Position numbers and translations under genes: made by a program. From NCBI GenBank assembly GCA_938041445.1, contig CALISO010000051.1:1-64000 (forward strand): a DNA stretch of 64,000 nucleotides, in the 5' to 3' direction. The notes below the pieces were generated by a model, which saw nothing but the letters and a program-made list of their open reading frames with translations, was not told the DNA's origin and made no database searches. Of this stretch, positions 1-64,000 are shown in pieces (the first letter of the stretch is position 1; each line of letters starts with the position of its first letter). This stretch comes from an uncultured Saprospiraceae bacterium (GTDB taxonomy: Bacteria > Bacteroidota > Bacteroidia > Chitinophagales > Saprospiraceae).

Positions 1-240
1 ATAGTAAGGTGAATTATTGAACGTAATATACTGTAAATCAGGTGTATACAGAAGTGCTAAATGTTAATACAAAATGGTTGCACCAGTTATTATGGGCAGT
101 TGTAGGTAATAATAAACTATAATTACAAAAGGTCTATTAAACACAAATTAAAAACCTTGTTAATCTAAGATTTTATACAGAAATGTTAAAAAGTAGTCAC
201 TATTCAAAATAGTGTCAACCTAGGGATTTGGCTTAATTCT
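1..240. other. Non-coding window edge beyond the cassette
   Basis: No ORF is supported here. On the minus strand this stretch follows the attC-like site, so it may be the start of a next cassette or chromosomal flank. A 7-bp hairpin (CACTATT/AATAGTG, loop 3, at 198-214) followed on the minus strand by a short T-rich stretch could be a weak terminator for the cassette gene. Nothing else is recognised. Confidence 0.4.
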
Positions 241-311
241 CTATAACGAATAATTGTATGCAGCGTCTCTACGACGAAGGAGTAGATATGCTGTCATACA
301 TAGTGTTAGTG
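241..311 (-). other. attC-like integron recombination site
   Basis: Read on the minus strand this 71-bp element has the architecture of an attC site. It has a 1L-like core ending in AAC (at 311-305) and a 2L arm GTATGACAGC. The 2R arm GCTGCATAC pairs with 2L except for one extra A in 2L. The 1R-like core GTTATAG lies at 247-241. The variable middle can form a further 5-bp stem (TCTAC/GTAGA). One unpaired extra base in 2L is a known attC hallmark. The site starts 4 bases after the TAG stop codon of the YwqK-like gene, as in a gene cassette. The core heptamers deviate from GTTRRRY beyond the invariant GTT. Confidence 0.75.
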
Positions 312-1524
312 ACAGCTATTCTTTCTCTATTTGCTTTATTTTAAATGTTATCCAAATTTGATTTATAACTCCTTCAATTGATTGATTCTTCATGTCAAAT
401 TGCATTAAGTTAAACGATTTTTCAATTTTCTCTGTCACAGGATAACCGCTACCGACTGATCTTGTAAATTCTGTAACTTTTCCTTCCTTGTTTAAATTTA
501 CTCTATATACTTCTGTTATAATTAAATCTTGAGGTTTGTTGTTGTAAATATCTGGTGTTAAGTTAATTGCTTTTAGTACGTCTTCAAGATTCATTAATTC
601 GGGATAGACACCTGGAATAAATTTTTCATTATTTTCCAATCTTCTTTCGCTTGGCTTAATTGAAATTGATTTTGAAATGACTGGATTATCATACATAGGG
701 AAGTTTCGTTCAGCTTTTTCCATAATACCATTTCGCATATGAATTATTTCTTTAATTTTTCCATTCGGATAATACCAATAAGTTGGACCTTCTGTCTTCC
801 CATTTATATAGTTTGACTCACAATGTATTTGGCCTTCTTTAAATAAGGTTTCTTTTCCATTCCGTGTACCGTTTTGTATTTCGCAGGTTGATGCTAGTGA
901 TTTGTCTAAGTTATAATTGTAAAGTATGCCGTTTCCATTCTTTATTGAATAATTTCCTTCTTCATTAATTTGATTAATAAATTTCGTTTTATCATTTGTG
1001 TATTCTGTTTCTAATGCCAAAGAACCATTCATGTGATATACTTTACTAATTCCAGTTGGTTTACCTAGATGATTGTAATTTATTTCTTGGTGCAAATTTC
1101 CGTTTGAGTACCATCGCTTTAGTTTTCCAACAACTTTTAGTTCTTGGTTTACTGTAGATTGGCATATCAAGTTTCCATCTTTATCATATTCAAACGAGAT
1201 TAATAGATTTTTAGATTCTTTTATTTCTTGTTTTATCTCGCCATTTTCAAACCAAACAGTTTGAAATTTGTATCTCTTGCCATTTTTATATTCACCATAT
1301 AATCTATTATTTCCTGACTCGAAATATTCCTTTCGATATCCATGCAATTGATTTCTTTTTTGTGTCCATTTCCACTTCAATTTACCATTGTCATGGTATG
1401 TTTTATGTACCTCTAATATTTCTCCTTGATATTCTATAGTATCCATATTTTGACTCAGACCATTTTGCAGGATTAATGCTAATATGATAATTATAAGTTG
1501 TTTCAATTTTCTAGTTGTCACTAA
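247..1524 (-). mobile_element. Integron gene cassette carrying the YwqK-like gene
   Basis: The cassette is inferred from matching ends. On the minus strand it begins TTAGTGAC directly after a G, at about 1525. Its own attC-like site carries GTCACTAAC, the exact complement of GTTAGTGAC, which is expected when a cassette's 5' end and its 1L core derive from one circular form. The gene nearly fills the element: about 18 bases before the start codon and 4 after the stop. No integrase gene or attI is visible in the window, and the sequence upstream of 1525 does not fold as a clear second attC. It may therefore be a lone or terminal cassette of an array continuing left of base 1. Confidence 0.7.
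316..1506 (-). CDS. Secreted YwqK/MORN-like repeat protein with TonB-C-like tail
   Basis: Function is unknown. The protein is built of imperfect repeats of the type 'Y.NGK....Y..G' (for example YHDNGKLKWKW, WFENGEIKQE, YPNGKIKE), as in the MORN-related family often named YwqK antitoxin. That name is not evidence of a toxin partner, and none is adjacent. The last ~70 residues (VNLNKEGKVTEFTRSVGSG ... IWITFKI) resemble a TonB C-terminal-like fold. The ORF track starts at 1572, but that N-terminus crosses the cassette boundary. A TTG at 1506 gives MKQLIIIILALILQNGLSQ, a clean signal peptide, so I chose it. The stop codon abuts an attC-like site, marking the gene as cassette cargo. Confidence 0.7.
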   Translation of the reverse strand: MKQLIIIILALILQNGLSQNMDTIEYQGEILEVHKTYHDNGKLKWKWTQKRNQLHGYRKEYFESGNNRLYGEYKNGKRYKFQTVWFENGEIKQEIKESKNLLISFEYDKDGNLICQSTVNQELKVVGKLKRWYSNGNLHQEINYNHLGKPTGISKVYHMNGSLALETEYTNDKTKFINQINEEGNYSIKNGNGILYNYNLDKSLASTCEIQNGTRNGKETLFKEGQIHCESNYINGKTEGPTYWYYPNGKIKEIIHMRNGIMEKAERNFPMYDNPVISKSISIKPSERRLENNEKFIPGVYPELMNLEDVLKAINLTPDIYNNKPQDLIITEVYRVNLNKEGKVTEFTRSVGSGYPVTEKIEKSFNLMQFDMKNQSIEGVINQIWITFKIKQIEKE

Positions 1525-1705
1525 CAAGGTTATATCCGCACCTAATCTCCTAGAGTTACACATACATCTCATATATGACTATCTCAATTTATAGCTTTTT
1601 CTGGCAGTTACACCAAAATTGACAATTCGAATCAACTTGTGGGATCGTTCTGACTCCTTCCCAACAAACCATTACTCTATAAACCGTCAAATCAAAACAA
1701 AAAAC

Positions 1706-2209
1706 CTACCCCTGCTCAAAATACCGTCGATATATGCGCTTTCTAGGATAAAAGCTCAACATAAGTGGCAAATAGATCAGGAAATCCAACCACTTCCTTC
1801 CAGACGAAAACGTGATATCATCTACAATGATAGAGTTGTGATCATCTACCTTCTCCACGATGTGTCGGTGTTTCCATTCTTTGAGTGGGAATGGAAGTAC
1901 TCTGCCTTCGTCGATAAAGTATGCTTGAGTGTGATCTGAACCGTGGTCAGTAATATCACTAATCCAGCTTGCTTTGATTGGACTGATGAACTTCAGCTCT
2001 ACGATATCACCAGTCTCTGATCCAGTAAACTGGACAACTTCCATCTTAGCACCTATGGGCTTAAGAGCTTCGAAAAGGTCTAGGTCAAATCGCTTCATCA
2101 CGTCAGTGTAGTAACCGTTGACTAGAGTTTTTAATACGAAGTTCATAGGTGTCAGATTTTGGTAGCTGTGAGTTATATAGAATAACATCATTCTCTCCAC
2201 CAAGTTCAT
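1706..2209 (-). CDS. SRPBCC-family (START/Bet v1-like) ligand-binding protein
   Basis: A 167-residue protein resembling the SRPBCC helix-grip family. It begins with a beta strand (LFYITHSYQNL), then a helix-rich segment, then alternating strands including VELKFISPIKASWISDITDHG and FIDEGRVLPFPLKEWKHRHIVEK, patterns seen in small Bacteroidota cyclase/dehydrase-like proteins. The ligand is unknown. An internal ATG pair about 20 bases in, preceded by GGAGAGA, is an alternative start. It follows the PqiA-like gene by 14 bases, suggesting co-transcription with it and the SulP transporter. The family call rests on fold-level pattern only. Confidence 0.55.
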   Translation of the reverse strand: MNLVERMMLFYITHSYQNLTPMNFVLKTLVNGYYTDVMKRFDLDLFEALKPIGAKMEVVQFTGSETGDIVELKFISPIKASWISDITDHGSDHTQAYFIDEGRVLPFPLKEWKHRHIVEKVDDHNSIIVDDITFSSGRKWLDFLIYLPLMLSFYPRKRIYRRYFEQG

Positions 2210-2223
2210 TTACGTTGTAGTTG

Positions 2224-2712
2224 TCAGACCTCAGATTTAGGCTTGAGCAATCCACCTATGTAGGATAATAATACTGATGCTGCTAGTAGGTAGAGACCAG
2301 CATGTGGTCGAGTCACTAGGTAGTCCGTCTTGTAGGCAAGTAGTAGCAGGATGGAGATCAAGAATACATCTACAAATGCCAATCTTGCTAAAAACTGCAT
2401 AAACCGCTCAACGCTGATATTCTGAATCCTGCTACCAAAGAACCCATACAGATATTTCAGTAATGGACCAACAAAGACAAAGAGTACAAGCAGTATAGAC
2501 ACAGTCCTATTCCCAGAATTGTACAAGTCTTTGATCGAACCGATATAGTCAAAGTACTCCCAATCAGATGTATGCTCATATGTGGTGATAATCAGATCCA
2601 CACTGACCTCTACCCTGGAGCTAAACAAGTCATACAATGATAGTGGGACCACTAGACACCAGAGCACAAATGCTAATAATTGTATTCCTAGATAGAGATA
2701 ATTACGTGACAT
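2224..2712 (-). CDS. PqiA-like four-helix membrane protein
   Basis: An integral membrane protein of 162 residues with about four hydrophobic segments (near 7-27, 70-90, 106-127 and 135-156). The stretch FVDVFLISILLLLAYKTDY...GLYLLAASVLLS resembles the 'LDVF..ALL...GLYLF' region of paraquat-inducible protein A domains, but only about one such domain is present and zinc-ribbon cysteines are absent. PqiA-type proteins are linked to envelope lipid transport or stress; the role of this short form is inferred. Its start overlaps the 3' end of the SulP gene by 11 bases, implying translational coupling. Confidence 0.5.
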   Translation of the reverse strand: MSRNYLYLGIQLLAFVLWCLVVPLSLYDLFSSRVEVSVDLIITTYEHTSDWEYFDYIGSIKDLYNSGNRTVSILLVLFVFVGPLLKYLYGFFGSRIQNISVERFMQFLARLAFVDVFLISILLLLAYKTDYLVTRPHAGLYLLAASVLLSYIGGLLKPKSEV

Positions 2713-4393
2713 TGTTATCAGATTGATATTGAAGAATCGCCTTATGCACTGAGATATGGATATATTCTTGACCTATTGCATTGGTGATACCAGACTTTGA
2801 CAATTGATGTCTGAATCTTGCCATCCCACCACAGATATGGAGTTGGATCTGATTTTCCTTGAGATATTCTAGGATATCAAAAAGTGTATCTATCCCGCTA
2901 CTATCAATTTGGAAGATACTCTTGGCATCAAGAAATACATCTGTGATTCCTCGATTGTTGCTATCTACTAACCGTCGTAGTTCTTCATCGAAGAATTCAT
3001 TATTACCAAAAAACAACTGATCCTCTAATCTGATAATCAACGTACCATCTAATTCTTCTAAGTCGCTCAAGACACTTATATTCCTAAAGTTAGTTGTACC
3101 TGGCACTCTTCCTAAAGTGGAAATTTGAGGTTTACTACTTTGTTGTAAGACAAGTATCAATGAAAGTACAACACCGATTAATATTCCATATTGGATACCG
3201 AGGAGTAACGCAGCAATAAACGTAGCCAACATCACCAAAAAGTCTCTACGATGCGTATCGAATAAGTGCCTGAATGTCTTGATATCAAATAACTTCATCA
3301 CTGAGATAATGATGATGGCAGCAAGTGTAGGCTGGGGCAAATGATAGACAAGTGGTGTCAAAAACAATAGGGTTACCAATACAATAGCGGCAGCGATGAT
3401 TCCTGTCAATTGACTGACTGCACCTGCATCCTTGACAATTGCTGATCTGCTGAAGCTTCCTGATGTCGGGAATGTACTTGTAAATGCTCCACCAATCTTT
3501 GATAGACCTAGAGCGATAAACTCTTGATTTGGCTTGACTTGATGCGTCTTATCCTCTAGGGCCTTCCCCATACTAAGGCATTCAACAAGATTGACAACTG
3601 TAAGCGTCAATATCGTTGGCAATAATCCTAAGAATGACACCCTATTAATTGTAGGAATGGTAATACTTGGGAAGCCTTTGTCTACAGCACCAAGAACGTT
3701 GACACCGAATTCATCAAGTGCTAAATACTTAGTAACAATGATGGAGATCACTACGGTAATAAATGCTCTTGGCAGTCGCTTATTGAGCTTCTTGAGTATC
3801 CACATTATGATGACTGAACCCAAAAAGATTGCTGTAGCTATCCAATTCACTTCATTGATATGCTTCCCTATGGCAATGAGATTGTGCAAGATAGATGGTG
3901 GCCTTTCAATGTTCAACCCAAAGACACTCTTGAGTTGACTGACGATAATAATCAGGGATGCCGCTGCTATAAATCCCTTAACTACAGGATTAGCAATAAA
4001 GTTGACCAGTGAACCAAACTTGAAGACCCCTAGTAACAACTGAAGTACACCAACATAAAATCCGCATGTGATGACTAGTTGGATATACTCGGTGGAAAAT
4101 GGCTCAGCTAGTGTACTGACGCCTTGTAAGACTAGGATACTAGAGATAGCCACTGGACCTACTTCTAAGAATCTAGATGTCCCAAATATTGCATAAAGCA
4201 CAATCGGCAATAACGCTGCATATAGCCCATAGACTGCGGGCATACCAGCAAGTATAGCATAGGCTAAACCTTGTGGAATAAGTAAGACTGCAACACTCAA
4301 TCCAGCATTAGCATCTTTCCCAAAATCTGAGAAACTGTATGACCCTAATTGATCAAATAATGGTGAGATGATACGTTTACTCTGAGTCTTCAT
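2702..4393 (-). CDS. SulP-family inorganic anion transporter
   Basis: SLC26/SulP transporter for sulfate, bicarbonate or related anions in the inner membrane. The N-terminal signature (ANAGLSVAVLLIPQGLAYAILAGMP) and the following roughly 12 helices are typical. A cytoplasmic C-terminal STAS domain spans about residues 440-555 and includes the IDSSGIDTLF loop. At 563 residues it is full length. Substrate cannot be read from sequence; with cysE-cysM not far away sulfate is possible, but bicarbonate is equally so. It lies between the THUMP methyltransferase gene (14 bases upstream) and the overlapping PqiA-like gene. Confidence 0.9.
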   Translation of the reverse strand: MKTQSKRIISPLFDQLGSYSFSDFGKDANAGLSVAVLLIPQGLAYAILAGMPAVYGLYAALLPIVLYAIFGTSRFLEVGPVAISSILVLQGVSTLAEPFSTEYIQLVITCGFYVGVLQLLLGVFKFGSLVNFIANPVVKGFIAAASLIIIVSQLKSVFGLNIERPPSILHNLIAIGKHINEVNWIATAIFLGSVIIMWILKKLNKRLPRAFITVVISIIVTKYLALDEFGVNVLGAVDKGFPSITIPTINRVSFLGLLPTILTLTVVNLVECLSMGKALEDKTHQVKPNQEFIALGLSKIGGAFTSTFPTSGSFSRSAIVKDAGAVSQLTGIIAAAIVLVTLLFLTPLVYHLPQPTLAAIIIISVMKLFDIKTFRHLFDTHRRDFLVMLATFIAALLLGIQYGILIGVVLSLILVLQQSSKPQISTLGRVPGTTNFRNISVLSDLEELDGTLIIRLEDQLFFGNNEFFDEELRRLVDSNNRGITDVFLDAKSIFQIDSSGIDTLFDILEYLKENQIQLHICGGMARFRHQLSKSGITNAIGQEYIHISVHKAILQYQSDNNVT

Positions 4394-4407
4394 TCCTAAG
4401 AGGATAC

Positions 4408-5544
4408 TTATTTTTTACTCCCTTGATAGAGTTCGTACTTCATAAATTTGACAGGGATCGGACCATTAAATAGCTCGATACGTTGACTGGTAGATAATCC
4501 AACAAACTTAAGAGCATCCATATGTCCAGACAATATCCAAGCTGTGCTTCCTACAAACTTATGCTTCAGTCGAGTGCCGATATCTTGATAAAATCCAAGT
4601 ATATCATCTACCTCCAACTTATCATCGTATGGCGGGTTGATGACGATAAGCAACTGCCCTTCTCCCTCTGATCTAAGGAAGTCCTTTCGCTTAAATATGA
4701 TATTGTCAAGACCAAATGGCTCAAATGGCTCAAAATTTTGCTCTGTCTTACGAATGCTACTCATCTGCTTATCACGGCATATGATTTTACCTCCCCAGTC
4801 ATCGACAATTTCTGCATTTGCATCAGCGACTACCTTATCCCATATCTCAGGTTTGAAGTGTGACCATTGTTTAAAGCAGAAGTAATCTCTAAAATATCCA
4901 GCTGGAATATTTCGCTTGACCATATACGCTTCGAGGCCAAGGGTTCCACTTCCACACATTGGATCAAGGAGATCCTGCTCACCAGTATAACCAACCATCT
5001 TGAGCATACCAGCCGCAAGTACTTCACTCAATGGAGCTTCGATCTGGTGGATCTTATAATTACGCTTATGCAAAGATTCACCACTACTATCAAGAGAGAC
5101 GATACACTGCATCCGATTGATAAAGATGCTGACTTTGATATCTGGCTGGATTCTGTTGACATTGGGTCTCTTATGAAACTTCCTTCTGAATCGATCAACA
5201 ATAGCGTCCTTAGTTTTGAGAGCTACATATTGACTATGGGTAAATTTATCAGATGTCACTACTGAATCCACGGAGAACGTTTGATTGACATTGAAGTAAT
5301 CTTCCCATGGAATACTGTACACAAGGTCGTATAGTGCATCCTCATCTTTGACAGCACCCGTCTTGATATTGACTAAGATTCTGAGAGCGGTCCGTAGCAA
5401 GTAATTTGCTTTGTAAAGTACTTCAGTATTCCCATTGAAGAGGACTCCCCTTCTGACCTTTGTGATATCTTCTGCACCGATTCGATAGAGTTCTTTTTCA
5501 AGATAGTCTTCGAGGCCTGCGTATGTCTTAGCTACTAATTTCAT
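4408..5544 (-). CDS. THUMP-domain class I RNA methyltransferase (RlmL N-half-like)
   Basis: Probable 23S rRNA or other RNA N2-guanosine methyltransferase. An N-terminal THUMP region (about residues 45-150) precedes a Rossmann methyltransferase with motif I LLDPMCGSGTLGLEAY near 190 and the catalytic NPPY motif (VINPPYDD), typical of exocyclic-amine methylation. Length 378 matches the standalone RlmL-N/YpsC group. The exact target base is inferred from homology. It sits 4 bases after the carboxylase gene, in a mixed minus-strand run. Confidence 0.88.
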   Translation of the reverse strand: MKLVAKTYAGLEDYLEKELYRIGAEDITKVRRGVLFNGNTEVLYKANYLLRTALRILVNIKTGAVKDEDALYDLVYSIPWEDYFNVNQTFSVDSVVTSDKFTHSQYVALKTKDAIVDRFRRKFHKRPNVNRIQPDIKVSIFINRMQCIVSLDSSGESLHKRNYKIHQIEAPLSEVLAAGMLKMVGYTGEQDLLDPMCGSGTLGLEAYMVKRNIPAGYFRDYFCFKQWSHFKPEIWDKVVADANAEIVDDWGGKIICRDKQMSSIRKTEQNFEPFEPFGLDNIIFKRKDFLRSEGEGQLLIVINPPYDDKLEVDDILGFYQDIGTRLKHKFVGSTAWILSGHMDALKFVGLSTSQRIELFNGPIPVKFMKYELYQGSKK

Positions 5545-5548
5545 TGTT

Positions 5549-7174
5549 CTATGTCTGGATTACACCAGGATTAAATTTTGGGATTGGAGCCTTGGCAGAC
5601 ATCTTTAATGCTTCTGATAGTACTTGTCTAGTCTCTCGAGGATCAATGATCGCATCTACCCACAATCTTGCTGCCGCATAGTATGGAGTTGTCTGAGAAT
5701 CATACCTATCCTTGATAGAATCGACAAGTTTGATCTCATCGGCTTCACTATATTCTTCTCCTTTTTTCTTAGCACTACTGATTTGGATTTGGGCTAGGAC
5801 CTTGGCAGCCTGAGCTCCACCCATCACTGCAATCTTAGCTGTAGGCCAAGCAACGATCAATCTAGGATCATATGCCTTACCACACATGGCATAGTTACCT
5901 GCTCCATATGAGTTACCCATCACGACGCTGAATTTTGGTACTGTGCTATTTGCAACAGCATTAACCATCTTAGCACCATCCTTAATGATACCACCATGTT
6001 CTGATCGAGTACCGACCATAAAGCCAGTCACATCATGAAAGAAGACTAGAGGTACTTTCTTCTGATTGCAATTGAGTATAAATCGTGTTGCCTTATCTGC
6101 TGAATCACTGTAGATAACCCCACCTATCTGCATCTCTCTACTACTAGTCTTGATCACTTCACGATTATTCATCACGATCCCAACAGGCCACCCATCAATA
6201 CGTGCATAGGCGCAGTGAATCGTTCGACCATAGTCCTCTTTATAGAATGTCAACGAACCTTCATCTACGATGCACTCTAGCAGCTGAGCAGTATTATATG
6301 GTACTGTTCTCTTCTCTGGAATGTAGCCAAGGATGTCCTGGGGATTGATTGCAGGCTTTTTACTCTTCTTTCTGATATATTGATCAGGATCCGTAATGGA
6401 TAACTTATCCATAATATCTCTAATCTTATCCAAGCATGCTTCATCATTTTCTAGTTGATAATCTGTCACACCAGATATCTCACTATGTGTCTTAGCACCT
6501 CCAAGGGTTTCATTATCAACATCTTCGCCGATTGCTGCCTTCACTAAATATGGCCCTGCCAAATAGATACTGCCTGTACCTTTTACAATCAATGCCTCAT
6601 CAGACATGATTGGAAGATATGCTCCTCCAGCTACACAGCTACCCATGACAGCAGCAATCTGTGAGATACCCATACTAGACATCACGGCATTATTCCGAAA
6701 GATGCGACCGAAGTGCTCCTTATCTGGAAATATTTCATCTTGCATAGGGAGATAAACACCTGCACTATCTACGAGATAGATGATAGGCAATCTATTTTCA
6801 ATTGAGATTTCTTGGGCTCTGAGATTCTTCTTACCTGTAATGGGAAACCAAGCACCTGCCTTTACAGTGGCATCATTAGCAACGACAATACACTGCACAT
6901 CACTTACGTACCCAATCACAACAACAACACCACCAGCTGGACATCCTCCATGCTCTTCATACATCTCATATCCTGCTAAATGTCCAATCTCCAATTGCGG
7001 AGTATCATCGTCTAGAAGAAAGTTAATACGTTCTCTGGCGGTTAGTTTGCCTTTAGCATGTTGTTTATCGATTTTCTTCTGTCCACCACCCTTTGAAATT
7101 CGATCTTTTATCCGAGTTAACTTGGACAATTGGAGGCTTATCTCATCCTTGTTCTTTTCAAATGTAATATCCAT
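5549..7174 (-). CDS. Acyl-CoA carboxylase beta subunit, methylcrotonyl-CoA type
   Basis: Carboxyltransferase subunit of a biotin-dependent acyl-CoA carboxylase. The 541-residue length and motifs such as AGAWFPITGKKNLRAQEIS and GGAYLPIMSDEALIVKGTG point to methylcrotonoyl-CoA carboxylase, which acts in leucine degradation, rather than the shorter propionyl-CoA type. The tandem crotonase halves are complete (oxyanion-hole glycines VAGGAY and GNSYGAGNYAM). The alpha (biotin carboxylase/BCCP) subunit is not in this window, so the complex would be encoded at separate loci. First gene of the minus-strand run; divergent from the aminotransferase across about 160 bases. Confidence 0.85.
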   Translation of the reverse strand: MDITFEKNKDEISLQLSKLTRIKDRISKGGGQKKIDKQHAKGKLTARERINFLLDDDTPQLEIGHLAGYEMYEEHGGCPAGGVVVVIGYVSDVQCIVVANDATVKAGAWFPITGKKNLRAQEISIENRLPIIYLVDSAGVYLPMQDEIFPDKEHFGRIFRNNAVMSSMGISQIAAVMGSCVAGGAYLPIMSDEALIVKGTGSIYLAGPYLVKAAIGEDVDNETLGGAKTHSEISGVTDYQLENDEACLDKIRDIMDKLSITDPDQYIRKKSKKPAINPQDILGYIPEKRTVPYNTAQLLECIVDEGSLTFYKEDYGRTIHCAYARIDGWPVGIVMNNREVIKTSSREMQIGGVIYSDSADKATRFILNCNQKKVPLVFFHDVTGFMVGTRSEHGGIIKDGAKMVNAVANSTVPKFSVVMGNSYGAGNYAMCGKAYDPRLIVAWPTAKIAVMGGAQAAKVLAQIQISSAKKKGEEYSEADEIKLVDSIKDRYDSQTTPYYAAARLWVDAIIDPRETRQVLSEALKMSAKAPIPKFNPGVIQT

Positions 7175-7332
7175 AATGAGTCGTAATGTCTATTTGGTTA
7201 GCAAGGTACGTTGATTTTTTATTGGTGACAGTATGATATACCGTTTGATGCTATTGGAGTGAGTCAACTTGTATACATTTGCGACCCGTTAGACAATCAT
7301 AAATCATTTTTAGTTAATTCATCCCAGCAATT

Positions 7333-8523
7333 ATGCCGACAACTTCAAATCGTGGAATGCAAATAGGTGCATCTCCAATCAGGAGCCTTCTACCCTATGC
7401 ACGACAGGCTAAGAATGATGGGGTACATATCTATCATCTCAACATTGGTCAGCCAGATATCGAAACACCATTAGCCGCAAGGCGATACCTAGCTGCCGAC
7501 GATGAACCTATCATCGGTTATGGACCTTCAGAAGGTCTTCCAGAGTTGAGAACTGCGATTGCAGACTATTATCAAAAGTTTGATGGTGGATTGACATCTG
7601 AGGATGTACTAGTCACAACAGGTGCTTCTGAAGCGATTCTATTTACAATGATGAGCTGCCTAGATCATGGAAGCCAAGTGATCATCCCCGAACCTTTCTA
7701 TGCCAACTATATTGGGTTCTCAGCAATGAGTGGAGTGGATATCGTACCCATTACGAGTACAATAGATACGCAATTCACACTGCCAACCATTGAAGAATTT
7801 GAGCAAATCATTACTGACAAGACAAAAGCAATCTTTCTCTGCAACCCTGGTAATCCAACGGGGCAACTCTACGATAAAGCCCAGTTACAAGCATTATCCG
7901 ATCTAGTCAAAAAGTACGACCTATTTCTAATCGTAGATGAGGTGTATAAAGAATTTGTGTATGACGGAGAGTTTACATCAGTACTCTCGCTTCCGCAAAT
8001 AGAAGATCACGTGATAGTTATTGACTCTATATCAAAGGTGTTTTCTGCATGCGGTGCAAGAGTAGGTTGCTTGATTACTAAGAATGCAGCTGTCAAGTCG
8101 AGTGTGCTGAAATATGCCCAACTCCGGTTGTGTCCACCATTTCACGGTCAAAAATTGGCACTAGCTTGCTACGCTGGTACGGATCATTACATCCAATCAG
8201 CTATCCAAACATATCAAAAGCGAAGAGAAATTCTCTTTAATGCACTGAGCGAAATCGAAGGTGTAACATGCTACAAACCAAAGGCAGCATTCTATAATAT
8301 AGCCGCTCTACCAGTCGATGATGCTGAGGATTTTTGTCGATGGCTATTGACAGATTTTAGAGTGAATAAAAGCACATTAATGTTAGCTCCAGCGAATGGA
8401 TTTTACTTCAATAAGTCATTGGGCAAGTCAGAGGTACGCATCGCCTACATTCTGAATAAAGAAGATTTGACCATTGCTATTGACATCCTCAGTAAGGCAT
8501 TGATTGCTTATAAAGAAAAATAG
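7333..8523 (+). CDS. PLP-dependent class I aminotransferase
   Basis: Fold type I aminotransferase of the aspartate/aromatic family. Visible hallmarks are NPGNPTG (171-177), the VDEVY aspartate (D202) that contacts the PLP ring, and the Schiff-base lysine in SISK (K235), followed by a phosphate-binding region (ARVG). Substrate specificity (aspartate, alanine or another amino acid) cannot be told from sequence. Starts near ATGCCGACAACT; the neighbouring gene is divergent, so it has its own promoter. Followed by a 188-base gap before cysE in which I see no feature. Confidence 0.88.
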   Translation: MPTTSNRGMQIGASPIRSLLPYARQAKNDGVHIYHLNIGQPDIETPLAARRYLAADDEPIIGYGPSEGLPELRTAIADYYQKFDGGLTSEDVLVTTGASEAILFTMMSCLDHGSQVIIPEPFYANYIGFSAMSGVDIVPITSTIDTQFTLPTIEEFEQIITDKTKAIFLCNPGNPTGQLYDKAQLQALSDLVKKYDLFLIVDEVYKEFVYDGEFTSVLSLPQIEDHVIVIDSISKVFSACGARVGCLITKNAAVKSSVLKYAQLRLCPPFHGQKLALACYAGTDHYIQSAIQTYQKRREILFNALSEIEGVTCYKPKAAFYNIAALPVDDAEDFCRWLLTDFRVNKSTLMLAPANGFYFNKSLGKSEVRIAYILNKEDLTIAIDILSKALIAYKEK

Positions 8524-8711
8524 ACATGAAAGTCGCTCTTTATCAATCTTGGTCTTTGGTATGAGATTTGGTGCTTTATGATGAGAAAGGATAGACAATA
8601 ACTTCCTTATTCACGTTACAGATGTACTGTTTTTATTATTTACCCGAGTTAAAACAAATCTCTTTGATACTCATAGGTAAATGTCATACATTGCAATAAG
8701 CACCCTAAACA

Positions 8712-9464
8712 TTGACAGCGATGAACTATCGTCAAAAAATTGAACATTTTGTAGAACTCACTCTTGATGTGCTCTACCCTAGTCGACTAGGACAAGTCAA
8801 GCCAACTAGCCATCAATACTGCCACCTAGAAAAGCCAATGTATGACTTGATGGTTGGAAATATTGCAGACTGCTGTCTCGACGCTGATATAGTTAGCAAG
8901 CAGTTTGTTGAAGCATTGCCAGAGATTCATAAGAAGTTAGACAAAGACATAGAGGCCTTATATGATGGAGACCCAGCAGCAGCAACAATCCTAGAGGTAG
9001 TCATCGCCTATCCAGGATTTCACGGCATAGCAAGTTACCGAATAGCGAATGTTCTTTATCAGCTAGAGGTCCCGCTTATCCCAAGAATTATTACGGAATA
9101 CTCACACTCTTACACAGGTATTGACATTCATCCTGGTGCTACAATCGGAGAATCGATCTGTATTGACCATGGTACTGGTGTCGTCATTGGTGAGACCTGT
9201 GTCATCGGTGACAATGTCAAGATCTATCAAGGCGTGACCCTCGGAGCACTCAGTATTCCCAAGGATAAGAGCAAAGCAAAAAGGCATCCTACTATAGAGG
9301 ACAATGTAGTGATCTATGCTCAAGCAACGATTCTAGGAGGCAACACAATTATCGGTGAGAATAGTATCATCGGCGGTAATGTCTGGATAACGAGTTCGGT
9401 ACCACCCAACTCCAAGGTAATCTACGATGGAACAACCTTATCCAAACAACTTGAAATTACGTAA
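8712..9464 (+). CDS. cysE: Serine O-acetyltransferase
   Basis: Makes O-acetyl-L-serine from serine and acetyl-CoA, the carbon donor for cysteine. An N-terminal helical domain (to about 120) is followed by a left-handed beta-helix of hexapeptide repeats ([38 protein letters not shown]). The active-site His motif DIHPGATIG and the [11 protein letters not shown] segment are present. An in-frame second ATG (MNYRQK) 9 bases downstream is an alternative start. It lies 11 bases before cysM, so the two enzymes of cysteine synthesis form an operon. Confidence 0.93.
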
Positions 9465-9475
9465 ATACCAACTCA

Positions 9476-10357
9476 ATGGGGATCGATAAACTTATCGGCA
9501 ATACACCGCTTGTAGAAATCAAAAAACTCAATCCAAACCCAAATGTCAAGCTCTATGCGAAACTTGAGGGTAACAACCCAGGTGGAAGTGTAAAGGATCG
9601 AGCAGCTTACCAGATGATTTCGCATGCGATGTCAACTGGGCAATTAGCCAAAGGAGATACATTGATAGAGGCTACTAGTGGCAATACTGGTATTGCATTA
9701 GCAATGATTGCAGCGGCATTTGACATCAATATCAAACTTGTGATGCCAGAAGGTGCAACTCCTGAAAGAGTGAATACCATGAAAGCTTACGGTGCTGAAG
9801 TCATCCTCACTCCTAGGGCAAAAACGATAGAATATTCTAGAGAATACGCAGCTGAGCAATCTGCTAAACACGGATATATAATCTTGGACCAATTCAATAA
9901 TCCTCAGAATAAACAAGCACATATCTTGACCACGGGGCCAGAGATCTGGAAGGATACAGATGGTCAGATTACTCACTTTGTTTCTACAATGGGGACAACA
10001 GGTACAATCACTGGAACCTCTACTTACCTAAAGGAGAAAAACCAGAATATCAATATCATCGGTGTCCAACCTGAAGAAGGTACTCGTATCCCAGGAATCA
10101 GAAAATGGTCACCAGAATTTCTTCCAGGTATATATGAACCAGATCGAGTTGACGACATTAGATTTGTCAATAAATCAGATGCTACAGCATCAAGCAGAGA
10201 CCTTGCTTCTATAGAAGGCATCTTTGCTGGTGAGAGTACTGGCGGAGCATTCACAATCGCTAAGCGTATCGCCTCAGAGTTAGATTCTGGATTAATCGTC
10301 TTCATCGCTTGCGATCGTGGAGATCGCTATTTGAGTTCAGAACTATATGCAAAATAG
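9476..10357 (+). CDS. cysM: Cysteine synthase B (O-acetylserine sulfhydrylase)
   Basis: PLP enzyme joining O-acetylserine with sulfide or thiosulfate. It shows the PLP lysine in GGSVKDRAA (K40), the TSGNTG loop (67-72), the GTTGTITGTS phosphate-binding glycines, and a C-terminal IACDRGDRYLS. EGNNPGGSVKDR and the C-terminal Cys-Asp-Arg-Gly-Asp-Arg-Tyr are characteristic of CysM rather than CysK, so thiosulfate use is plausible. 293 residues matches the family. Preceded by cysE; the GNAT gene starts 6 bases after its stop. Confidence 0.93.
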   Translation: MGIDKLIGNTPLVEIKKLNPNPNVKLYAKLEGNNPGGSVKDRAAYQMISHAMSTGQLAKGDTLIEATSGNTGIALAMIAAAFDINIKLVMPEGATPERVNTMKAYGAEVILTPRAKTIEYSREYAAEQSAKHGYIILDQFNNPQNKQAHILTTGPEIWKDTDGQITHFVSTMGTTGTITGTSTYLKEKNQNINIIGVQPEEGTRIPGIRKWSPEFLPGIYEPDRVDDIRFVNKSDATASSRDLASIEGIFAGESTGGAFTIAKRIASELDSGLIVFIACDRGDRYLSSELYAK

Positions 10358-10362
10358 AATAT

Positions 10363-10827
10363 ATGAACAAGATTAGGCTAGTCCAAGAATCAGACATTCC
10401 TGAACTAAAACACATACTGGATTCTATCAATCTCTTTCCATCAGAAATGTTAGATGAGATGATATCTGGTTATCTAAATAATCCAGAAAATGAAGACATC
10501 TGGTTTACTGAAATTGAAAACGACAGACCTATCTCTATCGGATACTGTGCTCCAGAAACGCTTGCAGAAGGCACTTATAACCTTTATGCCCTCGGAGTAA
10601 AAAGCGATACCCAATCTAAAGGGACAGGTACTCGGATGATAGCTTTTATCGAAGACCACTTGAAACTACATAACCATAGAATTCTCATTGTTGAGACCTC
10701 TAGTATTGACGATTTCAAGTCAAGCCGAGAGTTCTATGAAAATCTCGGATATCACAAAGAAGCCGTCATTAGAGACTTCTGGAGTAAAGGTGATGATAAA
10801 GTTATCTATTGGAAAAAATTAAAGTAA
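10363..10827 (+). CDS. GNAT-family N-acetyltransferase
   Basis: A 154-residue GNAT. The acetyl-CoA binding motif A region reads LYALGVKSDTQSKGTGTRMIAFIE, and the C-terminal SREFYENLGYHKEA is the usual 'FYekxGF' motif. The ORF-track start at 10309 lies inside cysM; the ATG at 10363 (MNKIRLVQESDIPEL) matches where GNAT beta-1 normally begins. The acceptor is unknown. Co-directional with and directly after cysM, so probably the last gene of that operon, though no functional link to cysteine is implied. Confidence 0.85.
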   Translation: MNKIRLVQESDIPELKHILDSINLFPSEMLDEMISGYLNNPENEDIWFTEIENDRPISIGYCAPETLAEGTYNLYALGVKSDTQSKGTGTRMIAFIEDHLKLHNHRILIVETSSIDDFKSSREFYENLGYHKEAVIRDFWSKGDDKVIYWKKLK

Positions 10828-10944
10828 CATCACTCTACTTCAATTATCCAAAGCATTGAAATTAGGGTAACTCTCCACTACTCCTACAAGCTGTATCACC
10901 ACTTTTTCTTGACTTCTATTATCTTAGATTCTAAATTACATAGA

Positions 10945-12057
10945 ATGAAAGCTAGAAATTCATTGTTGTTCTTGGTGGCATTTTGTATCATACTATCATG
11001 TGGTTCTCCATCAAAGTTATTGACGAGTGGCAAGTATGACAAGGCATTTGATAAGGCATTATCAGGCTTAGAAAAAGGAAAAAACAAACGCGAAAACAAG
11101 TCTGTCCTGCTTAAAGCATTCAATGAATCTGTCAAGTCTACAGAAGAACAAGTAGAAGTACTCCTTGTAAATCCAGATATCAAATATGCCGTAGAAGCTT
11201 ACGAAGAATATAGCCAACTTAGTAACCAGTACCAGAGTGGTAAAACTTGGCTTAGCGGAGATTACGCTAATAAAATGGCTGATATCAACGCTGATCAAGA
11301 GTCAGTCAGACTCAATATTGTTGACTCATACTGGGCATATAGTCAAGAGGATATTGACAATTATGAAAGCACGGAACAGAAAGTCTATGCACAATCAGCT
11401 TTTGAAAACTTAGAGAAATTTGAATATTACGGAGGAGAGTCACCAGATCTGAAGACTTTAAAAGAAACAATGTATGAAGCTGGAGTCATCAAGATTAATG
11501 TGAAGGCTGAACAACGTTGGGGATTCTCCAATAATTGGGACATTGACAATACCTTTGACGATCTTGAAAGAATCTCAACAAAGTGGTATGACATTACCTA
11601 TGATGGTATAGATCAAGATTATGATTGCTTAATGCAAATTTCTTTGTCAGATATCGATTATGATGTGAGACAAAATAGGGATACTCAACAGTACTCCGAA
11701 GAAGTACAAAATGGTTATACAACACAAGTAGATACCTCTGGAAATACTATCCAAATTCCCAAATATGAAACAGTCTATGGAAGTGTAATCACCTACCGTA
11801 CTAGGGTCACAGGAGAATGGTATGCAGATGTCGAATGGCTGAGCAGAAACGGTGACTGCGAATTTAGAAATGAAAGATTCTCAGCTGATGACTTTGAAGA
11901 TTGTGAATACTATGAGACAAGTGGAGATCAACGTGCTATCCCATCTCAATTTCTAAACCAATCTGCATTTAGAGACGACTGTGATGTCGAAGAAGAAATT
12001 CAAGACGAACTACTTGATGACTTATATGATGATATCCGGCGAGAATATTTCAGATAA
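10945..12057 (+). CDS. Hypothetical lipoprotein, acidic C-terminal region
   Basis: I do not recognise the family. The ATG at 10945 (MKARNSLLFLVAFCIILSCGSPS) gives a lipoprotein signal peptide with lipobox LSCG; the track start 36 bases upstream would spoil it. The N-terminal third contains a short helical, repeat-like stretch (SGKYDKAFDKALSGLEKGK) reminiscent of a TPR, then a middle domain rich in aromatics and Asp (WDIDNTFDDLERISTKWYDITYDG). The C-terminus is acidic (DDCDVEEEIQDELLDDLYDD). It converges on the BNR-repeat gene, 27 bases away. Confidence 0.7.
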   Translation: MKARNSLLFLVAFCIILSCGSPSKLLTSGKYDKAFDKALSGLEKGKNKRENKSVLLKAFNESVKSTEEQVEVLLVNPDIKYAVEAYEEYSQLSNQYQSGKTWLSGDYANKMADINADQESVRLNIVDSYWAYSQEDIDNYESTEQKVYAQSAFENLEKFEYYGGESPDLKTLKETMYEAGVIKINVKAEQRWGFSNNWDIDNTFDDLERISTKWYDITYDGIDQDYDCLMQISLSDIDYDVRQNRDTQQYSEEVQNGYTTQVDTSGNTIQIPKYETVYGSVITYRTRVTGEWYADVEWLSRNGDCEFRNERFSADDFEDCEYYETSGDQRAIPSQFLNQSAFRDDCDVEEEIQDELLDDLYDDIRREYFR

Positions 12058-12084
12058 AGATATTTCTCTAATATTCATCTGTGT

Positions 12085-15000
12085 TTAATCAATCATCTTA
12101 ATCGCTCTTCCTGGAGTATATGGTGCATCAGCATCTTCAAGTTTTTGCTCAAGTGCATCAAGATCTTCTTTAGCAACCTTGACTAGCACATCTAATATTG
12201 GCCCAAATTCTTCTTCTGCGATACTGTAACTCATTCGATGAGTCTCGGTAGGATCAGAAGTAGAATTTCCTTGCTCATATTGAATCCATCCAATTCTTGA
12301 TGCGGGAGAAGGTGGCTGATCAATATCAAGTAATGACTTAAGATTATCTCCATATAGAGCATTCCTAACCTTCTTCATATCTTTCTTAATATTATCGTAG
12401 TCAGCATATAATCCATTATTCGGAGTTTCTACTTTTTCGATAGCGACTTTGATATATTTGAGTTTATTATCTATCTCAGAGATCATCTTACCTGCTCCTT
12501 GAATCTTTCGAGATAGCTCAGTGACATCCTGCTGAAACTTCAACTTAGCCGCTGTATCTGTTACTGGCATTACTGCATTATCTATACGTTTAACTTCAAA
12601 TGTCATTGGTTCAGAAATAGCTTCAAATTCACTACCAATTACCTTCTCCATTGTAACCGTATAATTTCCTGGAGAAACTAGTATCCCCTCATCACGACCG
12701 GCATAAGGATTAAAATGCTTAGGTCTATTGATACTGATTGGACGCTTAGATGCATAGCGTAGGTCCCACTGAAGTCTATGGATTCCCTGCTTTGCAGGAG
12801 CTGCAAGTTTCCTGACGACTTCTCCATTGGCGTCAGTGATCGTAAATAGAAGTTCTGGAGAATACTCATCTTTTTCTTCTTGAAGCTCTTCATATGTTGG
12901 ATATGGATCATCCTTACCTGTCTTATTCTTACTTTCAGATTTACGTTTTGCTTCAAGTGATTCTTCCTTAGTGGGATAGTAGTAGTCAATCAATGCCACT
13001 GGCTCCAGATCATCTCCCGAATAAAAACTATCACCTTGAAATGATTTACCCGATAAACCCATCGGATTGGATTGCTCATACTGAAGTGTTGGTCTTGCTG
13101 CAAAAATCTGAGCTTCATCTGCCATCTGACCATTACCAACTTCTCTAAGTAACGAATAGTCGTCTAAGACATAAAATCCTCTTCCAAAAGTCCCCAACAC
13201 AAGGTCATTTTCTCGTTCTTGAATTGCTAAATCTCTTACAGCAATAGTCGGCACACCCGCCTTCAACTGTCTCCATCGTTGTCCTCCATTAGGACTAAAG
13301 AATACACCAAATTCTGTCCCACAAAAGAGTAAATCAGGATCAACATGATCTTGCTCTATCGCATAGACAGAACCTCTGTCTGGCAAGTTACCACTGATTA
13401 ACTGCCAAGTTTGACCCTTATTAATTGACTTGACTAAGTAGGGTTTGAAGTCTCCATACTTGTGATGGTTAATTGCTGCAAATATGACATTCTCATCATG
13501 CTTAGAACAATAGACTGCATTAATGTAAGAGTTGTTTGGGACGCCTGAAATACTACTGATCTTCTTCCAATTACTACCACCATCAGTCGTGACGTGAATG
13601 AGTCCATCATCAGAACCTACTACGATTAAGTCCTTATCCAATGTTGATTCAGATAGTGCTACTAAAGTCCCATAAGGTGATGTTGAACGATTTTTGGCTA
13701 TCGTTTCTATACCCCATACCTTATCCATTATTCTGAGTTCATTCCTATTAATCTGCTGAGTCAGATCATCACTTAGTACTTCCCATGAATTTCCGTAATC
13801 ATCAGAACGGAACACTTTATTTGCTGCAAAGTAAATCCTCCCTGAAACGTGACTACTCGCCTGCAACGGTGCATCCCAATTCCATCGATAGCTATCTTCT
13901 GCCTTTCGTTCTTTTGGTTGGATACCGACTTCTTCTCCACTCTTGCGATCATATCGAACTAAGACTCCATATTGTGATTGAGAGTAGACGATATCTGGAT
14001 TTTCCGGATCGACCTGTGTCTCAAACCCATCTCCACCATGAGTAATATACCAGTCACTGTTGACTATGCCGTGAGCTGTAGAAGTCCTAGATGGACCACC
14101 CATACTGTTATTATCTTGTGTACCTCCATAGATGTTATAAAATGGTTCGTCATTATCCACTGAAACTTTATAAAACTGCGTAATTGGAAGGTTCGCCTTG
14201 TAGTCCCAAGTCGCCGATGCATCCCAAGTTTCGTAGATTCCTCCATCACATCCAACTAGCCAGTGCTGAGTGTTATTTGGGTCAACCCAAATACAGTGAC
14301 TGTCTACATGCTTCGTCAATTCTTTAACTCGGTTAAATGACTTTCCTCCATCAGTACTCATACTCATCCAAGTATCCATGGAGTAAATGACATCTGGATT
14401 GACTGGATCAGAAATTATTTCTTGATAGTAATTTCCACTCGTAACATGCCCTCCTCTTTTCTCCCAAGTGGCACCACCATCTACTGTACGATAGACTCCA
14501 CTTTTATCATCTTGCGCTTCAACAATTGCATAGACCTTATTGGGATCAGCTGGTGAGACTGACAGTCCAATTCTACCTAGATCACCTCCAGGTAATCCAT
14601 TGTTAGTCTCATTCCATGTCTTTCCACCATCTACTGACTTATAGATACTACTCCCTGGACCACCACCAATATATGTGAATACATGTCTTGCTCTTTGGTG
14701 AGCAGCTGCATATAAAATATCAGGATTACTCGGATCAATAATCATATCTGCAATACCAGTGTATTTATCAATTGTCAAAACAGCCTTCCATGTAGAACCA
14801 CCATCAGTTGTCATATATACTCCTCTATCACCACCACTATTCCAGAGTGGCCCAACTGCCGCTACCCATACCACATCAGAGTTATCTGGATGTACAATAA
14901 TCTTGGAGATATGCTCTGAAGTCTTGAGTCCCATATTCTTCCATGTACTACCACCATCTATAGACTTGTAGATACCATCACCGTAGGCTACTGATCGTTG

Positions 15001-15384
15001 ATTATTATTCTCACCACTTCCTACCCAAACAACATTTTTGTCATTAGGATCAAGAGTGACACATCCTGTACTATAAGAAGCCTGACTATCAAAAATAGGT
15101 GTAAAAGTTGTTCCTGCATTGACAGTTTTCCACACACCACCAGAAGACACCGCAACATAGTAAGTGGAGGGATTGTCTGGATCTATCGCGAGGTCTGATA
15201 TTCGACCTGAAGTCTTAGATGGCCCAACCGAACGAAACTTAAGCGCTGAGATATTTAGGTCATCCAGTGGAGAAGTTACACTAGAATTAGTTTGAGAATT
15301 TTTCTTTTTAGATCGTTGTGCATTGATCTCACTGTAAGGCATAAGAAAAGTGAATATCATCACTATCAATAGTACTCTTCCCAT
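12085..15384 (-). CDS. Large secreted BNR/sortilin-like beta-propeller protein
   Basis: A 1099-residue exported protein with an N-terminal signal peptide (MGRVLLIVMIFTFLMPYSEINA) and about ten Asp-box/BNR repeats such as YKSIDGGSTWKNMG, YMTTDGGSTWKAV and HVTTDGGSNWKKI. These repeats form VPS10/sortilin-like or YCF48-like beta-propellers, usually two per protein of this size. The last ~300 residues form a separate region with a strand-rich part (ITDANGEVVRKLAAPAKQGIHRLQWDLRY) and then helices. Such proteins are common in Bacteroidota and are often called glycosyl hydrolases without proof; no catalytic residues are assigned here. No T9SS sorting domain is visible. Confidence 0.8.
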   Translation of the reverse strand: MGRVLLIVMIFTFLMPYSEINAQRSKKKNSQTNSSVTSPLDDLNISALKFRSVGPSKTSGRISDLAIDPDNPSTYYVAVSSGGVWKTVNAGTTFTPIFDSQASYSTGCVTLDPNDKNVVWVGSGENNNQRSVAYGDGIYKSIDGGSTWKNMGLKTSEHISKIIVHPDNSDVVWVAAVGPLWNSGGDRGVYMTTDGGSTWKAVLTIDKYTGIADMIIDPSNPDILYAAAHQRARHVFTYIGGGPGSSIYKSVDGGKTWNETNNGLPGGDLGRIGLSVSPADPNKVYAIVEAQDDKSGVYRTVDGGATWEKRGGHVTSGNYYQEIISDPVNPDVIYSMDTWMSMSTDGGKSFNRVKELTKHVDSHCIWVDPNNTQHWLVGCDGGIYETWDASATWDYKANLPITQFYKVSVDNDEPFYNIYGGTQDNNSMGGPSRTSTAHGIVNSDWYITHGGDGFETQVDPENPDIVYSQSQYGVLVRYDRKSGEEVGIQPKERKAEDSYRWNWDAPLQASSHVSGRIYFAANKVFRSDDYGNSWEVLSDDLTQQINRNELRIMDKVWGIETIAKNRSTSPYGTLVALSESTLDKDLIVVGSDDGLIHVTTDGGSNWKKISSISGVPNNSYINAVYCSKHDENVIFAAINHHKYGDFKPYLVKSINKGQTWQLISGNLPDRGSVYAIEQDHVDPDLLFCGTEFGVFFSPNGGQRWRQLKAGVPTIAVRDLAIQERENDLVLGTFGRGFYVLDDYSLLREVGNGQMADEAQIFAARPTLQYEQSNPMGLSGKSFQGDSFYSGDDLEPVALIDYYYPTKEESLEAKRKSESKNKTGKDDPYPTYEELQEEKDEYSPELLFTITDANGEVVRKLAAPAKQGIHRLQWDLRYASKRPISINRPKHFNPYAGRDEGILVSPGNYTVTMEKVIGSEFEAISEPMTFEVKRIDNAVMPVTDTAAKLKFQQDVTELSRKIQGAGKMISEIDNKLKYIKVAIEKVETPNNGLYADYDNIKKDMKKVRNALYGDNLKSLLDIDQPPSPASRIGWIQYEQGNSTSDPTETHRMSYSIAEEEFGPILDVLVKVAKEDLDALEQKLEDADAPYTPGRAIKMID

Positions 15385-15504
15385 TGTGGTTGTGTTAGGT
15401 GTAGTTACAAAATAGACTTATTGAGCAATAGCTAAAGTAGGGAATAAATATGAACTAAGCGGTCAACTTCAGTGCTTATTGAAGACTTGATACTAAAAGA
15501 AAAA

Positions 15505-15531
15505 AGGGCAATAATCAGTGATTACTACCCT
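15505..15531 (-). terminator. Rho-independent terminator after the 385-aa secreted protein gene
   Basis: On the minus strand, an AGGG...CCCT hairpin with an inner TAATCA/TGATTA stem is followed by a run of T (CCCTTTTTTCTTTT). It lies about 35 bases past the stop codon of the 15566-16723 gene. Confidence 0.7.
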
Positions 15532-15565
15532 CTTGTTTACTCAAATTTATCTTTTCTTTGAAGAC

Positions 15566-16723
15566 TTACCTTACATAGCACCTCTGGGTGATATTATGAA
15601 AAGAGAGTAATTCAGTAAGAGAGTCTCCCATCTCGATAAACTCTTCTCCATCTTTCTCGTCTTCACCCCATCTTACGAATTCTTGACCAATAGCTGTAGT
15701 CTTATCTGGCATATCGAGGTAATAGTAAAGTGTAGCAAGATTCCACATCGTCGCAGATTTAAGTTTCACATCTTGCTTATCATCACTGCTATACTTCCCT
15801 TTTACACCTTCAAAATATTCGATGATAGGAGCTAAGTCAGAGACTAAAGATTCCATTGGTTCATTCCATTTCTTAGTTTCTAAGATTTTGAACATTGCAT
15901 CAGTTGCTTGATTATACATTTCGTTCTCTGGATGCTTCTTAGAGTCCAACACCTTAAATTTCACATAGTCTGATCCTTTGCTAAAGCCATAGACACCATT
16001 AATGAAGTTATTAGTCGAATTGACAAGGTCATTAGGATAATCAGCTCTAAAAGCAGATAACTTGCTGTTAGTCAAATTCAATAGAGCTGTTCTAGCCTTA
16101 GTAGAAGATGTGTATTCACTCGTCTCATAACTATAGGTTCTTGTCAAGTCACCAAATGCGATACGATCAGATCCTTCAGCAGCATCTTCCAATTCTTCTC
16201 CAGCAGATGTACCTGACAAAAATGGATTTGAATTTACTTCTTCTTTCTTTTCAGCAGCTTCTTCTGCAGCTTTCGCTGCTTGCTTTTTCTCCCACTTACT
16301 TATTGCCATTTTGTTTTCAGGACCATATACATATCCAGCAGCTTTCCCAACTCCTCCTTGTGTCCATTTATAATAGTTCGTTCTGCTCGTTACGTTTCCT
16401 TCTTTGTCTTTTTTCTCGTCAACTCTTTTGACTTCTTGAGGATCTGTAAGACCAACACTCCCTGCGCTTACTTTAATCTTAGCATTAGCGTCTTCATCTA
16501 CTTGTTCCCATCCGTTGATAAATATTTGATCATAAAAGAATTCTGGATCAATTCCTGATGAGCCGACTAGCTCGACAACAAAAGTTCGTTGATCTTCTGG
16601 TACGTAATGAGTTGGGCATTTGGCAAACTCTACCGACATACGTTTGTTATCAATATCAACTCGTTGTCCGAAGGCCATCAGAATCAAACATCCGCATATT
16701 GCGGTTAGCATTAACTTTTTCAT
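15566..16723 (-). CDS. Hypothetical exported protein
   Basis: Family not recognised. A signal peptide (MKKLMLTAICGCLILMAFGQ) is followed by a beta-rich segment, a charged helical Ala/Glu/Lys-rich linker near residues 145-165 (KKQAAKAAEEAAEKKEE) and a helical C-terminal half. The C-terminal part has a weak TPR-like look (TMWNLATLYYYLDMPDKTTAIGQEFVRWGEDE). Likely periplasmic or surface. It follows the trpB region on the same strand but is separated by about 150 bases and has its own terminator, so it is probably a separate unit. Confidence 0.65.
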   Translation of the reverse strand: MKKLMLTAICGCLILMAFGQRVDIDNKRMSVEFAKCPTHYVPEDQRTFVVELVGSSGIDPEFFYDQIFINGWEQVDEDANAKIKVSAGSVGLTDPQEVKRVDEKKDKEGNVTSRTNYYKWTQGGVGKAAGYVYGPENKMAISKWEKKQAAKAAEEAAEKKEEVNSNPFLSGTSAGEELEDAAEGSDRIAFGDLTRTYSYETSEYTSSTKARTALLNLTNSKLSAFRADYPNDLVNSTNNFINGVYGFSKGSDYVKFKVLDSKKHPENEMYNQATDAMFKILETKKWNEPMESLVSDLAPIIEYFEGVKGKYSSDDKQDVKLKSATMWNLATLYYYLDMPDKTTAIGQEFVRWGEDEKDGEEFIEMGDSLTELLSFHNITQRCYVR

Positions 16724-16879
16724 TTTACTTTAATTTTGTTTATAATTTTAGTCTAAGTCGAGTCTAAATTAGCAGAATGACTCATAATAACAAACTAAAA
16801 TCGACGAAAACCTACCTATATTATGGAGTAGAATGATTAGTTGACTGTAATCGCTAGCTTAAATTTTCACTTTTTGACT

Positions 16880-18067
16880 CTAGTCTATGTCAGGATGGTT
16901 CTCGATAAATGTTGCTAGATCTTTGTCGCCTCTTCCAGACAAGTTGATCACCACAACCTCCTCTGACTTTAGATCCATCTTACCCAATATCGCCAATCCA
17001 TGAGCAGTCTCAAGTGCAGGAATGATACCTTCTATAGCACTCAACTCATAAGCAGCATCCAAGGCTTCTTGATCTGTAGCGGAGTAGACCTGTGCTCTAC
17101 CTGTGTCTATCAAGTGAGCATGCATTGGACCAATACCTGGATAATCCAAACCTGCCGATAAAGAATATGGTTCAATGATCTGACCATCCTCTGTCTGCAT
17201 CAACATAGTCTTGCTACCATGGATGACACCAATAGATCCCAGTACACTCGTCGCTGCGGATTCGCCAGATTCAATCCCCTTCCCTGCTGCTTCTGAAAGT
17301 ACAATCTTGACACTAGGATCATCCAGGTAGTGATAGATAATACCGGCTGCATTACTACCACCGCCCACACAAGCAACGACATAGTCTGGAAGTTCACTTC
17401 CTGTTTTTTCCTTCAGTTGCCATCTCACTTCTTCACTTATGACTGATTGAAATCTCGCCACCATATCAGGATACGGATGAGGTCCCACTACTGATCCAAT
17501 GATATAATGTGTCTCTTCTGGATGATTTATCCAATCTCGAATTGCCTCGTTGGTTGCATCTTTCAATGTCTGACTTCCACTAGTAGCTGGTATTACAGTT
17601 GCACCAAGCATTTTCATCCTTGCTACATTTGGCGCTTGACGCTTAATATCATGAGCCCCCATATACACAAGGCACTCCATACCCATCAATGCACAGACTG
17701 TGGCAGTAGCGACACCATGCTGACCAGCCCCAGTCTCGGCAATTATCCGAGTCTTTCCAATGTGCTTAGCCAACAGAATTTGACCTATGGTATTATTAAT
17801 CTTATGACTACCTGTGTGGTTTAGATCTTCTCTTTTGAGATAAATCTTACCTCCATATTTTTGAGATAGCCTAGGAGCAAAATACAAAGGTGATGGACGA
17901 CCAACATAGTCCCGAAGTAGGTCATCAAAGTCCTTCTTAAAATTATCTAGCTCTGCAATCTGTCGATAGTTTTTCTGTAGATAATCTATATTACTATAGA
18001 GCATCTCAGGTATAAATGCCCCTCCAAACTTGCCGTAAAATCCATTTGTGTCTACTTGATAAGTCAT
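16880..18067 (-). CDS. trpB: Tryptophan synthase beta chain
   Basis: Catalyses the last step, indole plus serine to tryptophan, with PLP. Lys89 in HTGSHKINN is the Schiff-base residue; the catalytic Glu lies in AETGAGQHG, and the GGGSNAAG phosphate loop is present. At 395 residues this is a TrpB1-type chain, which normally works with TrpA (it has the usual N-terminal [10 protein letters not shown]). No trpA lies next to it or anywhere in the window. trpF is 3 bases upstream. Confidence 0.95.
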
Positions 18068-18070
18068 ATA

Positions 18071-18685
18071 TTATTTATTGGGTGTTCTATTGAGTTCAGT
18101 GATAAATGATTGAATTAATGCTACATCCTTCTTTCCTGGACTCAGTTCAAATCTACTATTGATATCAATCCCGAAATACTTAGGATGATGAAATTCATTC
18201 AACGCTGCTATCGAGTGCGGTCCGATGCCACCACTCAATAAAAAGGGTGTCTCACCTGTGTAAGCACTCAAGGACTGCCAGTCAAATGCAATTCCAGATC
18301 CTCCATAATCGCTTGTATAAGTGTCAAATAAAAATAAGTCACAAAACTCATAGTCTGCTACTTGTGAAAAATCAAATTCTTCATTAACTCTGAAGACTTT
18401 TATGACTTTGGTAAATCTGCGGACGGCTTGACAAACTGGTACAGATTCATCTCCGTGTAATTGTGCATAGTCTAGCTTGTCCCGATTGACCAAAGATTCA
18501 ATATTTGCGATATCTGCATTGACAAAGACCCCTATCCTCTTGACTTTAGAATCAGCAATATTCAATGTGCAATCAAGGTATCGCTTAGATTTTGGATAGT
18601 AGTTGAATCCGACCATTTGTATACCAGTATCGATCACAGCATCCAAATTTTGTTGTATTTTTAGTCCACACACTTTGATAATCAT
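18071..18685 (-). CDS. trpF: Phosphoribosylanthranilate isomerase
   Basis: Third committed step of tryptophan synthesis, a TIM-barrel Amadori isomerase. The start at 18685 (MIIKVCGLK) places the catalytic Cys in the canonical 'KxCG' motif; the longer track ORF would add 37 unrelated residues that overlap the divergent lipoprotein gene. Catalytic Asp region LFLFDTYTSDYGGSG and the phosphate-binding LLSGGIG are present; 204 residues is normal. Its start codon is only 13 bases from that of the divergent lipoprotein gene, so its promoter must lie within that gene or transcription must come from trpC across it. Confidence 0.93.
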   Translation of the reverse strand: MIIKVCGLKIQQNLDAVIDTGIQMVGFNYYPKSKRYLDCTLNIADSKVKRIGVFVNADIANIESLVNRDKLDYAQLHGDESVPVCQAVRRFTKVIKVFRVNEEFDFSQVADYEFCDLFLFDTYTSDYGGSGIAFDWQSLSAYTGETPFLLSGGIGPHSIAALNEFHHPKYFGIDINSRFELSPGKKDVALIQSFITELNRTPNK

Positions 18686-18698
18686 TGGATTTACATTT

Positions 18699-19223
18699 AT
18701 GAAAATTGCTATTCTATTTTTAACTATTACAATTCTAGCCTCTGCTTGTGGCAATGACTGTGATGATTTTACACCTGAGATAATGAACGTGAGCAACGAG
18801 ATGCTTATCTGTTTTGACTCAGTTGACCTTCCTGAAAATTGCTCAACATTTATAAAAGGAGAATCTCAAGCCTTCCTGATTCCAGTTGAGTTTACACAGA
18901 ATCCTGACTGTCCAAATAATCCTTATTCTTTCAGCATCACAAATACTAAAGTCACTAGTGACAGCGACATATTGATTAACAACAGTGTCTTGATCAACGC
19001 CGGCACCAATCTGCTTGCCTTAGGAATCGATGCAGGTCCTGTCCTTAATGATCAAAGAATATTCCTATCAACTACAGAAGAATTTCTCCTACTAGGTCTA
19101 GACTCTAATATAAGTTCGCTAGCTACTATCTACGGACAAGAATCAGCAGTCTTTAACTTTGAATTTACCGCCAGAGATACTGATACTTATTATGGGTCTA
19201 ACACCTTTATGTTTGACCAATAG
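18699..19223 (+). CDS. Small lipoprotein wedged between trpC and trpF
   Basis: Unrecognised 174-residue protein. The start at 18699 gives MKIAILFLTITILASACGND, a lipoprotein signal with lipobox SAC-G; the track ORF starts earlier inside trpF. The mature part is strand-rich and low in charge (NPYSFSITNTKVTSDSDILINNSVLINAGTNLL), suggesting a beta-sandwich. It is transcribed against the surrounding trp genes, between the end of trpC and the start of trpF, an odd place for an unrelated gene. Confidence 0.75.
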   Translation: MKIAILFLTITILASACGNDCDDFTPEIMNVSNEMLICFDSVDLPENCSTFIKGESQAFLIPVEFTQNPDCPNNPYSFSITNTKVTSDSDILINNSVLINAGTNLLALGIDAGPVLNDQRIFLSTTEEFLLLGLDSNISSLATIYGQESAVFNFEFTARDTDTYYGSNTFMFDQ

Positions 19224-19237
19224 GTTTTCCTATTTCT

Positions 19238-20011
19238 TTATTTCAGATAATTAGAAATCATTTCTGCACAAGCTTGTCCAGGATCGTTTGTTGCCATAAA
19301 TTTCTCACCGATTAAGAAGCCATCAAATCCTGCTGCCGCAAGATCACACATCACTTCTACACTAGTTATTCCACTTTCAGCAATCTTACATAAGTCACTT
19401 GGCAGTTGACTGATCAAGTCAATCGACTGTTGGTAGTCAACTTCAAATGTGTCAAGATTACGATTATTGATACCTATCAAATCTGGCATTACTTTCACTT
19501 TTTCTAACTCTTCTGGATTATGCACTTCAATCAATACTTCAAGATTGAGTGAGTGAGCAATATCTACAAAGTGAGTAATCTGATTGGCATTCAATATTCT
19601 TGCGATTAACAATATACAATCAGCTCCAAGATGTCTAGCTTCGTAAATCTGGTAAGGATCAATGATAAAGTCCTTTCTCAATAATGGTATCTGATTAACT
19701 TTTCTTGCAGCTTGAATATCTTCATCGCTTCCTCCAAAAAAATGGGCATCTGTCAACACAGATATTCCTGATGCGCCTCCATGCTCATAGTCAGGTGTCA
19801 CCTTCTCAACTACAGCATCAAGATTGATCGTCGGCTTACTTGGTGATCTCCTTTTAAATTCGGCTATCACACCACTACCATCGAGTATATGCTGTCGCAT
19901 TGATCTTGGCTGATACTCCCACTTTCGGACTAACTCCAACTGCGGAGTTTTAAATTTCCGCCCTTCGACTTCTTTGTTTTTATGTGCAACTATAGTATCT
20001 AGAATATGCAT
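19238..20011 (-). CDS. trpC: Indole-3-glycerol phosphate synthase
   Basis: Closes the indole ring from CdRP. The N-terminal ILDTIVAHKNKEVEGRK, the catalytic EFKRRSPSK, LRKDFIIDPYQIYEAR with catalytic Lys, and the AESGI and GFLIGEKFM phosphate site are all visible. 257 residues, a standalone TrpC (not fused to TrpF). It follows trpD by 5 bases and converges on the lipoprotein gene 14 bases downstream. Confidence 0.95.
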   Translation of the reverse strand: MHILDTIVAHKNKEVEGRKFKTPQLELVRKWEYQPRSMRQHILDGSGVIAEFKRRSPSKPTINLDAVVEKVTPDYEHGGASGISVLTDAHFFGGSDEDIQAARKVNQIPLLRKDFIIDPYQIYEARHLGADCILLIARILNANQITHFVDIAHSLNLEVLIEVHNPEELEKVKVMPDLIGINNRNLDTFEVDYQQSIDLISQLPSDLCKIAESGITSVEVMCDLAAAGFDGFLIGEKFMATNDPGQACAEMISNYLK

Positions 20012-20016
20012 CTTGA

Positions 20017-21009
20017 TTAATTCATTGCGATTAATTGTTCTAGTGTCTTGATACCTTTACCAGCAAGTAAGGCTTCCTCTGCTTCAGCAACACAATCCCC
20101 AATAACCTGCTCAGGTTTAAAGGTTTGGATAGCAAGACCTGCATTTGCTTTGACTACTGCATTCTGTGCTTCTGTTCCATTTCCCATTAGGACATTGACA
20201 AATATTTTCGCTGCAGACTCAACATCATCTCCACCAAAAATTGATTCTTGGCTCAATTCACTTGACGTAAAATAGGCTGGATCAACTAACTTCTCGGCTC
20301 CATTTTGAATCAACTTTGTATCTCCAGTCAGAGATACTTCATCATAGCCGTCGATAGCGTGAACTACTGTATACTGCCTGTTACTTTGCTGAAGTAAGTA
20401 TTGATACAACTTTAAAATCTTCAAACTAAACACTCCAACTAACTGATGTGTTGGCTGACATGGGTTAACTAATGGACCTAGAAGATTAAAGAATGTTTTC
20501 ACCCGTAAGTCTCTTCGGATCGGCCCTACTGAAGCTAATGCTGGGTGAAATAACGGAGCATGAAAGAAGCAGATATTTGTGTTGTCTAGTTCTCGTTTGA
20601 GTTGATCAATATCAGTTGTAAATGCATATCCCAAAGACTCCAACACATTACTTGATCCACATACTGATGATACTCCATAGTTACCGTGTTTGGATACTTT
20701 ATAGCCTGCTCCAGCTAATACAAATGCCGTAGCAGTAGAGATATTAAAGGTATTCTTTCCATCTCCGCCAGTACCACATACGTCAATGCTTTCAACTCCT
20801 TCTAGATCTACTGGAATACAAAGCTCAAGCAATGCTTCTCTGAAGCCATCTAACTCTTCTACTGATATAGTCCGCATCAAATACACACTAATAAATGCAG
20901 CAATCTGGCTTGGATTATATTCTCCTTTACTCATATTAATCAGAACATCTTTCGCCTGATCTCGAGTCAGTTTTTGATGGTTAAACAGTTGGTTCAGTAT
21001 GGCCTTCAT
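20017..21009 (-). CDS. trpD: Anthranilate phosphoribosyltransferase
   Basis: Transfers phosphoribose from PRPP to anthranilate. The PRPP-binding glycine loop VCGTGGDGKNTFNIST and the KHGNYGVSS motif mark the family; 330 residues is full length. Located 5 bases downstream of trpG and unfused to it. Confidence 0.95.
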   Translation of the reverse strand: MKAILNQLFNHQKLTRDQAKDVLINMSKGEYNPSQIAAFISVYLMRTISVEELDGFREALLELCIPVDLEGVESIDVCGTGGDGKNTFNISTATAFVLAGAGYKVSKHGNYGVSSVCGSSNVLESLGYAFTTDIDQLKRELDNTNICFFHAPLFHPALASVGPIRRDLRVKTFFNLLGPLVNPCQPTHQLVGVFSLKILKLYQYLLQQSNRQYTVVHAIDGYDEVSLTGDTKLIQNGAEKLVDPAYFTSSELSQESIFGGDDVESAAKIFVNVLMGNGTEAQNAVVKANAGLAIQTFKPEQVIGDCVAEAEEALLAGKGIKTLEQLIAMN

Positions 21010-21014
21010 TATGA

Positions 21015-21593
21015 TTATGAGTTGTGGGATAAGAAGTTAGAAATGATCTGCTTCCCCATCGGTGTCAAGATTGACTCGGGGTGATATTGGACTCCATAGA
21101 TTGGGTACTCTCGATGCTCGATGGACATAATCTCACCTGTCGCGTCTACGCTTGTAACTGTAATCATCTCTGGAACAGTGCTTTCATCTATCGCCCAGGA
21201 ATGATAACGGCCTACTTGTATTTCTTCTTCAATACCACTGTAAAGAATTGAAGTATTCTCAGTCAATTGAATACTTGTCTGGATTCCATGATAAACTTGC
21301 GGAAGATTCTTGAGCTTAGCGCCAAATACTTCTGCAATGGATTGTAGCCCAAGGCAAACACCAAGGATAGGTTTCTTCCCAGCGTACTCAGCTATTACCG
21401 CTTTGGTGATTCCTGCTTCATCAGGTATGCCTGGACCAGGAGATAAAATAATCTTGTCATACTCTGCTAGTGAAGCTACTGTGACTTGATCATTTTTGAC
21501 TACAGTAATCTCATATCCTAGCACTTCGTAGAATAAGTGAACAAGATTATAAGTAAATGAGTCATAGTTGTCTATTAATACTATTCTATCCAT
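21015..21593 (-). CDS. trpG: Anthranilate synthase glutamine amidotransferase subunit
   Basis: Class I glutamine amidotransferase that supplies ammonia to TrpE. The nucleophile Cys80 is in ILGVCLGLQ, the SPGPGIP oxyanion region lies near residues 51-57, and the catalytic His-Glu pair is in YHPESIL. The 192-residue length is the standalone form. It sits 3 bases after trpE. Confidence 0.94.
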   Translation of the reverse strand: MDRIVLIDNYDSFTYNLVHLFYEVLGYEITVVKNDQVTVASLAEYDKIILSPGPGIPDEAGITKAVIAEYAGKKPILGVCLGLQSIAEVFGAKLKNLPQVYHGIQTSIQLTENTSILYSGIEEEIQVGRYHSWAIDESTVPEMITVTSVDATGEIMSIEHREYPIYGVQYHPESILTPMGKQIISNFLSHNS

Positions 21594-21596
21594 AGG

Positions 21597-22952
21597 TTAG
21601 ATTGTTTGAGCTAGTTCTAATGCTTTATTTAATGCTGCAAGCTTATTACGTACTTCTTCCATTTCGCTTTGTTCATTGGAGGAAATGACTAGCCCTGCAC
21701 CCGCTTGGTAAGTCAATTGATTATTCTGAGATAAAAATGATCTGATGATAATCGCGTGATTGAAATTTCCGTCAAACCCTATCATCCCTATTCCTCCTCC
21801 ATAGCATCCTCGAGGAGTTGGTTCATATAATCGAATGAGTTCCATTGCCTTGTACTTGGGTGCTCCTGAGAGTGTTCCAGCTGGAAATGTATCAGCGAAT
21901 ATTTGATAGCCAGAGACACCATCTTTGATCTTGCCCTTAACTACAGAAGTCAAATGAATCACATGGCTGAAATACTGGACTTGCTTATACGCTGTGACCT
22001 CAACATCTTGACAATTTTTACTCAAATCATTACGAGCCAAATCAACTAGCATCACATGCTCTGCTGATTCTTTTGGGTCATTGCTAAGTTCAATAGCAAG
22101 TTCTGCATCTCTTACTGGATCGAGTGTTCGCCTAAATGTACCTGCAATTGGGTGAATCTCGGCAACTCCATCTTCTACCTTGAGTTGTGCCTCGGGCGAT
22201 GAACCAAATATCTTATATGAACCATAGTCAAAGTAAAACAAGTATGGACTTGGATTTATTGATCTTAGTGCTCTGTAAACGTTGATATCATCCCCAGTAA
22301 ACTCTTGCTTGAATCGCCTTGACAACACCATCTGAAAAACATCTCCACGTTGGCAATGAGACTTGGCTTTCGTTACAAGACCCTTATAGTCTAGATCAGT
22401 CATATTTGAAGATTCTGATCCAGTGAGGCTGAATGGATGGGTCTGATAGTCTTGTATTTTAAGTAACCGCGCGACTTCGTCTATAGAGGATTCTGAGCCT
22501 ACTGGACAGTGCTCCTCAATAGTCAACCGATTAGTAAAATGATCAAATATGATGACAAACCTAAAAAAGTCATACCTGACAAGTGGATAGTCGCTTCGAT
22601 TCTCAGATCGATCAAATGGTAAATCATCCAAGTCATCAATGGCATCAAATGCTGTATAACCAAATACTCCATCTGACTGAGAAATACCTTCTCCATTAAA
22701 TTGAGATAAGAACGTATCAATATCTGATACCGCAGATGCTGAATTGCTTTCTACACTTACAGTATCATCAACTTCCATCTTGAATGTCTTCAACACATCA
22801 AAGCACAAAAATGACTTGCTATCCTCTTTAGAAGAGTAGTCAGAACTTTCTAGTAATAAGACAATCGGATAATTATCTCTAAGCTTAAGGTAGGCACCCA
22901 ACGGAGTTATTAAGTCCGCCATCAATTGCATTTGGTAATTTGTATACTTCAT
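21597..22952 (-). CDS. trpE: Anthranilate synthase component I
   Basis: Converts chorismate and ammonia to anthranilate. The chorismate-binding C-terminal half is typical (HPIAGTFRRT, DLARNDLSKNC, TFPAGTLSGAPK, GCYGGGIG). The N-terminal LLESSDYSSKEDSKSF region contains the LLES-type tryptophan feedback element. The track start is a TTG at 22967 that falls in the T-tract of the attenuator; the ATG at 22952 (MKYTNYQMQL) or 22958 is more credible. First structural gene after the trp leader. Confidence 0.93.
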   Translation of the reverse strand: MKYTNYQMQLMADLITPLGAYLKLRDNYPIVLLLESSDYSSKEDSKSFLCFDVLKTFKMEVDDTVSVESNSASAVSDIDTFLSQFNGEGISQSDGVFGYTAFDAIDDLDDLPFDRSENRSDYPLVRYDFFRFVIIFDHFTNRLTIEEHCPVGSESSIDEVARLLKIQDYQTHPFSLTGSESSNMTDLDYKGLVTKAKSHCQRGDVFQMVLSRRFKQEFTGDDINVYRALRSINPSPYLFYFDYGSYKIFGSSPEAQLKVEDGVAEIHPIAGTFRRTLDPVRDAELAIELSNDPKESAEHVMLVDLARNDLSKNCQDVEVTAYKQVQYFSHVIHLTSVVKGKIKDGVSGYQIFADTFPAGTLSGAPKYKAMELIRLYEPTPRGCYGGGIGMIGFDGNFNHAIIIRSFLSQNNQLTYQAGAGLVISSNEQSEMEEVRNKLAALNKALELAQTI

Positions 22953-22967
22953 TATCATTATGTTCAA

Positions 22968-23001
22968 TAAAAAAAGGCTTATCGAGAATCCGATAAGCCT
23001 T
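22968..23001 (-). terminator. trp attenuator terminator hairpin
   Basis: On the minus strand AAGGCTTATCG and CGATAAGCCTT form a perfect 11-bp stem followed by seven T's, immediately before the trpE start. The upstream CTGAAGG edge of this hairpin can alternatively pair with CCTTCAG (23048-23054) inside the leader-peptide coding sequence, which would break the terminator. This is a classic transcription attenuator arrangement. Confidence 0.9.
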
Positions 23002-23030
23002 CAGTTATATCTATTTGACATTAACAAATC

Positions 23031-23099
23031 TTAGATCGTGATTCTGCCTGAAGGACGGAAGCACCACCACCAATTTTGATCTGTTATTGTGTTTATCAT
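23031..23099 (-). CDS. trpL: trp operon leader peptide
   Basis: A 22-codon ORF too short for the ORF track, with three consecutive Trp codons (TGGTGGTGG) in ...NWWWCFRPSG.... It ends 30 bases before the terminator hairpin. The RPSG codons contain CCTTCAG, which pairs with CTGAAGG at the foot of the terminator. Inference: when charged Trp-tRNA is scarce the ribosome stalls on the Trp codons, CCTTCAG stays free, the antiterminator forms and trpE-G-D-C is transcribed. When Trp is plentiful the ribosome covers CCTTCAG and the terminator forms. This fits trp leader motifs described in Bacteroidetes. Confidence 0.9.
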   Translation of the reverse strand: MINTITDQNWWWCFRPSGRITI

Positions 23100-23103
23100 A
23101 TAC

Positions 23104-23136
23104 CAAAGTTAAGTATAATTCTGATACGATACCAAA
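23104..23136 (-). promoter_or_regulatory. Candidate trp operon promoter (Bacteroidota type)
   Basis: On the minus strand TTTG (23136-23133) is followed after 21 bases by TAACTTTG (23111-23104), matching the Bacteroidota -33 TTTG and -7 TAnnTTTG elements. Transcription would begin only a few bases before the trpL ATG, so the leader mRNA would be leaderless or nearly so. Confidence 0.5.
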
Positions 23137-23203
23137 TTATGTAATTGTCAAATTCCCAGTAAGAGTATACTACTCACATTAAAAAATAGTGTAGATATAA
23201 AAA

Positions 23204-23237
23204 AAGATGATTAACCTCTGGGAGATTAATCATCTTG
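23204..23237 (-). terminator. Terminator between asnB and the trp leader
   Basis: An 11-bp stem AAGATGATTAA/TTAATCATCTT is followed on the minus strand by a run of seven or more T's. It would end asnB transcription and insulate the trp operon. Confidence 0.8.
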
Positions 23238-23500
23238 GACTTTGTAACTAAAATATTATTAATAAACCAAAATAAACTTGGACTGTAATCTTTGTCTACT
23301 TTATCAAGGTGTCTGCATTGCTAGAAAACCAAAACTAACAATACTCTAAAGTTATTTTATACATCACTTTTATACTCAGCATATGAACATACGACACATC
23401 TCGTCGAGAATTCGTTATCTCTGAATGAGAATTCGTTTGACGCAATTAACATATTTGGAATTATTTAATATTAATCTGATTGATAATGTGAGAGTTATTC
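23238..23500. other. Non-coding stretch downstream of asnB
   Basis: No supported ORF. It would be the long 3' untranslated region of asnB. It holds a direct repeat GAGAATTCGTT at 23406-23416 and 23427-23437, spaced 21 bases start to start; I see no other structure. Confidence 0.4.
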
Positions 23501-25162
23501 TTAATATGAATCATCGTGTATCATCTTGATTGCTCGTCCTGATGGCTCATTCTGATTTTTGAATGACGCATCCCATTCTAATGCTACAGGAGTACTACAG
23601 GCGATGGAAGGTACTGATGGCACAGTTGATGCCGAAGCATCCGATGGAAAATGTTCTTCAAATAACGTTCGATAATAGTATTCTTCTTTTGTAGCGGGTG
23701 GATTGATTGGGAATCGATGAGAGACTGTTTCCATTTCTACATCAGTTACAGTATCATCTACCAATTCTTTAAGAGAATCAATCCAGTCATATCCGACACC
23801 ATCACTGAATTGTTCCTTTTGTCTCCAGGCTACTTCATGAGGAAGGTAATCTTCAAATGTTTCTCTGAGGATATGCTTTTCAATCTTTCCATTGCCACAC
23901 ATCTTTGCCTCAGGATTGAGTCGCATCGCTACGTCCATAAAGTCCTTATCCAAGAAAGGCACCCTGCCTTCGACACCCCAAGCTGCGAGTGACTTATTAG
24001 CTCTCAAGCAATCATACAGATAAAGGGTAGATAACTTTCTGACCGACTCTTCGTGAAAGGCCTTAGCATTTGGAGCTTTATGAAAGTAAAGATATCCACC
24101 AAAGATCTCATCTGCACCCTCGCCAGAAAGCACCATTTTGATTCCCATACTTTTGATGACGCGAGATAATAGATACATAGGAGTAGATGCCCTGATAGTC
24201 GTAATATCATATGTCTCTAGATGGTATATAACATCTTTGATTGCATCAAGCCCTTCTTGAATAGTGAATGTCACTTCGTGGTGTACAGTGCCTATCTGAT
24301 CTGCAACCTTTCTTGAGGCGGCTAAGTCCGGTGATCCTTCCAAGCCAATTGCAAATGAATGCAGAGTTGGGTACCATGCTTCAGACTTATCTTCTGATTC
24401 GATTCTTTTAGAAGCATACATTTTTGCAATAGCAGCAGTTAATGAAGAATCTAACCCTCCTGACAACAGGACTCCATAAGGCACATCTGACATTAAATGA
24501 GTCTTTACAGATTTTTCAAGTGCCGCTTTTAGTTCTTGTGGATTGGCTGGATTATCCTTGACCGCATCATATTGCATCCAGTCTCTATCATACCATTTGA
24601 CTAGATCACTCTTACCCAGCTTATAATGCCCAGGTAAGAAGACCTCAATAACATTGCAGACGCCTTCTAGAGATTTTAACTCAGAAGCTACGTAGTAATT
24701 ACCGCCTTTATCTGTGCCTTGATACAGTGGAATGATACCCATATGATCTCTGCTGATCAGATATGTATTTTCACCAGCATCATAAAGTGCAAACGCAAAC
24801 ATACCGGTCAATTTATCAATAAAGTCTGCTCCATATTTCTGATAAAGAGGAATGATGACTTCACAATCTGATTCTGTCTTAAATTTATATATCCCTTCGA
24901 ATTCTTTCTTGAGTTCTTGGTGATTATATATCTCACCATTTACTGCAAGTACGACACTACCATCTGTGCTATACAGTGGTTGTCCACCTGATATCGGATC
25001 TACAATAGCTAGACGTTCGTGAGCAAGTACTGCCTTTTCACTCACGTAAATACCGGACCAATCTGGACCACGGTGCCTAATTTTTTTAGCCATATCTAAG
25101 GCACGAGCTCTCATCTCTTCAACTGGAGACTTAAAGTCAAAGATTCCTATGATTCCACACAT
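23501..25162 (-). CDS. asnB: Asparagine synthase B, glutamine-hydrolysing
   Basis: Makes asparagine from aspartate, ATP and glutamine. The N-terminal Ntn amidotransferase has catalytic Cys2 (MCGIIGIF). The synthetase domain has the PP-loop SGGLDSSLTA and the VLSGEGADEIFGGYLYFHKAP region. It ends with the usual C-terminal segment PSGRAIKMIHDDSY. 553 residues is full length. The divergent AsnC/Lrp gene 78 bases away is a likely regulator; the intervening sequence is very AT rich. Confidence 0.95.
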   Translation of the reverse strand: MCGIIGIFDFKSPVEEMRARALDMAKKIRHRGPDWSGIYVSEKAVLAHERLAIVDPISGGQPLYSTDGSVVLAVNGEIYNHQELKKEFEGIYKFKTESDCEVIIPLYQKYGADFIDKLTGMFAFALYDAGENTYLISRDHMGIIPLYQGTDKGGNYYVASELKSLEGVCNVIEVFLPGHYKLGKSDLVKWYDRDWMQYDAVKDNPANPQELKAALEKSVKTHLMSDVPYGVLLSGGLDSSLTAAIAKMYASKRIESEDKSEAWYPTLHSFAIGLEGSPDLAASRKVADQIGTVHHEVTFTIQEGLDAIKDVIYHLETYDITTIRASTPMYLLSRVIKSMGIKMVLSGEGADEIFGGYLYFHKAPNAKAFHEESVRKLSTLYLYDCLRANKSLAAWGVEGRVPFLDKDFMDVAMRLNPEAKMCGNGKIEKHILRETFEDYLPHEVAWRQKEQFSDGVGYDWIDSLKELVDDTVTDVEMETVSHRFPINPPATKEEYYYRTLFEEHFPSDASASTVPSVPSIACSTPVALEWDASFKNQNEPSGRAIKMIHDDSY

Positions 25163-25240
25163 ATATTTATATTTTAAATAATTTGATGCAGTAAAAATAT
25201 ATTATTTAAACTAATTTAGCAATTTAAATTAACATTATTA

Positions 25241-25690
25241 ATGATAGACGAAACAGATCTTAAGATTTTAAATGCTTTATTGAGTAATAGTAGAGCTAGT
25301 ACGACTAAAATAGCTTCACAGTTAAACATCTCCAATGTGGCTACACAAGCGAGAATTAACAAGATGGAAAAATTGGGAATCATCAAGTCCTATACAGCGC
25401 AGATTGACTATAACTTGATTGATTATAAGACCACCGCTTATATTGGGATATATCTAGAAAAAGCTAAGAATTACCCAGAAGTCTTAGCCCAGCTAGAACA
25501 AGTACCCTACATTACAGAAGCACATTTTACAACTGGCACATATAGCATATTCGCTAAGATCTTAGCAAAAGACAATCTCCATTTAATGGAAATCTTAAGT
25601 GAGCAAATTCAAAATATTGATGGAATTGCGAGAACTGAAACCTTTATCTCATTAAACAAGGGGATTCATAAATCAATGCAGTTGACTTAG
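25241..25690 (+). CDS. AsnC/Lrp-family transcriptional regulator
   Basis: A 149-residue feast/famine regulator with an N-terminal winged helix-turn-helix (DETDLKILNALLSNSRASTTKIASQL, recognition helix SNVATQARINKMEKLG) and a C-terminal RAM/AsnC ligand-binding domain (YPEVLAQLEQVPYITEAHFTTGTYS). By its divergent position it probably controls asnB, and may sense asparagine or another amino acid. Ten bases upstream of the TSUP gene. Confidence 0.88.
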   Translation: MIDETDLKILNALLSNSRASTTKIASQLNISNVATQARINKMEKLGIIKSYTAQIDYNLIDYKTTAYIGIYLEKAKNYPEVLAQLEQVPYITEAHFTTGTYSIFAKILAKDNLHLMEILSEQIQNIDGIARTETFISLNKGIHKSMQLT

Positions 25691-25720
25691 GATACTATCT
25701 TGAACCTTACCTTCGTCATT

Positions 25721-26485
25721 ATGAATGAATGGCACATTGTCATAGCAGTATTTGGAGGGTTCATTGCAGGTGTGATCAATACATTTGCAGGAAATGGGTC
25801 TGCAATTACACTAAGTATTCTTACAGAAGTATTGGGACTACCCGCTAATGTTGCCAATGGAAGCAATCGAGTCGGTGCTATGCTACAGTCTTCGACGTCA
25901 ACGTTAGTATTTTACAAGAATGGTAAGCTAAACCTAAGTGAAAGTAGGTCAATCATCATCTTAACTGTAATCGGTGCATTTGTAGGTGTTTGGGCAGCAA
26001 TCAACATTCCAAATGCTCAATTTGAAGTCGTTTTCAAGTATCTGATGCTCTTTATGTTAGTTGTCATTTTGGTCAATCCTAAACGCTGGATGAGGGAAGC
26101 TGATATGTTGTATAAAATGCCGCTTGGATTACAAGTTCCTATCTTTCTTGCACTAGGATTCTACGGTGGATTTATCCAAATGGGTATGGGTATTTTTTAT
26201 CTAGCTTCTTTAGTTTTGATTGCCAAATACGACCTCATTAGAGCGAATGCAATAAAGATATTCGTGGTTTTCGCATATACAGGGGTGGTGCTTGCTATCT
26301 TTCATTGGAAGGGATTGGTAGATTGGAAGTATGGTGGTATCATCGCAATCGGCCAGGCTACAGGCGGATACTTTGCTGCTCAGATTGCTTCTACTTCTCC
26401 TAAGGCCAATATCTGGGCCTATAGAATCCTAGTTATTGTAGTAATTGTAGTCGTATTGAGATTATTTGGGCTCTTACCATTTTAG
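25721..26485 (+). CDS. TSUP/TauE-SafE family membrane transporter
   Basis: Inner-membrane protein with about eight helices and two repeated halves. The N-terminal GGFIAGVINTFAGNGSAITLSILTEVLGLPANVANGSNRV and the second GFYGGFIQMGMGIFYLASLVLIAKYDLI match the TSUP signature. Members move sulfite, sulfoacetate or related organosulfur anions; the substrate here is unknown. The ATG at 25721 (MNEWHIVIAVFGG) is preferred to the TTG in the track. Confidence 0.85.
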   Translation: MNEWHIVIAVFGGFIAGVINTFAGNGSAITLSILTEVLGLPANVANGSNRVGAMLQSSTSTLVFYKNGKLNLSESRSIIILTVIGAFVGVWAAINIPNAQFEVVFKYLMLFMLVVILVNPKRWMREADMLYKMPLGLQVPIFLALGFYGGFIQMGMGIFYLASLVLIAKYDLIRANAIKIFVVFAYTGVVLAIFHWKGLVDWKYGGIIAIGQATGGYFAAQIASTSPKANIWAYRILVIVVIVVVLRLFGLLPF

Positions 26486-26630
26486 GCAACTCTATTGACA
26501 AGTCTACTATTTATCACAATTATTTAGCTGACAATCAGATTGATATGACGTATGATGCGAGGAGGTCATAGTTTATCTGTACTTTTATGGTATATGACAT
26601 TAGTCAGATTACACATTATCCACCCTATAT

Positions 26631-27911
26631 ATGACATTTAAGGAATTAGGTATGAGTGAAGTGTTGCTTGAGGGGCTCTCTTATATGGGCTTTGAATCAG
26701 CAACACCAATCCAAGAACAAGCAATCCCTCTTATTCTTGAGGAAAAAGATCTACTTGCTTGTGCCCAAACAGGTACAGGAAAAACTGCTGCATTTATTCT
26801 ACCAGTACTAGATGTGCTATCTCGGATGGACCGCAACCATACTTCTACGTTAGTCGTAGCACCTACAAGAGAACTTGCGATTCAAATTGAAAGACAAATA
26901 CAAGCGTTTTCATACTTTGCTGGCATCAGTTCTATTGCGATATATGGTGGTGGAGATGGTAATAGTTTCGTAGAACAGAAAAAGGCGTTGTCAACCGGTG
27001 TTGATGTTGTTGTTGCTACTCCTGGTAAATTGATTTCTCACCTGAATATGGGTTATGTCAAATTTGACAAAGTGAGTCACTTTATCTTAGATGAGGCAGA
27101 TCGTATGTTGGATATGGGATTCTTTGATGATATTAAGTTTATCGCTAGTCACATCCCTGAAAAAAGACAGACCCTACTCTTCAGCGCAACAATGCCACCG
27201 AAGATTAGAAAGCTTGCAAAAACTATCCTTAAAGAATATAGTGAAATCAGTATTGCTATTTCTAAACCCGCTGAAGGAGTCCTTCAAGCAGCTTATCTAG
27301 TTGACAATCACGCTAAGTCAGCACTCATAAGAGAATTGATCAAAGATAAAGATGCTTACCATAGTATTATCATCTTCACCTCGACTAAGAAAAATGTCAA
27401 CAACATAGTCAGGGCAATCAGTAACCAAGGATACGAAGTCCAAGCAGTCTCGTCTGACCTCAAGCAAGAAGACAGAGAGCTTGCCTTGCGCAAGTTCAGG
27501 GCAAAGACAACAAGAGTCCTTGTCGCAACTGATGTCTTGTCTAGAGGTATAGATATCAAAGACATCAACTTGGTCATCAACTATGACGTACCTAATGATG
27601 CCGAAGATTACGTCCACAGAATAGGTCGTACAGCAAGAGCTGATACGACTGGAGTTGCACTCACACTTGTCAATCAAGATGATATGTACAAGTTTGATAA
27701 AATCGAAAAGCTGATCGAAGCTAAAGTACAAAAGCTTCCAGTCCCTAGCCACATCGGCGATACACTCGAATGGAATCCTAAAGGAGGTAGCGGTGGTCGT
27801 GGCGGATATAGAAGTGGCGGTAATAGAAGCGGAGGAGGCAGAAACAATCGTGGCAAATCCAACTCTAGAAACAACAAAAAACACTACAGTAAGCGACCTA
27901 AAAAATCCTAA
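26631..27911 (+). CDS. DEAD-box RNA helicase, RhlE-like
   Basis: ATP-dependent RNA helicase with all core motifs: Q motif (FESATPIQEQAIP), motif I AQTGTGKT, PTRELA, DEAD, SAT, the C-terminal ATDVLSRGIDI and HRIGRTAR. A short tail of Gly, Arg, Ser and Asn (GGSGGRGGYRSGGNRSGGG) probably binds RNA non-specifically. 426 residues. Cold adaptation or ribosome assembly are usual roles of the family. The CvfB-like and RluE-like genes follow on the same strand, suggesting an RNA-related cluster. Confidence 0.93.
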   Translation: MTFKELGMSEVLLEGLSYMGFESATPIQEQAIPLILEEKDLLACAQTGTGKTAAFILPVLDVLSRMDRNHTSTLVVAPTRELAIQIERQIQAFSYFAGISSIAIYGGGDGNSFVEQKKALSTGVDVVVATPGKLISHLNMGYVKFDKVSHFILDEADRMLDMGFFDDIKFIASHIPEKRQTLLFSATMPPKIRKLAKTILKEYSEISIAISKPAEGVLQAAYLVDNHAKSALIRELIKDKDAYHSIIIFTSTKKNVNNIVRAISNQGYEVQAVSSDLKQEDRELALRKFRAKTTRVLVATDVLSRGIDIKDINLVINYDVPNDAEDYVHRIGRTARADTTGVALTLVNQDDMYKFDKIEKLIEAKVQKLPVPSHIGDTLEWNPKGGSGGRGGYRSGGNRSGGGRNNRGKSNSRNNKKHYSKRPKKS

Positions 27912-27918
27912 TTAGCTG

Positions 27919-28785
27919 ATGAACCTAGGTGAATACAATACATTAACTGCTCTACGATTCAAAGAACAAGGGTGCTACCTTGGACCAGAAGGTCAAGATG
28001 TAGGCGGAGTTCTCCTCCCAAATGCCTATGTTCCAGAAGGATTGAATATCGGAGATAAAATAGAGGTCTTTATCTATCATGATTTTGAAGATAGACTTAT
28101 CGCAACCACGATCAAGCCAGCTGTACAACTGCACGGCTTTGCGCCATTAAAGGTGAAGGACATCACTTCTGTAGGTGTATTTATGGATTGGGGACTTCCT
28201 AAAAACCTCTTTGTCCCTTTTGCGGAGCAAGGAAGTAGTGAGATGATAGTTGGTCAGACTTATGTGATATTCTTATATATAGATACCGAGACTTCAAGGT
28301 TAGTAGGTTCAGCTCAAGTGGAGAATATCTTGGACAATGAAGAGATAAATGTCAAACAAGATGAAGAAGTTGATCTGATTATCTATCGAGAATCCCCACT
28401 TGGCTATATGGCGATCATCAACAATGAGAATATTGGACTCATTTATAAGTCATCGACTTTCCAACCACTTCATCGAGGACTGCAACTCAAAGGATTCATT
28501 CAGAAGATTAGAGACGATAATAAAATAGATCTAGTGATCCAAAAGCAAGGACATCTTGCAATGGAGAGTAATGCTCAGCACGTTCTGGATATATTAAAGG
28601 AGAATAATGGCTTCCTGCCTTTCACTGACAAGTCAGATCCTGAAAAAATCAGGGAAACATTTAAAATAAGTAAAAAAGTCTTCAAGAGGGCAGTTGGCAA
28701 TTTATACAAACAACGTATCGTCAGATTAGCCGCAGAAGGATTTTATCTAATCGAAGATGGTTCAATCCAAGAAAAGGAACAGTAG
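27919..28785 (+). CDS. S1-like RNA-binding protein, CvfB family
   Basis: A 288-residue protein of tandem OB/S1-like domains and a C-terminal winged helix, like CvfB/YitL. Characteristic are the N-terminal LPNAYVPEGLNIGDKIEVFIYHDFEDRLIATT, the S1 segment VGVFMDWGLPKNLFVPFAEQ, and the final wHTH (SDPEKIRETFKISKKVFKRAVGNLYKQRIV). Family members bind RNA and affect translation or virulence gene expression; the direct target is unknown. Starts 7 bases after the helicase stop. Confidence 0.88.
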   Translation: MNLGEYNTLTALRFKEQGCYLGPEGQDVGGVLLPNAYVPEGLNIGDKIEVFIYHDFEDRLIATTIKPAVQLHGFAPLKVKDITSVGVFMDWGLPKNLFVPFAEQGSSEMIVGQTYVIFLYIDTETSRLVGSAQVENILDNEEINVKQDEEVDLIIYRESPLGYMAIINNENIGLIYKSSTFQPLHRGLQLKGFIQKIRDDNKIDLVIQKQGHLAMESNAQHVLDILKENNGFLPFTDKSDPEKIRETFKISKKVFKRAVGNLYKQRIVRLAAEGFYLIEDGSIQEKEQ

Positions 28786-28807
28786 TCACAATTCCTATAA
28801 AGCTTAG

Positions 28808-29377
28808 ATGTCGACGTATATTATATACAAGCCATATGGGATGCTAAGCCAATTTACTCGTGAAGTACCTAGCCACATCACATTAGCTGATCTAGATTAT
28901 ACTTTTGAATCAGATGTATATCCTGTAGGTAGGCTAGATGCAGATAGTGAAGGACTCCTCATCTTGACGAATGATAAGAGTCTAAACAATAGACTTCTCA
29001 ATCCGAAGAACAAGTCACCCAAGACTTACCTAATCCAAGTGGAAGGAAAACCCAGTAAAGAAGCTATAGAGGAAATAGCCGCAGGAGTCACCATTAGAAT
29101 AAAAGGAAAGAGTCATCAGACACAACCTTGCTTAGTATCCATTCTAGGTTACGAACCGATACTACCAGATCGTAACCCTCCAATAAGAGTCAGACGAACT
29201 ATCCCCACGACTTGGTTATCCATAACTCTTACAGAAGGTAAGAATCGTCAAGTACGAAGGATGCTAGCAGTTGTAAATCACCCAGTTCTTAGACTTGTCA
29301 GATCTAAAATCTGGACTTACGAACTCAATGTAGCACCTCTAAACCTTATAAAATCAGGTGCAGTTGTGAAACTCTAG
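28808..29377 (+). CDS. Pseudouridine synthase, RluE/RsuA family
   Basis: Isomerises a uridine in rRNA. The catalytic Asp44 lies in GRLDADSEGLLILTND; the KTYLIQVEG and LTEGKNRQVRRML motifs mark the RsuA/RluB/E/F group. At 189 residues without an S4 domain it is closest in layout to RluE, which modifies U2457 of 23S rRNA in E. coli; the exact site here is inferred. Ends the helicase-CvfB-pseudouridine synthase cluster. Confidence 0.85.
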   Translation: MSTYIIYKPYGMLSQFTREVPSHITLADLDYTFESDVYPVGRLDADSEGLLILTNDKSLNNRLLNPKNKSPKTYLIQVEGKPSKEAIEEIAAGVTIRIKGKSHQTQPCLVSILGYEPILPDRNPPIRVRRTIPTTWLSITLTEGKNRQVRRMLAVVNHPVLRLVRSKIWTYELNVAPLNLIKSGAVVKL

Positions 29378-29568
29378 TCTACTCAAGAAAATCAAAAATA
29401 TTTTTCAAGTTAAATCATCTATTGCTAAGTCATTAGCTATCAGTCGGATACAAAATCATAATCCTACATATGTTAAGAAATAAGACAACTTTAAACATAT
29501 TATGAAATATTGGCATATGTTTTGCTCCTTGTATGGTGTTGAGATTTTTATCATTAAAGACAACGAGC

Positions 29569-30369
29569 ATGAGATACTTGCAACAATCACTTACGGTAAT
29601 CGCGGTCATCCTGTTTTCAGGAGTAATCGCAAATGGACACGACATGTTACTAAGGGACTATGATCCTAAAACTTCAGTCACATTCTATAATGGATCTTTT
29701 GATTCTGCTAAGGTAAAGGCCAAAGGAGAAGGGAAGTTATTCTTTGTAGACTTCTACGCTAGCTGGTGTACACCATGCAAGTGGATGGAAGAGTCAACAT
29801 TCAGAGACCCAGAAGTAGTAAAACTAATGAGTAGTAATTATGTACCTTATAAGGTAGATATAGATAACCAAGAAGGTTACAAGTTAAAGCAAAAGTATGG
29901 CGTCAAATTGCTACCGACTTTACTGATCTTTAATAAAGAAGGTGAGCTAGTGGAGCGAATTGAAGAGACCCTAGATGCAAGAAAACTCAGCACATTATTG
30001 AAGTTCCACTCTGAAAACTCTGTGTCTGGCATAAGTCATACACCTAATAAGAGTCCGTCAAGATCAGCACAACCATCTGCTGAAAAGGAAGAACTTGAAG
30101 AATTATACAAGAACTACAGAGACAAACTCGAAAGAGAAAATAGAACCTTCAATGCTCAAGTTGGCACATTTGACAACTATCAAGAAGCATCTGAATACGT
30201 AAGAACAATCAAAAAGCAATTCCTAGAGCCGATTATCGTATTAGCAGACTACAATAATGGTACTACTTATTACAAAGTATTACTTGGACAGTTTGGTACT
30301 ATCGAAGAAGCTGATTCATTTGTGAAAATATTGATTAGAGACTTTAATATGTCTGCAATCATTCACTAA
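29569..30369 (+). CDS. Exported thioredoxin-SPOR fusion protein
   Basis: Signal peptide from the ATG at 29569 (MRYLQQSLTVIAVILFSGVIANG). A thioredoxin domain follows (about 35-140) with the active site FYASWCTPCKWMEE and the cis-Pro in LLPTLLIFN, then a Ser/charged linker. The C-terminal SPOR domain has its two repeats (NAQVGTFDNYQEASEYVRTI and YYKVLLGQFGTIEEADSFV). SPOR domains bind denuded septal peptidoglycan, so this looks like a periplasmic disulfide enzyme sent to the division site or cell wall. The redox target is unknown. Confidence 0.85.
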   Translation: MRYLQQSLTVIAVILFSGVIANGHDMLLRDYDPKTSVTFYNGSFDSAKVKAKGEGKLFFVDFYASWCTPCKWMEESTFRDPEVVKLMSSNYVPYKVDIDNQEGYKLKQKYGVKLLPTLLIFNKEGELVERIEETLDARKLSTLLKFHSENSVSGISHTPNKSPSRSAQPSAEKEELEELYKNYRDKLERENRTFNAQVGTFDNYQEASEYVRTIKKQFLEPIIVLADYNNGTTYYKVLLGQFGTIEEADSFVKILIRDFNMSAIIH

Positions 30370-30407
30370 ACTATTTTAGACACTTGACTAACCATACACC
30401 CAATTCT

Positions 30408-31655
30408 ATGATACAATATCCCAAAAACATTGTCATTAGAAACATTGGAACCTTGTATGGCCTATCGCAAGAGCCTTATTCCTTCAAAAGGGGTAAGGCT
30501 CTCGCCGTTGTGCAATCTGCAAGCAATCAATATCTCTATATTAAAGACGGAAAGATTGCTAAATTCGGAAATGATGACTCCTGCCCTATCCAAGATGCCA
30601 AAGTGATAGATGCCGAGGGCGGTATCGTGATGCCTACCTATATTGATACCCATACACACATTGTCTTCGCCGCAAGTAGAGATGAAGAATTTGTGATGCG
30701 GATAGAGGGTGCTTCATATGAAGAAATCGCAAAAAATGGAGGTGGTATTCTCAACTCTGCCAAGAAACTCAGAGACACCGATCAAGCAGATCTCTATGCT
30801 TCTGCAAAAGCCCGCTTAGACCAAATGGTTCAGATGGGTACTGGAGCTGTTGAGATTAAAAGTGGCTACGGACTTTCTACAGAAAGCGAGATTAAAATGC
30901 TTGAAGTGATCAAAGAACTTAACCTTAATACGGATGTAGATATCAAGGCAACATTCTTAGGAGCTCACGCAATCCCTACCCCATACAAGGCTGATAGACA
31001 GCAATATATCAGTAAAATTATCAATGAAATGCTACCGCATATCGCCAAACATAGTCTCGCTGATTACTGTGATGTATTCTGTGATAAAGGATTCTATACA
31101 GTAGAAGAGACGGCACAGATTCTCACTGCAGCCGCTGAGTATGGCTTGAAACCAAAAATCCATGCAAACGAACTAGATGTCTCAGGTGGTGTGCAAGTAG
31201 GGATACAACATAGTGCTCTCTCTGTAGATCATCTAGAATGTACGACACCTGAGGAGTGGAAGGCATTAAGTGAATCCTCAACCATTCCTACTCTATTACC
31301 AGGTACATCATTCTTTTTGAAAATAGCTTACGGTGAAGCTCGTCAGATGATAGATTATGGTCTTGGACTTGTTCTAGCTAGTGATTTTAACCCAGGATCT
31401 ACTCCCGCAGGAAGTATGCACTTTATCCAATCACTCGGATGCATTTATATGCAAATGTTACCCAGTGAAACGTTCAACGCTACAACCTATAATGCCGCTG
31501 CTGCAATCGAAGTAGAAGATACCTTAGGACGTATTGATATAGGTATGCAAGCAAATGTTCAGATACTAAAATCTGTAACTAATATCAATCAGATTCCTTA
31601 CTATTATGGTAGTAACCCAACGGATGTCACAATCTTAAGAGGAAAGATTCAGTAA
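30408..31655 (+). CDS. hutI: Imidazolonepropionase
   Basis: Hydrolyses 4-imidazolone-5-propionate in histidine degradation. It is an amidohydrolase with the metal HxH in DTHTHIVFA, the SGYGLSTESEIKMLEV motif, LGAHAIP, the HANELDVSGG loop and ASDFNPGSTP. The ATG at 30408 (MIQYPKNIVIRNIG) is preferred over the upstream TTG. hutH, hutU and hutG are not in this window, so the pathway genes must be scattered if complete. Converges on dapF. Confidence 0.92.
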   Translation: MIQYPKNIVIRNIGTLYGLSQEPYSFKRGKALAVVQSASNQYLYIKDGKIAKFGNDDSCPIQDAKVIDAEGGIVMPTYIDTHTHIVFAASRDEEFVMRIEGASYEEIAKNGGGILNSAKKLRDTDQADLYASAKARLDQMVQMGTGAVEIKSGYGLSTESEIKMLEVIKELNLNTDVDIKATFLGAHAIPTPYKADRQQYISKIINEMLPHIAKHSLADYCDVFCDKGFYTVEETAQILTAAAEYGLKPKIHANELDVSGGVQVGIQHSALSVDHLECTTPEEWKALSESSTIPTLLPGTSFFLKIAYGEARQMIDYGLGLVLASDFNPGSTPAGSMHFIQSLGCIYMQMLPSETFNATTYNAAAAIEVEDTLGRIDIGMQANVQILKSVTNINQIPYYYGSNPTDVTILRGKIQ

Positions 31656-31660
31656 GAGAG

Positions 31661-32437
31661 TTATATCTCTACACTACCGGTATAGACTTTCTGAGCAGGA
31701 CCAATCAACGAGATATCCTTGAATACGTCTCCATCTTTCTCGCCAATCGTTACCGTGAGCAATCCTCCATTAGTCTGTAAGTTGATAGAGCTACCTGCGT
31801 CATAATATTGGCTCAACACAAGAGCAGCTGCGGTCACTCCAGTCCCACAGGCATCAGTCTCAGCTTCTACACCACGTTCATATGTACGGATACGATATTG
31901 ACTTCCAACCTTCTCAACAAAGTTGACATTAATTCCCGCCGCAGCAAATGCATCAGAATTCCTGATACCTCTACCCTGCTCAAAGACGTCATATTGCTCG
32001 ATATCTTGCACCATCCTCACATAATGCGGTGATCCTGTATTTAAGACAAAGTCATCTGCTTGTAGAGAAATACCATCTACATCGCTCATATTCAGTTTTA
32101 CGATCCCGTCTTTGGATATTTCTGCAGAATGCACACCATCTATGGCTTCAAATGTACATTTGGTATTGATCACGCCTAAGGCTTTTGCAAATGCCACAAT
32201 ACATCGACCACCATTACCACACATTGTACTTTCATTCCCATCAGCATTATAGTAGATCATTTTGAAGTCTTCAGTTCCTGATTGACATAATAAGATAAGA
32301 CCATCAGCTCCAATTCCATACCGTCTACTACAGAGAGAATTGACTAGCTTACTATCCAATCTGCCACCAAGATGATCATCCAGGTTATTAATCATAACAA
32401 AATCGTTACCACAACCATGATATTTGTCAAAATTCAT
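31661..32437 (-). CDS. dapF: Diaminopimelate epimerase
   Basis: Interconverts LL- and meso-DAP for lysine and peptidoglycan. PLP-independent, with the two catalytic cysteines in MCGNGGRC and DACGTGVTA. The N-terminal KYHGCGNDFVMI is the family hallmark. Start taken at the second of two adjacent ATGs (MNFDKYHG). 258 residues. Ends 5 bases from the hutI stop; divergent from the HtrA-like gene. Confidence 0.95.
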   Translation of the reverse strand: MNFDKYHGCGNDFVMINNLDDHLGGRLDSKLVNSLCSRRYGIGADGLILLCQSGTEDFKMIYYNADGNESTMCGNGGRCIVAFAKALGVINTKCTFEAIDGVHSAEISKDGIVKLNMSDVDGISLQADDFVLNTGSPHYVRMVQDIEQYDVFEQGRGIRNSDAFAAAGINVNFVEKVGSQYRIRTYERGVEAETDACGTGVTAAALVLSQYYDAGSSINLQTNGGLLTVTIGEKDGDVFKDISLIGPAQKVYTGSVEI

Positions 32438-32554
32438 CATTATTAACTGTCACTTTATCAACATTTTACCTATTACAATAATGCATAATATGTAATTTTA
32501 TCTTAATTTTACCCTTCGTTAAGCAAATTAGTAGAATTTTTCTGTTCATAGATT

Positions 32555-33967
32555 ATGCAATCAACTATTTCGACATTTATCATCTGCATATTGACAAGTA
32601 TCATTACCATACTTGGCTATCACGCATTTATGTCCAATCATCAAGCTGAAGTATCAGCAGATAATTATTCATACGCGGTCAGTAATAATGATTTGAATCT
32701 TGGGGGTAACTTAAGAGAACACTTCTACTCCGCTAAGCCTAATGACTTTATCAATTCTGCTAAATCAAGTATACCAGCTGTGGTATCAATCTCCACAACA
32801 TCTGGCAACAAACCAAAAAGAGGTGGAAATTCTAATACTAGCGGTAGCGGAGTTATGATTAGCAGCAATGGCCATATTGTGACAAACCTCCACGTCATAG
32901 AAGGTGGCAACAAAATCAAGGTAATGGATAACGATGGGACTGAATATGTCGCAAAGCTTATCGGTAGTGATAAGTCAACGGACATCGCTGTTCTAAAAAT
33001 AGAAAAATCAAATGCACCCTACTTGATCTTTGGTAACTCTGATTCTATCCAAGTAGGAGAATGGGTACTAGCCGTTGGTAACCCATTCAAGTTGAATAGT
33101 ACAGTTACTGCTGGTATAGTCAGTGCAAAAGGAAGAGATATAGACTTTCTGTCTAGACAAGGGATTGAGTCTTTTATACAGACTGATGCCGCGATCAACC
33201 CTGGTAATAGCGGTGGAGCTCTAGTTAATACTAACCAAGAGCTTATAGGTATTAACACGGCTATTCTTAGTTCTAGCGGAAAATATGAAGGATTTTCTTT
33301 CGCAATTCCAAGTAACATCGTTCAGAAAATCACTAATGATATCTTAACGTATGGTGCTGTCCAAAGAGGCTGGATCGGACTAAATATTCTAGATATTGAC
33401 CCTGCCACACAAGACAGACTCAATCTCTCCAATAGTAATGGAGTACTCATCCACTTAGTAGAGAAAGAAAGTGCTGCTGCAGATGCTGGATTGAGAAAAG
33501 AAGATGTCATCACTCACATAGAACAAATAGGAATCTTATCAACTGCTACTTTCAATGAACAGATTGCCATCAGAAGACCAGGCGATCAGGCAATCATTCA
33601 TTATATCAGAGATGGTAGAGCTCAACAGGCTACAGTTACTCTAAGAAATCAACTCAATAGCACCGACTTCATTGCTGTCCGCAAAGATGCTGAGTTTGCT
33701 GATTTAGGGATGGAAGTACGAGACCTTGATCAAATAGAAGAAGCTAGACTAGGTAGAAACGGTGTCTATGTCGTTTCTATATCACATGGGACAAAAATTG
33801 CCAATACCAATATGGAGCCAGGCTATATCATCGAAACCTTCAATGGCAATCCGATTAACTCCGTTGATCAACTACTCTCACAACTCAAGTCAGCAAAAGG
33901 CAATGTGTTTCTAGAAGGGTTTTATGAAAAGTACCCTGGACAGTTTCCTTATGCGTTTGCTATGTAA
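32555..33967 (+). CDS. HtrA/DegP-like periplasmic serine protease
   Basis: Envelope quality-control protease. An N-terminal hydrophobic segment (residues 5-25) anchors or exports it. The trypsin-like triad is His113 (TNLHVIEGG), Asp143 (STDIAVLKI) and Ser219 (NPGNSGGAL). Two PDZ domains follow (about 262-355, with GWIGLNILDI, and about 370-470). 470 residues is the DegP/DegQ size. A stress promoter would be expected in the 117-base divergent region with dapF, but none stands out. Confidence 0.92.
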   Translation: MQSTISTFIICILTSIITILGYHAFMSNHQAEVSADNYSYAVSNNDLNLGGNLREHFYSAKPNDFINSAKSSIPAVVSISTTSGNKPKRGGNSNTSGSGVMISSNGHIVTNLHVIEGGNKIKVMDNDGTEYVAKLIGSDKSTDIAVLKIEKSNAPYLIFGNSDSIQVGEWVLAVGNPFKLNSTVTAGIVSAKGRDIDFLSRQGIESFIQTDAAINPGNSGGALVNTNQELIGINTAILSSSGKYEGFSFAIPSNIVQKITNDILTYGAVQRGWIGLNILDIDPATQDRLNLSNSNGVLIHLVEKESAAADAGLRKEDVITHIEQIGILSTATFNEQIAIRRPGDQAIIHYIRDGRAQQATVTLRNQLNSTDFIAVRKDAEFADLGMEVRDLDQIEEARLGRNGVYVVSISHGTKIANTNMEPGYIIETFNGNPINSVDQLLSQLKSAKGNVFLEGFYEKYPGQFPYAFAM

Positions 33968-34121
33968 GCACTAGTTTTTTTTGAATTTATTTATTAAGAC
34001 GATGGAATATGATGCTGTGATCATTAAGGCCTACCGCTATGTATAATATTCCAGTAACTACAGAACTATAATGATCTCAACTACCAAAAACTTTATATAT
34101 TGGGGTAAATTAATTACGATT

Positions 34122-34616
34122 ATGAAATTTCAGCTGATTTTCTGCTTGCTCCTTGCTATTACGTTTATCTCGTGTGATGATGATGCCGATGCATCTATGG
34201 ATATGGAACAAGAAACTCTATTGACGGGTGTTGTGAGAGGTATCGACTTCACTTACGGTTCAGGAAGAGTCGTGGACTTTGGAAATGAGTTTGACGAGTA
34301 TACGATCCGTATAGACAATGCTGGGCCGATGGTTACTGACTCATGTACGACTAATTCAGATGATGCGTATATACGATTGGATGTTGATAGAAGTCTGGGG
34401 CTTGGTCAAAGGGATTTATTCTTTGACAATTCTACTGGAGATGGCATCACAGTTATATTCCACCATCCAGATATCTTCCAAAATTTAATCGTTAGCAGCG
34501 GTGGCTGGTATAATATTATATCAAAAACTGATGATGAAGTTGAGATAGAATTTGATATTGATGCAGGAGAAGACAATAATCTGAAAGGATCATGTATTGT
34601 CTACAGGTGCAACTAG
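34122..34616 (+). CDS. Small hypothetical lipoprotein
   Basis: Not recognised. The ATG at 34122 gives MKFQLIFCLLLAITFISCDDD, a lipoprotein signal with lipobox ISC. The acidic Asp stretch right after the Cys fits a lipoprotein export signal of the kind that sends Bacteroidota lipoproteins to the surface (inference). The mature 145 residues are strand-rich with two further Cys near the C-terminus (GSCIVYRC). Converges on glyA. Confidence 0.7.
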   Translation: MKFQLIFCLLLAITFISCDDDADASMDMEQETLLTGVVRGIDFTYGSGRVVDFGNEFDEYTIRIDNAGPMVTDSCTTNSDDAYIRLDVDRSLGLGQRDLFFDNSTGDGITVIFHHPDIFQNLIVSSGGWYNIISKTDDEVEIEFDIDAGEDNNLKGSCIVYRCN

Positions 34617-34637
34617 TCTCAAAGGTCTATACTGCTG

Positions 34638-35915
34638 CTATACAGTAGGATAAATAGAATACTTAGACATCTTGGCTTCTACTTGCTTTCCAATGTCTGC
34701 AATCATAGAATCATTGTCTGAATTCTTCAAAACAGCGTCGACCCATTCTACAATCTGGACACAATCTGCCTCGACTAGTCCCCTACTTGTAATTGCTGGA
34801 CTGCCAATTCGGATACCACTTGTAACGAATGGTGACTTGTCATCAAATGGGACCATGTTTTTATTCACTGTGATATGAGCTCTACCAAGTGCAGCATCCG
34901 CCACCTTTCCTGAGATATCTAGGTTATGTCTAAGATCTAGTAACATCAAGTGATTAACTGTACCGCCACTGATAATCTTATAACCAAGATCAACAAAGGC
35001 ATCTGCCATTGCATCTGCATTAGCCTTTACTTGTTTTTGATATGTTGCAAATCCAGGAGACAGTGCTTCATTGAAGGCAACCGCCTTAGCTGCAATGATA
35101 TGCTCTAATGGACCACCTTGCATTCCTGGAAATACACCACTATTCAAGACACTAGACATCATAATCGGACTACCCTTTCGCGTTGTCCTTCCCCAAGGAT
35201 TCTCAAAATCTTTTCCCATCATAAAGACTCCACCTCTAGGACCTCTTAGCGTCTTGTGAGTTGTGGTACTTACTATATGACAGTGAGGTACTGGATCATT
35301 AAGAAGTCCGGTTGCAATCATCCCAGCTGGATGAGAGATATCTGCTAGTAATAGTGCACCTACAGAATCAGCTATTGCTCTGAATCTTATATAATCCCAA
35401 TCTTGAGAGTAAGCTGAAGCACCACAGATAATCAACTTAGGTTGACAGGCTTCTGCTTTAGCAGCTACCTTATCCATATCTATAAGGCCAGACTGTTCTT
35501 CGACACCGTAGAACTGAGCATCGTAGATTTTTCCCGAAAAATTGACACTCGATCCATGTGACAAGTGGCCACCGTGAGAGAGGTCAAATCCAAGTACAGT
35601 ATCTCCTGCTTGGAGTGTTGCTAAAAAAATAGCAGCATTGGCTTGTGCTCCTGAGTGTGGTTGCACATTGGCATACTCAGCTCCGAAGAGTTTCTTCAGT
35701 CGGTCTATCGCTATAGACTCTACTTTATCTACTACATCACATCCTCCATAATACCGCTTGCCAGGATAGCCCTCAGCATATTTATTAGTAAAGACATTCG
35801 CCATTGCATCGATTACCTCCTTACTTGCATAGTTTTCGGAAGCGATTAACTCTACACCATTAACTTGTCTAGTCGTCTCTGCTTGTATCAGCTGTTGGAT
35901 TTCAGTATCTCTCAT
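34638..35915 (-). CDS. glyA: Serine hydroxymethyltransferase
   Basis: Interconverts serine and glycine with tetrahydrofolate. PLP Lys221 is in [43 protein letters not shown] and [10 protein letters not shown] are hallmark motifs. 425 residues is normal. Transcribed alone from the region at about 35940-36010, which holds a TACTTTTG box and a 14-bp palindrome. Confidence 0.96.
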
Positions 35916-35948
35916 TAGTTGATTTAAAATATATAAGAATCAGATATA

Positions 35949-36010
35949 CAAAAGTACTATAAAGTCGGCTTCTGCATTCAGAATATTCTGAGAGAATTTC
36001 TCCAGAATGT
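35949..36010 (-). promoter_or_regulatory. glyA upstream region with -7 box and palindrome
   Basis: On the minus strand TACTTTTG (35956-35949) fits the TAnnTTTG -7 element. About 22 bases upstream lies the perfect 14-bp palindrome TCAGAATATTCTGA (35978-35991), inside a larger inverted repeat (ATTCTGaGAGAAtTTCTCcAGAAT). No TTTG -33 box is seen, so the palindrome may be an activator or repressor site. Function is inferred. Confidence 0.35.
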
Positions 36011-36022
36011 AAGGCCAATAAA

Positions 36023-36055
36023 AAAGGGTCTGTTGGATGATCCAACAGACCCTTT
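36023..36055 (-). terminator. Strong terminator after the TM-helix-repeat gene
   Basis: A 15-bp perfect stem AAAGGGTCTGTTGGA/TCCAACAGACCCTTT with a 3-base loop, followed on the minus strand by a T run. It separates the channel-like gene from glyA. Confidence 0.9.
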
Positions 36056-36106
36056 AAGTAGGTTTTTCATATTGTCGACAATGACAATTCTATTTTTCTA
36101 TAACGC

Positions 36107-37294
36107 TTAGAATTTATCTAAGAATTTACCCATTTGCTTGCTAGCAGCTTCTTTACCACCAAGTCCGAATGAAAGCGCAAATGCTACTGCAACTGCACCT
36201 AGCGTCAATCCGAATGCAAGGTTTACGATATCGTCTGCAAGACCCATATACTTAAGAGCCATCGCTACGAATAATCCAAGTGTTGCAAATCTTACGATAG
36301 ATGCCATCGCTGGAGAATCTCCTTTCTTGAAGTAATCGCTTGCCATTTGTGACAATTTGTTACCAATTAATAAGATGATACCACCAAATAATATCTGTCC
36401 TGACATCGCTAAGATTGTATCAAGAATTCCTGACAATTGAGTGAATTGTAACTTTTCTACTGCAGTCACCACACCAAAGAACATAATGAAGAAGTAAAGT
36501 AGTTTAGTAATGATGTCAGAGATATTTGCTCCGTTAGTGATACTTCCGATACCCATATCGTTAGCATACTTATCAACATTCAGATTCTTAAGTAACTCGC
36601 TTACGATACCTACTACGAACTTTCCTACGATGTAGAATACTCCTAGTACGATTGCAGCAGCTATAATATTAGGGATTGCGTCAAATAGTGAAGTCAACAT
36701 CTTCTTAGCAGGATCTGATACAGCCTTCATATCAAGTGTATCTAGTGCAATCAATAAGATTGGGAAGAAAATAATGACAAATACGATTTGCTTGATAAGT
36801 CCTGTAAGATCGAAATCTTTGCTAAGACCATACTTGTCAGTAAAGTGCTCAACAGAACCTGATATAAATCCAACTCCTTCTTTAGCAATATTTGCAAGAG
36901 TGTATCCAACGAAACCGATGATTCCAGCACCTATAATCTTAGGTAAGTAGCCTGTAATCTGGTTAAGCATATTTTGTAATGGCTCAAGTGCATCAGTGAT
37001 ACCCATCATATTTAACACAGCCATTAAGACTATTACTACGATTACGTAGTAGATAAGCTTACTTACTGCATTAGAAAGAGAGAATGAAGATGAACTCAAT
37101 CTAGAATCAACACCGCTTCTTCTCAACGCTTTTGCAATCAATCGTCTGATTACACCAGCAAGAAAAAGACCGATAATCAACACCAATAATGCTGTTAGTA
37201 CCTTAGGTAAAGCTCCTCCCATATTAGTCGAAAGAGAATCAGTAAGGTTATCTACCCATGGGATACGTGTTTGAAGGAATAATAAATTTGTCAT
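36107..37294 (-). CDS. Mechanosensitive-channel-related TM-helix-repeat protein
   Basis: An integral membrane protein with repeated pairs of helices carrying the 'conserved TM helix' motif: LPKVLTALLVLIIGLFLAGVIRRLI, LPKIIGAGIIGFVGYTLANIAKEG and IPNIIAAAIVLGVFYIVGKFVVGIVSELL. These repeats occur in Bacteroidota proteins annotated as mechanosensitive ion channels. The beta-domain of MscS is not visible. The C-terminal AFALSFGLGGKEAASKQMGKFLDKF is the usual ending of this group. Function (osmotic release) is inferred from the family name only. Confidence 0.78.
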   Translation of the reverse strand: MTNLLFLQTRIPWVDNLTDSLSTNMGGALPKVLTALLVLIIGLFLAGVIRRLIAKALRRSGVDSRLSSSSFSLSNAVSKLIYYVIVVIVLMAVLNMMGITDALEPLQNMLNQITGYLPKIIGAGIIGFVGYTLANIAKEGVGFISGSVEHFTDKYGLSKDFDLTGLIKQIVFVIIFFPILLIALDTLDMKAVSDPAKKMLTSLFDAIPNIIAAAIVLGVFYIVGKFVVGIVSELLKNLNVDKYANDMGIGSITNGANISDIITKLLYFFIMFFGVVTAVEKLQFTQLSGILDTILAMSGQILFGGIILLIGNKLSQMASDYFKKGDSPAMASIVRFATLGLFVAMALKYMGLADDIVNLAFGLTLGAVAVAFALSFGLGGKEAASKQMGKFLDKF

Positions 37295-37408
37295 AAGTTA
37301 TTTTATAGTTTATATAATGGAAATGTTTAGTTAAGACTAAAATAATCGCTCAAGTCACCTCAAACAAGAAATAAAATTAACATTTTTTAACAAAAGCAGC
37401 TTTTGATG

Positions 37409-37711
37409 TTACGAAAAGGTGGAATTCCACTCTAGAACACCTCCTAGTAGGTTCCTGACTTTGGTAAACCCATGTTGTGCCATCATCTGCTTAGCCATAC
37501 CACTTCGTTTGCCTGATCTACAATGAATGACAATTTCTTCATCTTTCTTATCTGAATACTTTTCAAGATTCTCCATCAGAGTACCTAGAGGGATTAAATC
37601 TGCCCCGAGGTTAAATTCTTCGTATTCGTAGTCTTCTCGGACATCTATGAACACAAAGGACTCTTTAGCGTCCATCTTTTGCTTCAATTCTTGTACTGTG
37701 ATATCTTCCAT
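37409..37711 (-). CDS. Single-domain rhodanese-like protein
   Basis: A 100-residue cytoplasmic rhodanese. The active-site loop HCRSGKRS carries the sulfur-accepting Cys64; IDVREDYEYEEFNLGADLIPLG is the usual N-terminal motif. Small rhodaneses carry persulfide sulfur to acceptors. Located 21 bases after the PASTA-protein gene on the same strand. Confidence 0.9.
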   Translation of the reverse strand: MEDITVQELKQKMDAKESFVFIDVREDYEYEEFNLGADLIPLGTLMENLEKYSDKKDEEIVIHCRSGKRSGMAKQMMAQHGFTKVRNLLGGVLEWNSTFS

Positions 37712-37732
37712 TGTAATTGGGGAATATTAAGA

Positions 37733-38521
37733 TTATTGACAATTGTCTGATTTTGCTTGAGCAATAGTAAGAATCATAGTCTCACCCATATTGATCATTT
37801 GCCCAGGCACATATGCTGGCTCTTGGAGGACCACATAGGCACTATTCCTATCGGCAATGGGTCCTTCATCGATAACTTCACCGAGTTTAAGGTTGCTAGA
37901 TTCTAAGATAAACTTAGCCGCACCATAAGTTCCACACTGGAGATTAGGTATTTCAACTAATCCACCTTGTCTCTTACTAAGGACAAACTGGAGTTTACTA
38001 CCCTTCTTGATCTCTACTTCATCCTTTCTACCAGAGCCTGTGATAATTGGTCTTCCTTCGTACCACACTTCTAGGATGTGATCAGGCTCTCCAGGGTCAT
38101 ATTCATAGCCTTTTATTTCACTCTCGATATTGAGGTGAGTCAGTTCATTCTTCTTACTCTCGTAGTCTTGCCCGTACATCACACCTAATGAACCAGTCTT
38201 GAGAACATCTGCATTGTACTTAGTGATTGTCACATACACCTTTCTATTTTCTTTGACTTTAGCGTAAGCTGGAGGGTTCTGAGATACGACCTCTCCTCCT
38301 GGTCTACCTACGATATGGATACTATCACTTACTACGAGTTGAAATGTCTGATCATCTCCGACATCTTCTGCCTTCTCATAATCCATCCCAACAAAGTCAG
38401 GTAGCTCGAGCTTCTGGCCGTGATGTGTGTAGGTCTTGAGCCAAAATAATACTCCTAGAAACAACAAGGTCATTACCAATAATAGTAACAACATACTTCG
38501 TAAAAACTGCTTGAATGTCAC
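37733..38521 (-). CDS. Membrane-anchored PASTA-domain protein
   Basis: An N-terminal membrane anchor (MTFKQFLRSMLLLLLVMTLLFLGVLFWL) is followed by about three PASTA repeats: LPDFVGMDYEKAEDVG...VVSQNPPAYAKV, a middle degenerate one, and IPNLQCGTYGAAKFILESSNLKLGEV...VVLQEPAYVPG. PASTA domains bind peptidoglycan or muropeptides. There is no kinase domain. Adjacent to D-Ala-D-Ala ligase, a neighbourhood I recall as common in Bacteroidota, which fits a cell-wall role. Confidence 0.88.
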   Translation of the reverse strand: MTFKQFLRSMLLLLLVMTLLFLGVLFWLKTYTHHGQKLELPDFVGMDYEKAEDVGDDQTFQLVVSDSIHIVGRPGGEVVSQNPPAYAKVKENRKVYVTITKYNADVLKTGSLGVMYGQDYESKKNELTHLNIESEIKGYEYDPGEPDHILEVWYEGRPIITGSGRKDEVEIKKGSKLQFVLSKRQGGLVEIPNLQCGTYGAAKFILESSNLKLGEVIDEGPIADRNSAYVVLQEPAYVPGQMINMGETMILTIAQAKSDNCQ

Positions 38522-38532
38522 GTTTTGTTGGT

Positions 38533-41208
38533 TTAGTGAGTTGAGATTAGGGTTGACTCAGATTTCTGTTGCCCAAAGTTGAGTATTTTATCAATAAAAC
38601 TGAAAGGTTTGTAGTGATTAATGGCGCATTGGTGAAAGATACAAGTAGCTGGAGTTACTCCTGGCAAGCTATTTACTTCGATAATGATTGTTTCAACTCG
38701 ACCATCACTATAAATCCTTACAAATGCGTCAATTCTACAATACCCTTCGACTCCTAATAGTTCCGCTGCTTGTTGAAGTGTTTGCTTTACTTCAGCTGAA
38801 ATGCGGTTATATTGGGATTGGTCGCTGCCAAATCTTGCTGGAGTAATGTTCTGGCCCTGTCCAGCAAGGAATTTTTCTTCAAGACTCAGGATTTCGTCAC
38901 CAGCCAATACTTCTGATGGTTCAAATACTTCAATCTTTATCTTACCACCATCTTCTGCATGATATAGCATACCACCTGTCACTTCTAGAAAATCAGGAGC
39001 ACCATTATCATCAATCAAAGATTCAATCAGTACTTCTGACTTTTGAGGAAACTCTTCATTGTGGGCAAGTCCTAGTGCTGATCGTGCCGCTGCATCCAAT
39101 GCCTCTTCAGATCTAAATAATGCATTAAGGTATTGCTCCAACTGTGCCCTAGACTTAATCTTCACTACAGCACTACTGCATCCATCATCTACTGGCTTTG
39201 CGATGAAGGGATAGTTAAATTGATCTTCAATGAGTGTGTACCATTCATCATTATCTATATACTGAGATCGTTGATAGCGCAATTGATCGGCAACCATAAA
39301 TCCATGAGACTTGAGTAATTGCAATGTCTCATACTTGTCTATCGTAAGCGATGAGCTTTTTGGACCAGATCCGTTATATGGAATGCAATTTTCCTCTAAA
39401 AATGCTTGAATAGTACCATCCTCACCAGGACGACCGTGCAATGCAATAAATGCTAGATCGATGTGGTCAGCAATAGAGTTTGTAATATCAATAGGCGCTG
39501 TAATTGCAGAAGCATTACCATACTTGCTTAAGAGATGTTGTTGGTCTGTTCGCAAGGTCTTAGTGATAGTATGCGTCTCATAATTGGTAATCGAATCTCG
39601 GATATCGTCAGCATTATCCTTCAATAAAATATTGATAGGGATTTGATACAATTTATCTGTCGCCTTGCCATCTCCATATAGAAAAATCGGCACCACGGCA
39701 TACTTACCACTACTTGCAAGTTTCTCATAAATATTACGGCCACTTTCTACACTGATGTGTCTTTCAAATGAATAACCTCCAAGAATCACCCCTACTCTTT
39801 GCTTCTGTATGGCATTTGACTGAATAGAACCAATAGCAGCATCAAGTGTTGTCAGCATTGTTTTGTACCGGTTCAATGTGAGACTATACCTATCTCTTTC
39901 GGCAATACTGTTTCGGATAATAAATGTGATAAACCCAGAAGGATCAAGCCCCAACTCGGCAGCTTGGTGAAAGAAGAATGAGGATGGCAACATTCCAGAT
40001 GTTGTATTAGGATCGTTGAGAAGTACTCGACCATCCTTTGTAAAAAATCCATCAATTCTTGCATACACCTTAAACCCAAGCATCTTGTAGAGTGCAACGC
40101 ATTCTGATTGAATGAGCTTTATTTCAGCTTCAGCTAATTCGATAGGGGTTATTTTTCTGCTCCTACCAGGCATATATTTAGACTGATAGTCATATACTTC
40201 CTCCCCTTTCATGATCTGTGTTGGCGGTAAAGCAAAAGCTGTACCTGCTTCATCTACAGTCACTACACAGCTAAACTCCATTCCATCAATGAATGCTTCA
40301 CAGATAACAGTCTGCTCTGAGTCCACTGCCTTGATTGTGATATTTTCGGTGGCATTAGCCAATCTATTATGAAATACTGACGCTTGATGAACAAGCTCTC
40401 CATTTACATATGCAGGTAATCCTATATTAGATTTTGGATCTATTAATTCTTTAACCAAGCCCGTAATCTGTTCTTCAGTGAGTGCTTGCAAGTCATCTGT
40501 ATTGTACTCAACGGTAAAAAAGGCTTGTCCTACAGCTTGCTCGAATATGTTAGGATTGTCACTATTGATAATCGCTACGCCTATTGATGAACCTTGATGT
40601 GCTGGTCTGACGACAAATGGAAAACCTACTTTGGACTTGACCTCATGATAGTTCAATTGACCAGATTCAAAATCGTGTCGAGATATTTCCACAAATGGTG
40701 CTGTCTCAAATCGTGAAGTCTCCATCCAACGTTTCTGAAGTGCCTTGCTCATACCAACTGATGATCCGACAACATCACTTCCAGAATAAGGTATACTCAT
40801 ATAATCAAGCAACCCTTGAATCTCTCCATCTTCTCCAGATCGACCATGCAATGCAAGAAATGCGAAGTCGATTTTTTGTGATAATTCTGAGATTTCAATA
40901 CGCTTACCAATACTATTGATTGCCAATTGATATTCTGTATCACTGAGATTGAGTGATTCTATATAGATCTGATAATCTTGCTCAGTAGAAGGAATAGACT
41001 CTACAGGTGGGTAAAAGTCTCTAATCGTACCCTTGTACACATACTCCCAATCGAGTTCAATCAGCGTATTATACGAATCGACAAATATCAAGACTGGCTC
41101 AAAAAGTGCCTTGTCAAGGTTGTCATAAACTGTCCTTCCTCCTGCAAAAGAAATTTCTCTTTCTCTAGAAGGTCCACCAAATAATATCCCAACTTTAATC
41201 TTCGACAT
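38533..41208 (-). CDS. ddl: Tandem D-alanine-D-alanine ligase fusion (Ddl-Ddl)
   Basis: An 891-residue protein made of two Ddl-like ATP-grasp units. Half 1 (1 to ~445) has GGPSREREIS, LALHGRSGEDGEIQG, IPYSGSDVVGSS and RIDGFF. Half 2 (~455-891) has GGYSFERHIS, IALHGRPGEDGTIQA and RIDAFV...EVNSLPGVTP. The substrate-binding Glu (ERE, ERH) is in both. Half 1 has Arg (VVRPAHQGSS) where Ddl enzymes have an ATP-binding Lys, and DPN in place of the Mg-binding ExN; half 2 keeps KP and EVN but has a disturbed second ATP site (EVLIESLIDDNG). A single Ddl is ~310-370 residues. The start at 41208 (MSKIKVGILFGG) replaces the track start 30 bases upstream. Confidence 0.9.
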   Translation of the reverse strand: MSKIKVGILFGGPSREREISFAGGRTVYDNLDKALFEPVLIFVDSYNTLIELDWEYVYKGTIRDFYPPVESIPSTEQDYQIYIESLNLSDTEYQLAINSIGKRIEISELSQKIDFAFLALHGRSGEDGEIQGLLDYMSIPYSGSDVVGSSVGMSKALQKRWMETSRFETAPFVEISRHDFESGQLNYHEVKSKVGFPFVVRPAHQGSSIGVAIINSDNPNIFEQAVGQAFFTVEYNTDDLQALTEEQITGLVKELIDPKSNIGLPAYVNGELVHQASVFHNRLANATENITIKAVDSEQTVICEAFIDGMEFSCVVTVDEAGTAFALPPTQIMKGEEVYDYQSKYMPGRSRKITPIELAEAEIKLIQSECVALYKMLGFKVYARIDGFFTKDGRVLLNDPNTTSGMLPSSFFFHQAAELGLDPSGFITFIIRNSIAERDRYSLTLNRYKTMLTTLDAAIGSIQSNAIQKQRVGVILGGYSFERHISVESGRNIYEKLASSGKYAVVPIFLYGDGKATDKLYQIPINILLKDNADDIRDSITNYETHTITKTLRTDQQHLLSKYGNASAITAPIDITNSIADHIDLAFIALHGRPGEDGTIQAFLEENCIPYNGSGPKSSSLTIDKYETLQLLKSHGFMVADQLRYQRSQYIDNDEWYTLIEDQFNYPFIAKPVDDGCSSAVVKIKSRAQLEQYLNALFRSEEALDAAARSALGLAHNEEFPQKSEVLIESLIDDNGAPDFLEVTGGMLYHAEDGGKIKIEVFEPSEVLAGDEILSLEEKFLAGQGQNITPARFGSDQSQYNRISAEVKQTLQQAAELLGVEGYCRIDAFVRIYSDGRVETIIIEVNSLPGVTPATCIFHQCAINHYKPFSFIDKILNFGQQKSESTLISTH

Positions 41209-41387
41209 ATTCCTGCTATAATCCCATAAAGATGGCACTTTCTTTCATATTAACCATAATATCAATATGTAATTTGCCAAGGTGATAAAATAACGTAATT
41301 GCTACTGTACTAAATACATCATATTTGCCAGAATAATTCTTAGAGACATTTAGCTCAACGTCAGGGCTAAGCCCAAATACAGACGAA

Positions 41388-42491
41388 TTACGAAACCAAC
41401 GCAAGAGTCCCACCTTTACCAAATTGCTTTAAAACCTGTAAGTGAGATTGAATAGCTTGCATAAGTCTTTTGTGCTCATAATACGGTAGTCCAAAGTCAG
41501 CAACTGTCTCTCGAACTATTTTTGCAATCTGCGGATAATGGACATGGCATATATTAGGAAATAAGTGATGTTCAATTTGATGATTCAAACCACCACTAAT
41601 CCAAGTGATGAATTTACTCTGAGTACTGAAATTGGCTGTTGTCAATAATTGGTGGATGGCCCAAGTATTCTCTACTGAACCGGCCTGATGAGTCACCGCA
41701 TGATGGTGCTCTGGACCTTCAACCACATGGGCAAGTTGAAAGATGGTAGTAATATATACTCCTGCAAAAAAATGCATCAACATAAATCCTAGTATAACGA
41801 TATACCAATCAACACCAAGAATAATTGGTAGCCCAATCACAGCAAATACATAGAGACCCTTACCTAAAATCATCTTTACCGATTCCTTAGTTGGATGAAA
41901 GCCATTTTTCAGAGTAAGACCTTCTCTATTGTAGTTGACTAATTGCTTAAAGTCTTTATAAAACACCCAGCTTACTGTGGCTAAAGAGTAAATCACCAAG
42001 GCGTACATATGTTGAAATTGGTGATAGCGCTTCCATTTCCCATGAGGCGATAAACGCAAAAATGGTTTGTCATCAATGTCCTCATCAATCTCATACATAT
42101 TGGTGTAAGTATGGTGGAGGACGTTGTGTTGAATTTTCCATGTAAAGGCACTACCACCAACTGCATTGAGTGAGTAGCTCAAAAGTTTATTAACAAATTT
42201 ATTGGTTGAGTAAGACCCATGGTTTGCATCATGCATGATACATAAGCCTATCCCTGACATCCCCATCCCCATCAGCAGGTAGGCCAATACTATCCACCAC
42301 CCTGTGAGAAGACTACTAAGTATGATTATCAAAGGGATAAAATACAAGCCTAGAAAGACAGCAGTCTTAGTATACATTCTAATATTGCCAGTTCTTCTAA
42401 GATGATTGGTCTGAAAGTATTGGTTCACACGAGTATTCAGAGTCCTGAAAAAGCCGTCTGGCAAACTCTTGCTAAATTTTAAATGCGACAT
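41388..42491 (-). CDS. Membrane fatty acid desaturase (acyl-lipid/linoleoyl-CoA type)
   Basis: A di-iron integral membrane desaturase with three His boxes: H87DANH, H122NVLHH and HQIEHH near residue 310. The QxxHH form of the last box is typical of front-end or acyl-lipid desaturases; no cytochrome b5 domain is fused. Four or more hydrophobic segments are visible (for example 43-63 and 66-86). It would add a double bond to membrane fatty acids. About 180 bases separate it from the Ddl gene; an overlapping 68-aa ORF there is not convincing. Confidence 0.9.
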   Translation of the reverse strand: MSHLKFSKSLPDGFFRTLNTRVNQYFQTNHLRRTGNIRMYTKTAVFLGLYFIPLIIILSSLLTGWWIVLAYLLMGMGMSGIGLCIMHDANHGSYSTNKFVNKLLSYSLNAVGGSAFTWKIQHNVLHHTYTNMYEIDEDIDDKPFLRLSPHGKWKRYHQFQHMYALVIYSLATVSWVFYKDFKQLVNYNREGLTLKNGFHPTKESVKMILGKGLYVFAVIGLPIILGVDWYIVILGFMLMHFFAGVYITTIFQLAHVVEGPEHHHAVTHQAGSVENTWAIHQLLTTANFSTQSKFITWISGGLNHQIEHHLFPNICHVHYPQIAKIVRETVADFGLPYYEHKRLMQAIQSHLQVLKQFGKGGTLALVS

Positions 42492-42533
42492 GCTCTATTT
42501 AAATGTTGATTGTGCTGAATGAGATTTGCTCAG

Positions 42534-43781
42534 TTATTTTTCTTCTATTGATTTTTTGATCCCAAGTGCAATGGCTTTGGCCAAAAGAGGAGGAACTGCA
42601 TTTCCGATTTGCACCATTTGCTTTCCCTTTGCGCCTTTAAAAATAAAGTCATCTGGAAAAGATTGCAGTCTAGCCATTTCTCTTACTGTAATGACTCTAG
42701 GCTCTATGGGATGAATATTGACTCCTCCGTGATTTTCCTTGATTGTACAGCTTGCTTCGTTCCAAGGACACTTCTTCCATGAATCGGAATAGTTATCATA
42801 AAGGCTTTTGCCTTCGGGCACAGCAGCCAATCTGATTTTCATTTCCTCTTTATGCTTTGTTCTGATGTGATTAATGTCCTTATTATCCTCTACAGTAATC
42901 AGGTCACTGATCGCTTCTCTAGTGGTAATGTAGGATCCTTCCTCTAGAAGCGGTGATGGGTGATAATTATTCTTCTCAATTCTATTTGCAATGAATATGA
43001 TTCTTTCTCTTTTCTGAGGAACATAGTAATCTGCTGAGTTCAGGACGGTAACATTGACCTCATAGCCCAATTCCTTAATGTCTCTTTTGATCTTGTCCTC
43101 GACTTTTCCTTTGAGCATTGAACGCAAACCTTTGACATTCTCGGCGACTATATACTGGGGTCGCAACTCATTGATAATTTCTAACATATCCTTGTACAGT
43201 GAGTTTCTAGGATCTTCTACAATCCTACTACCTGACATACTAAAGCCTTGACATGGAAAACCACCAGAAAGTACAGTCAAATCTTTGCCTTTCAGCTTAT
43301 TCTTCACCGTATCAATAAATTGTTTCTTGACTTCGGTACTAGTAATATCTCCTTCGATTAATGGATGTTCAAAGTTGTGGCGATAAGTCATTCCTGCTTC
43401 CTTGAACCAATCCAAACCTGCTACTTGATTGAATCCTGCCATTTCGAAACCCTTAGCCATACCACCAGCACCACAAAACAAATCTGCAGAAGAAAACTTA
43501 TTGGGCTTAATATTCTCCCATTCATCGGAAATATCTATCCAATTAACTATGTCTGTTTTAGTAGACTTACGAGTACTGGACTTGACGACTTCTTTGGGTT
43601 CTACCTCGTGCAACGAAAGGTTAATGAAATGCTGAAGCTCACTTTCTTCAATACGATGAACACCACCAATCTTATTTGACTTAAGCTTACCAGAATGAAT
43701 GTATCTTCTTACTGATTTTTGCGAAACATTGAGCTTTGCAGCGACATCTTCGATTCGGAGCATTTTAGTGATAGTGTCCAT
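42534..43781 (-). CDS. C5-cytosine DNA methyltransferase with N-terminal HTH
   Basis: A type II m5C methyltransferase. From about residue 97 it shows motif I ADLFCGAGGMAKGF, the PCQ catalytic loop (Cys177, GGFPCQGFSMSG), ENV (214-216), QKRERIIF (motif VIII), the RVITVREMARLQSFPDDF motif IX region and QIGNAVPPLLAKA (motif X). Residues ~7-55 form an excisionase/MerR-type helix-turn-helix (IEDVAAKLNVSQKSVRRYIHSGKL), joined by a linker. Inference: the HTH may let the enzyme repress its own operon, as N-terminal HTHs do in some other m5C enzymes. The target sequence cannot be read. Two nuclease-like genes lie directly upstream on the same strand. Confidence 0.92.
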   Translation of the reverse strand: MDTITKMLRIEDVAAKLNVSQKSVRRYIHSGKLKSNKIGGVHRIEESELQHFINLSLHEVEPKEVVKSSTRKSTKTDIVNWIDISDEWENIKPNKFSSADLFCGAGGMAKGFEMAGFNQVAGLDWFKEAGMTYRHNFEHPLIEGDITSTEVKKQFIDTVKNKLKGKDLTVLSGGFPCQGFSMSGSRIVEDPRNSLYKDMLEIINELRPQYIVAENVKGLRSMLKGKVEDKIKRDIKELGYEVNVTVLNSADYYVPQKRERIIFIANRIEKNNYHPSPLLEEGSYITTREAISDLITVEDNKDINHIRTKHKEEMKIRLAAVPEGKSLYDNYSDSWKKCPWNEASCTIKENHGGVNIHPIEPRVITVREMARLQSFPDDFIFKGAKGKQMVQIGNAVPPLLAKAIALGIKKSIEEK

Positions 43782-43808
43782 ACTTGTCCAATTTTGGGCA
43801 AATATAGC

Positions 43809-44465
43809 CTAAACAATCATATAGTGGAAATCATTATCTGTGTTTTCAATGATAAATATACACTTTGCAGTGACTGATTTATATTTAACAAGTTTGAGTG
43901 CTGAGTCGCTCAACAATTGATTGAAATCCTGATAGGCTGCATTCTTTAAATCCCAATGACATCTCAAAAATCTACTACGATCATTGTTCCTAAATGAGTG
44001 GTGTACGATAAAGAGTCGGTTTTGGATATTGTACCTCACGCCTCTACTTTGCTTTTCATAGTAAAACTTGATTAACTCTGATTCACACTCTTGATTAACC
44101 ACTAAATCTTTTCGCAATGATTGAGGAACGACAGTACCTTTTACATCGAATTGTATAGAGTCATTAAATTCGACATCCCAAGTCTGATCTTTGTGATCTG
44201 GATTCTTTCTTACATTTTCTAAATTGTAAAAAAGGTATTCGTCAACTTGGGAGCACTTCCATAAAAACCAGCGGTATCTAAAATAATCTTGCTCTTCAAA
44301 AGATAATCCAGATATCGCACTCTCAAGTGAATCTCTGCTTCTGCAAGCAAACATGTTAACCTTGCTATCACACCTATCATTCTGCACTTTACCCCAATTT
44401 AGAGGTATCACTTTGGATAGACTTTGTAATTCCTTACTCAATATGGCGAAGTCACTATATGTCAT
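43809..44465 (-). CDS. Putative PD-(D/E)XK nuclease-like protein of the RM operon
   Basis: A 218-residue protein I do not recognise as a named family. Residues 96-112 (TWDVEFNDSIQFDVKGTVV) fit a PD-(D/E)XK core: an acidic residue in a hairpin, then DVK (D107-K109) in the next strand. The rest is mixed helix/strand with many aromatics. It overlaps the upstream 471-aa gene by 4 bases and ends 27 bases before the methyltransferase, so the three are probably one operon and this is a restriction subunit candidate. The fold assignment is inference. Confidence 0.55.
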   Translation of the reverse strand: MTYSDFAILSKELQSLSKVIPLNWGKVQNDRCDSKVNMFACRSRDSLESAISGLSFEEQDYFRYRWFLWKCSQVDEYLFYNLENVRKNPDHKDQTWDVEFNDSIQFDVKGTVVPQSLRKDLVVNQECESELIKFYYEKQSRGVRYNIQNRLFIVHHSFRNNDRSRFLRCHWDLKNAAYQDFNQLLSDSALKLVKYKSVTAKCIFIIENTDNDFHYMIV

Positions 44466-45877
44466 CGATTCAAACTTAGAAGGTTACCAAAATTAAATCT
44501 AAATTTTAATGAATTTCTTGCGGTATGGATCTGAAATTCTCCAATAGACACTTTCTTGGACACTCCATACTTGATTGTCACACTACTCTTTTCTGTAAAG
44601 TCATTACTATAATCAATCAATTCTGAGTCAAAACATATCCCTTCTAACTCTGATTTACTAATAAGTGCGGATGAGATATTGCTTTCACTTAAATATCTGG
44701 ACCAAAGTACATAGTCACATTCATTCAAGAATCTCACATACTCCTTGAGAAGTAGAGATACTATATTCCTATTTCTAACAAGCTCTCGAAACTTACCTTC
44801 ATCAATGTTACCTTCATACCAACCTCGCTCAGAGAAATACAAGTCAAATGTCTTGGGCGATGGTTGACCTATTTCTGGTGGGCAAACCTTGTAGGATTTC
44901 GACTTATTGGTTTTGACTGAAAGTGAATGATCATCTTCAAGATAAAAATCAACCCCACTTTTACTACTGCTTCCTCTTGCCCTCTTTGCTGTGCCAGCAT
45001 ACTTGATAGGCGCTAATGGAAACAATTTCTTGCGATTATTACCATAGTGACTTTTTAAGGACTCTAATATTTCTTGGTCTGAGTTATTGATAAGTCTATC
45101 ACTATCATTTCCAGGATCAAGATTGAAAATTTTGCAAATAGCCAGTTCTGCAGTATCGCCTAGAGTTGAATTATTAATGACTTTTTCCTTCTTCAAAAGT
45201 TCTGGAAAATTGTCACGGTGCAGTCTAATTTTAAAACCACTTCTATTGGCGTGCAATTGAAGTTCTAGGACAGTTTTACCTTTAAATTTTACTGTATTGG
45301 ATTCATTCCAAGTCTCTTCAGTAGCCTTTGTAAATGAAAAATCCTTGAAGTCATAGGTTAAATCTGCTAAATCCTCTCGCTTCAGAATCTCATACCTATA
45401 GGTTGCATTCTCACGATAAAACCAGCAGTTATAGTCACTAACTATCGCATAGTCAACTACTATTGGAAGTATTTCATTAATCTTGGATAAACAGAAATGT
45501 CTAAAGTTACTCCGGTCAATTACCTTGGAATATAGATCACCAAAAAAATGGTTAAACGTTTCGTTACCCGCTTGTCCTACAACCTTTGGTGCAAACATTT
45601 TTCCTTTCCCTTTAAAGGTTCTTACAGAAAACGTTTCATCATTATCAAGTAAAAAATTATGAGGGCATCTTTTGATGTAAGGTGATGTGAACTGCGTTGA
45701 AGAAGTGAGATATTCAATGGGCTTGGGTTTCCCTTTGAATATACTGTCAATGATGTTAGACTTCAGGAATGATGAGAGCAAGTCTTGATCTACCCGACTT
45801 ATGGAAATGTCATTTACAATCTCAAATTGCTTGCAGATTGCATATTGAAATGTCATTCCAAAAGTTTCATTATTCAT
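44462..45877 (-). CDS. Putative restriction endonuclease with internal duplication
   Basis: A 471-residue protein of unnamed family, made of two related halves. Matching blocks are TFGMTFQYAICKQF (5-18) with TLGDTAELAICKIF (238-251), FSVRTFKGKGKMFAPKVVGQ (83-102) with LSVKTNKSKSYKVCPPEIGQ (319-338), and VLELQLHANRSGFKIRL (203-219) with IGEFQIHTARNSLKFRF (445-461). Half 2 has GVDFYLEDDHSLSVKT (D310, K322), like a nuclease core; half 1 has Arg in place of the Lys (SVRT). Both keep ExQ[LI]H. First gene of the operon with the 218-aa protein and the methyltransferase. Confidence 0.6.
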   Translation of the reverse strand: MNNETFGMTFQYAICKQFEIVNDISISRVDQDLLSSFLKSNIIDSIFKGKPKPIEYLTSSTQFTSPYIKRCPHNFLLDNDETFSVRTFKGKGKMFAPKVVGQAGNETFNHFFGDLYSKVIDRSNFRHFCLSKINEILPIVVDYAIVSDYNCWFYRENATYRYEILKREDLADLTYDFKDFSFTKATEETWNESNTVKFKGKTVLELQLHANRSGFKIRLHRDNFPELLKKEKVINNSTLGDTAELAICKIFNLDPGNDSDRLINNSDQEILESLKSHYGNNRKKLFPLAPIKYAGTAKRARGSSSKSGVDFYLEDDHSLSVKTNKSKSYKVCPPEIGQPSPKTFDLYFSERGWYEGNIDEGKFRELVRNRNIVSLLLKEYVRFLNECDYVLWSRYLSESNISSALISKSELEGICFDSELIDYSNDFTEKSSVTIKYGVSKKVSIGEFQIHTARNSLKFRFNFGNLLSLNR

Positions 45878-45988
45878 TTCAAGTTATTTTTACCAATTTA
45901 CGATTTTCCTATTTTATTCTCATTAATATTCTTATTGCAGGATTATGTATTTTCGTCCTAATTGATTTAAAACTAAAACCGCAACGTA

Positions 45989-46855
45989 TTGAAACTTTAC
46001 TCAACCAGACTCCATCTCTTATTATGCCTACAGATATTGTGTTTTGTTGCTTGCAATAATGAAGACACACCTGCTGAAGTAGAAGAAGAGGAGGAACAAG
46101 AAGTCATAATTGGAGAATGGGAGCTTTCCTTTGAGGAAGATTTCTCTGGAGATTTATCCCTTTGGAATATTTGGGAAGGTGGTGCCTTCAATGAAGAAAT
46201 TCAGTTGTACCGAGAAAATCAACTTTCTATAAGCAATGGTATACTCACAATCACAGCACAACGAGATAATGTAAATGGAGCGACTAATCCATTTGACGCT
46301 ACACCTAAGAGTTTCGAATATGTCTCCGCGAGAATTGAAAGTAAAGAGCTGTTCGGGCCAACATTGGTAAATGGCAATAGAGAAATCCGGATGATGGCAA
46401 GCATCAAACTACCTTCTGGAAATGGTATGTGGCCTGCTTTTTGGTCATATGGAGATCCTTGGCCGACACAGGGAGAGATTGATATCTTAGAAGCACGAGG
46501 AAGTACACCTTTAGAATTCCAGTCTAACCTATTTTATGGCCCAACTGCCAACATTAATGTCAATCAAGGAAATGAGAAAGTATACGATATTGGACAAAAC
46601 TTGACAGAAGAATTCCATATTTACGAAATGATTTGGACCGCCAATTCGATACAAATACTATTTGATGGGCAAGTCCAACATACCTATTTAGCTGACTCTA
46701 ATAACAACATCAGCAATATGCTCAATAAGCAGCAAATGGTGGTGTTAAATACCGCTGTCGGTGGATTATTCTTCTCTAATAACAATCAAGACTCTGCAAA
46801 TTATGCAGATACAGCCACGATGGAAGTAGACTGGGTAAAAGTCTACAGTAGGTAA
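45989..46855 (+). CDS. GH16 lipoprotein, laminarinase-like
   Basis: Glycoside hydrolase family 16 enzyme, probably an endo-beta-glucanase acting on beta-1,3-glucan. The catalytic motif is GEIDILEARG (ExDxxE); the N-terminal WELSFEEDFSGDLSLWNIW and C-terminal ATMEVDWVKVYSR are typical. A lipoprotein signal (MKLYSTRLHLLLCLQILCFVAC) requires the TTG start at 45989, since the only nearby ATG is out of frame. An acidic stretch (EVEEEEEQE) just after the Cys could be a surface-export signal. Divergent from the RM operon by 111 bases. Confidence 0.88.
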   Translation: MKLYSTRLHLLLCLQILCFVACNNEDTPAEVEEEEEQEVIIGEWELSFEEDFSGDLSLWNIWEGGAFNEEIQLYRENQLSISNGILTITAQRDNVNGATNPFDATPKSFEYVSARIESKELFGPTLVNGNREIRMMASIKLPSGNGMWPAFWSYGDPWPTQGEIDILEARGSTPLEFQSNLFYGPTANINVNQGNEKVYDIGQNLTEEFHIYEMIWTANSIQILFDGQVQHTYLADSNNNISNMLNKQQMVVLNTAVGGLFFSNNNQDSANYADTATMEVDWVKVYSR

Positions 46856-46864
46856 TTCTAGGTA

Positions 46865-48166
46865 TTATACTCTACCTAACAAGTAACCTTTAAAATCTTC
46901 ATACCTATTGCTGAGTCCTGTTGCTGTTTTTTGCTTATCACTTAGCTTTTCTAGTCTTTGAGGAATATCAATATTTTGATCGAGAGCTGACTCTACCGTA
47001 TCTAGAAATTTAGCTGGATGAGCAGTCTCAAGAACTGTCACATGAGTATCACTTGATGCTGACTTGAGATACTCTTTTGCTGCTAGGAACCCAACTGCAC
47101 CATGTGGATCAGCTACATACTTGGTCTGGGTATAGATATCTGCCATCTCCGTTGTTGTTGAATCATCGGAATAGTGATATCCCACAATATCAGAAGTAAT
47201 TGCGTTATGATTCGATTGATAGAGCTCTTGTATTCTCACAAAATTTGATGGAGCTCCTACATCCATTGCGTTAGATAATGTAGCAATAGATGGTTGTGGA
47301 TTATATGTTCCTGTAGACAAGTATTCAGGTACTACTTTGTTGGCATTAGTAGCAGCAATAAACTTAGAGATATTGAGTCCCATTTTCTTGGCTAGTAATC
47401 CAGCTGTAAGATTACCAAAATTACCACTTGGAATACAAAAGACATTTTGCTGACTACTATCCAACTGTTTCATTGCTTCAAAGTAATAGAAAGACTGCGG
47501 AATCAGTCGTGCAATATTTATTGAATTAGCTGAACTCAAGTTATACTTACTATTGAGATCATCATCTAGGAAGGCAGTCTTGACGATTGCTTGGCAGTCA
47601 TCAAAACTTCCTAAAATCTCACAAGCTGAAATATTTCCACCTAATGTGGTCAATTGTTTTTCTTGGAGAGGACTTACCCTCCCTGATGGATACAAGATGA
47701 TGACCTCGATACCAGGAGTGTTGTGAAATCCAGCAGCAACGGCTCCACCTGTATCGCCACTTGTCGCAACCAATATTGTAAGTGGATCATTGGAGTCCTT
47801 AGTAAAGTATGACATCAATTGAGCCATATACCTTGCACCAAAATCTTTAAAGGCTAGTGAAGGTCCATGCCATAACTCGAGTGAAGATATGTTGTCATAG
47901 ACTGGTACTACTGGCGCTTCAAAGTTGATTGCATTCTCGCAAATCTGCCATAAATCCCAATTATCAATTGTCTCACCAAATAAATTCTTAGACACTTGAA
48001 ATGCGATCTCAACAAAAGAAAAATGATCTAAATTATCCAAAAAGGCTTGAGGCAATCTTGGAATATCTGCTGGCATATACAACCCATTATCCACTGCTAG
48101 TGACTTGAGGACTGCTTCCTTTAGATCAACCGTATTATTCTTATTGTTTGTGCTGTATAGTTGCAT
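46865..48166 (-). CDS. thrC: Threonine synthase
   Basis: Converts O-phosphohomoserine to threonine with PLP bound to Lys107 (GPSLAFKDFGARY). LVATSGDTGGAVAAG and CIPSGNFGNLTAG are the phosphate and cofactor loops. 433 residues is normal for the short bacterial class. Last gene of the Met/Thr run, 44 bases after thrB; no terminator hairpin is obvious before the convergent GH16 gene. Confidence 0.95.
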   Translation of the reverse strand: MQLYSTNNKNNTVDLKEAVLKSLAVDNGLYMPADIPRLPQAFLDNLDHFSFVEIAFQVSKNLFGETIDNWDLWQICENAINFEAPVVPVYDNISSLELWHGPSLAFKDFGARYMAQLMSYFTKDSNDPLTILVATSGDTGGAVAAGFHNTPGIEVIILYPSGRVSPLQEKQLTTLGGNISACEILGSFDDCQAIVKTAFLDDDLNSKYNLSSANSINIARLIPQSFYYFEAMKQLDSSQQNVFCIPSGNFGNLTAGLLAKKMGLNISKFIAATNANKVVPEYLSTGTYNPQPSIATLSNAMDVGAPSNFVRIQELYQSNHNAITSDIVGYHYSDDSTTTEMADIYTQTKYVADPHGAVGFLAAKEYLKSASSDTHVTVLETAHPAKFLDTVESALDQNIDIPQRLEKLSDKQKTATGLSNRYEDFKGYLLGRV

Positions 48167-48210
48167 CTGTAATTATCGTTTACGTAGAGATTCCTTAAGT
48201 TCGATTGTAT

Positions 48211-49143
48211 CTATCCAATCACTTTTGCACCTTCTGTATTTACTTTAGACGTAAAAATATCGGCCTTAATCCTATTTTCCTCTAAGTATTGAGCAAACTG
48301 TTCTAGGATGTTATCCGCTGTATCCTTTCCTTTACACAAGGCAAACATTGATGGACCAGCTCCACTAATACTAAACCCAAGAGCACCATTATTCAAAGCG
48401 ATCTCCTTGTAATCATAAAACCCAGATATTAAATGAGCACGCTGTGGCTCAATAATTACATCTGTAAGTGATTGGCCTATCTTGTCATAATTAGACTCAT
48501 AACATCCAGCAATAAATGTTGCGATATTACCAGTCTGAGCAATCATATTTAAGAGAGATACATTCTCACTTAAAATTGCTCTTGATTCACTTGTCAGCAC
48601 CTCGATATGAGGATAGACCATAGAAAGATATAAATCAGAAGGCACCGGTATCTGGGTAATTTCAAGTGTTTCATTTGACCTGATCAATATAATACCACCT
48701 AGCAGACTTGGGGCAACATTATCCGCATGATAGGCTCCATCAGCTTTTTGCTCCCCCTCCACACAGAACTTTAGCAAGTCTTCTTTACCGACTGGTTGGC
48801 CTAGATAGGCATTGACTCCAAAAACTCCTGCCACTGCACTTGCTGCACTACTCCCAAGCCCTGTCCCCATTGCCATCTTTTTATGAATTTCCATTTCAAT
48901 TGGCAATTGATCCTTGCCGATGGACCTCAAATATTGTAATGCAGCAAAGCCAGCCGTATTCTTCTCAATGTCATACGGTAATTTACCTCCATCACCTGTA
49001 ATCTTTGATATTGTCAACCCAGGTTTAGTCCCAATCTTGACGACTACTTCATCACCGGGTGACTCCAAAGCTAAGCCAAGAATATCATATCCTACGGCAA
49101 GATTGGCTACAGATGCTGGCGCAAATACACGTACTTGTTTCAT
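48211..49143 (-). CDS. thrB: Homoserine kinase
   Basis: GHMP kinase that phosphorylates homoserine. The N-terminal FAPASVANLAVGYDILGLAL, the ATP loop GTGLGSSAASAVAGVFG and the C-terminal FSISGAGPSMFAL are diagnostic. 310 residues. Begins 2 bases after the thrA stop, so translation is probably coupled. Confidence 0.95.
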   Translation of the reverse strand: MKQVRVFAPASVANLAVGYDILGLALESPGDEVVVKIGTKPGLTISKITGDGGKLPYDIEKNTAGFAALQYLRSIGKDQLPIEMEIHKKMAMGTGLGSSAASAVAGVFGVNAYLGQPVGKEDLLKFCVEGEQKADGAYHADNVAPSLLGGIILIRSNETLEITQIPVPSDLYLSMVYPHIEVLTSESRAILSENVSLLNMIAQTGNIATFIAGCYESNYDKIGQSLTDVIIEPQRAHLISGFYDYKEIALNNGALGFSISGAGPSMFALCKGKDTADNILEQFAQYLEENRIKADIFTSKVNTEGAKVIG

Positions 49144-49145
49144 GA

Positions 49146-51611
49146 TTAACTGACTGAATTGGCGATTGAAATAATTTCTGCAAAGACTCCTGCTGCTGTC
49201 ACATCAGCACCTGCTCCAGGTCCTTTGATCACAAGAGGCCGCTTATCATAACGCTTAGTTGTGAAAACAAGCATATTGTCACTACCACCTAAATTATAGA
49301 ATGGACTCTTCTGCGTCACTTCCTGCAATGCGACACTAGCTTCACCACTTTTAGTCATTGTAGCGATAAATCGCAATTTTTTATTCTTACTAGCAGCACG
49401 AGTAGCCATTGCCTCGAAATGCTCATCCATCTTCTCCAGTTCTACAAAGAAGTCAGATACTGATTCCGCTTCAAGGCACGCTTTATTTAAGATACCTTTT
49501 AGCTTGACTTGCGACATATTGACTGGATGACCAGCCTCTCTTGCAAGGATTGTAATCTTACGTTTGACATCAAGTCCACTGAGGTCATCTCTGGGGTCCG
49601 GCTCTGTATAACCTAGCTTCTTAGCCTCAAGGACTACTTCACTAAATTTCTTCTCTGGAGAAAAGGTATTAAAAATGTAAGAGATAGATCCTGATAAGAC
49701 AGCTTCCAACTTGATGATCTGGTCGCCTGAAGACACAAGGTCTTCTATGGTCTTTATAACTGGCAACCCAGCTCCGACATTGGTTTCATATAGAAATGGA
49801 GCCTTATGTTTTTTAGATATTGCTTTTAACTTTTGATAGTTACGATAGCTTGATGATGTCGCCACTTTATTTGGTGTCACTACAGCGATGTTATTCTCGA
49901 GAATACTACTATAGTAATCTGGTATAGTTGCGCTTGCAGTACTGTCTATAAAGATAGAGTTAGGTAGGTTCATCTCTATCATCTCTTTGATATATTGATC
50001 GATATTAGCCTTAGATTTAGAGCTGGCAAGTTTTTCTTCCCACTTACTGATTTCAATGCCATTCTCATCAATCACCATTTTCTTGGTATTTGATATTGCG
50101 TTAACCTTAAGATTGATTTGTAGATTCTTCTTTAGCTTATTAACCTGAGACTTCAATTGATCTAGCAAAGTCCCACCAATCACTCCTATGCCAATCATGA
50201 AAATATTGATGTCCTTATAGGCTGACAAAAAGAAGGCATCGTGAATCAGATTAAGTGCTTTTATTTCATCGGACTTATTCACAACAAAGGAGATATTACA
50301 CTCCGACGATCCTTGAGCAATTGCCATGATGTTTATGCCTTCTCTTCCTAGAGAAGTGAACAACTTGCCTGCAACCCCAGGCTGCTTTCGCATTTGTTCA
50401 CTGACAATCGCAATGATATTCAAATCTGTCTCGACTAACACTTCATCAATGAGTCCACTTTTCACCTCAGGTTCAAATGCCTTTTCTATTGCTTTTTTAG
50501 CATTCTTAGCATCAGATGCTTTGACAGCAAAACTGATGGCATACTCTGAAGATCCTTGAGTAATAAGGATGATATTAATCTCCTTCTCAGCCATAGAAGA
50601 AAATAGTCTTGCAGCGATACCAGGTATCCCTACCATTCCTCCACCTTGAAGTCTAATCAATGCAACATCACTTAGAGAAGATAGACCAGTTATCTCCTTA
50701 GCGATAGATGACTTAACTCTGTGATCGATCATTGTTCCTTCGAACTTTGGATCAAATGTATTCCGGATGAGAATAGGAATCTTACGTTGAAGCGCTGGCT
50801 GTATAGTCGGTGGATAGATGACCTTGGCTCCGAAGTGAGATAGCTCCATTGCTTCTAAATAAGATAATGTGGGTACAGTAAATGCCTTCTTTACCTTACG
50901 AGGATCACAAGTGAGCACGCCATTAACATCTGTCCATATTTCCAATCTTTTTGCTCTAAGGCTAGATGCCAAAATCGAAGCAGTATAGTCCGATCCTCCT
51001 CTTCCTAAAGTAGTGGTTAGACCTCCGGCATCAGCAGCAATGAATCCAGTGACTATATGTACTTGCTTCTCATTTTCCTTATAGTACTTCGTGACTTTTT
51101 TCTGTGTCTCTTTGAAATTCACATTCGCCGTACCAAACTTTTTGTCCGTGACAATGATGTTTCTCGCATCAAGGTACGCAGCATCGATTTTATGCTCTTT
51201 CAGTGCATTAGCAATGATGAACGCTGAGTTTCGTTCTCCGAAACTCTTTACATAATCCATAGTCCTTGGTGATGCTTCCCTGACTAGATAGATTCCTTTG
51301 AGGAGGTTATCAAGTGTATCGTGATTAATCTTTAGATCTTTTTCAACTTGACGAAATTGCTTAATCGATAACAATTCTTTAGCCGTCTCTAAGTGTCTTG
51401 TTTTGAAACCTTGAAGTATACCTTTGTATGCATCATCTCCTTTAGACGCAAGCTTACTCATTTTTATCAATGAGTCAGTCACTCCACCAAATGCAGATAC
51501 GACCACAGTATATCTAGTCTTCTTCTGAAATTGGGTTCTGAGTATTTCTTTTACCTTGAGTATGTTCTCAGCATTCTTAACTGAGCTTCCTCCAAATTTT
51601 AATACAATCAT
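49146..51611 (-). CDS. thrA: Bifunctional aspartokinase/homoserine dehydrogenase
   Basis: Performs the first and third steps from aspartate to homoserine. Aspartokinase domain (1 to ~290) with KFGGSSVKNAENI and TLGRGGSDYTASIL; two ACT-type regulatory segments (~310-460, with INIILITQGSSEYAISF and INIMAIAQGSSECNISF). Homoserine dehydrogenase (~465-821) has IGVIGGTLLDQL, the EAVLSGSISYIFN region and GYTEPDPRDDLSGLDVKRK. 821 residues equals the E. coli ThrA layout. The ACT domains would give feedback control by threonine. Sits 24 bases after metX. Confidence 0.96.
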   Translation of the reverse strand: MIVLKFGGSSVKNAENILKVKEILRTQFQKKTRYTVVVSAFGGVTDSLIKMSKLASKGDDAYKGILQGFKTRHLETAKELLSIKQFRQVEKDLKINHDTLDNLLKGIYLVREASPRTMDYVKSFGERNSAFIIANALKEHKIDAAYLDARNIIVTDKKFGTANVNFKETQKKVTKYYKENEKQVHIVTGFIAADAGGLTTTLGRGGSDYTASILASSLRAKRLEIWTDVNGVLTCDPRKVKKAFTVPTLSYLEAMELSHFGAKVIYPPTIQPALQRKIPILIRNTFDPKFEGTMIDHRVKSSIAKEITGLSSLSDVALIRLQGGGMVGIPGIAARLFSSMAEKEINIILITQGSSEYAISFAVKASDAKNAKKAIEKAFEPEVKSGLIDEVLVETDLNIIAIVSEQMRKQPGVAGKLFTSLGREGINIMAIAQGSSECNISFVVNKSDEIKALNLIHDAFFLSAYKDINIFMIGIGVIGGTLLDQLKSQVNKLKKNLQINLKVNAISNTKKMVIDENGIEISKWEEKLASSKSKANIDQYIKEMIEMNLPNSIFIDSTASATIPDYYSSILENNIAVVTPNKVATSSSYRNYQKLKAISKKHKAPFLYETNVGAGLPVIKTIEDLVSSGDQIIKLEAVLSGSISYIFNTFSPEKKFSEVVLEAKKLGYTEPDPRDDLSGLDVKRKITILAREAGHPVNMSQVKLKGILNKACLEAESVSDFFVELEKMDEHFEAMATRAASKNKKLRFIATMTKSGEASVALQEVTQKSPFYNLGGSDNMLVFTTKRYDKRPLVIKGPGAGADVTAAGVFAEIISIANSVS

Positions 51612-51635
51612 TGGTCTATAGGTGTCTTTCGTTGT

Positions 51636-52628
51636 TTAGTATTCTTTCAGTCTATTTTGAGTCTGATAAAACTCTGATATCTGTGTTGTTATTTCCTCTA
51701 CCTCTATCAAAAATCCATCGTGGCCGTATAGGGATTCTATCTCTTTATAAGTACTGTTAGGCAGCAAGTCTGCCATCTCCTGTTGAAAAAATGCTGGAAT
51801 CAGTATATCAGAATCAATAGCGATGACCAAAGACGATATTTCAATCTTTTTCAAAGCCTTCTGATATCCTCCCCTGCCTCTTCCAATATCGTGTGTGTCA
51901 AGACTCTTAGTAAGATAGTAGTATGAGATAGCATCAAATCGATCAGCAAACTTATCACCTTGATATTGCATATAAGATGCCGCTTTGAAATCATAAAGTT
52001 TCTCTTCGCTATCTTTCTGGGTGCTGATAAACGAGTTAGCAGTTCGGTAAGTCACCATCCCAATTGCTCTAGCTGCTTTTAGACCTAACCTGTTTGTACT
52101 TTTTGTTCCAAATGCTGGATCTGCCATCAATGCCATCCGTTGCGCTTCATGTATGGCAATCGACCAAGGGCTTTCTTTAGGACCAGCTGCAATTGTAATC
52201 ATATGTTGAACTTTTCCTGGATAGCTATAGGCAAATTCTATCACTTGGCTACCACCACAACTTCCCCCTATCAAGGTATGTATATGGTCGATGCCTAAAT
52301 GTGCTGCTAATTCAATTTCAGCGGTCACTGTATCTCTGACTGAGAACAATGGAAAGTCCAAATCCTGAGGGCAAGAACTTCCATATGGAGAACCGATAAT
52401 ATTAGCACAGATGATAAAATGGTCTTTAGGATTATAAAGACAACCATCTCCAAATAATCCTGGCCACCACTCTAGGACTTTACTATTTGCCGTCAAAGCA
52501 TGAAATACCCAGATGACATTTGACCTGTCTATATTAATCTGTCCATAGGTAGAATAAGAAACTCTAAGACAATCAATCTTACCTCCACCTTCAAATTCAA
52601 AATTTGGTATTTCAAATACTTCTACCAT
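51636..52628 (-). CDS. metX: Homoserine O-acetyltransferase
   Basis: Alpha/beta-hydrolase fold acyltransferase activating homoserine for methionine synthesis. The nucleophile Ser123 is in GGSCGGSQVIEFA (usual GGSMGGMQ); VWVFHALTANSKVLEWWPGLFGDG is the oxyanion and substrate region, and YGHDGFLIE carries the catalytic His. Acetyl rather than succinyl specificity is inferred from the MetX family. 330 residues. Overlaps the metZ stop by a base, so the two are coupled. Confidence 0.93.
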   Translation of the reverse strand: MVEVFEIPNFEFEGGGKIDCLRVSYSTYGQINIDRSNVIWVFHALTANSKVLEWWPGLFGDGCLYNPKDHFIICANIIGSPYGSSCPQDLDFPLFSVRDTVTAEIELAAHLGIDHIHTLIGGSCGGSQVIEFAYSYPGKVQHMITIAAGPKESPWSIAIHEAQRMALMADPAFGTKSTNRLGLKAARAIGMVTYRTANSFISTQKDSEEKLYDFKAASYMQYQGDKFADRFDAISYYYLTKSLDTHDIGRGRGGYQKALKKIEISSLVIAIDSDILIPAFFQQEMADLLPNSTYKEIESLYGHDGFLIEVEEITTQISEFYQTQNRLKEY

Positions 52629-53803
52629 TATCTTGATTGTCTAAGAGATTGTTCAATATCTTCAAGAATGTCATCAATATGTTCCAGTCCAACAGATAGT
52701 CTCAAATAGCCAGGGGTCACACCAGCATCCAATTGCTCTTCAGTATTCATCTTACTATGTGTCGTTGTAGCCGGATGCGTAGCGATACTTCTTGTGTCTC
52801 CAAGATTCGCTGTAAGGCTATGCAATTTGAGTCCATTAAAAAATGACATCACACGTGATGCTCCACCTTGTAACTGACATCCTACAAGACCTCCTCCTTG
52901 TGACATTTGCTGTTGAGCAATATCTAACTGTGGATTAGAAGGGTGATGAGGGTAAGTAATATAATCCACTTCAGAATGTTTGTTCAAATAATCGGCAACT
53001 GCAGCCGCATTACTGCAGTGTCTATCCATTCTAACTGCTAAGGTTTCTAGGGACTTAGATAATACCCAGGCATTGAATGGAGAGAGTGATGCTCCAGTTC
53101 TTCTAAGAAAATCCGAACACTTAACGATTAATTCTGACCGCCCTAAGATTGCACCCCCAAGCACTCTGCCCTGTCCATCTATATATTTAGTAGCTGAGTG
53201 AATAACAAGGTCAGCTCCAAACTTCACAGGCTGTTGCAAATACGGTGTCGCAAAACAATTGTCAACTGAGAAGATGGAATTATGTGCCTTACACAATTCG
53301 CCTATCTTCCTCATATCCAATGTTGTCAGTGTTGGATTTGATGGAGTCTCTATGTAGATCATCGCTGTATTTGGCCGAAAGGCAGATGCCCACTCATCCA
53401 GGTCTGTACCGTCTACAAAGGTTACTTCCACACCTCTCTCAGCAATGAACTTCTGGAGAACATATGTGGAGTTTCCAAAGATTCGTTTACTTGATATAAT
53501 ATGATCACCTGAGTTCAACAACGCAGCAAAACTTGTGTACACCGCTGCCATTCCAGATGCAGTCACCATCCCAGATTCAGCTCCTTCAAGCAAGCACAAC
53601 TTTTGGACGAGTTCTTCACAGTTTGGGTTGGTATATCGTGAGTATACATTAGCCTTCTGTTCACCCTTAAATACCGCAGAGGCATGCTCAGCACTATCAT
53701 AGGTGAAGCTTGATGTCATAAAGACTGGTACGGAGTGTTCCTTTTGATCAGTCTGCTTTGACTGAGTCCTGATGGCGATTGTTTCAAAATGTCTCTTCTG
53801 CAT
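52628..53803 (-). CDS. metZ: O-acyl-homoserine sulfhydrylase, MetZ-like
   Basis: A fold type I PLP enzyme of the Cys/Met-metabolism family. PLP Lys206 is in IHSATKYIDGQGR, and YSRYTNPNCEELVQKLCLLEGAESGMVTASGMAA is the N-terminal hallmark. With metX next door and no metB/metC nearby, direct sulfhydrylation to homocysteine is likely; the donor is probably O-acetylhomoserine although MetZ names the succinyl form. First gene after the SAM-I riboswitch. Confidence 0.9.
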   Translation of the reverse strand: MQKRHFETIAIRTQSKQTDQKEHSVPVFMTSSFTYDSAEHASAVFKGEQKANVYSRYTNPNCEELVQKLCLLEGAESGMVTASGMAAVYTSFAALLNSGDHIISSKRIFGNSTYVLQKFIAERGVEVTFVDGTDLDEWASAFRPNTAMIYIETPSNPTLTTLDMRKIGELCKAHNSIFSVDNCFATPYLQQPVKFGADLVIHSATKYIDGQGRVLGGAILGRSELIVKCSDFLRRTGASLSPFNAWVLSKSLETLAVRMDRHCSNAAAVADYLNKHSEVDYITYPHHPSNPQLDIAQQQMSQGGGLVGCQLQGGASRVMSFFNGLKLHSLTANLGDTRSIATHPATTTHSKMNTEEQLDAGVTPGYLRLSVGLEHIDDILEDIEQSLRQSR

Positions 53804-53883
53804 AACTTTTATTACATCGTTATCAAGAGTGATTTAACAATAGCCTATAACTACAAGGATCAAAAGAAGAGATTATCTTCAGA

Positions 53884-53983
53884 ATTATCTTGCTCTTTAT
53901 GAGCTGGAATTAGCACCTTCTTTGGCAGGACCAAGGGTTGCTAAGGTTTCTCCGGGCCATTCCCTCCACCTTTCTTGATAAGA
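53884..53983 (-). promoter_or_regulatory. SAM-I (S-box) riboswitch upstream of metZ
   Basis: On the minus strand the sequence matches the S-box core: TTATCAAGAAAGGTGGAGGG, then TGGCCCGGAGAAACC, TTAGCAACC, GGTGCTAATTCCAGC, and a closing AAGATAA that pairs with TTATC. It binds S-adenosylmethionine and shuts down expression. Downstream, GAAGATAATCTCTTCTTTT could be a small terminator. It controls metZ and, by operon continuity, metX-thrA-thrB-thrC. A TACTTTTG -7-like box lies about 45 bases upstream. The 312-base gap 53804-54115 otherwise holds nothing I recognise. Confidence 0.95.
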
Positions 53984-54115
53984 CAATATTAATTTTAAAA
54001 TTAATTAAATGATCCTACTTATAGAATCCTTACAAAAGTAATCCATATCTCTTGGTCACGTATGATTATTTAGATTTTATTTGAACTTGACGTTTAAAAT
54101 CATATCAGGATCGTA

Positions 54116-56434
54116 TTAGACTTGAGGAATGAAACGATACTTGATCCCAAGCGTAGCAACAATATTTCGAGGCATTCCAGGATAAAAATATCTAGGCAGA
54201 TTACCCCCAAAACTACTTGCATTGACTAGGACCATTGCTGCGTAATTTTGATCGAGTAGGTTATTGAGATTGACTCTAGAATAGATTGTCAATTTATCGT
54301 CTTCAAGAAAATCCAATTGATATCCAAGGCTTGCATTCAACAATGAGTAATTGTCGGCATAGATTGTATTCGCGTCATCGATAGGTAACCTGCTTCGATA
54401 TTGATAATCGAGTCTTAGGTCTAATCCTTTATACTGAGCTTGCCATCTAGCTGCTGCGGTTAGTGGTGCTATCCCTGTCACATCATTACCTGCAAACTGA
54501 ATATCTTCAAGTACAAAATTTTCAAATCGATTATGACTTAATGATAACATTGCTGTCAAATTGTGAGTGATTTCACTTGTCCTGAGGTTATCATAATATC
54601 CTACTATCTCCAAGCCAAAATGTCGAGTCTTACCTGCATTCACCCCGATAGTAATCTCTTCACTGATCCGCTGAGGGACAAGTAGGTTGTCAGTAGGCAT
54701 AAAGAATGCGGTGATATCATACTTAAACCTATTGCGATAGTCCTTAGCACCTACTTCGAATGTCCACCCAGTCTCTGGCTGTATCATAGTGTTGATTGAG
54801 TTATTACTATTGAGGATCTCATCAGAATTAGGTGGAGAAAATCCTCTTGCAACAGAGATGTATTGGCTAGTATTGTAAGACCTACTTCGCTTGAACTTAA
54901 GGCTCGGCGACAGATTGTAGTATCGCTTGGTATCTGATACGATTGGAGTCATAAGGGCATTGTCTAGGTCATATCGATGTTGGGAAGTACTGACTCCTAA
55001 TTGAATCTCACTAAAGCCTGCGATGCGAAATTTGAGATTGAGAAATTGCATATAGTTACGAGCACGATCAGCAAAATCACCAGTGAGGTCATTATTCACC
55101 GTAGTATCCCAGTATCTTATCTCCTTGATCATCTCAATCCCAGTCTCTAGCCTTAATTCACTGACAAACAGCTCATCCTTGGACGCTGTCATCCGCAAAC
55201 TTGCCCCTCCGGTATCCTCGGAGAGTATATTGAATGGTCTAACTTCATCATTATCGAACGAGAAATTACTATAAGCCGCCTTGAATACCCAATTGGATAA
55301 AGTAGCATATTGCACAGAAAGCCCTAATCTATTGCGATGATAATCTTCATGACCATTAACCGCTAACCAATTGCTTGCTGCTAGCGATGGATCAGTACTA
55401 AAGTCATCAGCATTTATGGAACTTGGTATCTCACCATACACATCGGTATTGAAGAAAAACGCGGAAATAACAATGTTACTCAACTTTCCAGCTGTATACG
55501 TTAAGTGACCATTAATGTTATTTCTCTCATATCTACTATTCTGCCTCCAGCCGTCACTAGAGAATCGTGTAAAACCCAGTTTGCCCTTGAGGCGATTAGA
55601 CATCGCTGAAAAATGTGATAGGTATGATTGATTGATCAAGCCATAACTCCCTATCGAAAACCGAGATTCTAATCCTGAATATCGAGGCATAGATGTCTGC
55701 ATATCTAATACTCCACCAAGTGCTGATCCATAATTAACACTTGTAGGTCCTCTCATCACATCTACATTATCTATAAAGTCTAAGTTAAGATCATCGATTG
55801 CAAGTTCTCCCCTAGTGTTAGTGATCGGTATACCATTCCAATAGCCAAGTATCTTTGCTGTTCCAAACTGATTGCGACTCCCTATCCCACGCATAGTCAA
55901 TCTACTTGTACCATACGTCCCAGATTGCATCAAGACTCCAGGAGTAAAATTGAGAGGTTCGCTAATATTTGTAGCTGGATTAGTAATAAGATCTTGTCTA
56001 TCTAGTCTTGAGAAATTCTGCGCAGCTCTTACCTCAGGTGCAAGAATGACTACTGAGCAACTCGGCATAAAGCTCATAGTATCAATTGGCAGATATAATT
56101 CTATAAATTGACCAGTTGCTTTAATTTCTTGTTTCTCATATCCGATATAGCTGACTTCCAACGTAGAAGTATCTTGCACCAATTTAAGATTGAATTCACC
56201 ATCAAAGTCTGTAACTGTGCCGTTAGTCGTGTTGACTTCATAAATAGTCACACCTACCATCGGAATAGAGTCTGTTGTCATTACAACACCTGCAATAACA
56301 GACTGACACTGAATAGATTGAATCCAAAACAAATTAAAACAAAGTAGTATCGTGAGAAATCGCAGGCTATAAAAGAAAAATCTTACCCCTCGAGATAAAA
56401 GAAACGAACTGTCCTGTAGTAAGAAATTCTGCAT
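54116..56434 (-). CDS. TonB-dependent outer membrane receptor
   Basis: A 772-residue receptor. After a signal region (hydrophobic ~21-42) comes a carboxypeptidase-regulatory-like domain (VIAGVVMTTDSIPMVGVTIYEV...), then a plug domain (NFTPGVLMQSGTYGTSRLTMRGIGSRNQFG, VDVMRGPTSVNYGSALGGVLDM). A beta-barrel rich in aromatic strands follows, ending in YRFIPQV. Sequence style suggests the iron-siderophore or cobalamin type rather than SusC. Substrate unknown. No SusD partner is adjacent. Confidence 0.9.
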   Translation of the reverse strand: MQNFLLQDSSFLLSRGVRFFFYSLRFLTILLCFNLFWIQSIQCQSVIAGVVMTTDSIPMVGVTIYEVNTTNGTVTDFDGEFNLKLVQDTSTLEVSYIGYEKQEIKATGQFIELYLPIDTMSFMPSCSVVILAPEVRAAQNFSRLDRQDLITNPATNISEPLNFTPGVLMQSGTYGTSRLTMRGIGSRNQFGTAKILGYWNGIPITNTRGELAIDDLNLDFIDNVDVMRGPTSVNYGSALGGVLDMQTSMPRYSGLESRFSIGSYGLINQSYLSHFSAMSNRLKGKLGFTRFSSDGWRQNSRYERNNINGHLTYTAGKLSNIVISAFFFNTDVYGEIPSSINADDFSTDPSLAASNWLAVNGHEDYHRNRLGLSVQYATLSNWVFKAAYSNFSFDNDEVRPFNILSEDTGGASLRMTASKDELFVSELRLETGIEMIKEIRYWDTTVNNDLTGDFADRARNYMQFLNLKFRIAGFSEIQLGVSTSQHRYDLDNALMTPIVSDTKRYYNLSPSLKFKRSRSYNTSQYISVARGFSPPNSDEILNSNNSINTMIQPETGWTFEVGAKDYRNRFKYDITAFFMPTDNLLVPQRISEEITIGVNAGKTRHFGLEIVGYYDNLRTSEITHNLTAMLSLSHNRFENFVLEDIQFAGNDVTGIAPLTAAARWQAQYKGLDLRLDYQYRSRLPIDDANTIYADNYSLLNASLGYQLDFLEDDKLTIYSRVNLNNLLDQNYAAMVLVNASSFGGNLPRYFYPGMPRNIVATLGIKYRFIPQV

Positions 56435-56521
56435 ATGGTATTAATTCTTGTAGACTAAGTCAAAGCTAACTGATAATCATCAATTGCAATCGACCTTAAT
56501 AACAAAAAGAGAATTCTCATA

Positions 56522-56929
56522 TCACTCATCTTCTGAATTGTCAGATTTAAGTAGTGTAAGTATTTGCTGCAAACTTTCAACCCTCATTGGTTTGATTTCG
56601 AATTTTAAAACTATGTCATATTCCAATGAATTTTTCACATATTCTGGATTATTGGATGTTGTGAGAATAACTATTCGCGTCTTCGACATTGGAAATGAAT
56701 GGCTAAAGGCATCTAAAAACTGCCAACCATCCATCACAGGCATATTAATATCTAGAAATATTAAATCGGGAAGCTTAAGACTTTCGTCTTTATATCGACT
56801 CAAAAGATTTTTTGAGTCATCAAAAAATTCAATAGAACATTGATTCTCTTTCGTGTAAGATGACAGTGTTAGTTCATGAAATCGATTGATCGCATAATCG
56901 TCATCAAGAAAATGTAGGGTAAGTTCCAT
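56522..56929 (-). CDS. Single-domain response regulator
   Basis: A CheY-like receiver with no output domain. Counting from the ATG at 56929 (MELTLHFLDDDYAINR): the acidic cluster at 9-11, phosphoacceptor Asp60 (LIFLDINMPVMDGW), Thr90/91 and Lys113 (EIKP). The track start 18 bases upstream is less likely because the beta-1 strand begins at LTLHFLDDD. The cognate kinase is not in the window. Followed by a receptor gene on the same strand; no functional link is evident. Confidence 0.88.
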   Translation of the reverse strand: MELTLHFLDDDYAINRFHELTLSSYTKENQCSIEFFDDSKNLLSRYKDESLKLPDLIFLDINMPVMDGWQFLDAFSHSFPMSKTRIVILTTSNNPEYVKNSLEYDIVLKFEIKPMRVESLQQILTLLKSDNSEDE

Positions 56930-57246
56930 ATAATAATTGTGAAACACATTTGACTTAGATAAGTAATTTGAGCCTTACGCTTGTCACTTCAACATAGAAG
57001 AGAAAGAAGCTCTACTATTCTCATTATTTACTTTTCTAGTCCAGGGCAGTATCTGCTATCCTTGTATAACATTTCAAAGATATTGGATAATATGAATACC
57101 TGTAAAAGAAGAAATCTTGAAAGATTACTGTAAAAAAGAATACAACTACGCCATTATCGTTGGTATGGGTCAAAAATATCAACTGCTCATTCGTGAATTT
57201 CACTGAGCATTCATTAACTTCAACTCCTACTTAAAAATAGATACTT
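56930..57246. other. Intergenic region with one hairpin
   Basis: Divergent control region of 317 bases with no supported ORF. At 57184-57209 an inverted repeat TGCTCA...GTGAA/TTCAC...TGAGCA precedes the plus-strand CDS by 37 bases with no T run, so it could be a 5'UTR structure or protein-binding site. I see no other feature. Confidence 0.35.
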
Positions 57247-59100
57247 ATGCGATTATACTTTACTTTGGCTTTGATGAGTAGTTTGTTTATCCAACTGACA
57301 TCACAATCAGTGACCTATGAAAAAACTTTAGTTGATCCGATCGTGCCACTTGGTGTAGTTGATGTTCAAGACATTAAGGACCAATACCTTTTCAATCTAA
57401 CCAATATAGAAACTCAAGATGCATCGGCACATATCATCAAACATAAGCTGATAGATATCAAACATCAAATCGATGAAGAGTATCCCAAGAAAGATATCAA
57501 TCCTGTTAATACCCGAGGTGATAGTGAACCGCCCGTAATTCAGTATGGATTCAATGGACAACTGGCAACTCCAGGTGTTCCGTTGGATAATAGCCTTGCA
57601 TCGAATGGAGAACAAATACTTATCGCTATGAATAATCACTTTGCGATGAGAAGGATTGATGGCTCAGCTATCGTCGGATTCTCACTGGATCATTTTGCAG
57701 CTGATGTTGGCCTAGAGGGCAGCACATTTGACCCTAGAGTCGTCTATGATCCAGAATCTGACAGATACATCGGCGTATTCTTGCACGGGTTCGAAAGTGG
57801 AGATACAGGAATCGGGATTATGTTTTCGCAGTCAAATGATATCACTGGTGAATGGGCAGTCTATGCCTTACCTGGGAATCCATTCTCTAATACAACTTGG
57901 AGTGATTACCCAATGATTAATGTCACATCGACAGATCTTGTCATCACAATGAATTTGATACGTGATAATGAACCATGGGAGACAGGCTTCGATGAAACTA
58001 TACTCTGGCAACTGGATAAGTCAAAAGGGTACGTCAATGAAGATATGAACTCAATACTATGGCAAGGAATCGAATTCAATGGCCAGAATATCAGAAATCT
58101 CTGTCCAATGGAAAGTGCTGATGCCACACTAGAATCCAACAGTTATTACTTATCAAACCGAAACTTTGACATAGAGAATGATACAATCTTCTTTGTAGAA
58201 TTGAGTGGAGGAATCGACGATGATGATGCTACATTAAGTATAGAGGCATTGATTACAGATATGCCTTATGGTGCCCCACCAAATGCTGATCAATCCATTG
58301 GATTTCTGCAGACTAATGATGCAAGAGTTCTAGAAGGATTCTATCAAGATGATCAAATTCAATTTGTGGGTAACACACGTAATCCGATCAATAATAAAGC
58401 TGGAATCTATCACGGTATCATCCGTAATGTATCAGGTGCAAAGGATATCAGCCTTGAACATATAATTCCAGAGGATTTGGAAATTGGTTATCCAGGAATT
58501 ACCTACACTGGACTTGAGCCGACTGATCTTGATGCGATTATCCATTTCAGTCATACGTCATCTACCGTCTTCGCTGGTACATCAGCAATGTATTATCACC
58601 CAGATGATGGGTATTCTGATATTATAGAGTTAAAGTCTGGAGACAATTATATTGATTACCTACAAGGAGATGTAGAACGATGGGGAGACTATGCTGGATC
58701 TCAGCGAGAGTTCAATTCACCAGGTCAATGCCTTGTCTCAGGGACAATTGGGATTGCCACAAGAGATCATCGAGCATGGATCACAAGACTTTCTCGACCA
58801 GCACCTATATCTAATACAGATGACGAAATAGTAGCTGACCAATCAATCGAAGTATTTCCTAATCCGGTTTCTCACAGAGTAAACTTCAATTTCAATGTGC
58901 CTGATGGAACAAAGAAACTCAGAGTAGCAATCTATGATGTAAGCGGTCAGGTTGTACATATCCTCAAGAATGGAGCAGTGCAAAAAACTGGAGAATCCAC
59001 GATGAGTTTTGAAATTAATCATCTTTCGCCAGGACTTTATACTGTCTCTGTATCATCAGATGACAGGCCAGTGCTTTCTGAGACTTTCATCAGACAGTAG
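57247..59100 (+). CDS. Secreted protein with T9SS C-terminal sorting domain
   Basis: A 617-residue exported protein. Signal peptide MRLYFTLALMSSLFIQLTSQ. The large central part (~95-520) is strand-rich and looks like a beta-propeller or sialidase-like surface protein, but I do not recognise the family. The last ~80 residues (VFPNPVSHRVNFNFNVPDG... IYDVSGQVV... HLSPGLYTVSVSS) are a type A Por sorting domain that directs passage through the type IX secretion system. Likely released or anchored at the cell surface. Confidence 0.85.
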   Translation: MRLYFTLALMSSLFIQLTSQSVTYEKTLVDPIVPLGVVDVQDIKDQYLFNLTNIETQDASAHIIKHKLIDIKHQIDEEYPKKDINPVNTRGDSEPPVIQYGFNGQLATPGVPLDNSLASNGEQILIAMNNHFAMRRIDGSAIVGFSLDHFAADVGLEGSTFDPRVVYDPESDRYIGVFLHGFESGDTGIGIMFSQSNDITGEWAVYALPGNPFSNTTWSDYPMINVTSTDLVITMNLIRDNEPWETGFDETILWQLDKSKGYVNEDMNSILWQGIEFNGQNIRNLCPMESADATLESNSYYLSNRNFDIENDTIFFVELSGGIDDDDATLSIEALITDMPYGAPPNADQSIGFLQTNDARVLEGFYQDDQIQFVGNTRNPINNKAGIYHGIIRNVSGAKDISLEHIIPEDLEIGYPGITYTGLEPTDLDAIIHFSHTSSTVFAGTSAMYYHPDDGYSDIIELKSGDNYIDYLQGDVERWGDYAGSQREFNSPGQCLVSGTIGIATRDHRAWITRLSRPAPISNTDDEIVADQSIEVFPNPVSHRVNFNFNVPDGTKKLRVAIYDVSGQVVHILKNGAVQKTGESTMSFEINHLSPGLYTVSVSSDDRPVLSETFIRQ

Positions 59101-59120
59101 TCTGATTGGTTTGACATCCT

Positions 59121-60257
59121 ATGGTACGCAGTGGAATATCGTATTGGGAGGCAGATAGCTGGTATGATAATCAAGATTATGTCATCGTTGGTTCAGGCAT
59201 TGTAGGTCTGACGACAGCTCTATACCTCAGAGAGGCCTTCCCAAGTGCTAGAATACTTATTGTAGATCGAGGGCATTTACCAACAGGTGGCAGTACTAAG
59301 AATGCAGGATTTCTGTGCTTTGGCAGTGTTGGTGAGCTCATAGCAAATATCAATCTTCACGATGAAGAGCAGGTAATCCAAATCATCAAGCGTAGAATTG
59401 AAGGATTAATTCTTCTGAGAGAAATTACTGATGGTGAAGATATTGGGTACAAGAATTGTGGAGGCTATGAAGTAAGCACCAGTGTATCCATAATGGAAAG
59501 TTTAGTAACACATCTTCCCTATCTCAATGATCTTATTCACGAACATTTTGGTTCTAAGGAGACATTTAGGTTGACTAATCATTCTATAGGAAAACTGGCT
59601 AAAACACAAATCTTAAACCAATACGAAGGGAGCATCCATACAGGAAAATTAATCTCCACACTCATCCGTAAATGTCATATTGATAAAATAGCATTTCTTC
59701 AATCCACAGAAATAGAATCTATCACAGCATATCAGGACCAACAGGTATTGCATTCAAACCGTGGAGAAATTACAAGCAAGGCGGTGATCTGCTGCACTAA
59801 TGCATTTACTGATAAGTTAATCTCAGATGTAAATATCCGACCTCATCGCAACCAAGTGATCTTAACTTCTCCATTAAATCACAATCTTCCGGAAAGTTGT
59901 TTTCACTGCGATGAAGGTTATCTCTATTTCAGGCCTATCGGCAACCGTCTGTTGATAGGTGGAGCTCGCAATAAATATGCAACTACTGAAGCAACAGACA
60001 GATTTGGCAACACAACAGAATTGACTGAGTATCTCCGTAAATGGATAAGGTCAAATCTTGTCCCAAATCAACCTGTAGATATTGAAATGCAATGGAGTGG
60101 AATCCTCGGCACTGGCTCAAACCTACACCCTATCGTCAAGCAAGTCAGATCTAACGTCTATGTAGCAGCAAGGATGAATGGAATGGGAGTTGCAATCGGT
60201 ACAAAAGTAGGAAAAGACGTTGTCAATCTAATTGTGAGTGATGTAAACCTAACCTAG
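59121..60257 (+). CDS. FAD-dependent amine/amino-acid oxidoreductase (DAO family)
   Basis: Flavoprotein with an N-terminal Rossmann motif YVIVGSGIVGLTTALYLREAFP, the GGSTKNAGFLCFGS segment and a C-terminal TGSNLHPIVKQVRSNVYVAARMNGMGVAIG. This matches glycine/D-amino-acid oxidase-like DAO proteins. Substrate unknown. 378 residues. Begins 20 bases after the T9SS protein, possibly co-transcribed. Confidence 0.85.
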   Translation: MVRSGISYWEADSWYDNQDYVIVGSGIVGLTTALYLREAFPSARILIVDRGHLPTGGSTKNAGFLCFGSVGELIANINLHDEEQVIQIIKRRIEGLILLREITDGEDIGYKNCGGYEVSTSVSIMESLVTHLPYLNDLIHEHFGSKETFRLTNHSIGKLAKTQILNQYEGSIHTGKLISTLIRKCHIDKIAFLQSTEIESITAYQDQQVLHSNRGEITSKAVICCTNAFTDKLISDVNIRPHRNQVILTSPLNHNLPESCFHCDEGYLYFRPIGNRLLIGGARNKYATTEATDRFGNTTELTEYLRKWIRSNLVPNQPVDIEMQWSGILGTGSNLHPIVKQVRSNVYVAARMNGMGVAIGTKVGKDVVNLIVSDVNLT

Positions 60258-60418
60258 CTACATTACGGGTATTTTGTCCAAAAATCTTGTCAACATTAAG
60301 TTGAGTTGTTACCCTTTTCATAAAATCGAGCAGTAAGTACGCTTGATAGCAGCAAAATGAATTAGATGTGTCTAAATTTGGTTATTATTTGACATAATCA
60401 GTTCAGATCTTCAGCACC

Positions 60419-62395
60419 TTGACTAACAGGCTCATCACATATCGACATATCACAAAGTGGCTCACTCAGCTGCTGATGTCTATTATTGCGATCACTCCTA
60501 TGATTACATTTGCCCAAGCAGATGATACTTCTACACAAAGTGATACGATCTATGACCCAATCAGAGTGGTCTATGCAGATAGATTTGTGGCAGATAATAA
60601 AAATGAAGACGCTACTCAATACTATACTGGGGATGTCAAAATTGTGCATGACAGTACATTCTTTCAATGTGATAGTGCTGTAACTACAGAGAAATATCTA
60701 GTGGCATTTGACAATGTGACCATCATCAAGTCAGATACCATCGAAACTTTCAGCAATATTCTTCACTATGATGCAATCACTGAAGTCGCTACTCTTGTTG
60801 ATGATGTGGCAGTGATCAATGGTCAACAAGAGCTCTACACTGATACTTGCTACTATGACCTAGTCAGAAATATTGTGAGTTATCCAGATACAGCATTGAT
60901 GATATCTGAGAATAGTAAGCTCAGCAGTCGAAGTGGTCGCTACGAACTAAATAATAAATTCGCCTATTTCTACCAGGATGTAGTCGTCATAGATTCGGCT
61001 TTTACATTATTGACGGATACGCTACATTATGATATTGCAAGTAGTAAGGCATCATTCTTTGGACCAAGTTTCATCACTCAAGATGCAACGCAGATCTACG
61101 CTGAGAAGGGATATTACAATACAAGCACAGGTGATGCTTTTTTTGAGAAAAATGCCAAGTATAATAGCGAAACTGGAAAAGCTACTAGTGATATTATGCG
61201 CTACCTCCCCGATGAATCCAAGGTCATCCTCGAAGGAAATGCTATCGTGAAAGACTCAAGCTACTATGCAACAGCGGATCGCATCGAATATGATGATAAG
61301 GATAGTACGATTATCATGGTAGGTAATGCTTTTTTTAAAGATGATGAATCTAGGGCAGAAGGAGAAACGATCAAGCTCAATCAAAAGACTGGCGATATCC
61401 AGATCTATGGCAATGGTTGGTATCAAAATGGGAATACAGAACTCTCAAGTGACACTATCCTATACAATGAAAAAACCAAGATCGGTAAGACAACTGGTAA
61501 GTCAGTATTCACCGATAATGAAAATGATAGAAGATTGTATGCTGACCATCTTGACTATAAAGCCGATGGAAGCTACATCGCTTACAATGATACTAGTCGT
61601 CCATACATTGAACAAGTAGATAAGGGGGATACTACCTACTTAGCTGCGGATACGCTGTACTCCTACTCTGTCCCTCGAGATAGTACAGGAGTTGATTCAG
61701 TAGAGTATTTTATTGGGTACCCAAATGTCAGGATATTTTCAGAACGGTTTCAAGCGGTAGCGGATTCACTTTCTTATGCCCTGCAAGATTCTACATTGAG
61801 CTTGTTTGGCAATCCAATTGCTTGGGCAGATACTTCGCAGTTTGCTGGAGATACGGTAATTATGAAAAATGATGATGAAGGTATCAGTGATATCCATCTT
61901 TATGGAAAGGCGAATATCATCAACTTTTTAGATGACAGACATCAAGATCAAATAAAGGGAAAGACTATCCATGCAGAACTCGATAGTCAGAGTATGAAGC
62001 ATATGGCTGTCGTTGGTAACGCAGAGACCATATACTTCTTGAGAGATGAGATAGGTCACTACATCGGTGCTAATAAGACAATCTGTAGTTATATCAATTT
62101 TATATTTGAAGAAGGAGAGTTGAGTGATGTAAAGTTCCACGGCGAGCCAGTCTCTGAAATGAATCCTATCGGGGTAGCAACAGATGATGCTCTTTATCTA
62201 AGTGATATCAAGTGGAATGAATCCAATCGACCTAGTAGCAAAGATGACTTGCTGACCGACACGATGAACACTCAAGGCATAGATCCTGAATCACAAGATT
62301 CAGATGCCGAACAAGAGTTGGAAAAAGACAAAGAAGTTGATACTTTTGAAGCGGAAATCAAAGAAGCCCTGAAAAAGAATAAGCGCAAAAAGTAA
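60419..62395 (+). CDS. OstA-like (LptA/LptD-N-like) LPS transport protein
   Basis: An exported 658-residue protein composed of OstA/LptA-like beta-jellyroll repeats (YTGDVKIVHDSTFFQCDSAV, ILHYDAITEVATLVDDVAVI, YYNTSTGDAFFEKNAKY, VILEGNAIVKDSSYYATADRIEY), ending in a charged tail (LKKNKRKK). No LptD beta-barrel is visible, so it probably acts as a periplasmic LPS-bridge component. The start is uncertain: the TTG at 60419 gives a signal peptide with a basic N-terminus; an ATG at 60476 gives a shorter one lacking basic residues. Stop and the next start overlap by one base. Confidence 0.82.
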   Translation: MTNRLITYRHITKWLTQLLMSIIAITPMITFAQADDTSTQSDTIYDPIRVVYADRFVADNKNEDATQYYTGDVKIVHDSTFFQCDSAVTTEKYLVAFDNVTIIKSDTIETFSNILHYDAITEVATLVDDVAVINGQQELYTDTCYYDLVRNIVSYPDTALMISENSKLSSRSGRYELNNKFAYFYQDVVVIDSAFTLLTDTLHYDIASSKASFFGPSFITQDATQIYAEKGYYNTSTGDAFFEKNAKYNSETGKATSDIMRYLPDESKVILEGNAIVKDSSYYATADRIEYDDKDSTIIMVGNAFFKDDESRAEGETIKLNQKTGDIQIYGNGWYQNGNTELSSDTILYNEKTKIGKTTGKSVFTDNENDRRLYADHLDYKADGSYIAYNDTSRPYIEQVDKGDTTYLAADTLYSYSVPRDSTGVDSVEYFIGYPNVRIFSERFQAVADSLSYALQDSTLSLFGNPIAWADTSQFAGDTVIMKNDDEGISDIHLYGKANIINFLDDRHQDQIKGKTIHAELDSQSMKHMAVVGNAETIYFLRDEIGHYIGANKTICSYINFIFEEGELSDVKFHGEPVSEMNPIGVATDDALYLSDIKWNESNRPSSKDDLLTDTMNTQGIDPESQDSDAEQELEKDKEVDTFEAEIKEALKKNKRKK

Positions 62396-63144
62396 TGAAG
62401 GTATTCAGCAGTCTAGTTATTCTATTATGCTCAGTCATATTTCTCTCTGGTCAAGGAGACCAAGCATTCAATGCTGGTAATTCTTCTTATGAAAACAAGC
62501 GATATGGTGATGCCATCATCGCATACAATAGCGTGATTAACGATGGCAAGGTTAGTCCAGAACTGTATCATAATCTTGGCAATGCTTACTATCAAAACAA
62601 GCAAATTGGTAATGCGATGCTTGCTTACGAAAGAGGCCTTAAGTTAGATCCAGCCAATGCCGAAATCATCCGAGATAGAGACTTTCTTAAGGATGTGATT
62701 GAGTCAGATATTTTTGAGGTTCCTGCATTTTTACCAGTAAGAATATGGAATGCATTCTGTAGGTTCCTCCCAGCCAATATTTGGGTATTATTACAACTTT
62801 TAGGATTGATTGGGATTGTTGGGTATCTCTTTGTCTTTTGGCTAAGACCAACATCGATGCATCCATCATGGCTCTCCACATTGAAGACTGTCAGTACGAT
62901 AGTTGTACTCATCTCTACACTTGTCTTACTCTCGATATGGTATCAAGATCGATCAGATAATAGTGCTATTATAATGGAAGAGACTACTCTCTATACAGGT
63001 GCAGATGAACGTAGCGAAGAAGTCGGACCAATTAAAGCTGGTGAAAAAGTGAAAGTCTTAGAACTGTTCAATGATTGGGCTAGAGTACAATTGCTAAATC
63101 TTGAAGAAGGGTTTGTGTTGAATGATCACTTGGAAAAAATCTAA
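62395..63144 (+). CDS. TPR and SH3-domain membrane protein, BatE-like
   Basis: Signal/anchor (MKVFSSLVILLCSVIFLSGQ), then TPR motifs (ACYNS-like QAFNAGNSSYENKRYGDAIIAYNSV and LYHNLGNAYYQNKQIGNAMLAYERGLKLDP). Two hydrophobic segments follow (~130-152 and ~163-184), then a bacterial SH3-like domain (YTGADERSEEVGPIKAGEKVKVLELFNDWARVQL). This is the layout of BatE-type proteins of Bacteroidota aerotolerance operons, but the other bat genes are absent here. Starts on the last base of the OstA-like stop codon, so it is translationally coupled. Confidence 0.8.
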   Translation: MKVFSSLVILLCSVIFLSGQGDQAFNAGNSSYENKRYGDAIIAYNSVINDGKVSPELYHNLGNAYYQNKQIGNAMLAYERGLKLDPANAEIIRDRDFLKDVIESDIFEVPAFLPVRIWNAFCRFLPANIWVLLQLLGLIGIVGYLFVFWLRPTSMHPSWLSTLKTVSTIVVLISTLVLLSIWYQDRSDNSAIIMEETTLYTGADERSEEVGPIKAGEKVKVLELFNDWARVQLLNLEEGFVLNDHLEKI

Positions 63145-63171
63145 AATAGTCCAGAAATCAGGCAAACCTCT

Positions 63172-64000
63172 TTAGCCAAATACTTGGTAAGCGATCAAAG
63201 CCGCGACATAAGCTAACCCTGTCATAAATACAAATTGAATAATTGGCCACTTCCAACTGCCAGTCTCTTGCTTAGTCACAGCTAGTGTGCTCATGCATTG
63301 CATAGCAAAGACATAGAATAACAACAGCGATAAAGCAGTCCCCATATCGTATCGTTTACCACCTGTTATCGGATTGATTTCGAGCGCCATCCGTTGTCGG
63401 ACTGTGAGTTCGTCTTCAGTAGATCCGAGACTATAGATGGTCGCCATCGTCCCTACGAATACTTCTCTTGCAGCGAATGATGTTAGCACCGCTATACTCA
63501 TCTTCCAATCAAAGCCTAGCGGTCTGAATATTGGTTCAATTGCTTTTCCCAGGTGACCAATGTAACTTGCTTCTAATTTCTTAGCAGCTAGAGCATTGTC
63601 ATAGTCATCCGAAGTAATATTCCCTGCTTGCTGCTCCTCTATTGTCAATTGCTCTGCCCTATCCATTGCTGCTGACGGACCAAAAGTAGAAAGCAACCAG
63701 ATTACAATGGATATCACAAAGATGATTTTACCCGCTTCTATGATAAATGAAACAACTTTACTGATTGCATTAGAAATGACAGAACGCCATCGAGGTTGTT
63801 GGTAAGTCGGTAACTCTATCATTAAAGAAGATTGGTGCCTTGACTTAATAATCTTCTTAAAGACATATGCTGAGGCTAATGCTCCGATGATACCTAGCAA
63901 GTAAAGTCCCATAAATGCCAATCCTTGGATATTGAATACACCCCATTTGCCAGCAGGCACCACAAAACCAACTAACACCGCATACACTGGGATACGAGCA
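63172..64000 (-). CDS. feoB: Ferrous iron transporter FeoB, C-terminal part (truncated by window)
   Basis: The reading frame stays open to base 64000, so only the C-terminal ~275 residues are seen; the N-terminal GTPase lies outside. Features are ARIPVYAVLVGFVVPAG (canonical SCSARLPVYxLL), ELPTYQQPRWRSV, IFVISIVIWLLSTFGP, GKAIEPIFRPLGFDWKMSIAVLTSFAAREVFVGTMATIYS and CMSTLAVTKQETGSWKWP. It imports Fe2+. The track's start at 63987 is an internal GTG. Converges on the BatE-like gene, 27 bases away. Confidence 0.93.
   Translation of the reverse strand, partial: ARIPVYAVLVGFVVPAGKWGVFNIQGLAFMGLYLLGIIGALASAYVFKKIIKSRHQSSLMIELPTYQQPRWRSVISNAISKVVSFIIEAGKIIFVISIVIWLLSTFGPSAAMDRAEQLTIEEQQAGNITSDDYDNALAAKKLEASYIGHLGKAIEPIFRPLGFDWKMSIAVLTSFAAREVFVGTMATIYSLGSTEDELTVRQRMALEINPITGGKRYDMGTALSLLLFYVFAMQCMSTLAVTKQETGSWKWPIIQFVFMTGLAYVAALIAYQVFG

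Follow-up and report, generated by a model that had tools for sequence, protein, structure and literature searches.

The integrons of Salinibacter ruber, Chlorobi and Ignavibacteriae, which like one integrase considered below (that of genome G028) lie in or near Bacteroidota, were found with tools that look for an IntI carrying the insertion. For pdif modules the host recombinases XerC and XerD have been proposed as the movers. In surveys, complete integrons in Bacteroidetes were essentially restricted to Salinibacter, and IntegronFinder 2.0 defines a CALIN as at least two attC sites close together without an integrase (PMC9024848). Cassette capture is held to need the I2 helix, which is described as unknown from any other protein (PMC7790495); how I2 and attC originated has been called a chicken-and-egg paradox (PMC4792948). 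According to the accessible part of one study, 'integron-like' tyrosine recombinases do not all conserve the insertion, and no attC, attI or cassettes are described in that part for the insertion-less members (PMC8138268).

The window, a stretch of 64,000 nucleotides from an uncultured Saprospiraceae bacterium, carries near its first base a genuine mobile integron-type gene cassette (Table 1). Very probably it belongs, as a single mobile cassette, to an integron class specific to Bacteroidota whose IntI/Xer-type recombinase lacks I2, the catalysis being inferred. With canonical integrons (class 1, Vibrio-type, TIGR02249 IntI) the system shares cassettes of mostly one ORF plus attC in tandem codirectional arrays, a G|TT crossover, R''/R' complementarity, a conserved extrahelical stem base and an attI by an IntI-like recombinase. 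It differs from them in an integrase that has no I2/IntI patch, scores below the family cut-off and is codirectional with the array, whereas the canonical one is divergent. Further differences are an extra N-terminal domain, a frequent zinc-finger partner, several solo attI sites per genome and R box complementarity that extends to about 10 nt. The system was classed as an integron in the broad sense. It does not qualify as canonical, since tests for two hallmarks of that type, the I2/IntI patch and the divergent integrase, failed. The criteria of the broad sense are satisfied: attC-ended cassettes occur in arrays, and the sites have R and L boxes, the G|TT core and a foldable structure with an extrahelical base.

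Table 1. Positions of the cassette, its attC-like site and its flanks in the window.
Feature	Position	Strand	Details
Stretch past the cassette, reaching the contig end	1..246	.	No second attC and no ORF of 60 aa seen
attC-like site	241..313	-	Covariance model R1 89.8 bits, E 5e-20 (training member); family covariation
R' box G|TTATAG	from 247	-	G at 247
attC 3' arm CGCTGCATAC	265-256	-	
attC apical stem TCTAC/GTAGA	286-282 / 272-268	-	
attC 5' arm GTATGACAGC	299-290	-	One unpaired A at 294
R'' box GTCACTAAC	313-305	-	
Integron-type gene cassette, crossover to crossover	247..1524	-	1,278 bp; ends complementary over 10 nt and DNA copy in G149
YwqK-like cassette gene, MORN_2 repeats, hydrophobic N-terminus	316..1521	-	Pfam PF07661, E 2.8e-16
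attI-like landing site, no integrase adjoining	1525..1568	-	GATGTATGTGTAACTC (1568-1553) ... GGATATAACCTTG|TT

The initial annotation had proposed a cassette with a foldable attC site in a Bacteroidota genome; boundaries, end complementarity and mobility were all tested and support the proposal. On the minus strand the cassette starts with G|TTAGTGAC (G at 1525, T at 1524). This start is exactly complementary to the R'' box GTCACTAAC, as had been claimed for the far end of the gene. The stop codon TAG (318-316, minus strand) of the YwqK-like gene stands ahead of R''. In-frame start candidates within the cassette are GTG at 1521 and TTG at 1506. The TTG start originally placed close to the junction is one of these two candidates. 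The frame is also open upstream as far as ATG 1572. This is an accident and the gene start lies inside the cassette, because a second copy of the cassette, in genome G149, is unrelated upstream of the crossover except for a short attI core. Relatives with a conserved start at or beyond 1572 and without cassette boundaries, which would have refuted the annotation, were thus not what the comparison returned.

Genome G149, which belongs to another genus, carries the window cassette with 98.5% DNA identity over 1,232 bp and 98% protein identity; the protein was absent from both genus-mates searched. The identity begins exactly at the G|TT crossover, and the 5' flanks of the two cassettes are unrelated save for the short attI core GGATATAA. 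Within R'' the G149 copy is interrupted, with a contig end some 150 bp away, and only its 5' boundary could be judged. An empty site was sought in the genus-mates, of which G178 alone has the neighbouring genes, rearranged and uninformative. These nearly identical sequences show that the cassette was recently transferred between genera.

Folding of the single window site is weak evidence by itself, and comparison is decisive. The hairpin was only mildly unusual (z = -2.2 and -2.4), 6 of 200 shuffles folding equally well. An Rfam search matched no attC family, and a loose hairpin pattern had no more matches in the genome than in the control. BLAST with the window site revealed related sites in the same genome on contigs C64, C76 and C74, and sites in 29 of the 199 genomes of the bacterial family; a match on C98 was rejected as a chance match within a gene. 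Forty-eight aligned sites share the frame xTAAC - stem - apical stem - CCG|TTA. In this alignment 91% of the cells are paired, both partners have changed in 11 of 19 pairs, and compensatory cells number 69 versus 19 in shuffled data, a signal that was abolished by sliding the partners. The shuffles were not corrected for relatedness, and the sliding control is therefore the most important. The unpaired A at 294 (minus strand), the one extrahelical base that had been claimed for the attC arm, is retained in 47 of the 48 sites.

A covariance model (R1) was built from the 48 sites and used with a threshold of E ≤ 0.001 per genome. The model recognized the window site, one of its training members (Table 1), and detected the attC family in 61 of the 199 genomes and 41 of 112 genera of the same bacterial family; it had no match at E ≤ 1 in 0.9 Mb of DNA of other families. 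Eight sites in the own genome scored below 1e-6 (C64, C51, C87, two on C76, C99, C44 and C97). The model found no second attC in the 240 bases left of the window site. The window, with one attC, does not meet the CALIN criterion; contig C64 has two. Like a CALIN, the window has an attC cassette and no integrase beside it. It differs from a CALIN in the attI-like site at which its cassette stands and in the presence, elsewhere in the genome, of a candidate integrase that is of a different type. On C87 (L172:7744-7882) and in L071, L073 and L097, a sequence starting TCAGACTGTG.AA directly follows the CCG of attC; on C87 it continues into an apparent insertion-sequence transposase, as if the IS targeted the attC crossover.

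The attC family often forms tandem arrays, in which each cassette start complements its own R'', usually over 9-10 nt and with a sequence that differs from cassette to cassette. Beyond the core, 174 of 282 positions were complementary, compared with 86 ± 7.7 in shuffled arrays (none of 10,000 shuffles as high); some R' boxes were misplaced in this count, which lowered the observed value. Of 27 cassettes, 26 had their longest ORF on the cassette strand, and the median cassette length was about 1.1 kb. Some of the cargo looks like phage defence: genes in cassettes or array regions (L170:1450-3444 (-), L014:1230-2108 (+) and L130:7731-9185 (+)) resemble an AbiU-like AIPR protein, a HEPN-like protein and a type I methyltransferase. 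Antisense beside one attC site a distant tyrosine recombinase was seen (L063:2236-3078 (-), 26% identity).

The absence of an integrase, as originally annotated, stands for the surroundings of the cassette and does not extend to the genome, where a candidate lies on another contig. No canonical IntI scored above the cut-off in the own genome. The best IntI match there, on C52, is a tyrosine recombinase of 369 aa in which no catalytic residue is missing. It aligns to positions 2-178 and 240-314 of the IntI model, and the IntI-patch insertion between them is missing. The I2-less integrases score 188-230 bits against a TIGR02249 cut-off of 265, with the gap at model positions 178-240. Canonical IntI above the cut-off was found in one of the 199 family genomes, G028 (L139, G028:C40; 422 bits), and carries the patch, unlike the system of the window. 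When 80 recombinases were placed in a tree, those linked to arrays fell together in a nearly all-Bacteroidota branch (SH-aLRT 91), separate from the canonical IntI clade (SH-aLRT 100). Tree neighbours also point, indirectly, to Saprospiraceae as the probable family of the window. For the Algoriphagus integrase, an AlphaFold model (mean pLDDT 82, pTM 0.50) predicts an N-terminal beta-beta-alpha-beta-beta-alpha domain and no helix at the I2 place, where the flanking helices are separated by a mere 17 residues or so. Among PDB structures the model matches the integron integrase 2a3v best.

Relatives of the C52 integrase are linked to arrays, lying directly upstream of them. At ten integrase loci all 22 attC sites were downstream of the gene and codirectional with it; some of these loci had been picked for attC-bearing genomes, a choice that does not bias orientation, and the integrase of L069, truncated before the active-site tyrosine, was used for orientation only. 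At 17 of 101 loci a cassette start, together with a complementary R'' and a hairpin, was detected 14-120 bp past the integrase stop, compared with 2 of 101 control positions, although some of the 17 are near-duplicates or possibly due to chance. The other 84 had no recognizable attC, in part because contigs are short or sites have diverged. Of 117 integrase ORFs, 36 have in front of them a treble-clef (zinc-finger) ORF of about 120 aa, which is divergent every time. One such treble-clef-like protein of 120 aa (L013:10575-10937 (-)), of a type divergent from the integrase in many genomes, had no family name above the cut-off.

An attI beside the integrase gene was seen in relatives. The C52 contig of the own genome ends 28 bp past the integrase stop, and no first cassette is visible there. 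Its short 3' flank is GATGTATGTGTAACTC, a 16-mer shared with the 5' flank of the window cassette. On the 5' side of the C99 cassette a one-mismatch pair of this sequence is arranged as an inverted repeat, and the cassettes on C64 and C87 have looser versions on their 5' side. G149 has eight copies of the core GGGGATATAAACAAGTT (one match in the control); two of them follow integrase sequence and the other six stand alone. Six of the eight copies are followed downstream by a complementary R'' with a hairpin. We read the solo copies in G149 as landing sites served in trans. Whether the cassette stands alone or closes an array that continues to the left had been left undecided. The data favour a putative solo attI-like landing site, because GATGTATGTGTAACTC is shared with the C52 flank and no second attC was found in the 240 bases to the left, although the contig end at base 1 leaves a longer array possible. 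Close to contig ends, four solo attI platforms of G149 (L285, L287, L288 and L290) terminate in one and the same attC-like sequence, which is probably a repeat common to them at which the assembly broke.

That the hairpin is an ordinary intergenic palindrome, a terminator or REP-like repeat whose ends match by chance, would agree with its position just past a stop codon and with the only mildly unusual folding of the single site. This reading can be practically dismissed: it is already contradicted because ends are complementary throughout the arrays and the boundary shared with G149 is exact, and covariation and the arrays of codirectional ORFs also speak against it. The cassettes might instead be remnants of a canonical integron (CALIN-like), inserted by an ordinary I2-bearing IntI that is now lost or elsewhere, with the I2-less recombinase an unrelated neighbour. 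Integrase-free lone cassettes are indeed common in other phyla, and G028 proves that canonical IntI occurs in the family. We find this origin highly unlikely, since such an IntI passes the cut-off in a single genome as opposed to 61 with attC, G028 not being among the attC genomes listed, and since arrays begin just past the I2-less integrase, always codirectional, and attI copies match the 3' flank of that gene.

Another recombinase of the cell, such as host XerC/XerD, could move the cassettes while the linked integrase merely marks a hot spot. All of these enzymes are tyrosine recombinases with related sequences, and XerC- and XerD-like genes are present (L018, L019). But the attI is the 3' flank of the linked integrase, repeated six further times in G149, and attC has the G|TT core and R''/R' layout and not that of a dif-like site pair, which makes Xer-driven movement, if anything, harder still to believe. 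The cassette termini follow the attC/attI rule; no dif model was compared.

In the integron class with an I2-less recombinase, which we prefer, an IntI/Xer-type enzyme without the I2/IntI patch would cut the attC-like hairpins at G|TT. This recombinase would have an extra N-terminal alpha/beta domain and often lie next to a divergent treble-clef gene. Circular cassettes would be inserted into attI just downstream of the integrase gene or, as in the case of the window cassette, in trans at one of the solo attI-like copies that lie at other places in the chromosome. The linked recombinase as the acting enzyme, its catalysis, recombination of attC as a folded single strand and the role of the zinc finger are inferences; no recombination assay was performed, and the G000 assembly is fragmented. 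We are evenly divided over a wider proposal, that in a phylum-wide lineage the integrase never had I2, that folded-attC chemistry predates I2 or is independent of it, and that many solo attI platforms are served in trans. Such platforms would make the system a distributed integron. I2-less integrases beside foldable attC sites with an extrahelical base constitute a natural test system for the necessity of I2, and the system is surprising and testable because I2 is held to be necessary for capture (PMC7790495).

Related integrases were found across Bacteroidota. Algoriphagus ornithinivorans, Flavobacterium aciduliphilum, Cyclobacterium and other Bacteroidota have the same layout with longer attC hairpins, and type strains of Algoriphagus and Flavobacterium carry related loci. 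At the integrase loci of other families model R1 had no match, and what succeeded there was to search de novo for complementary ends. We found no description of such an integron class in the open-access literature, subscription papers and preprints being outside the scope of the search. An apparently undescribed integron class with a recombinase lacking the I2 helix is widespread in Bacteroidota. Surveys based on IntI with the insertion miss this common cassette system in a phylum where complete integrons are thought to be very rare (PMC9024848). The same layout was also seen at a locus binned as Spirochaetota, and an integrase of the same type (L202) in a contig binned as Undinarchaeales, possibly misbinned.
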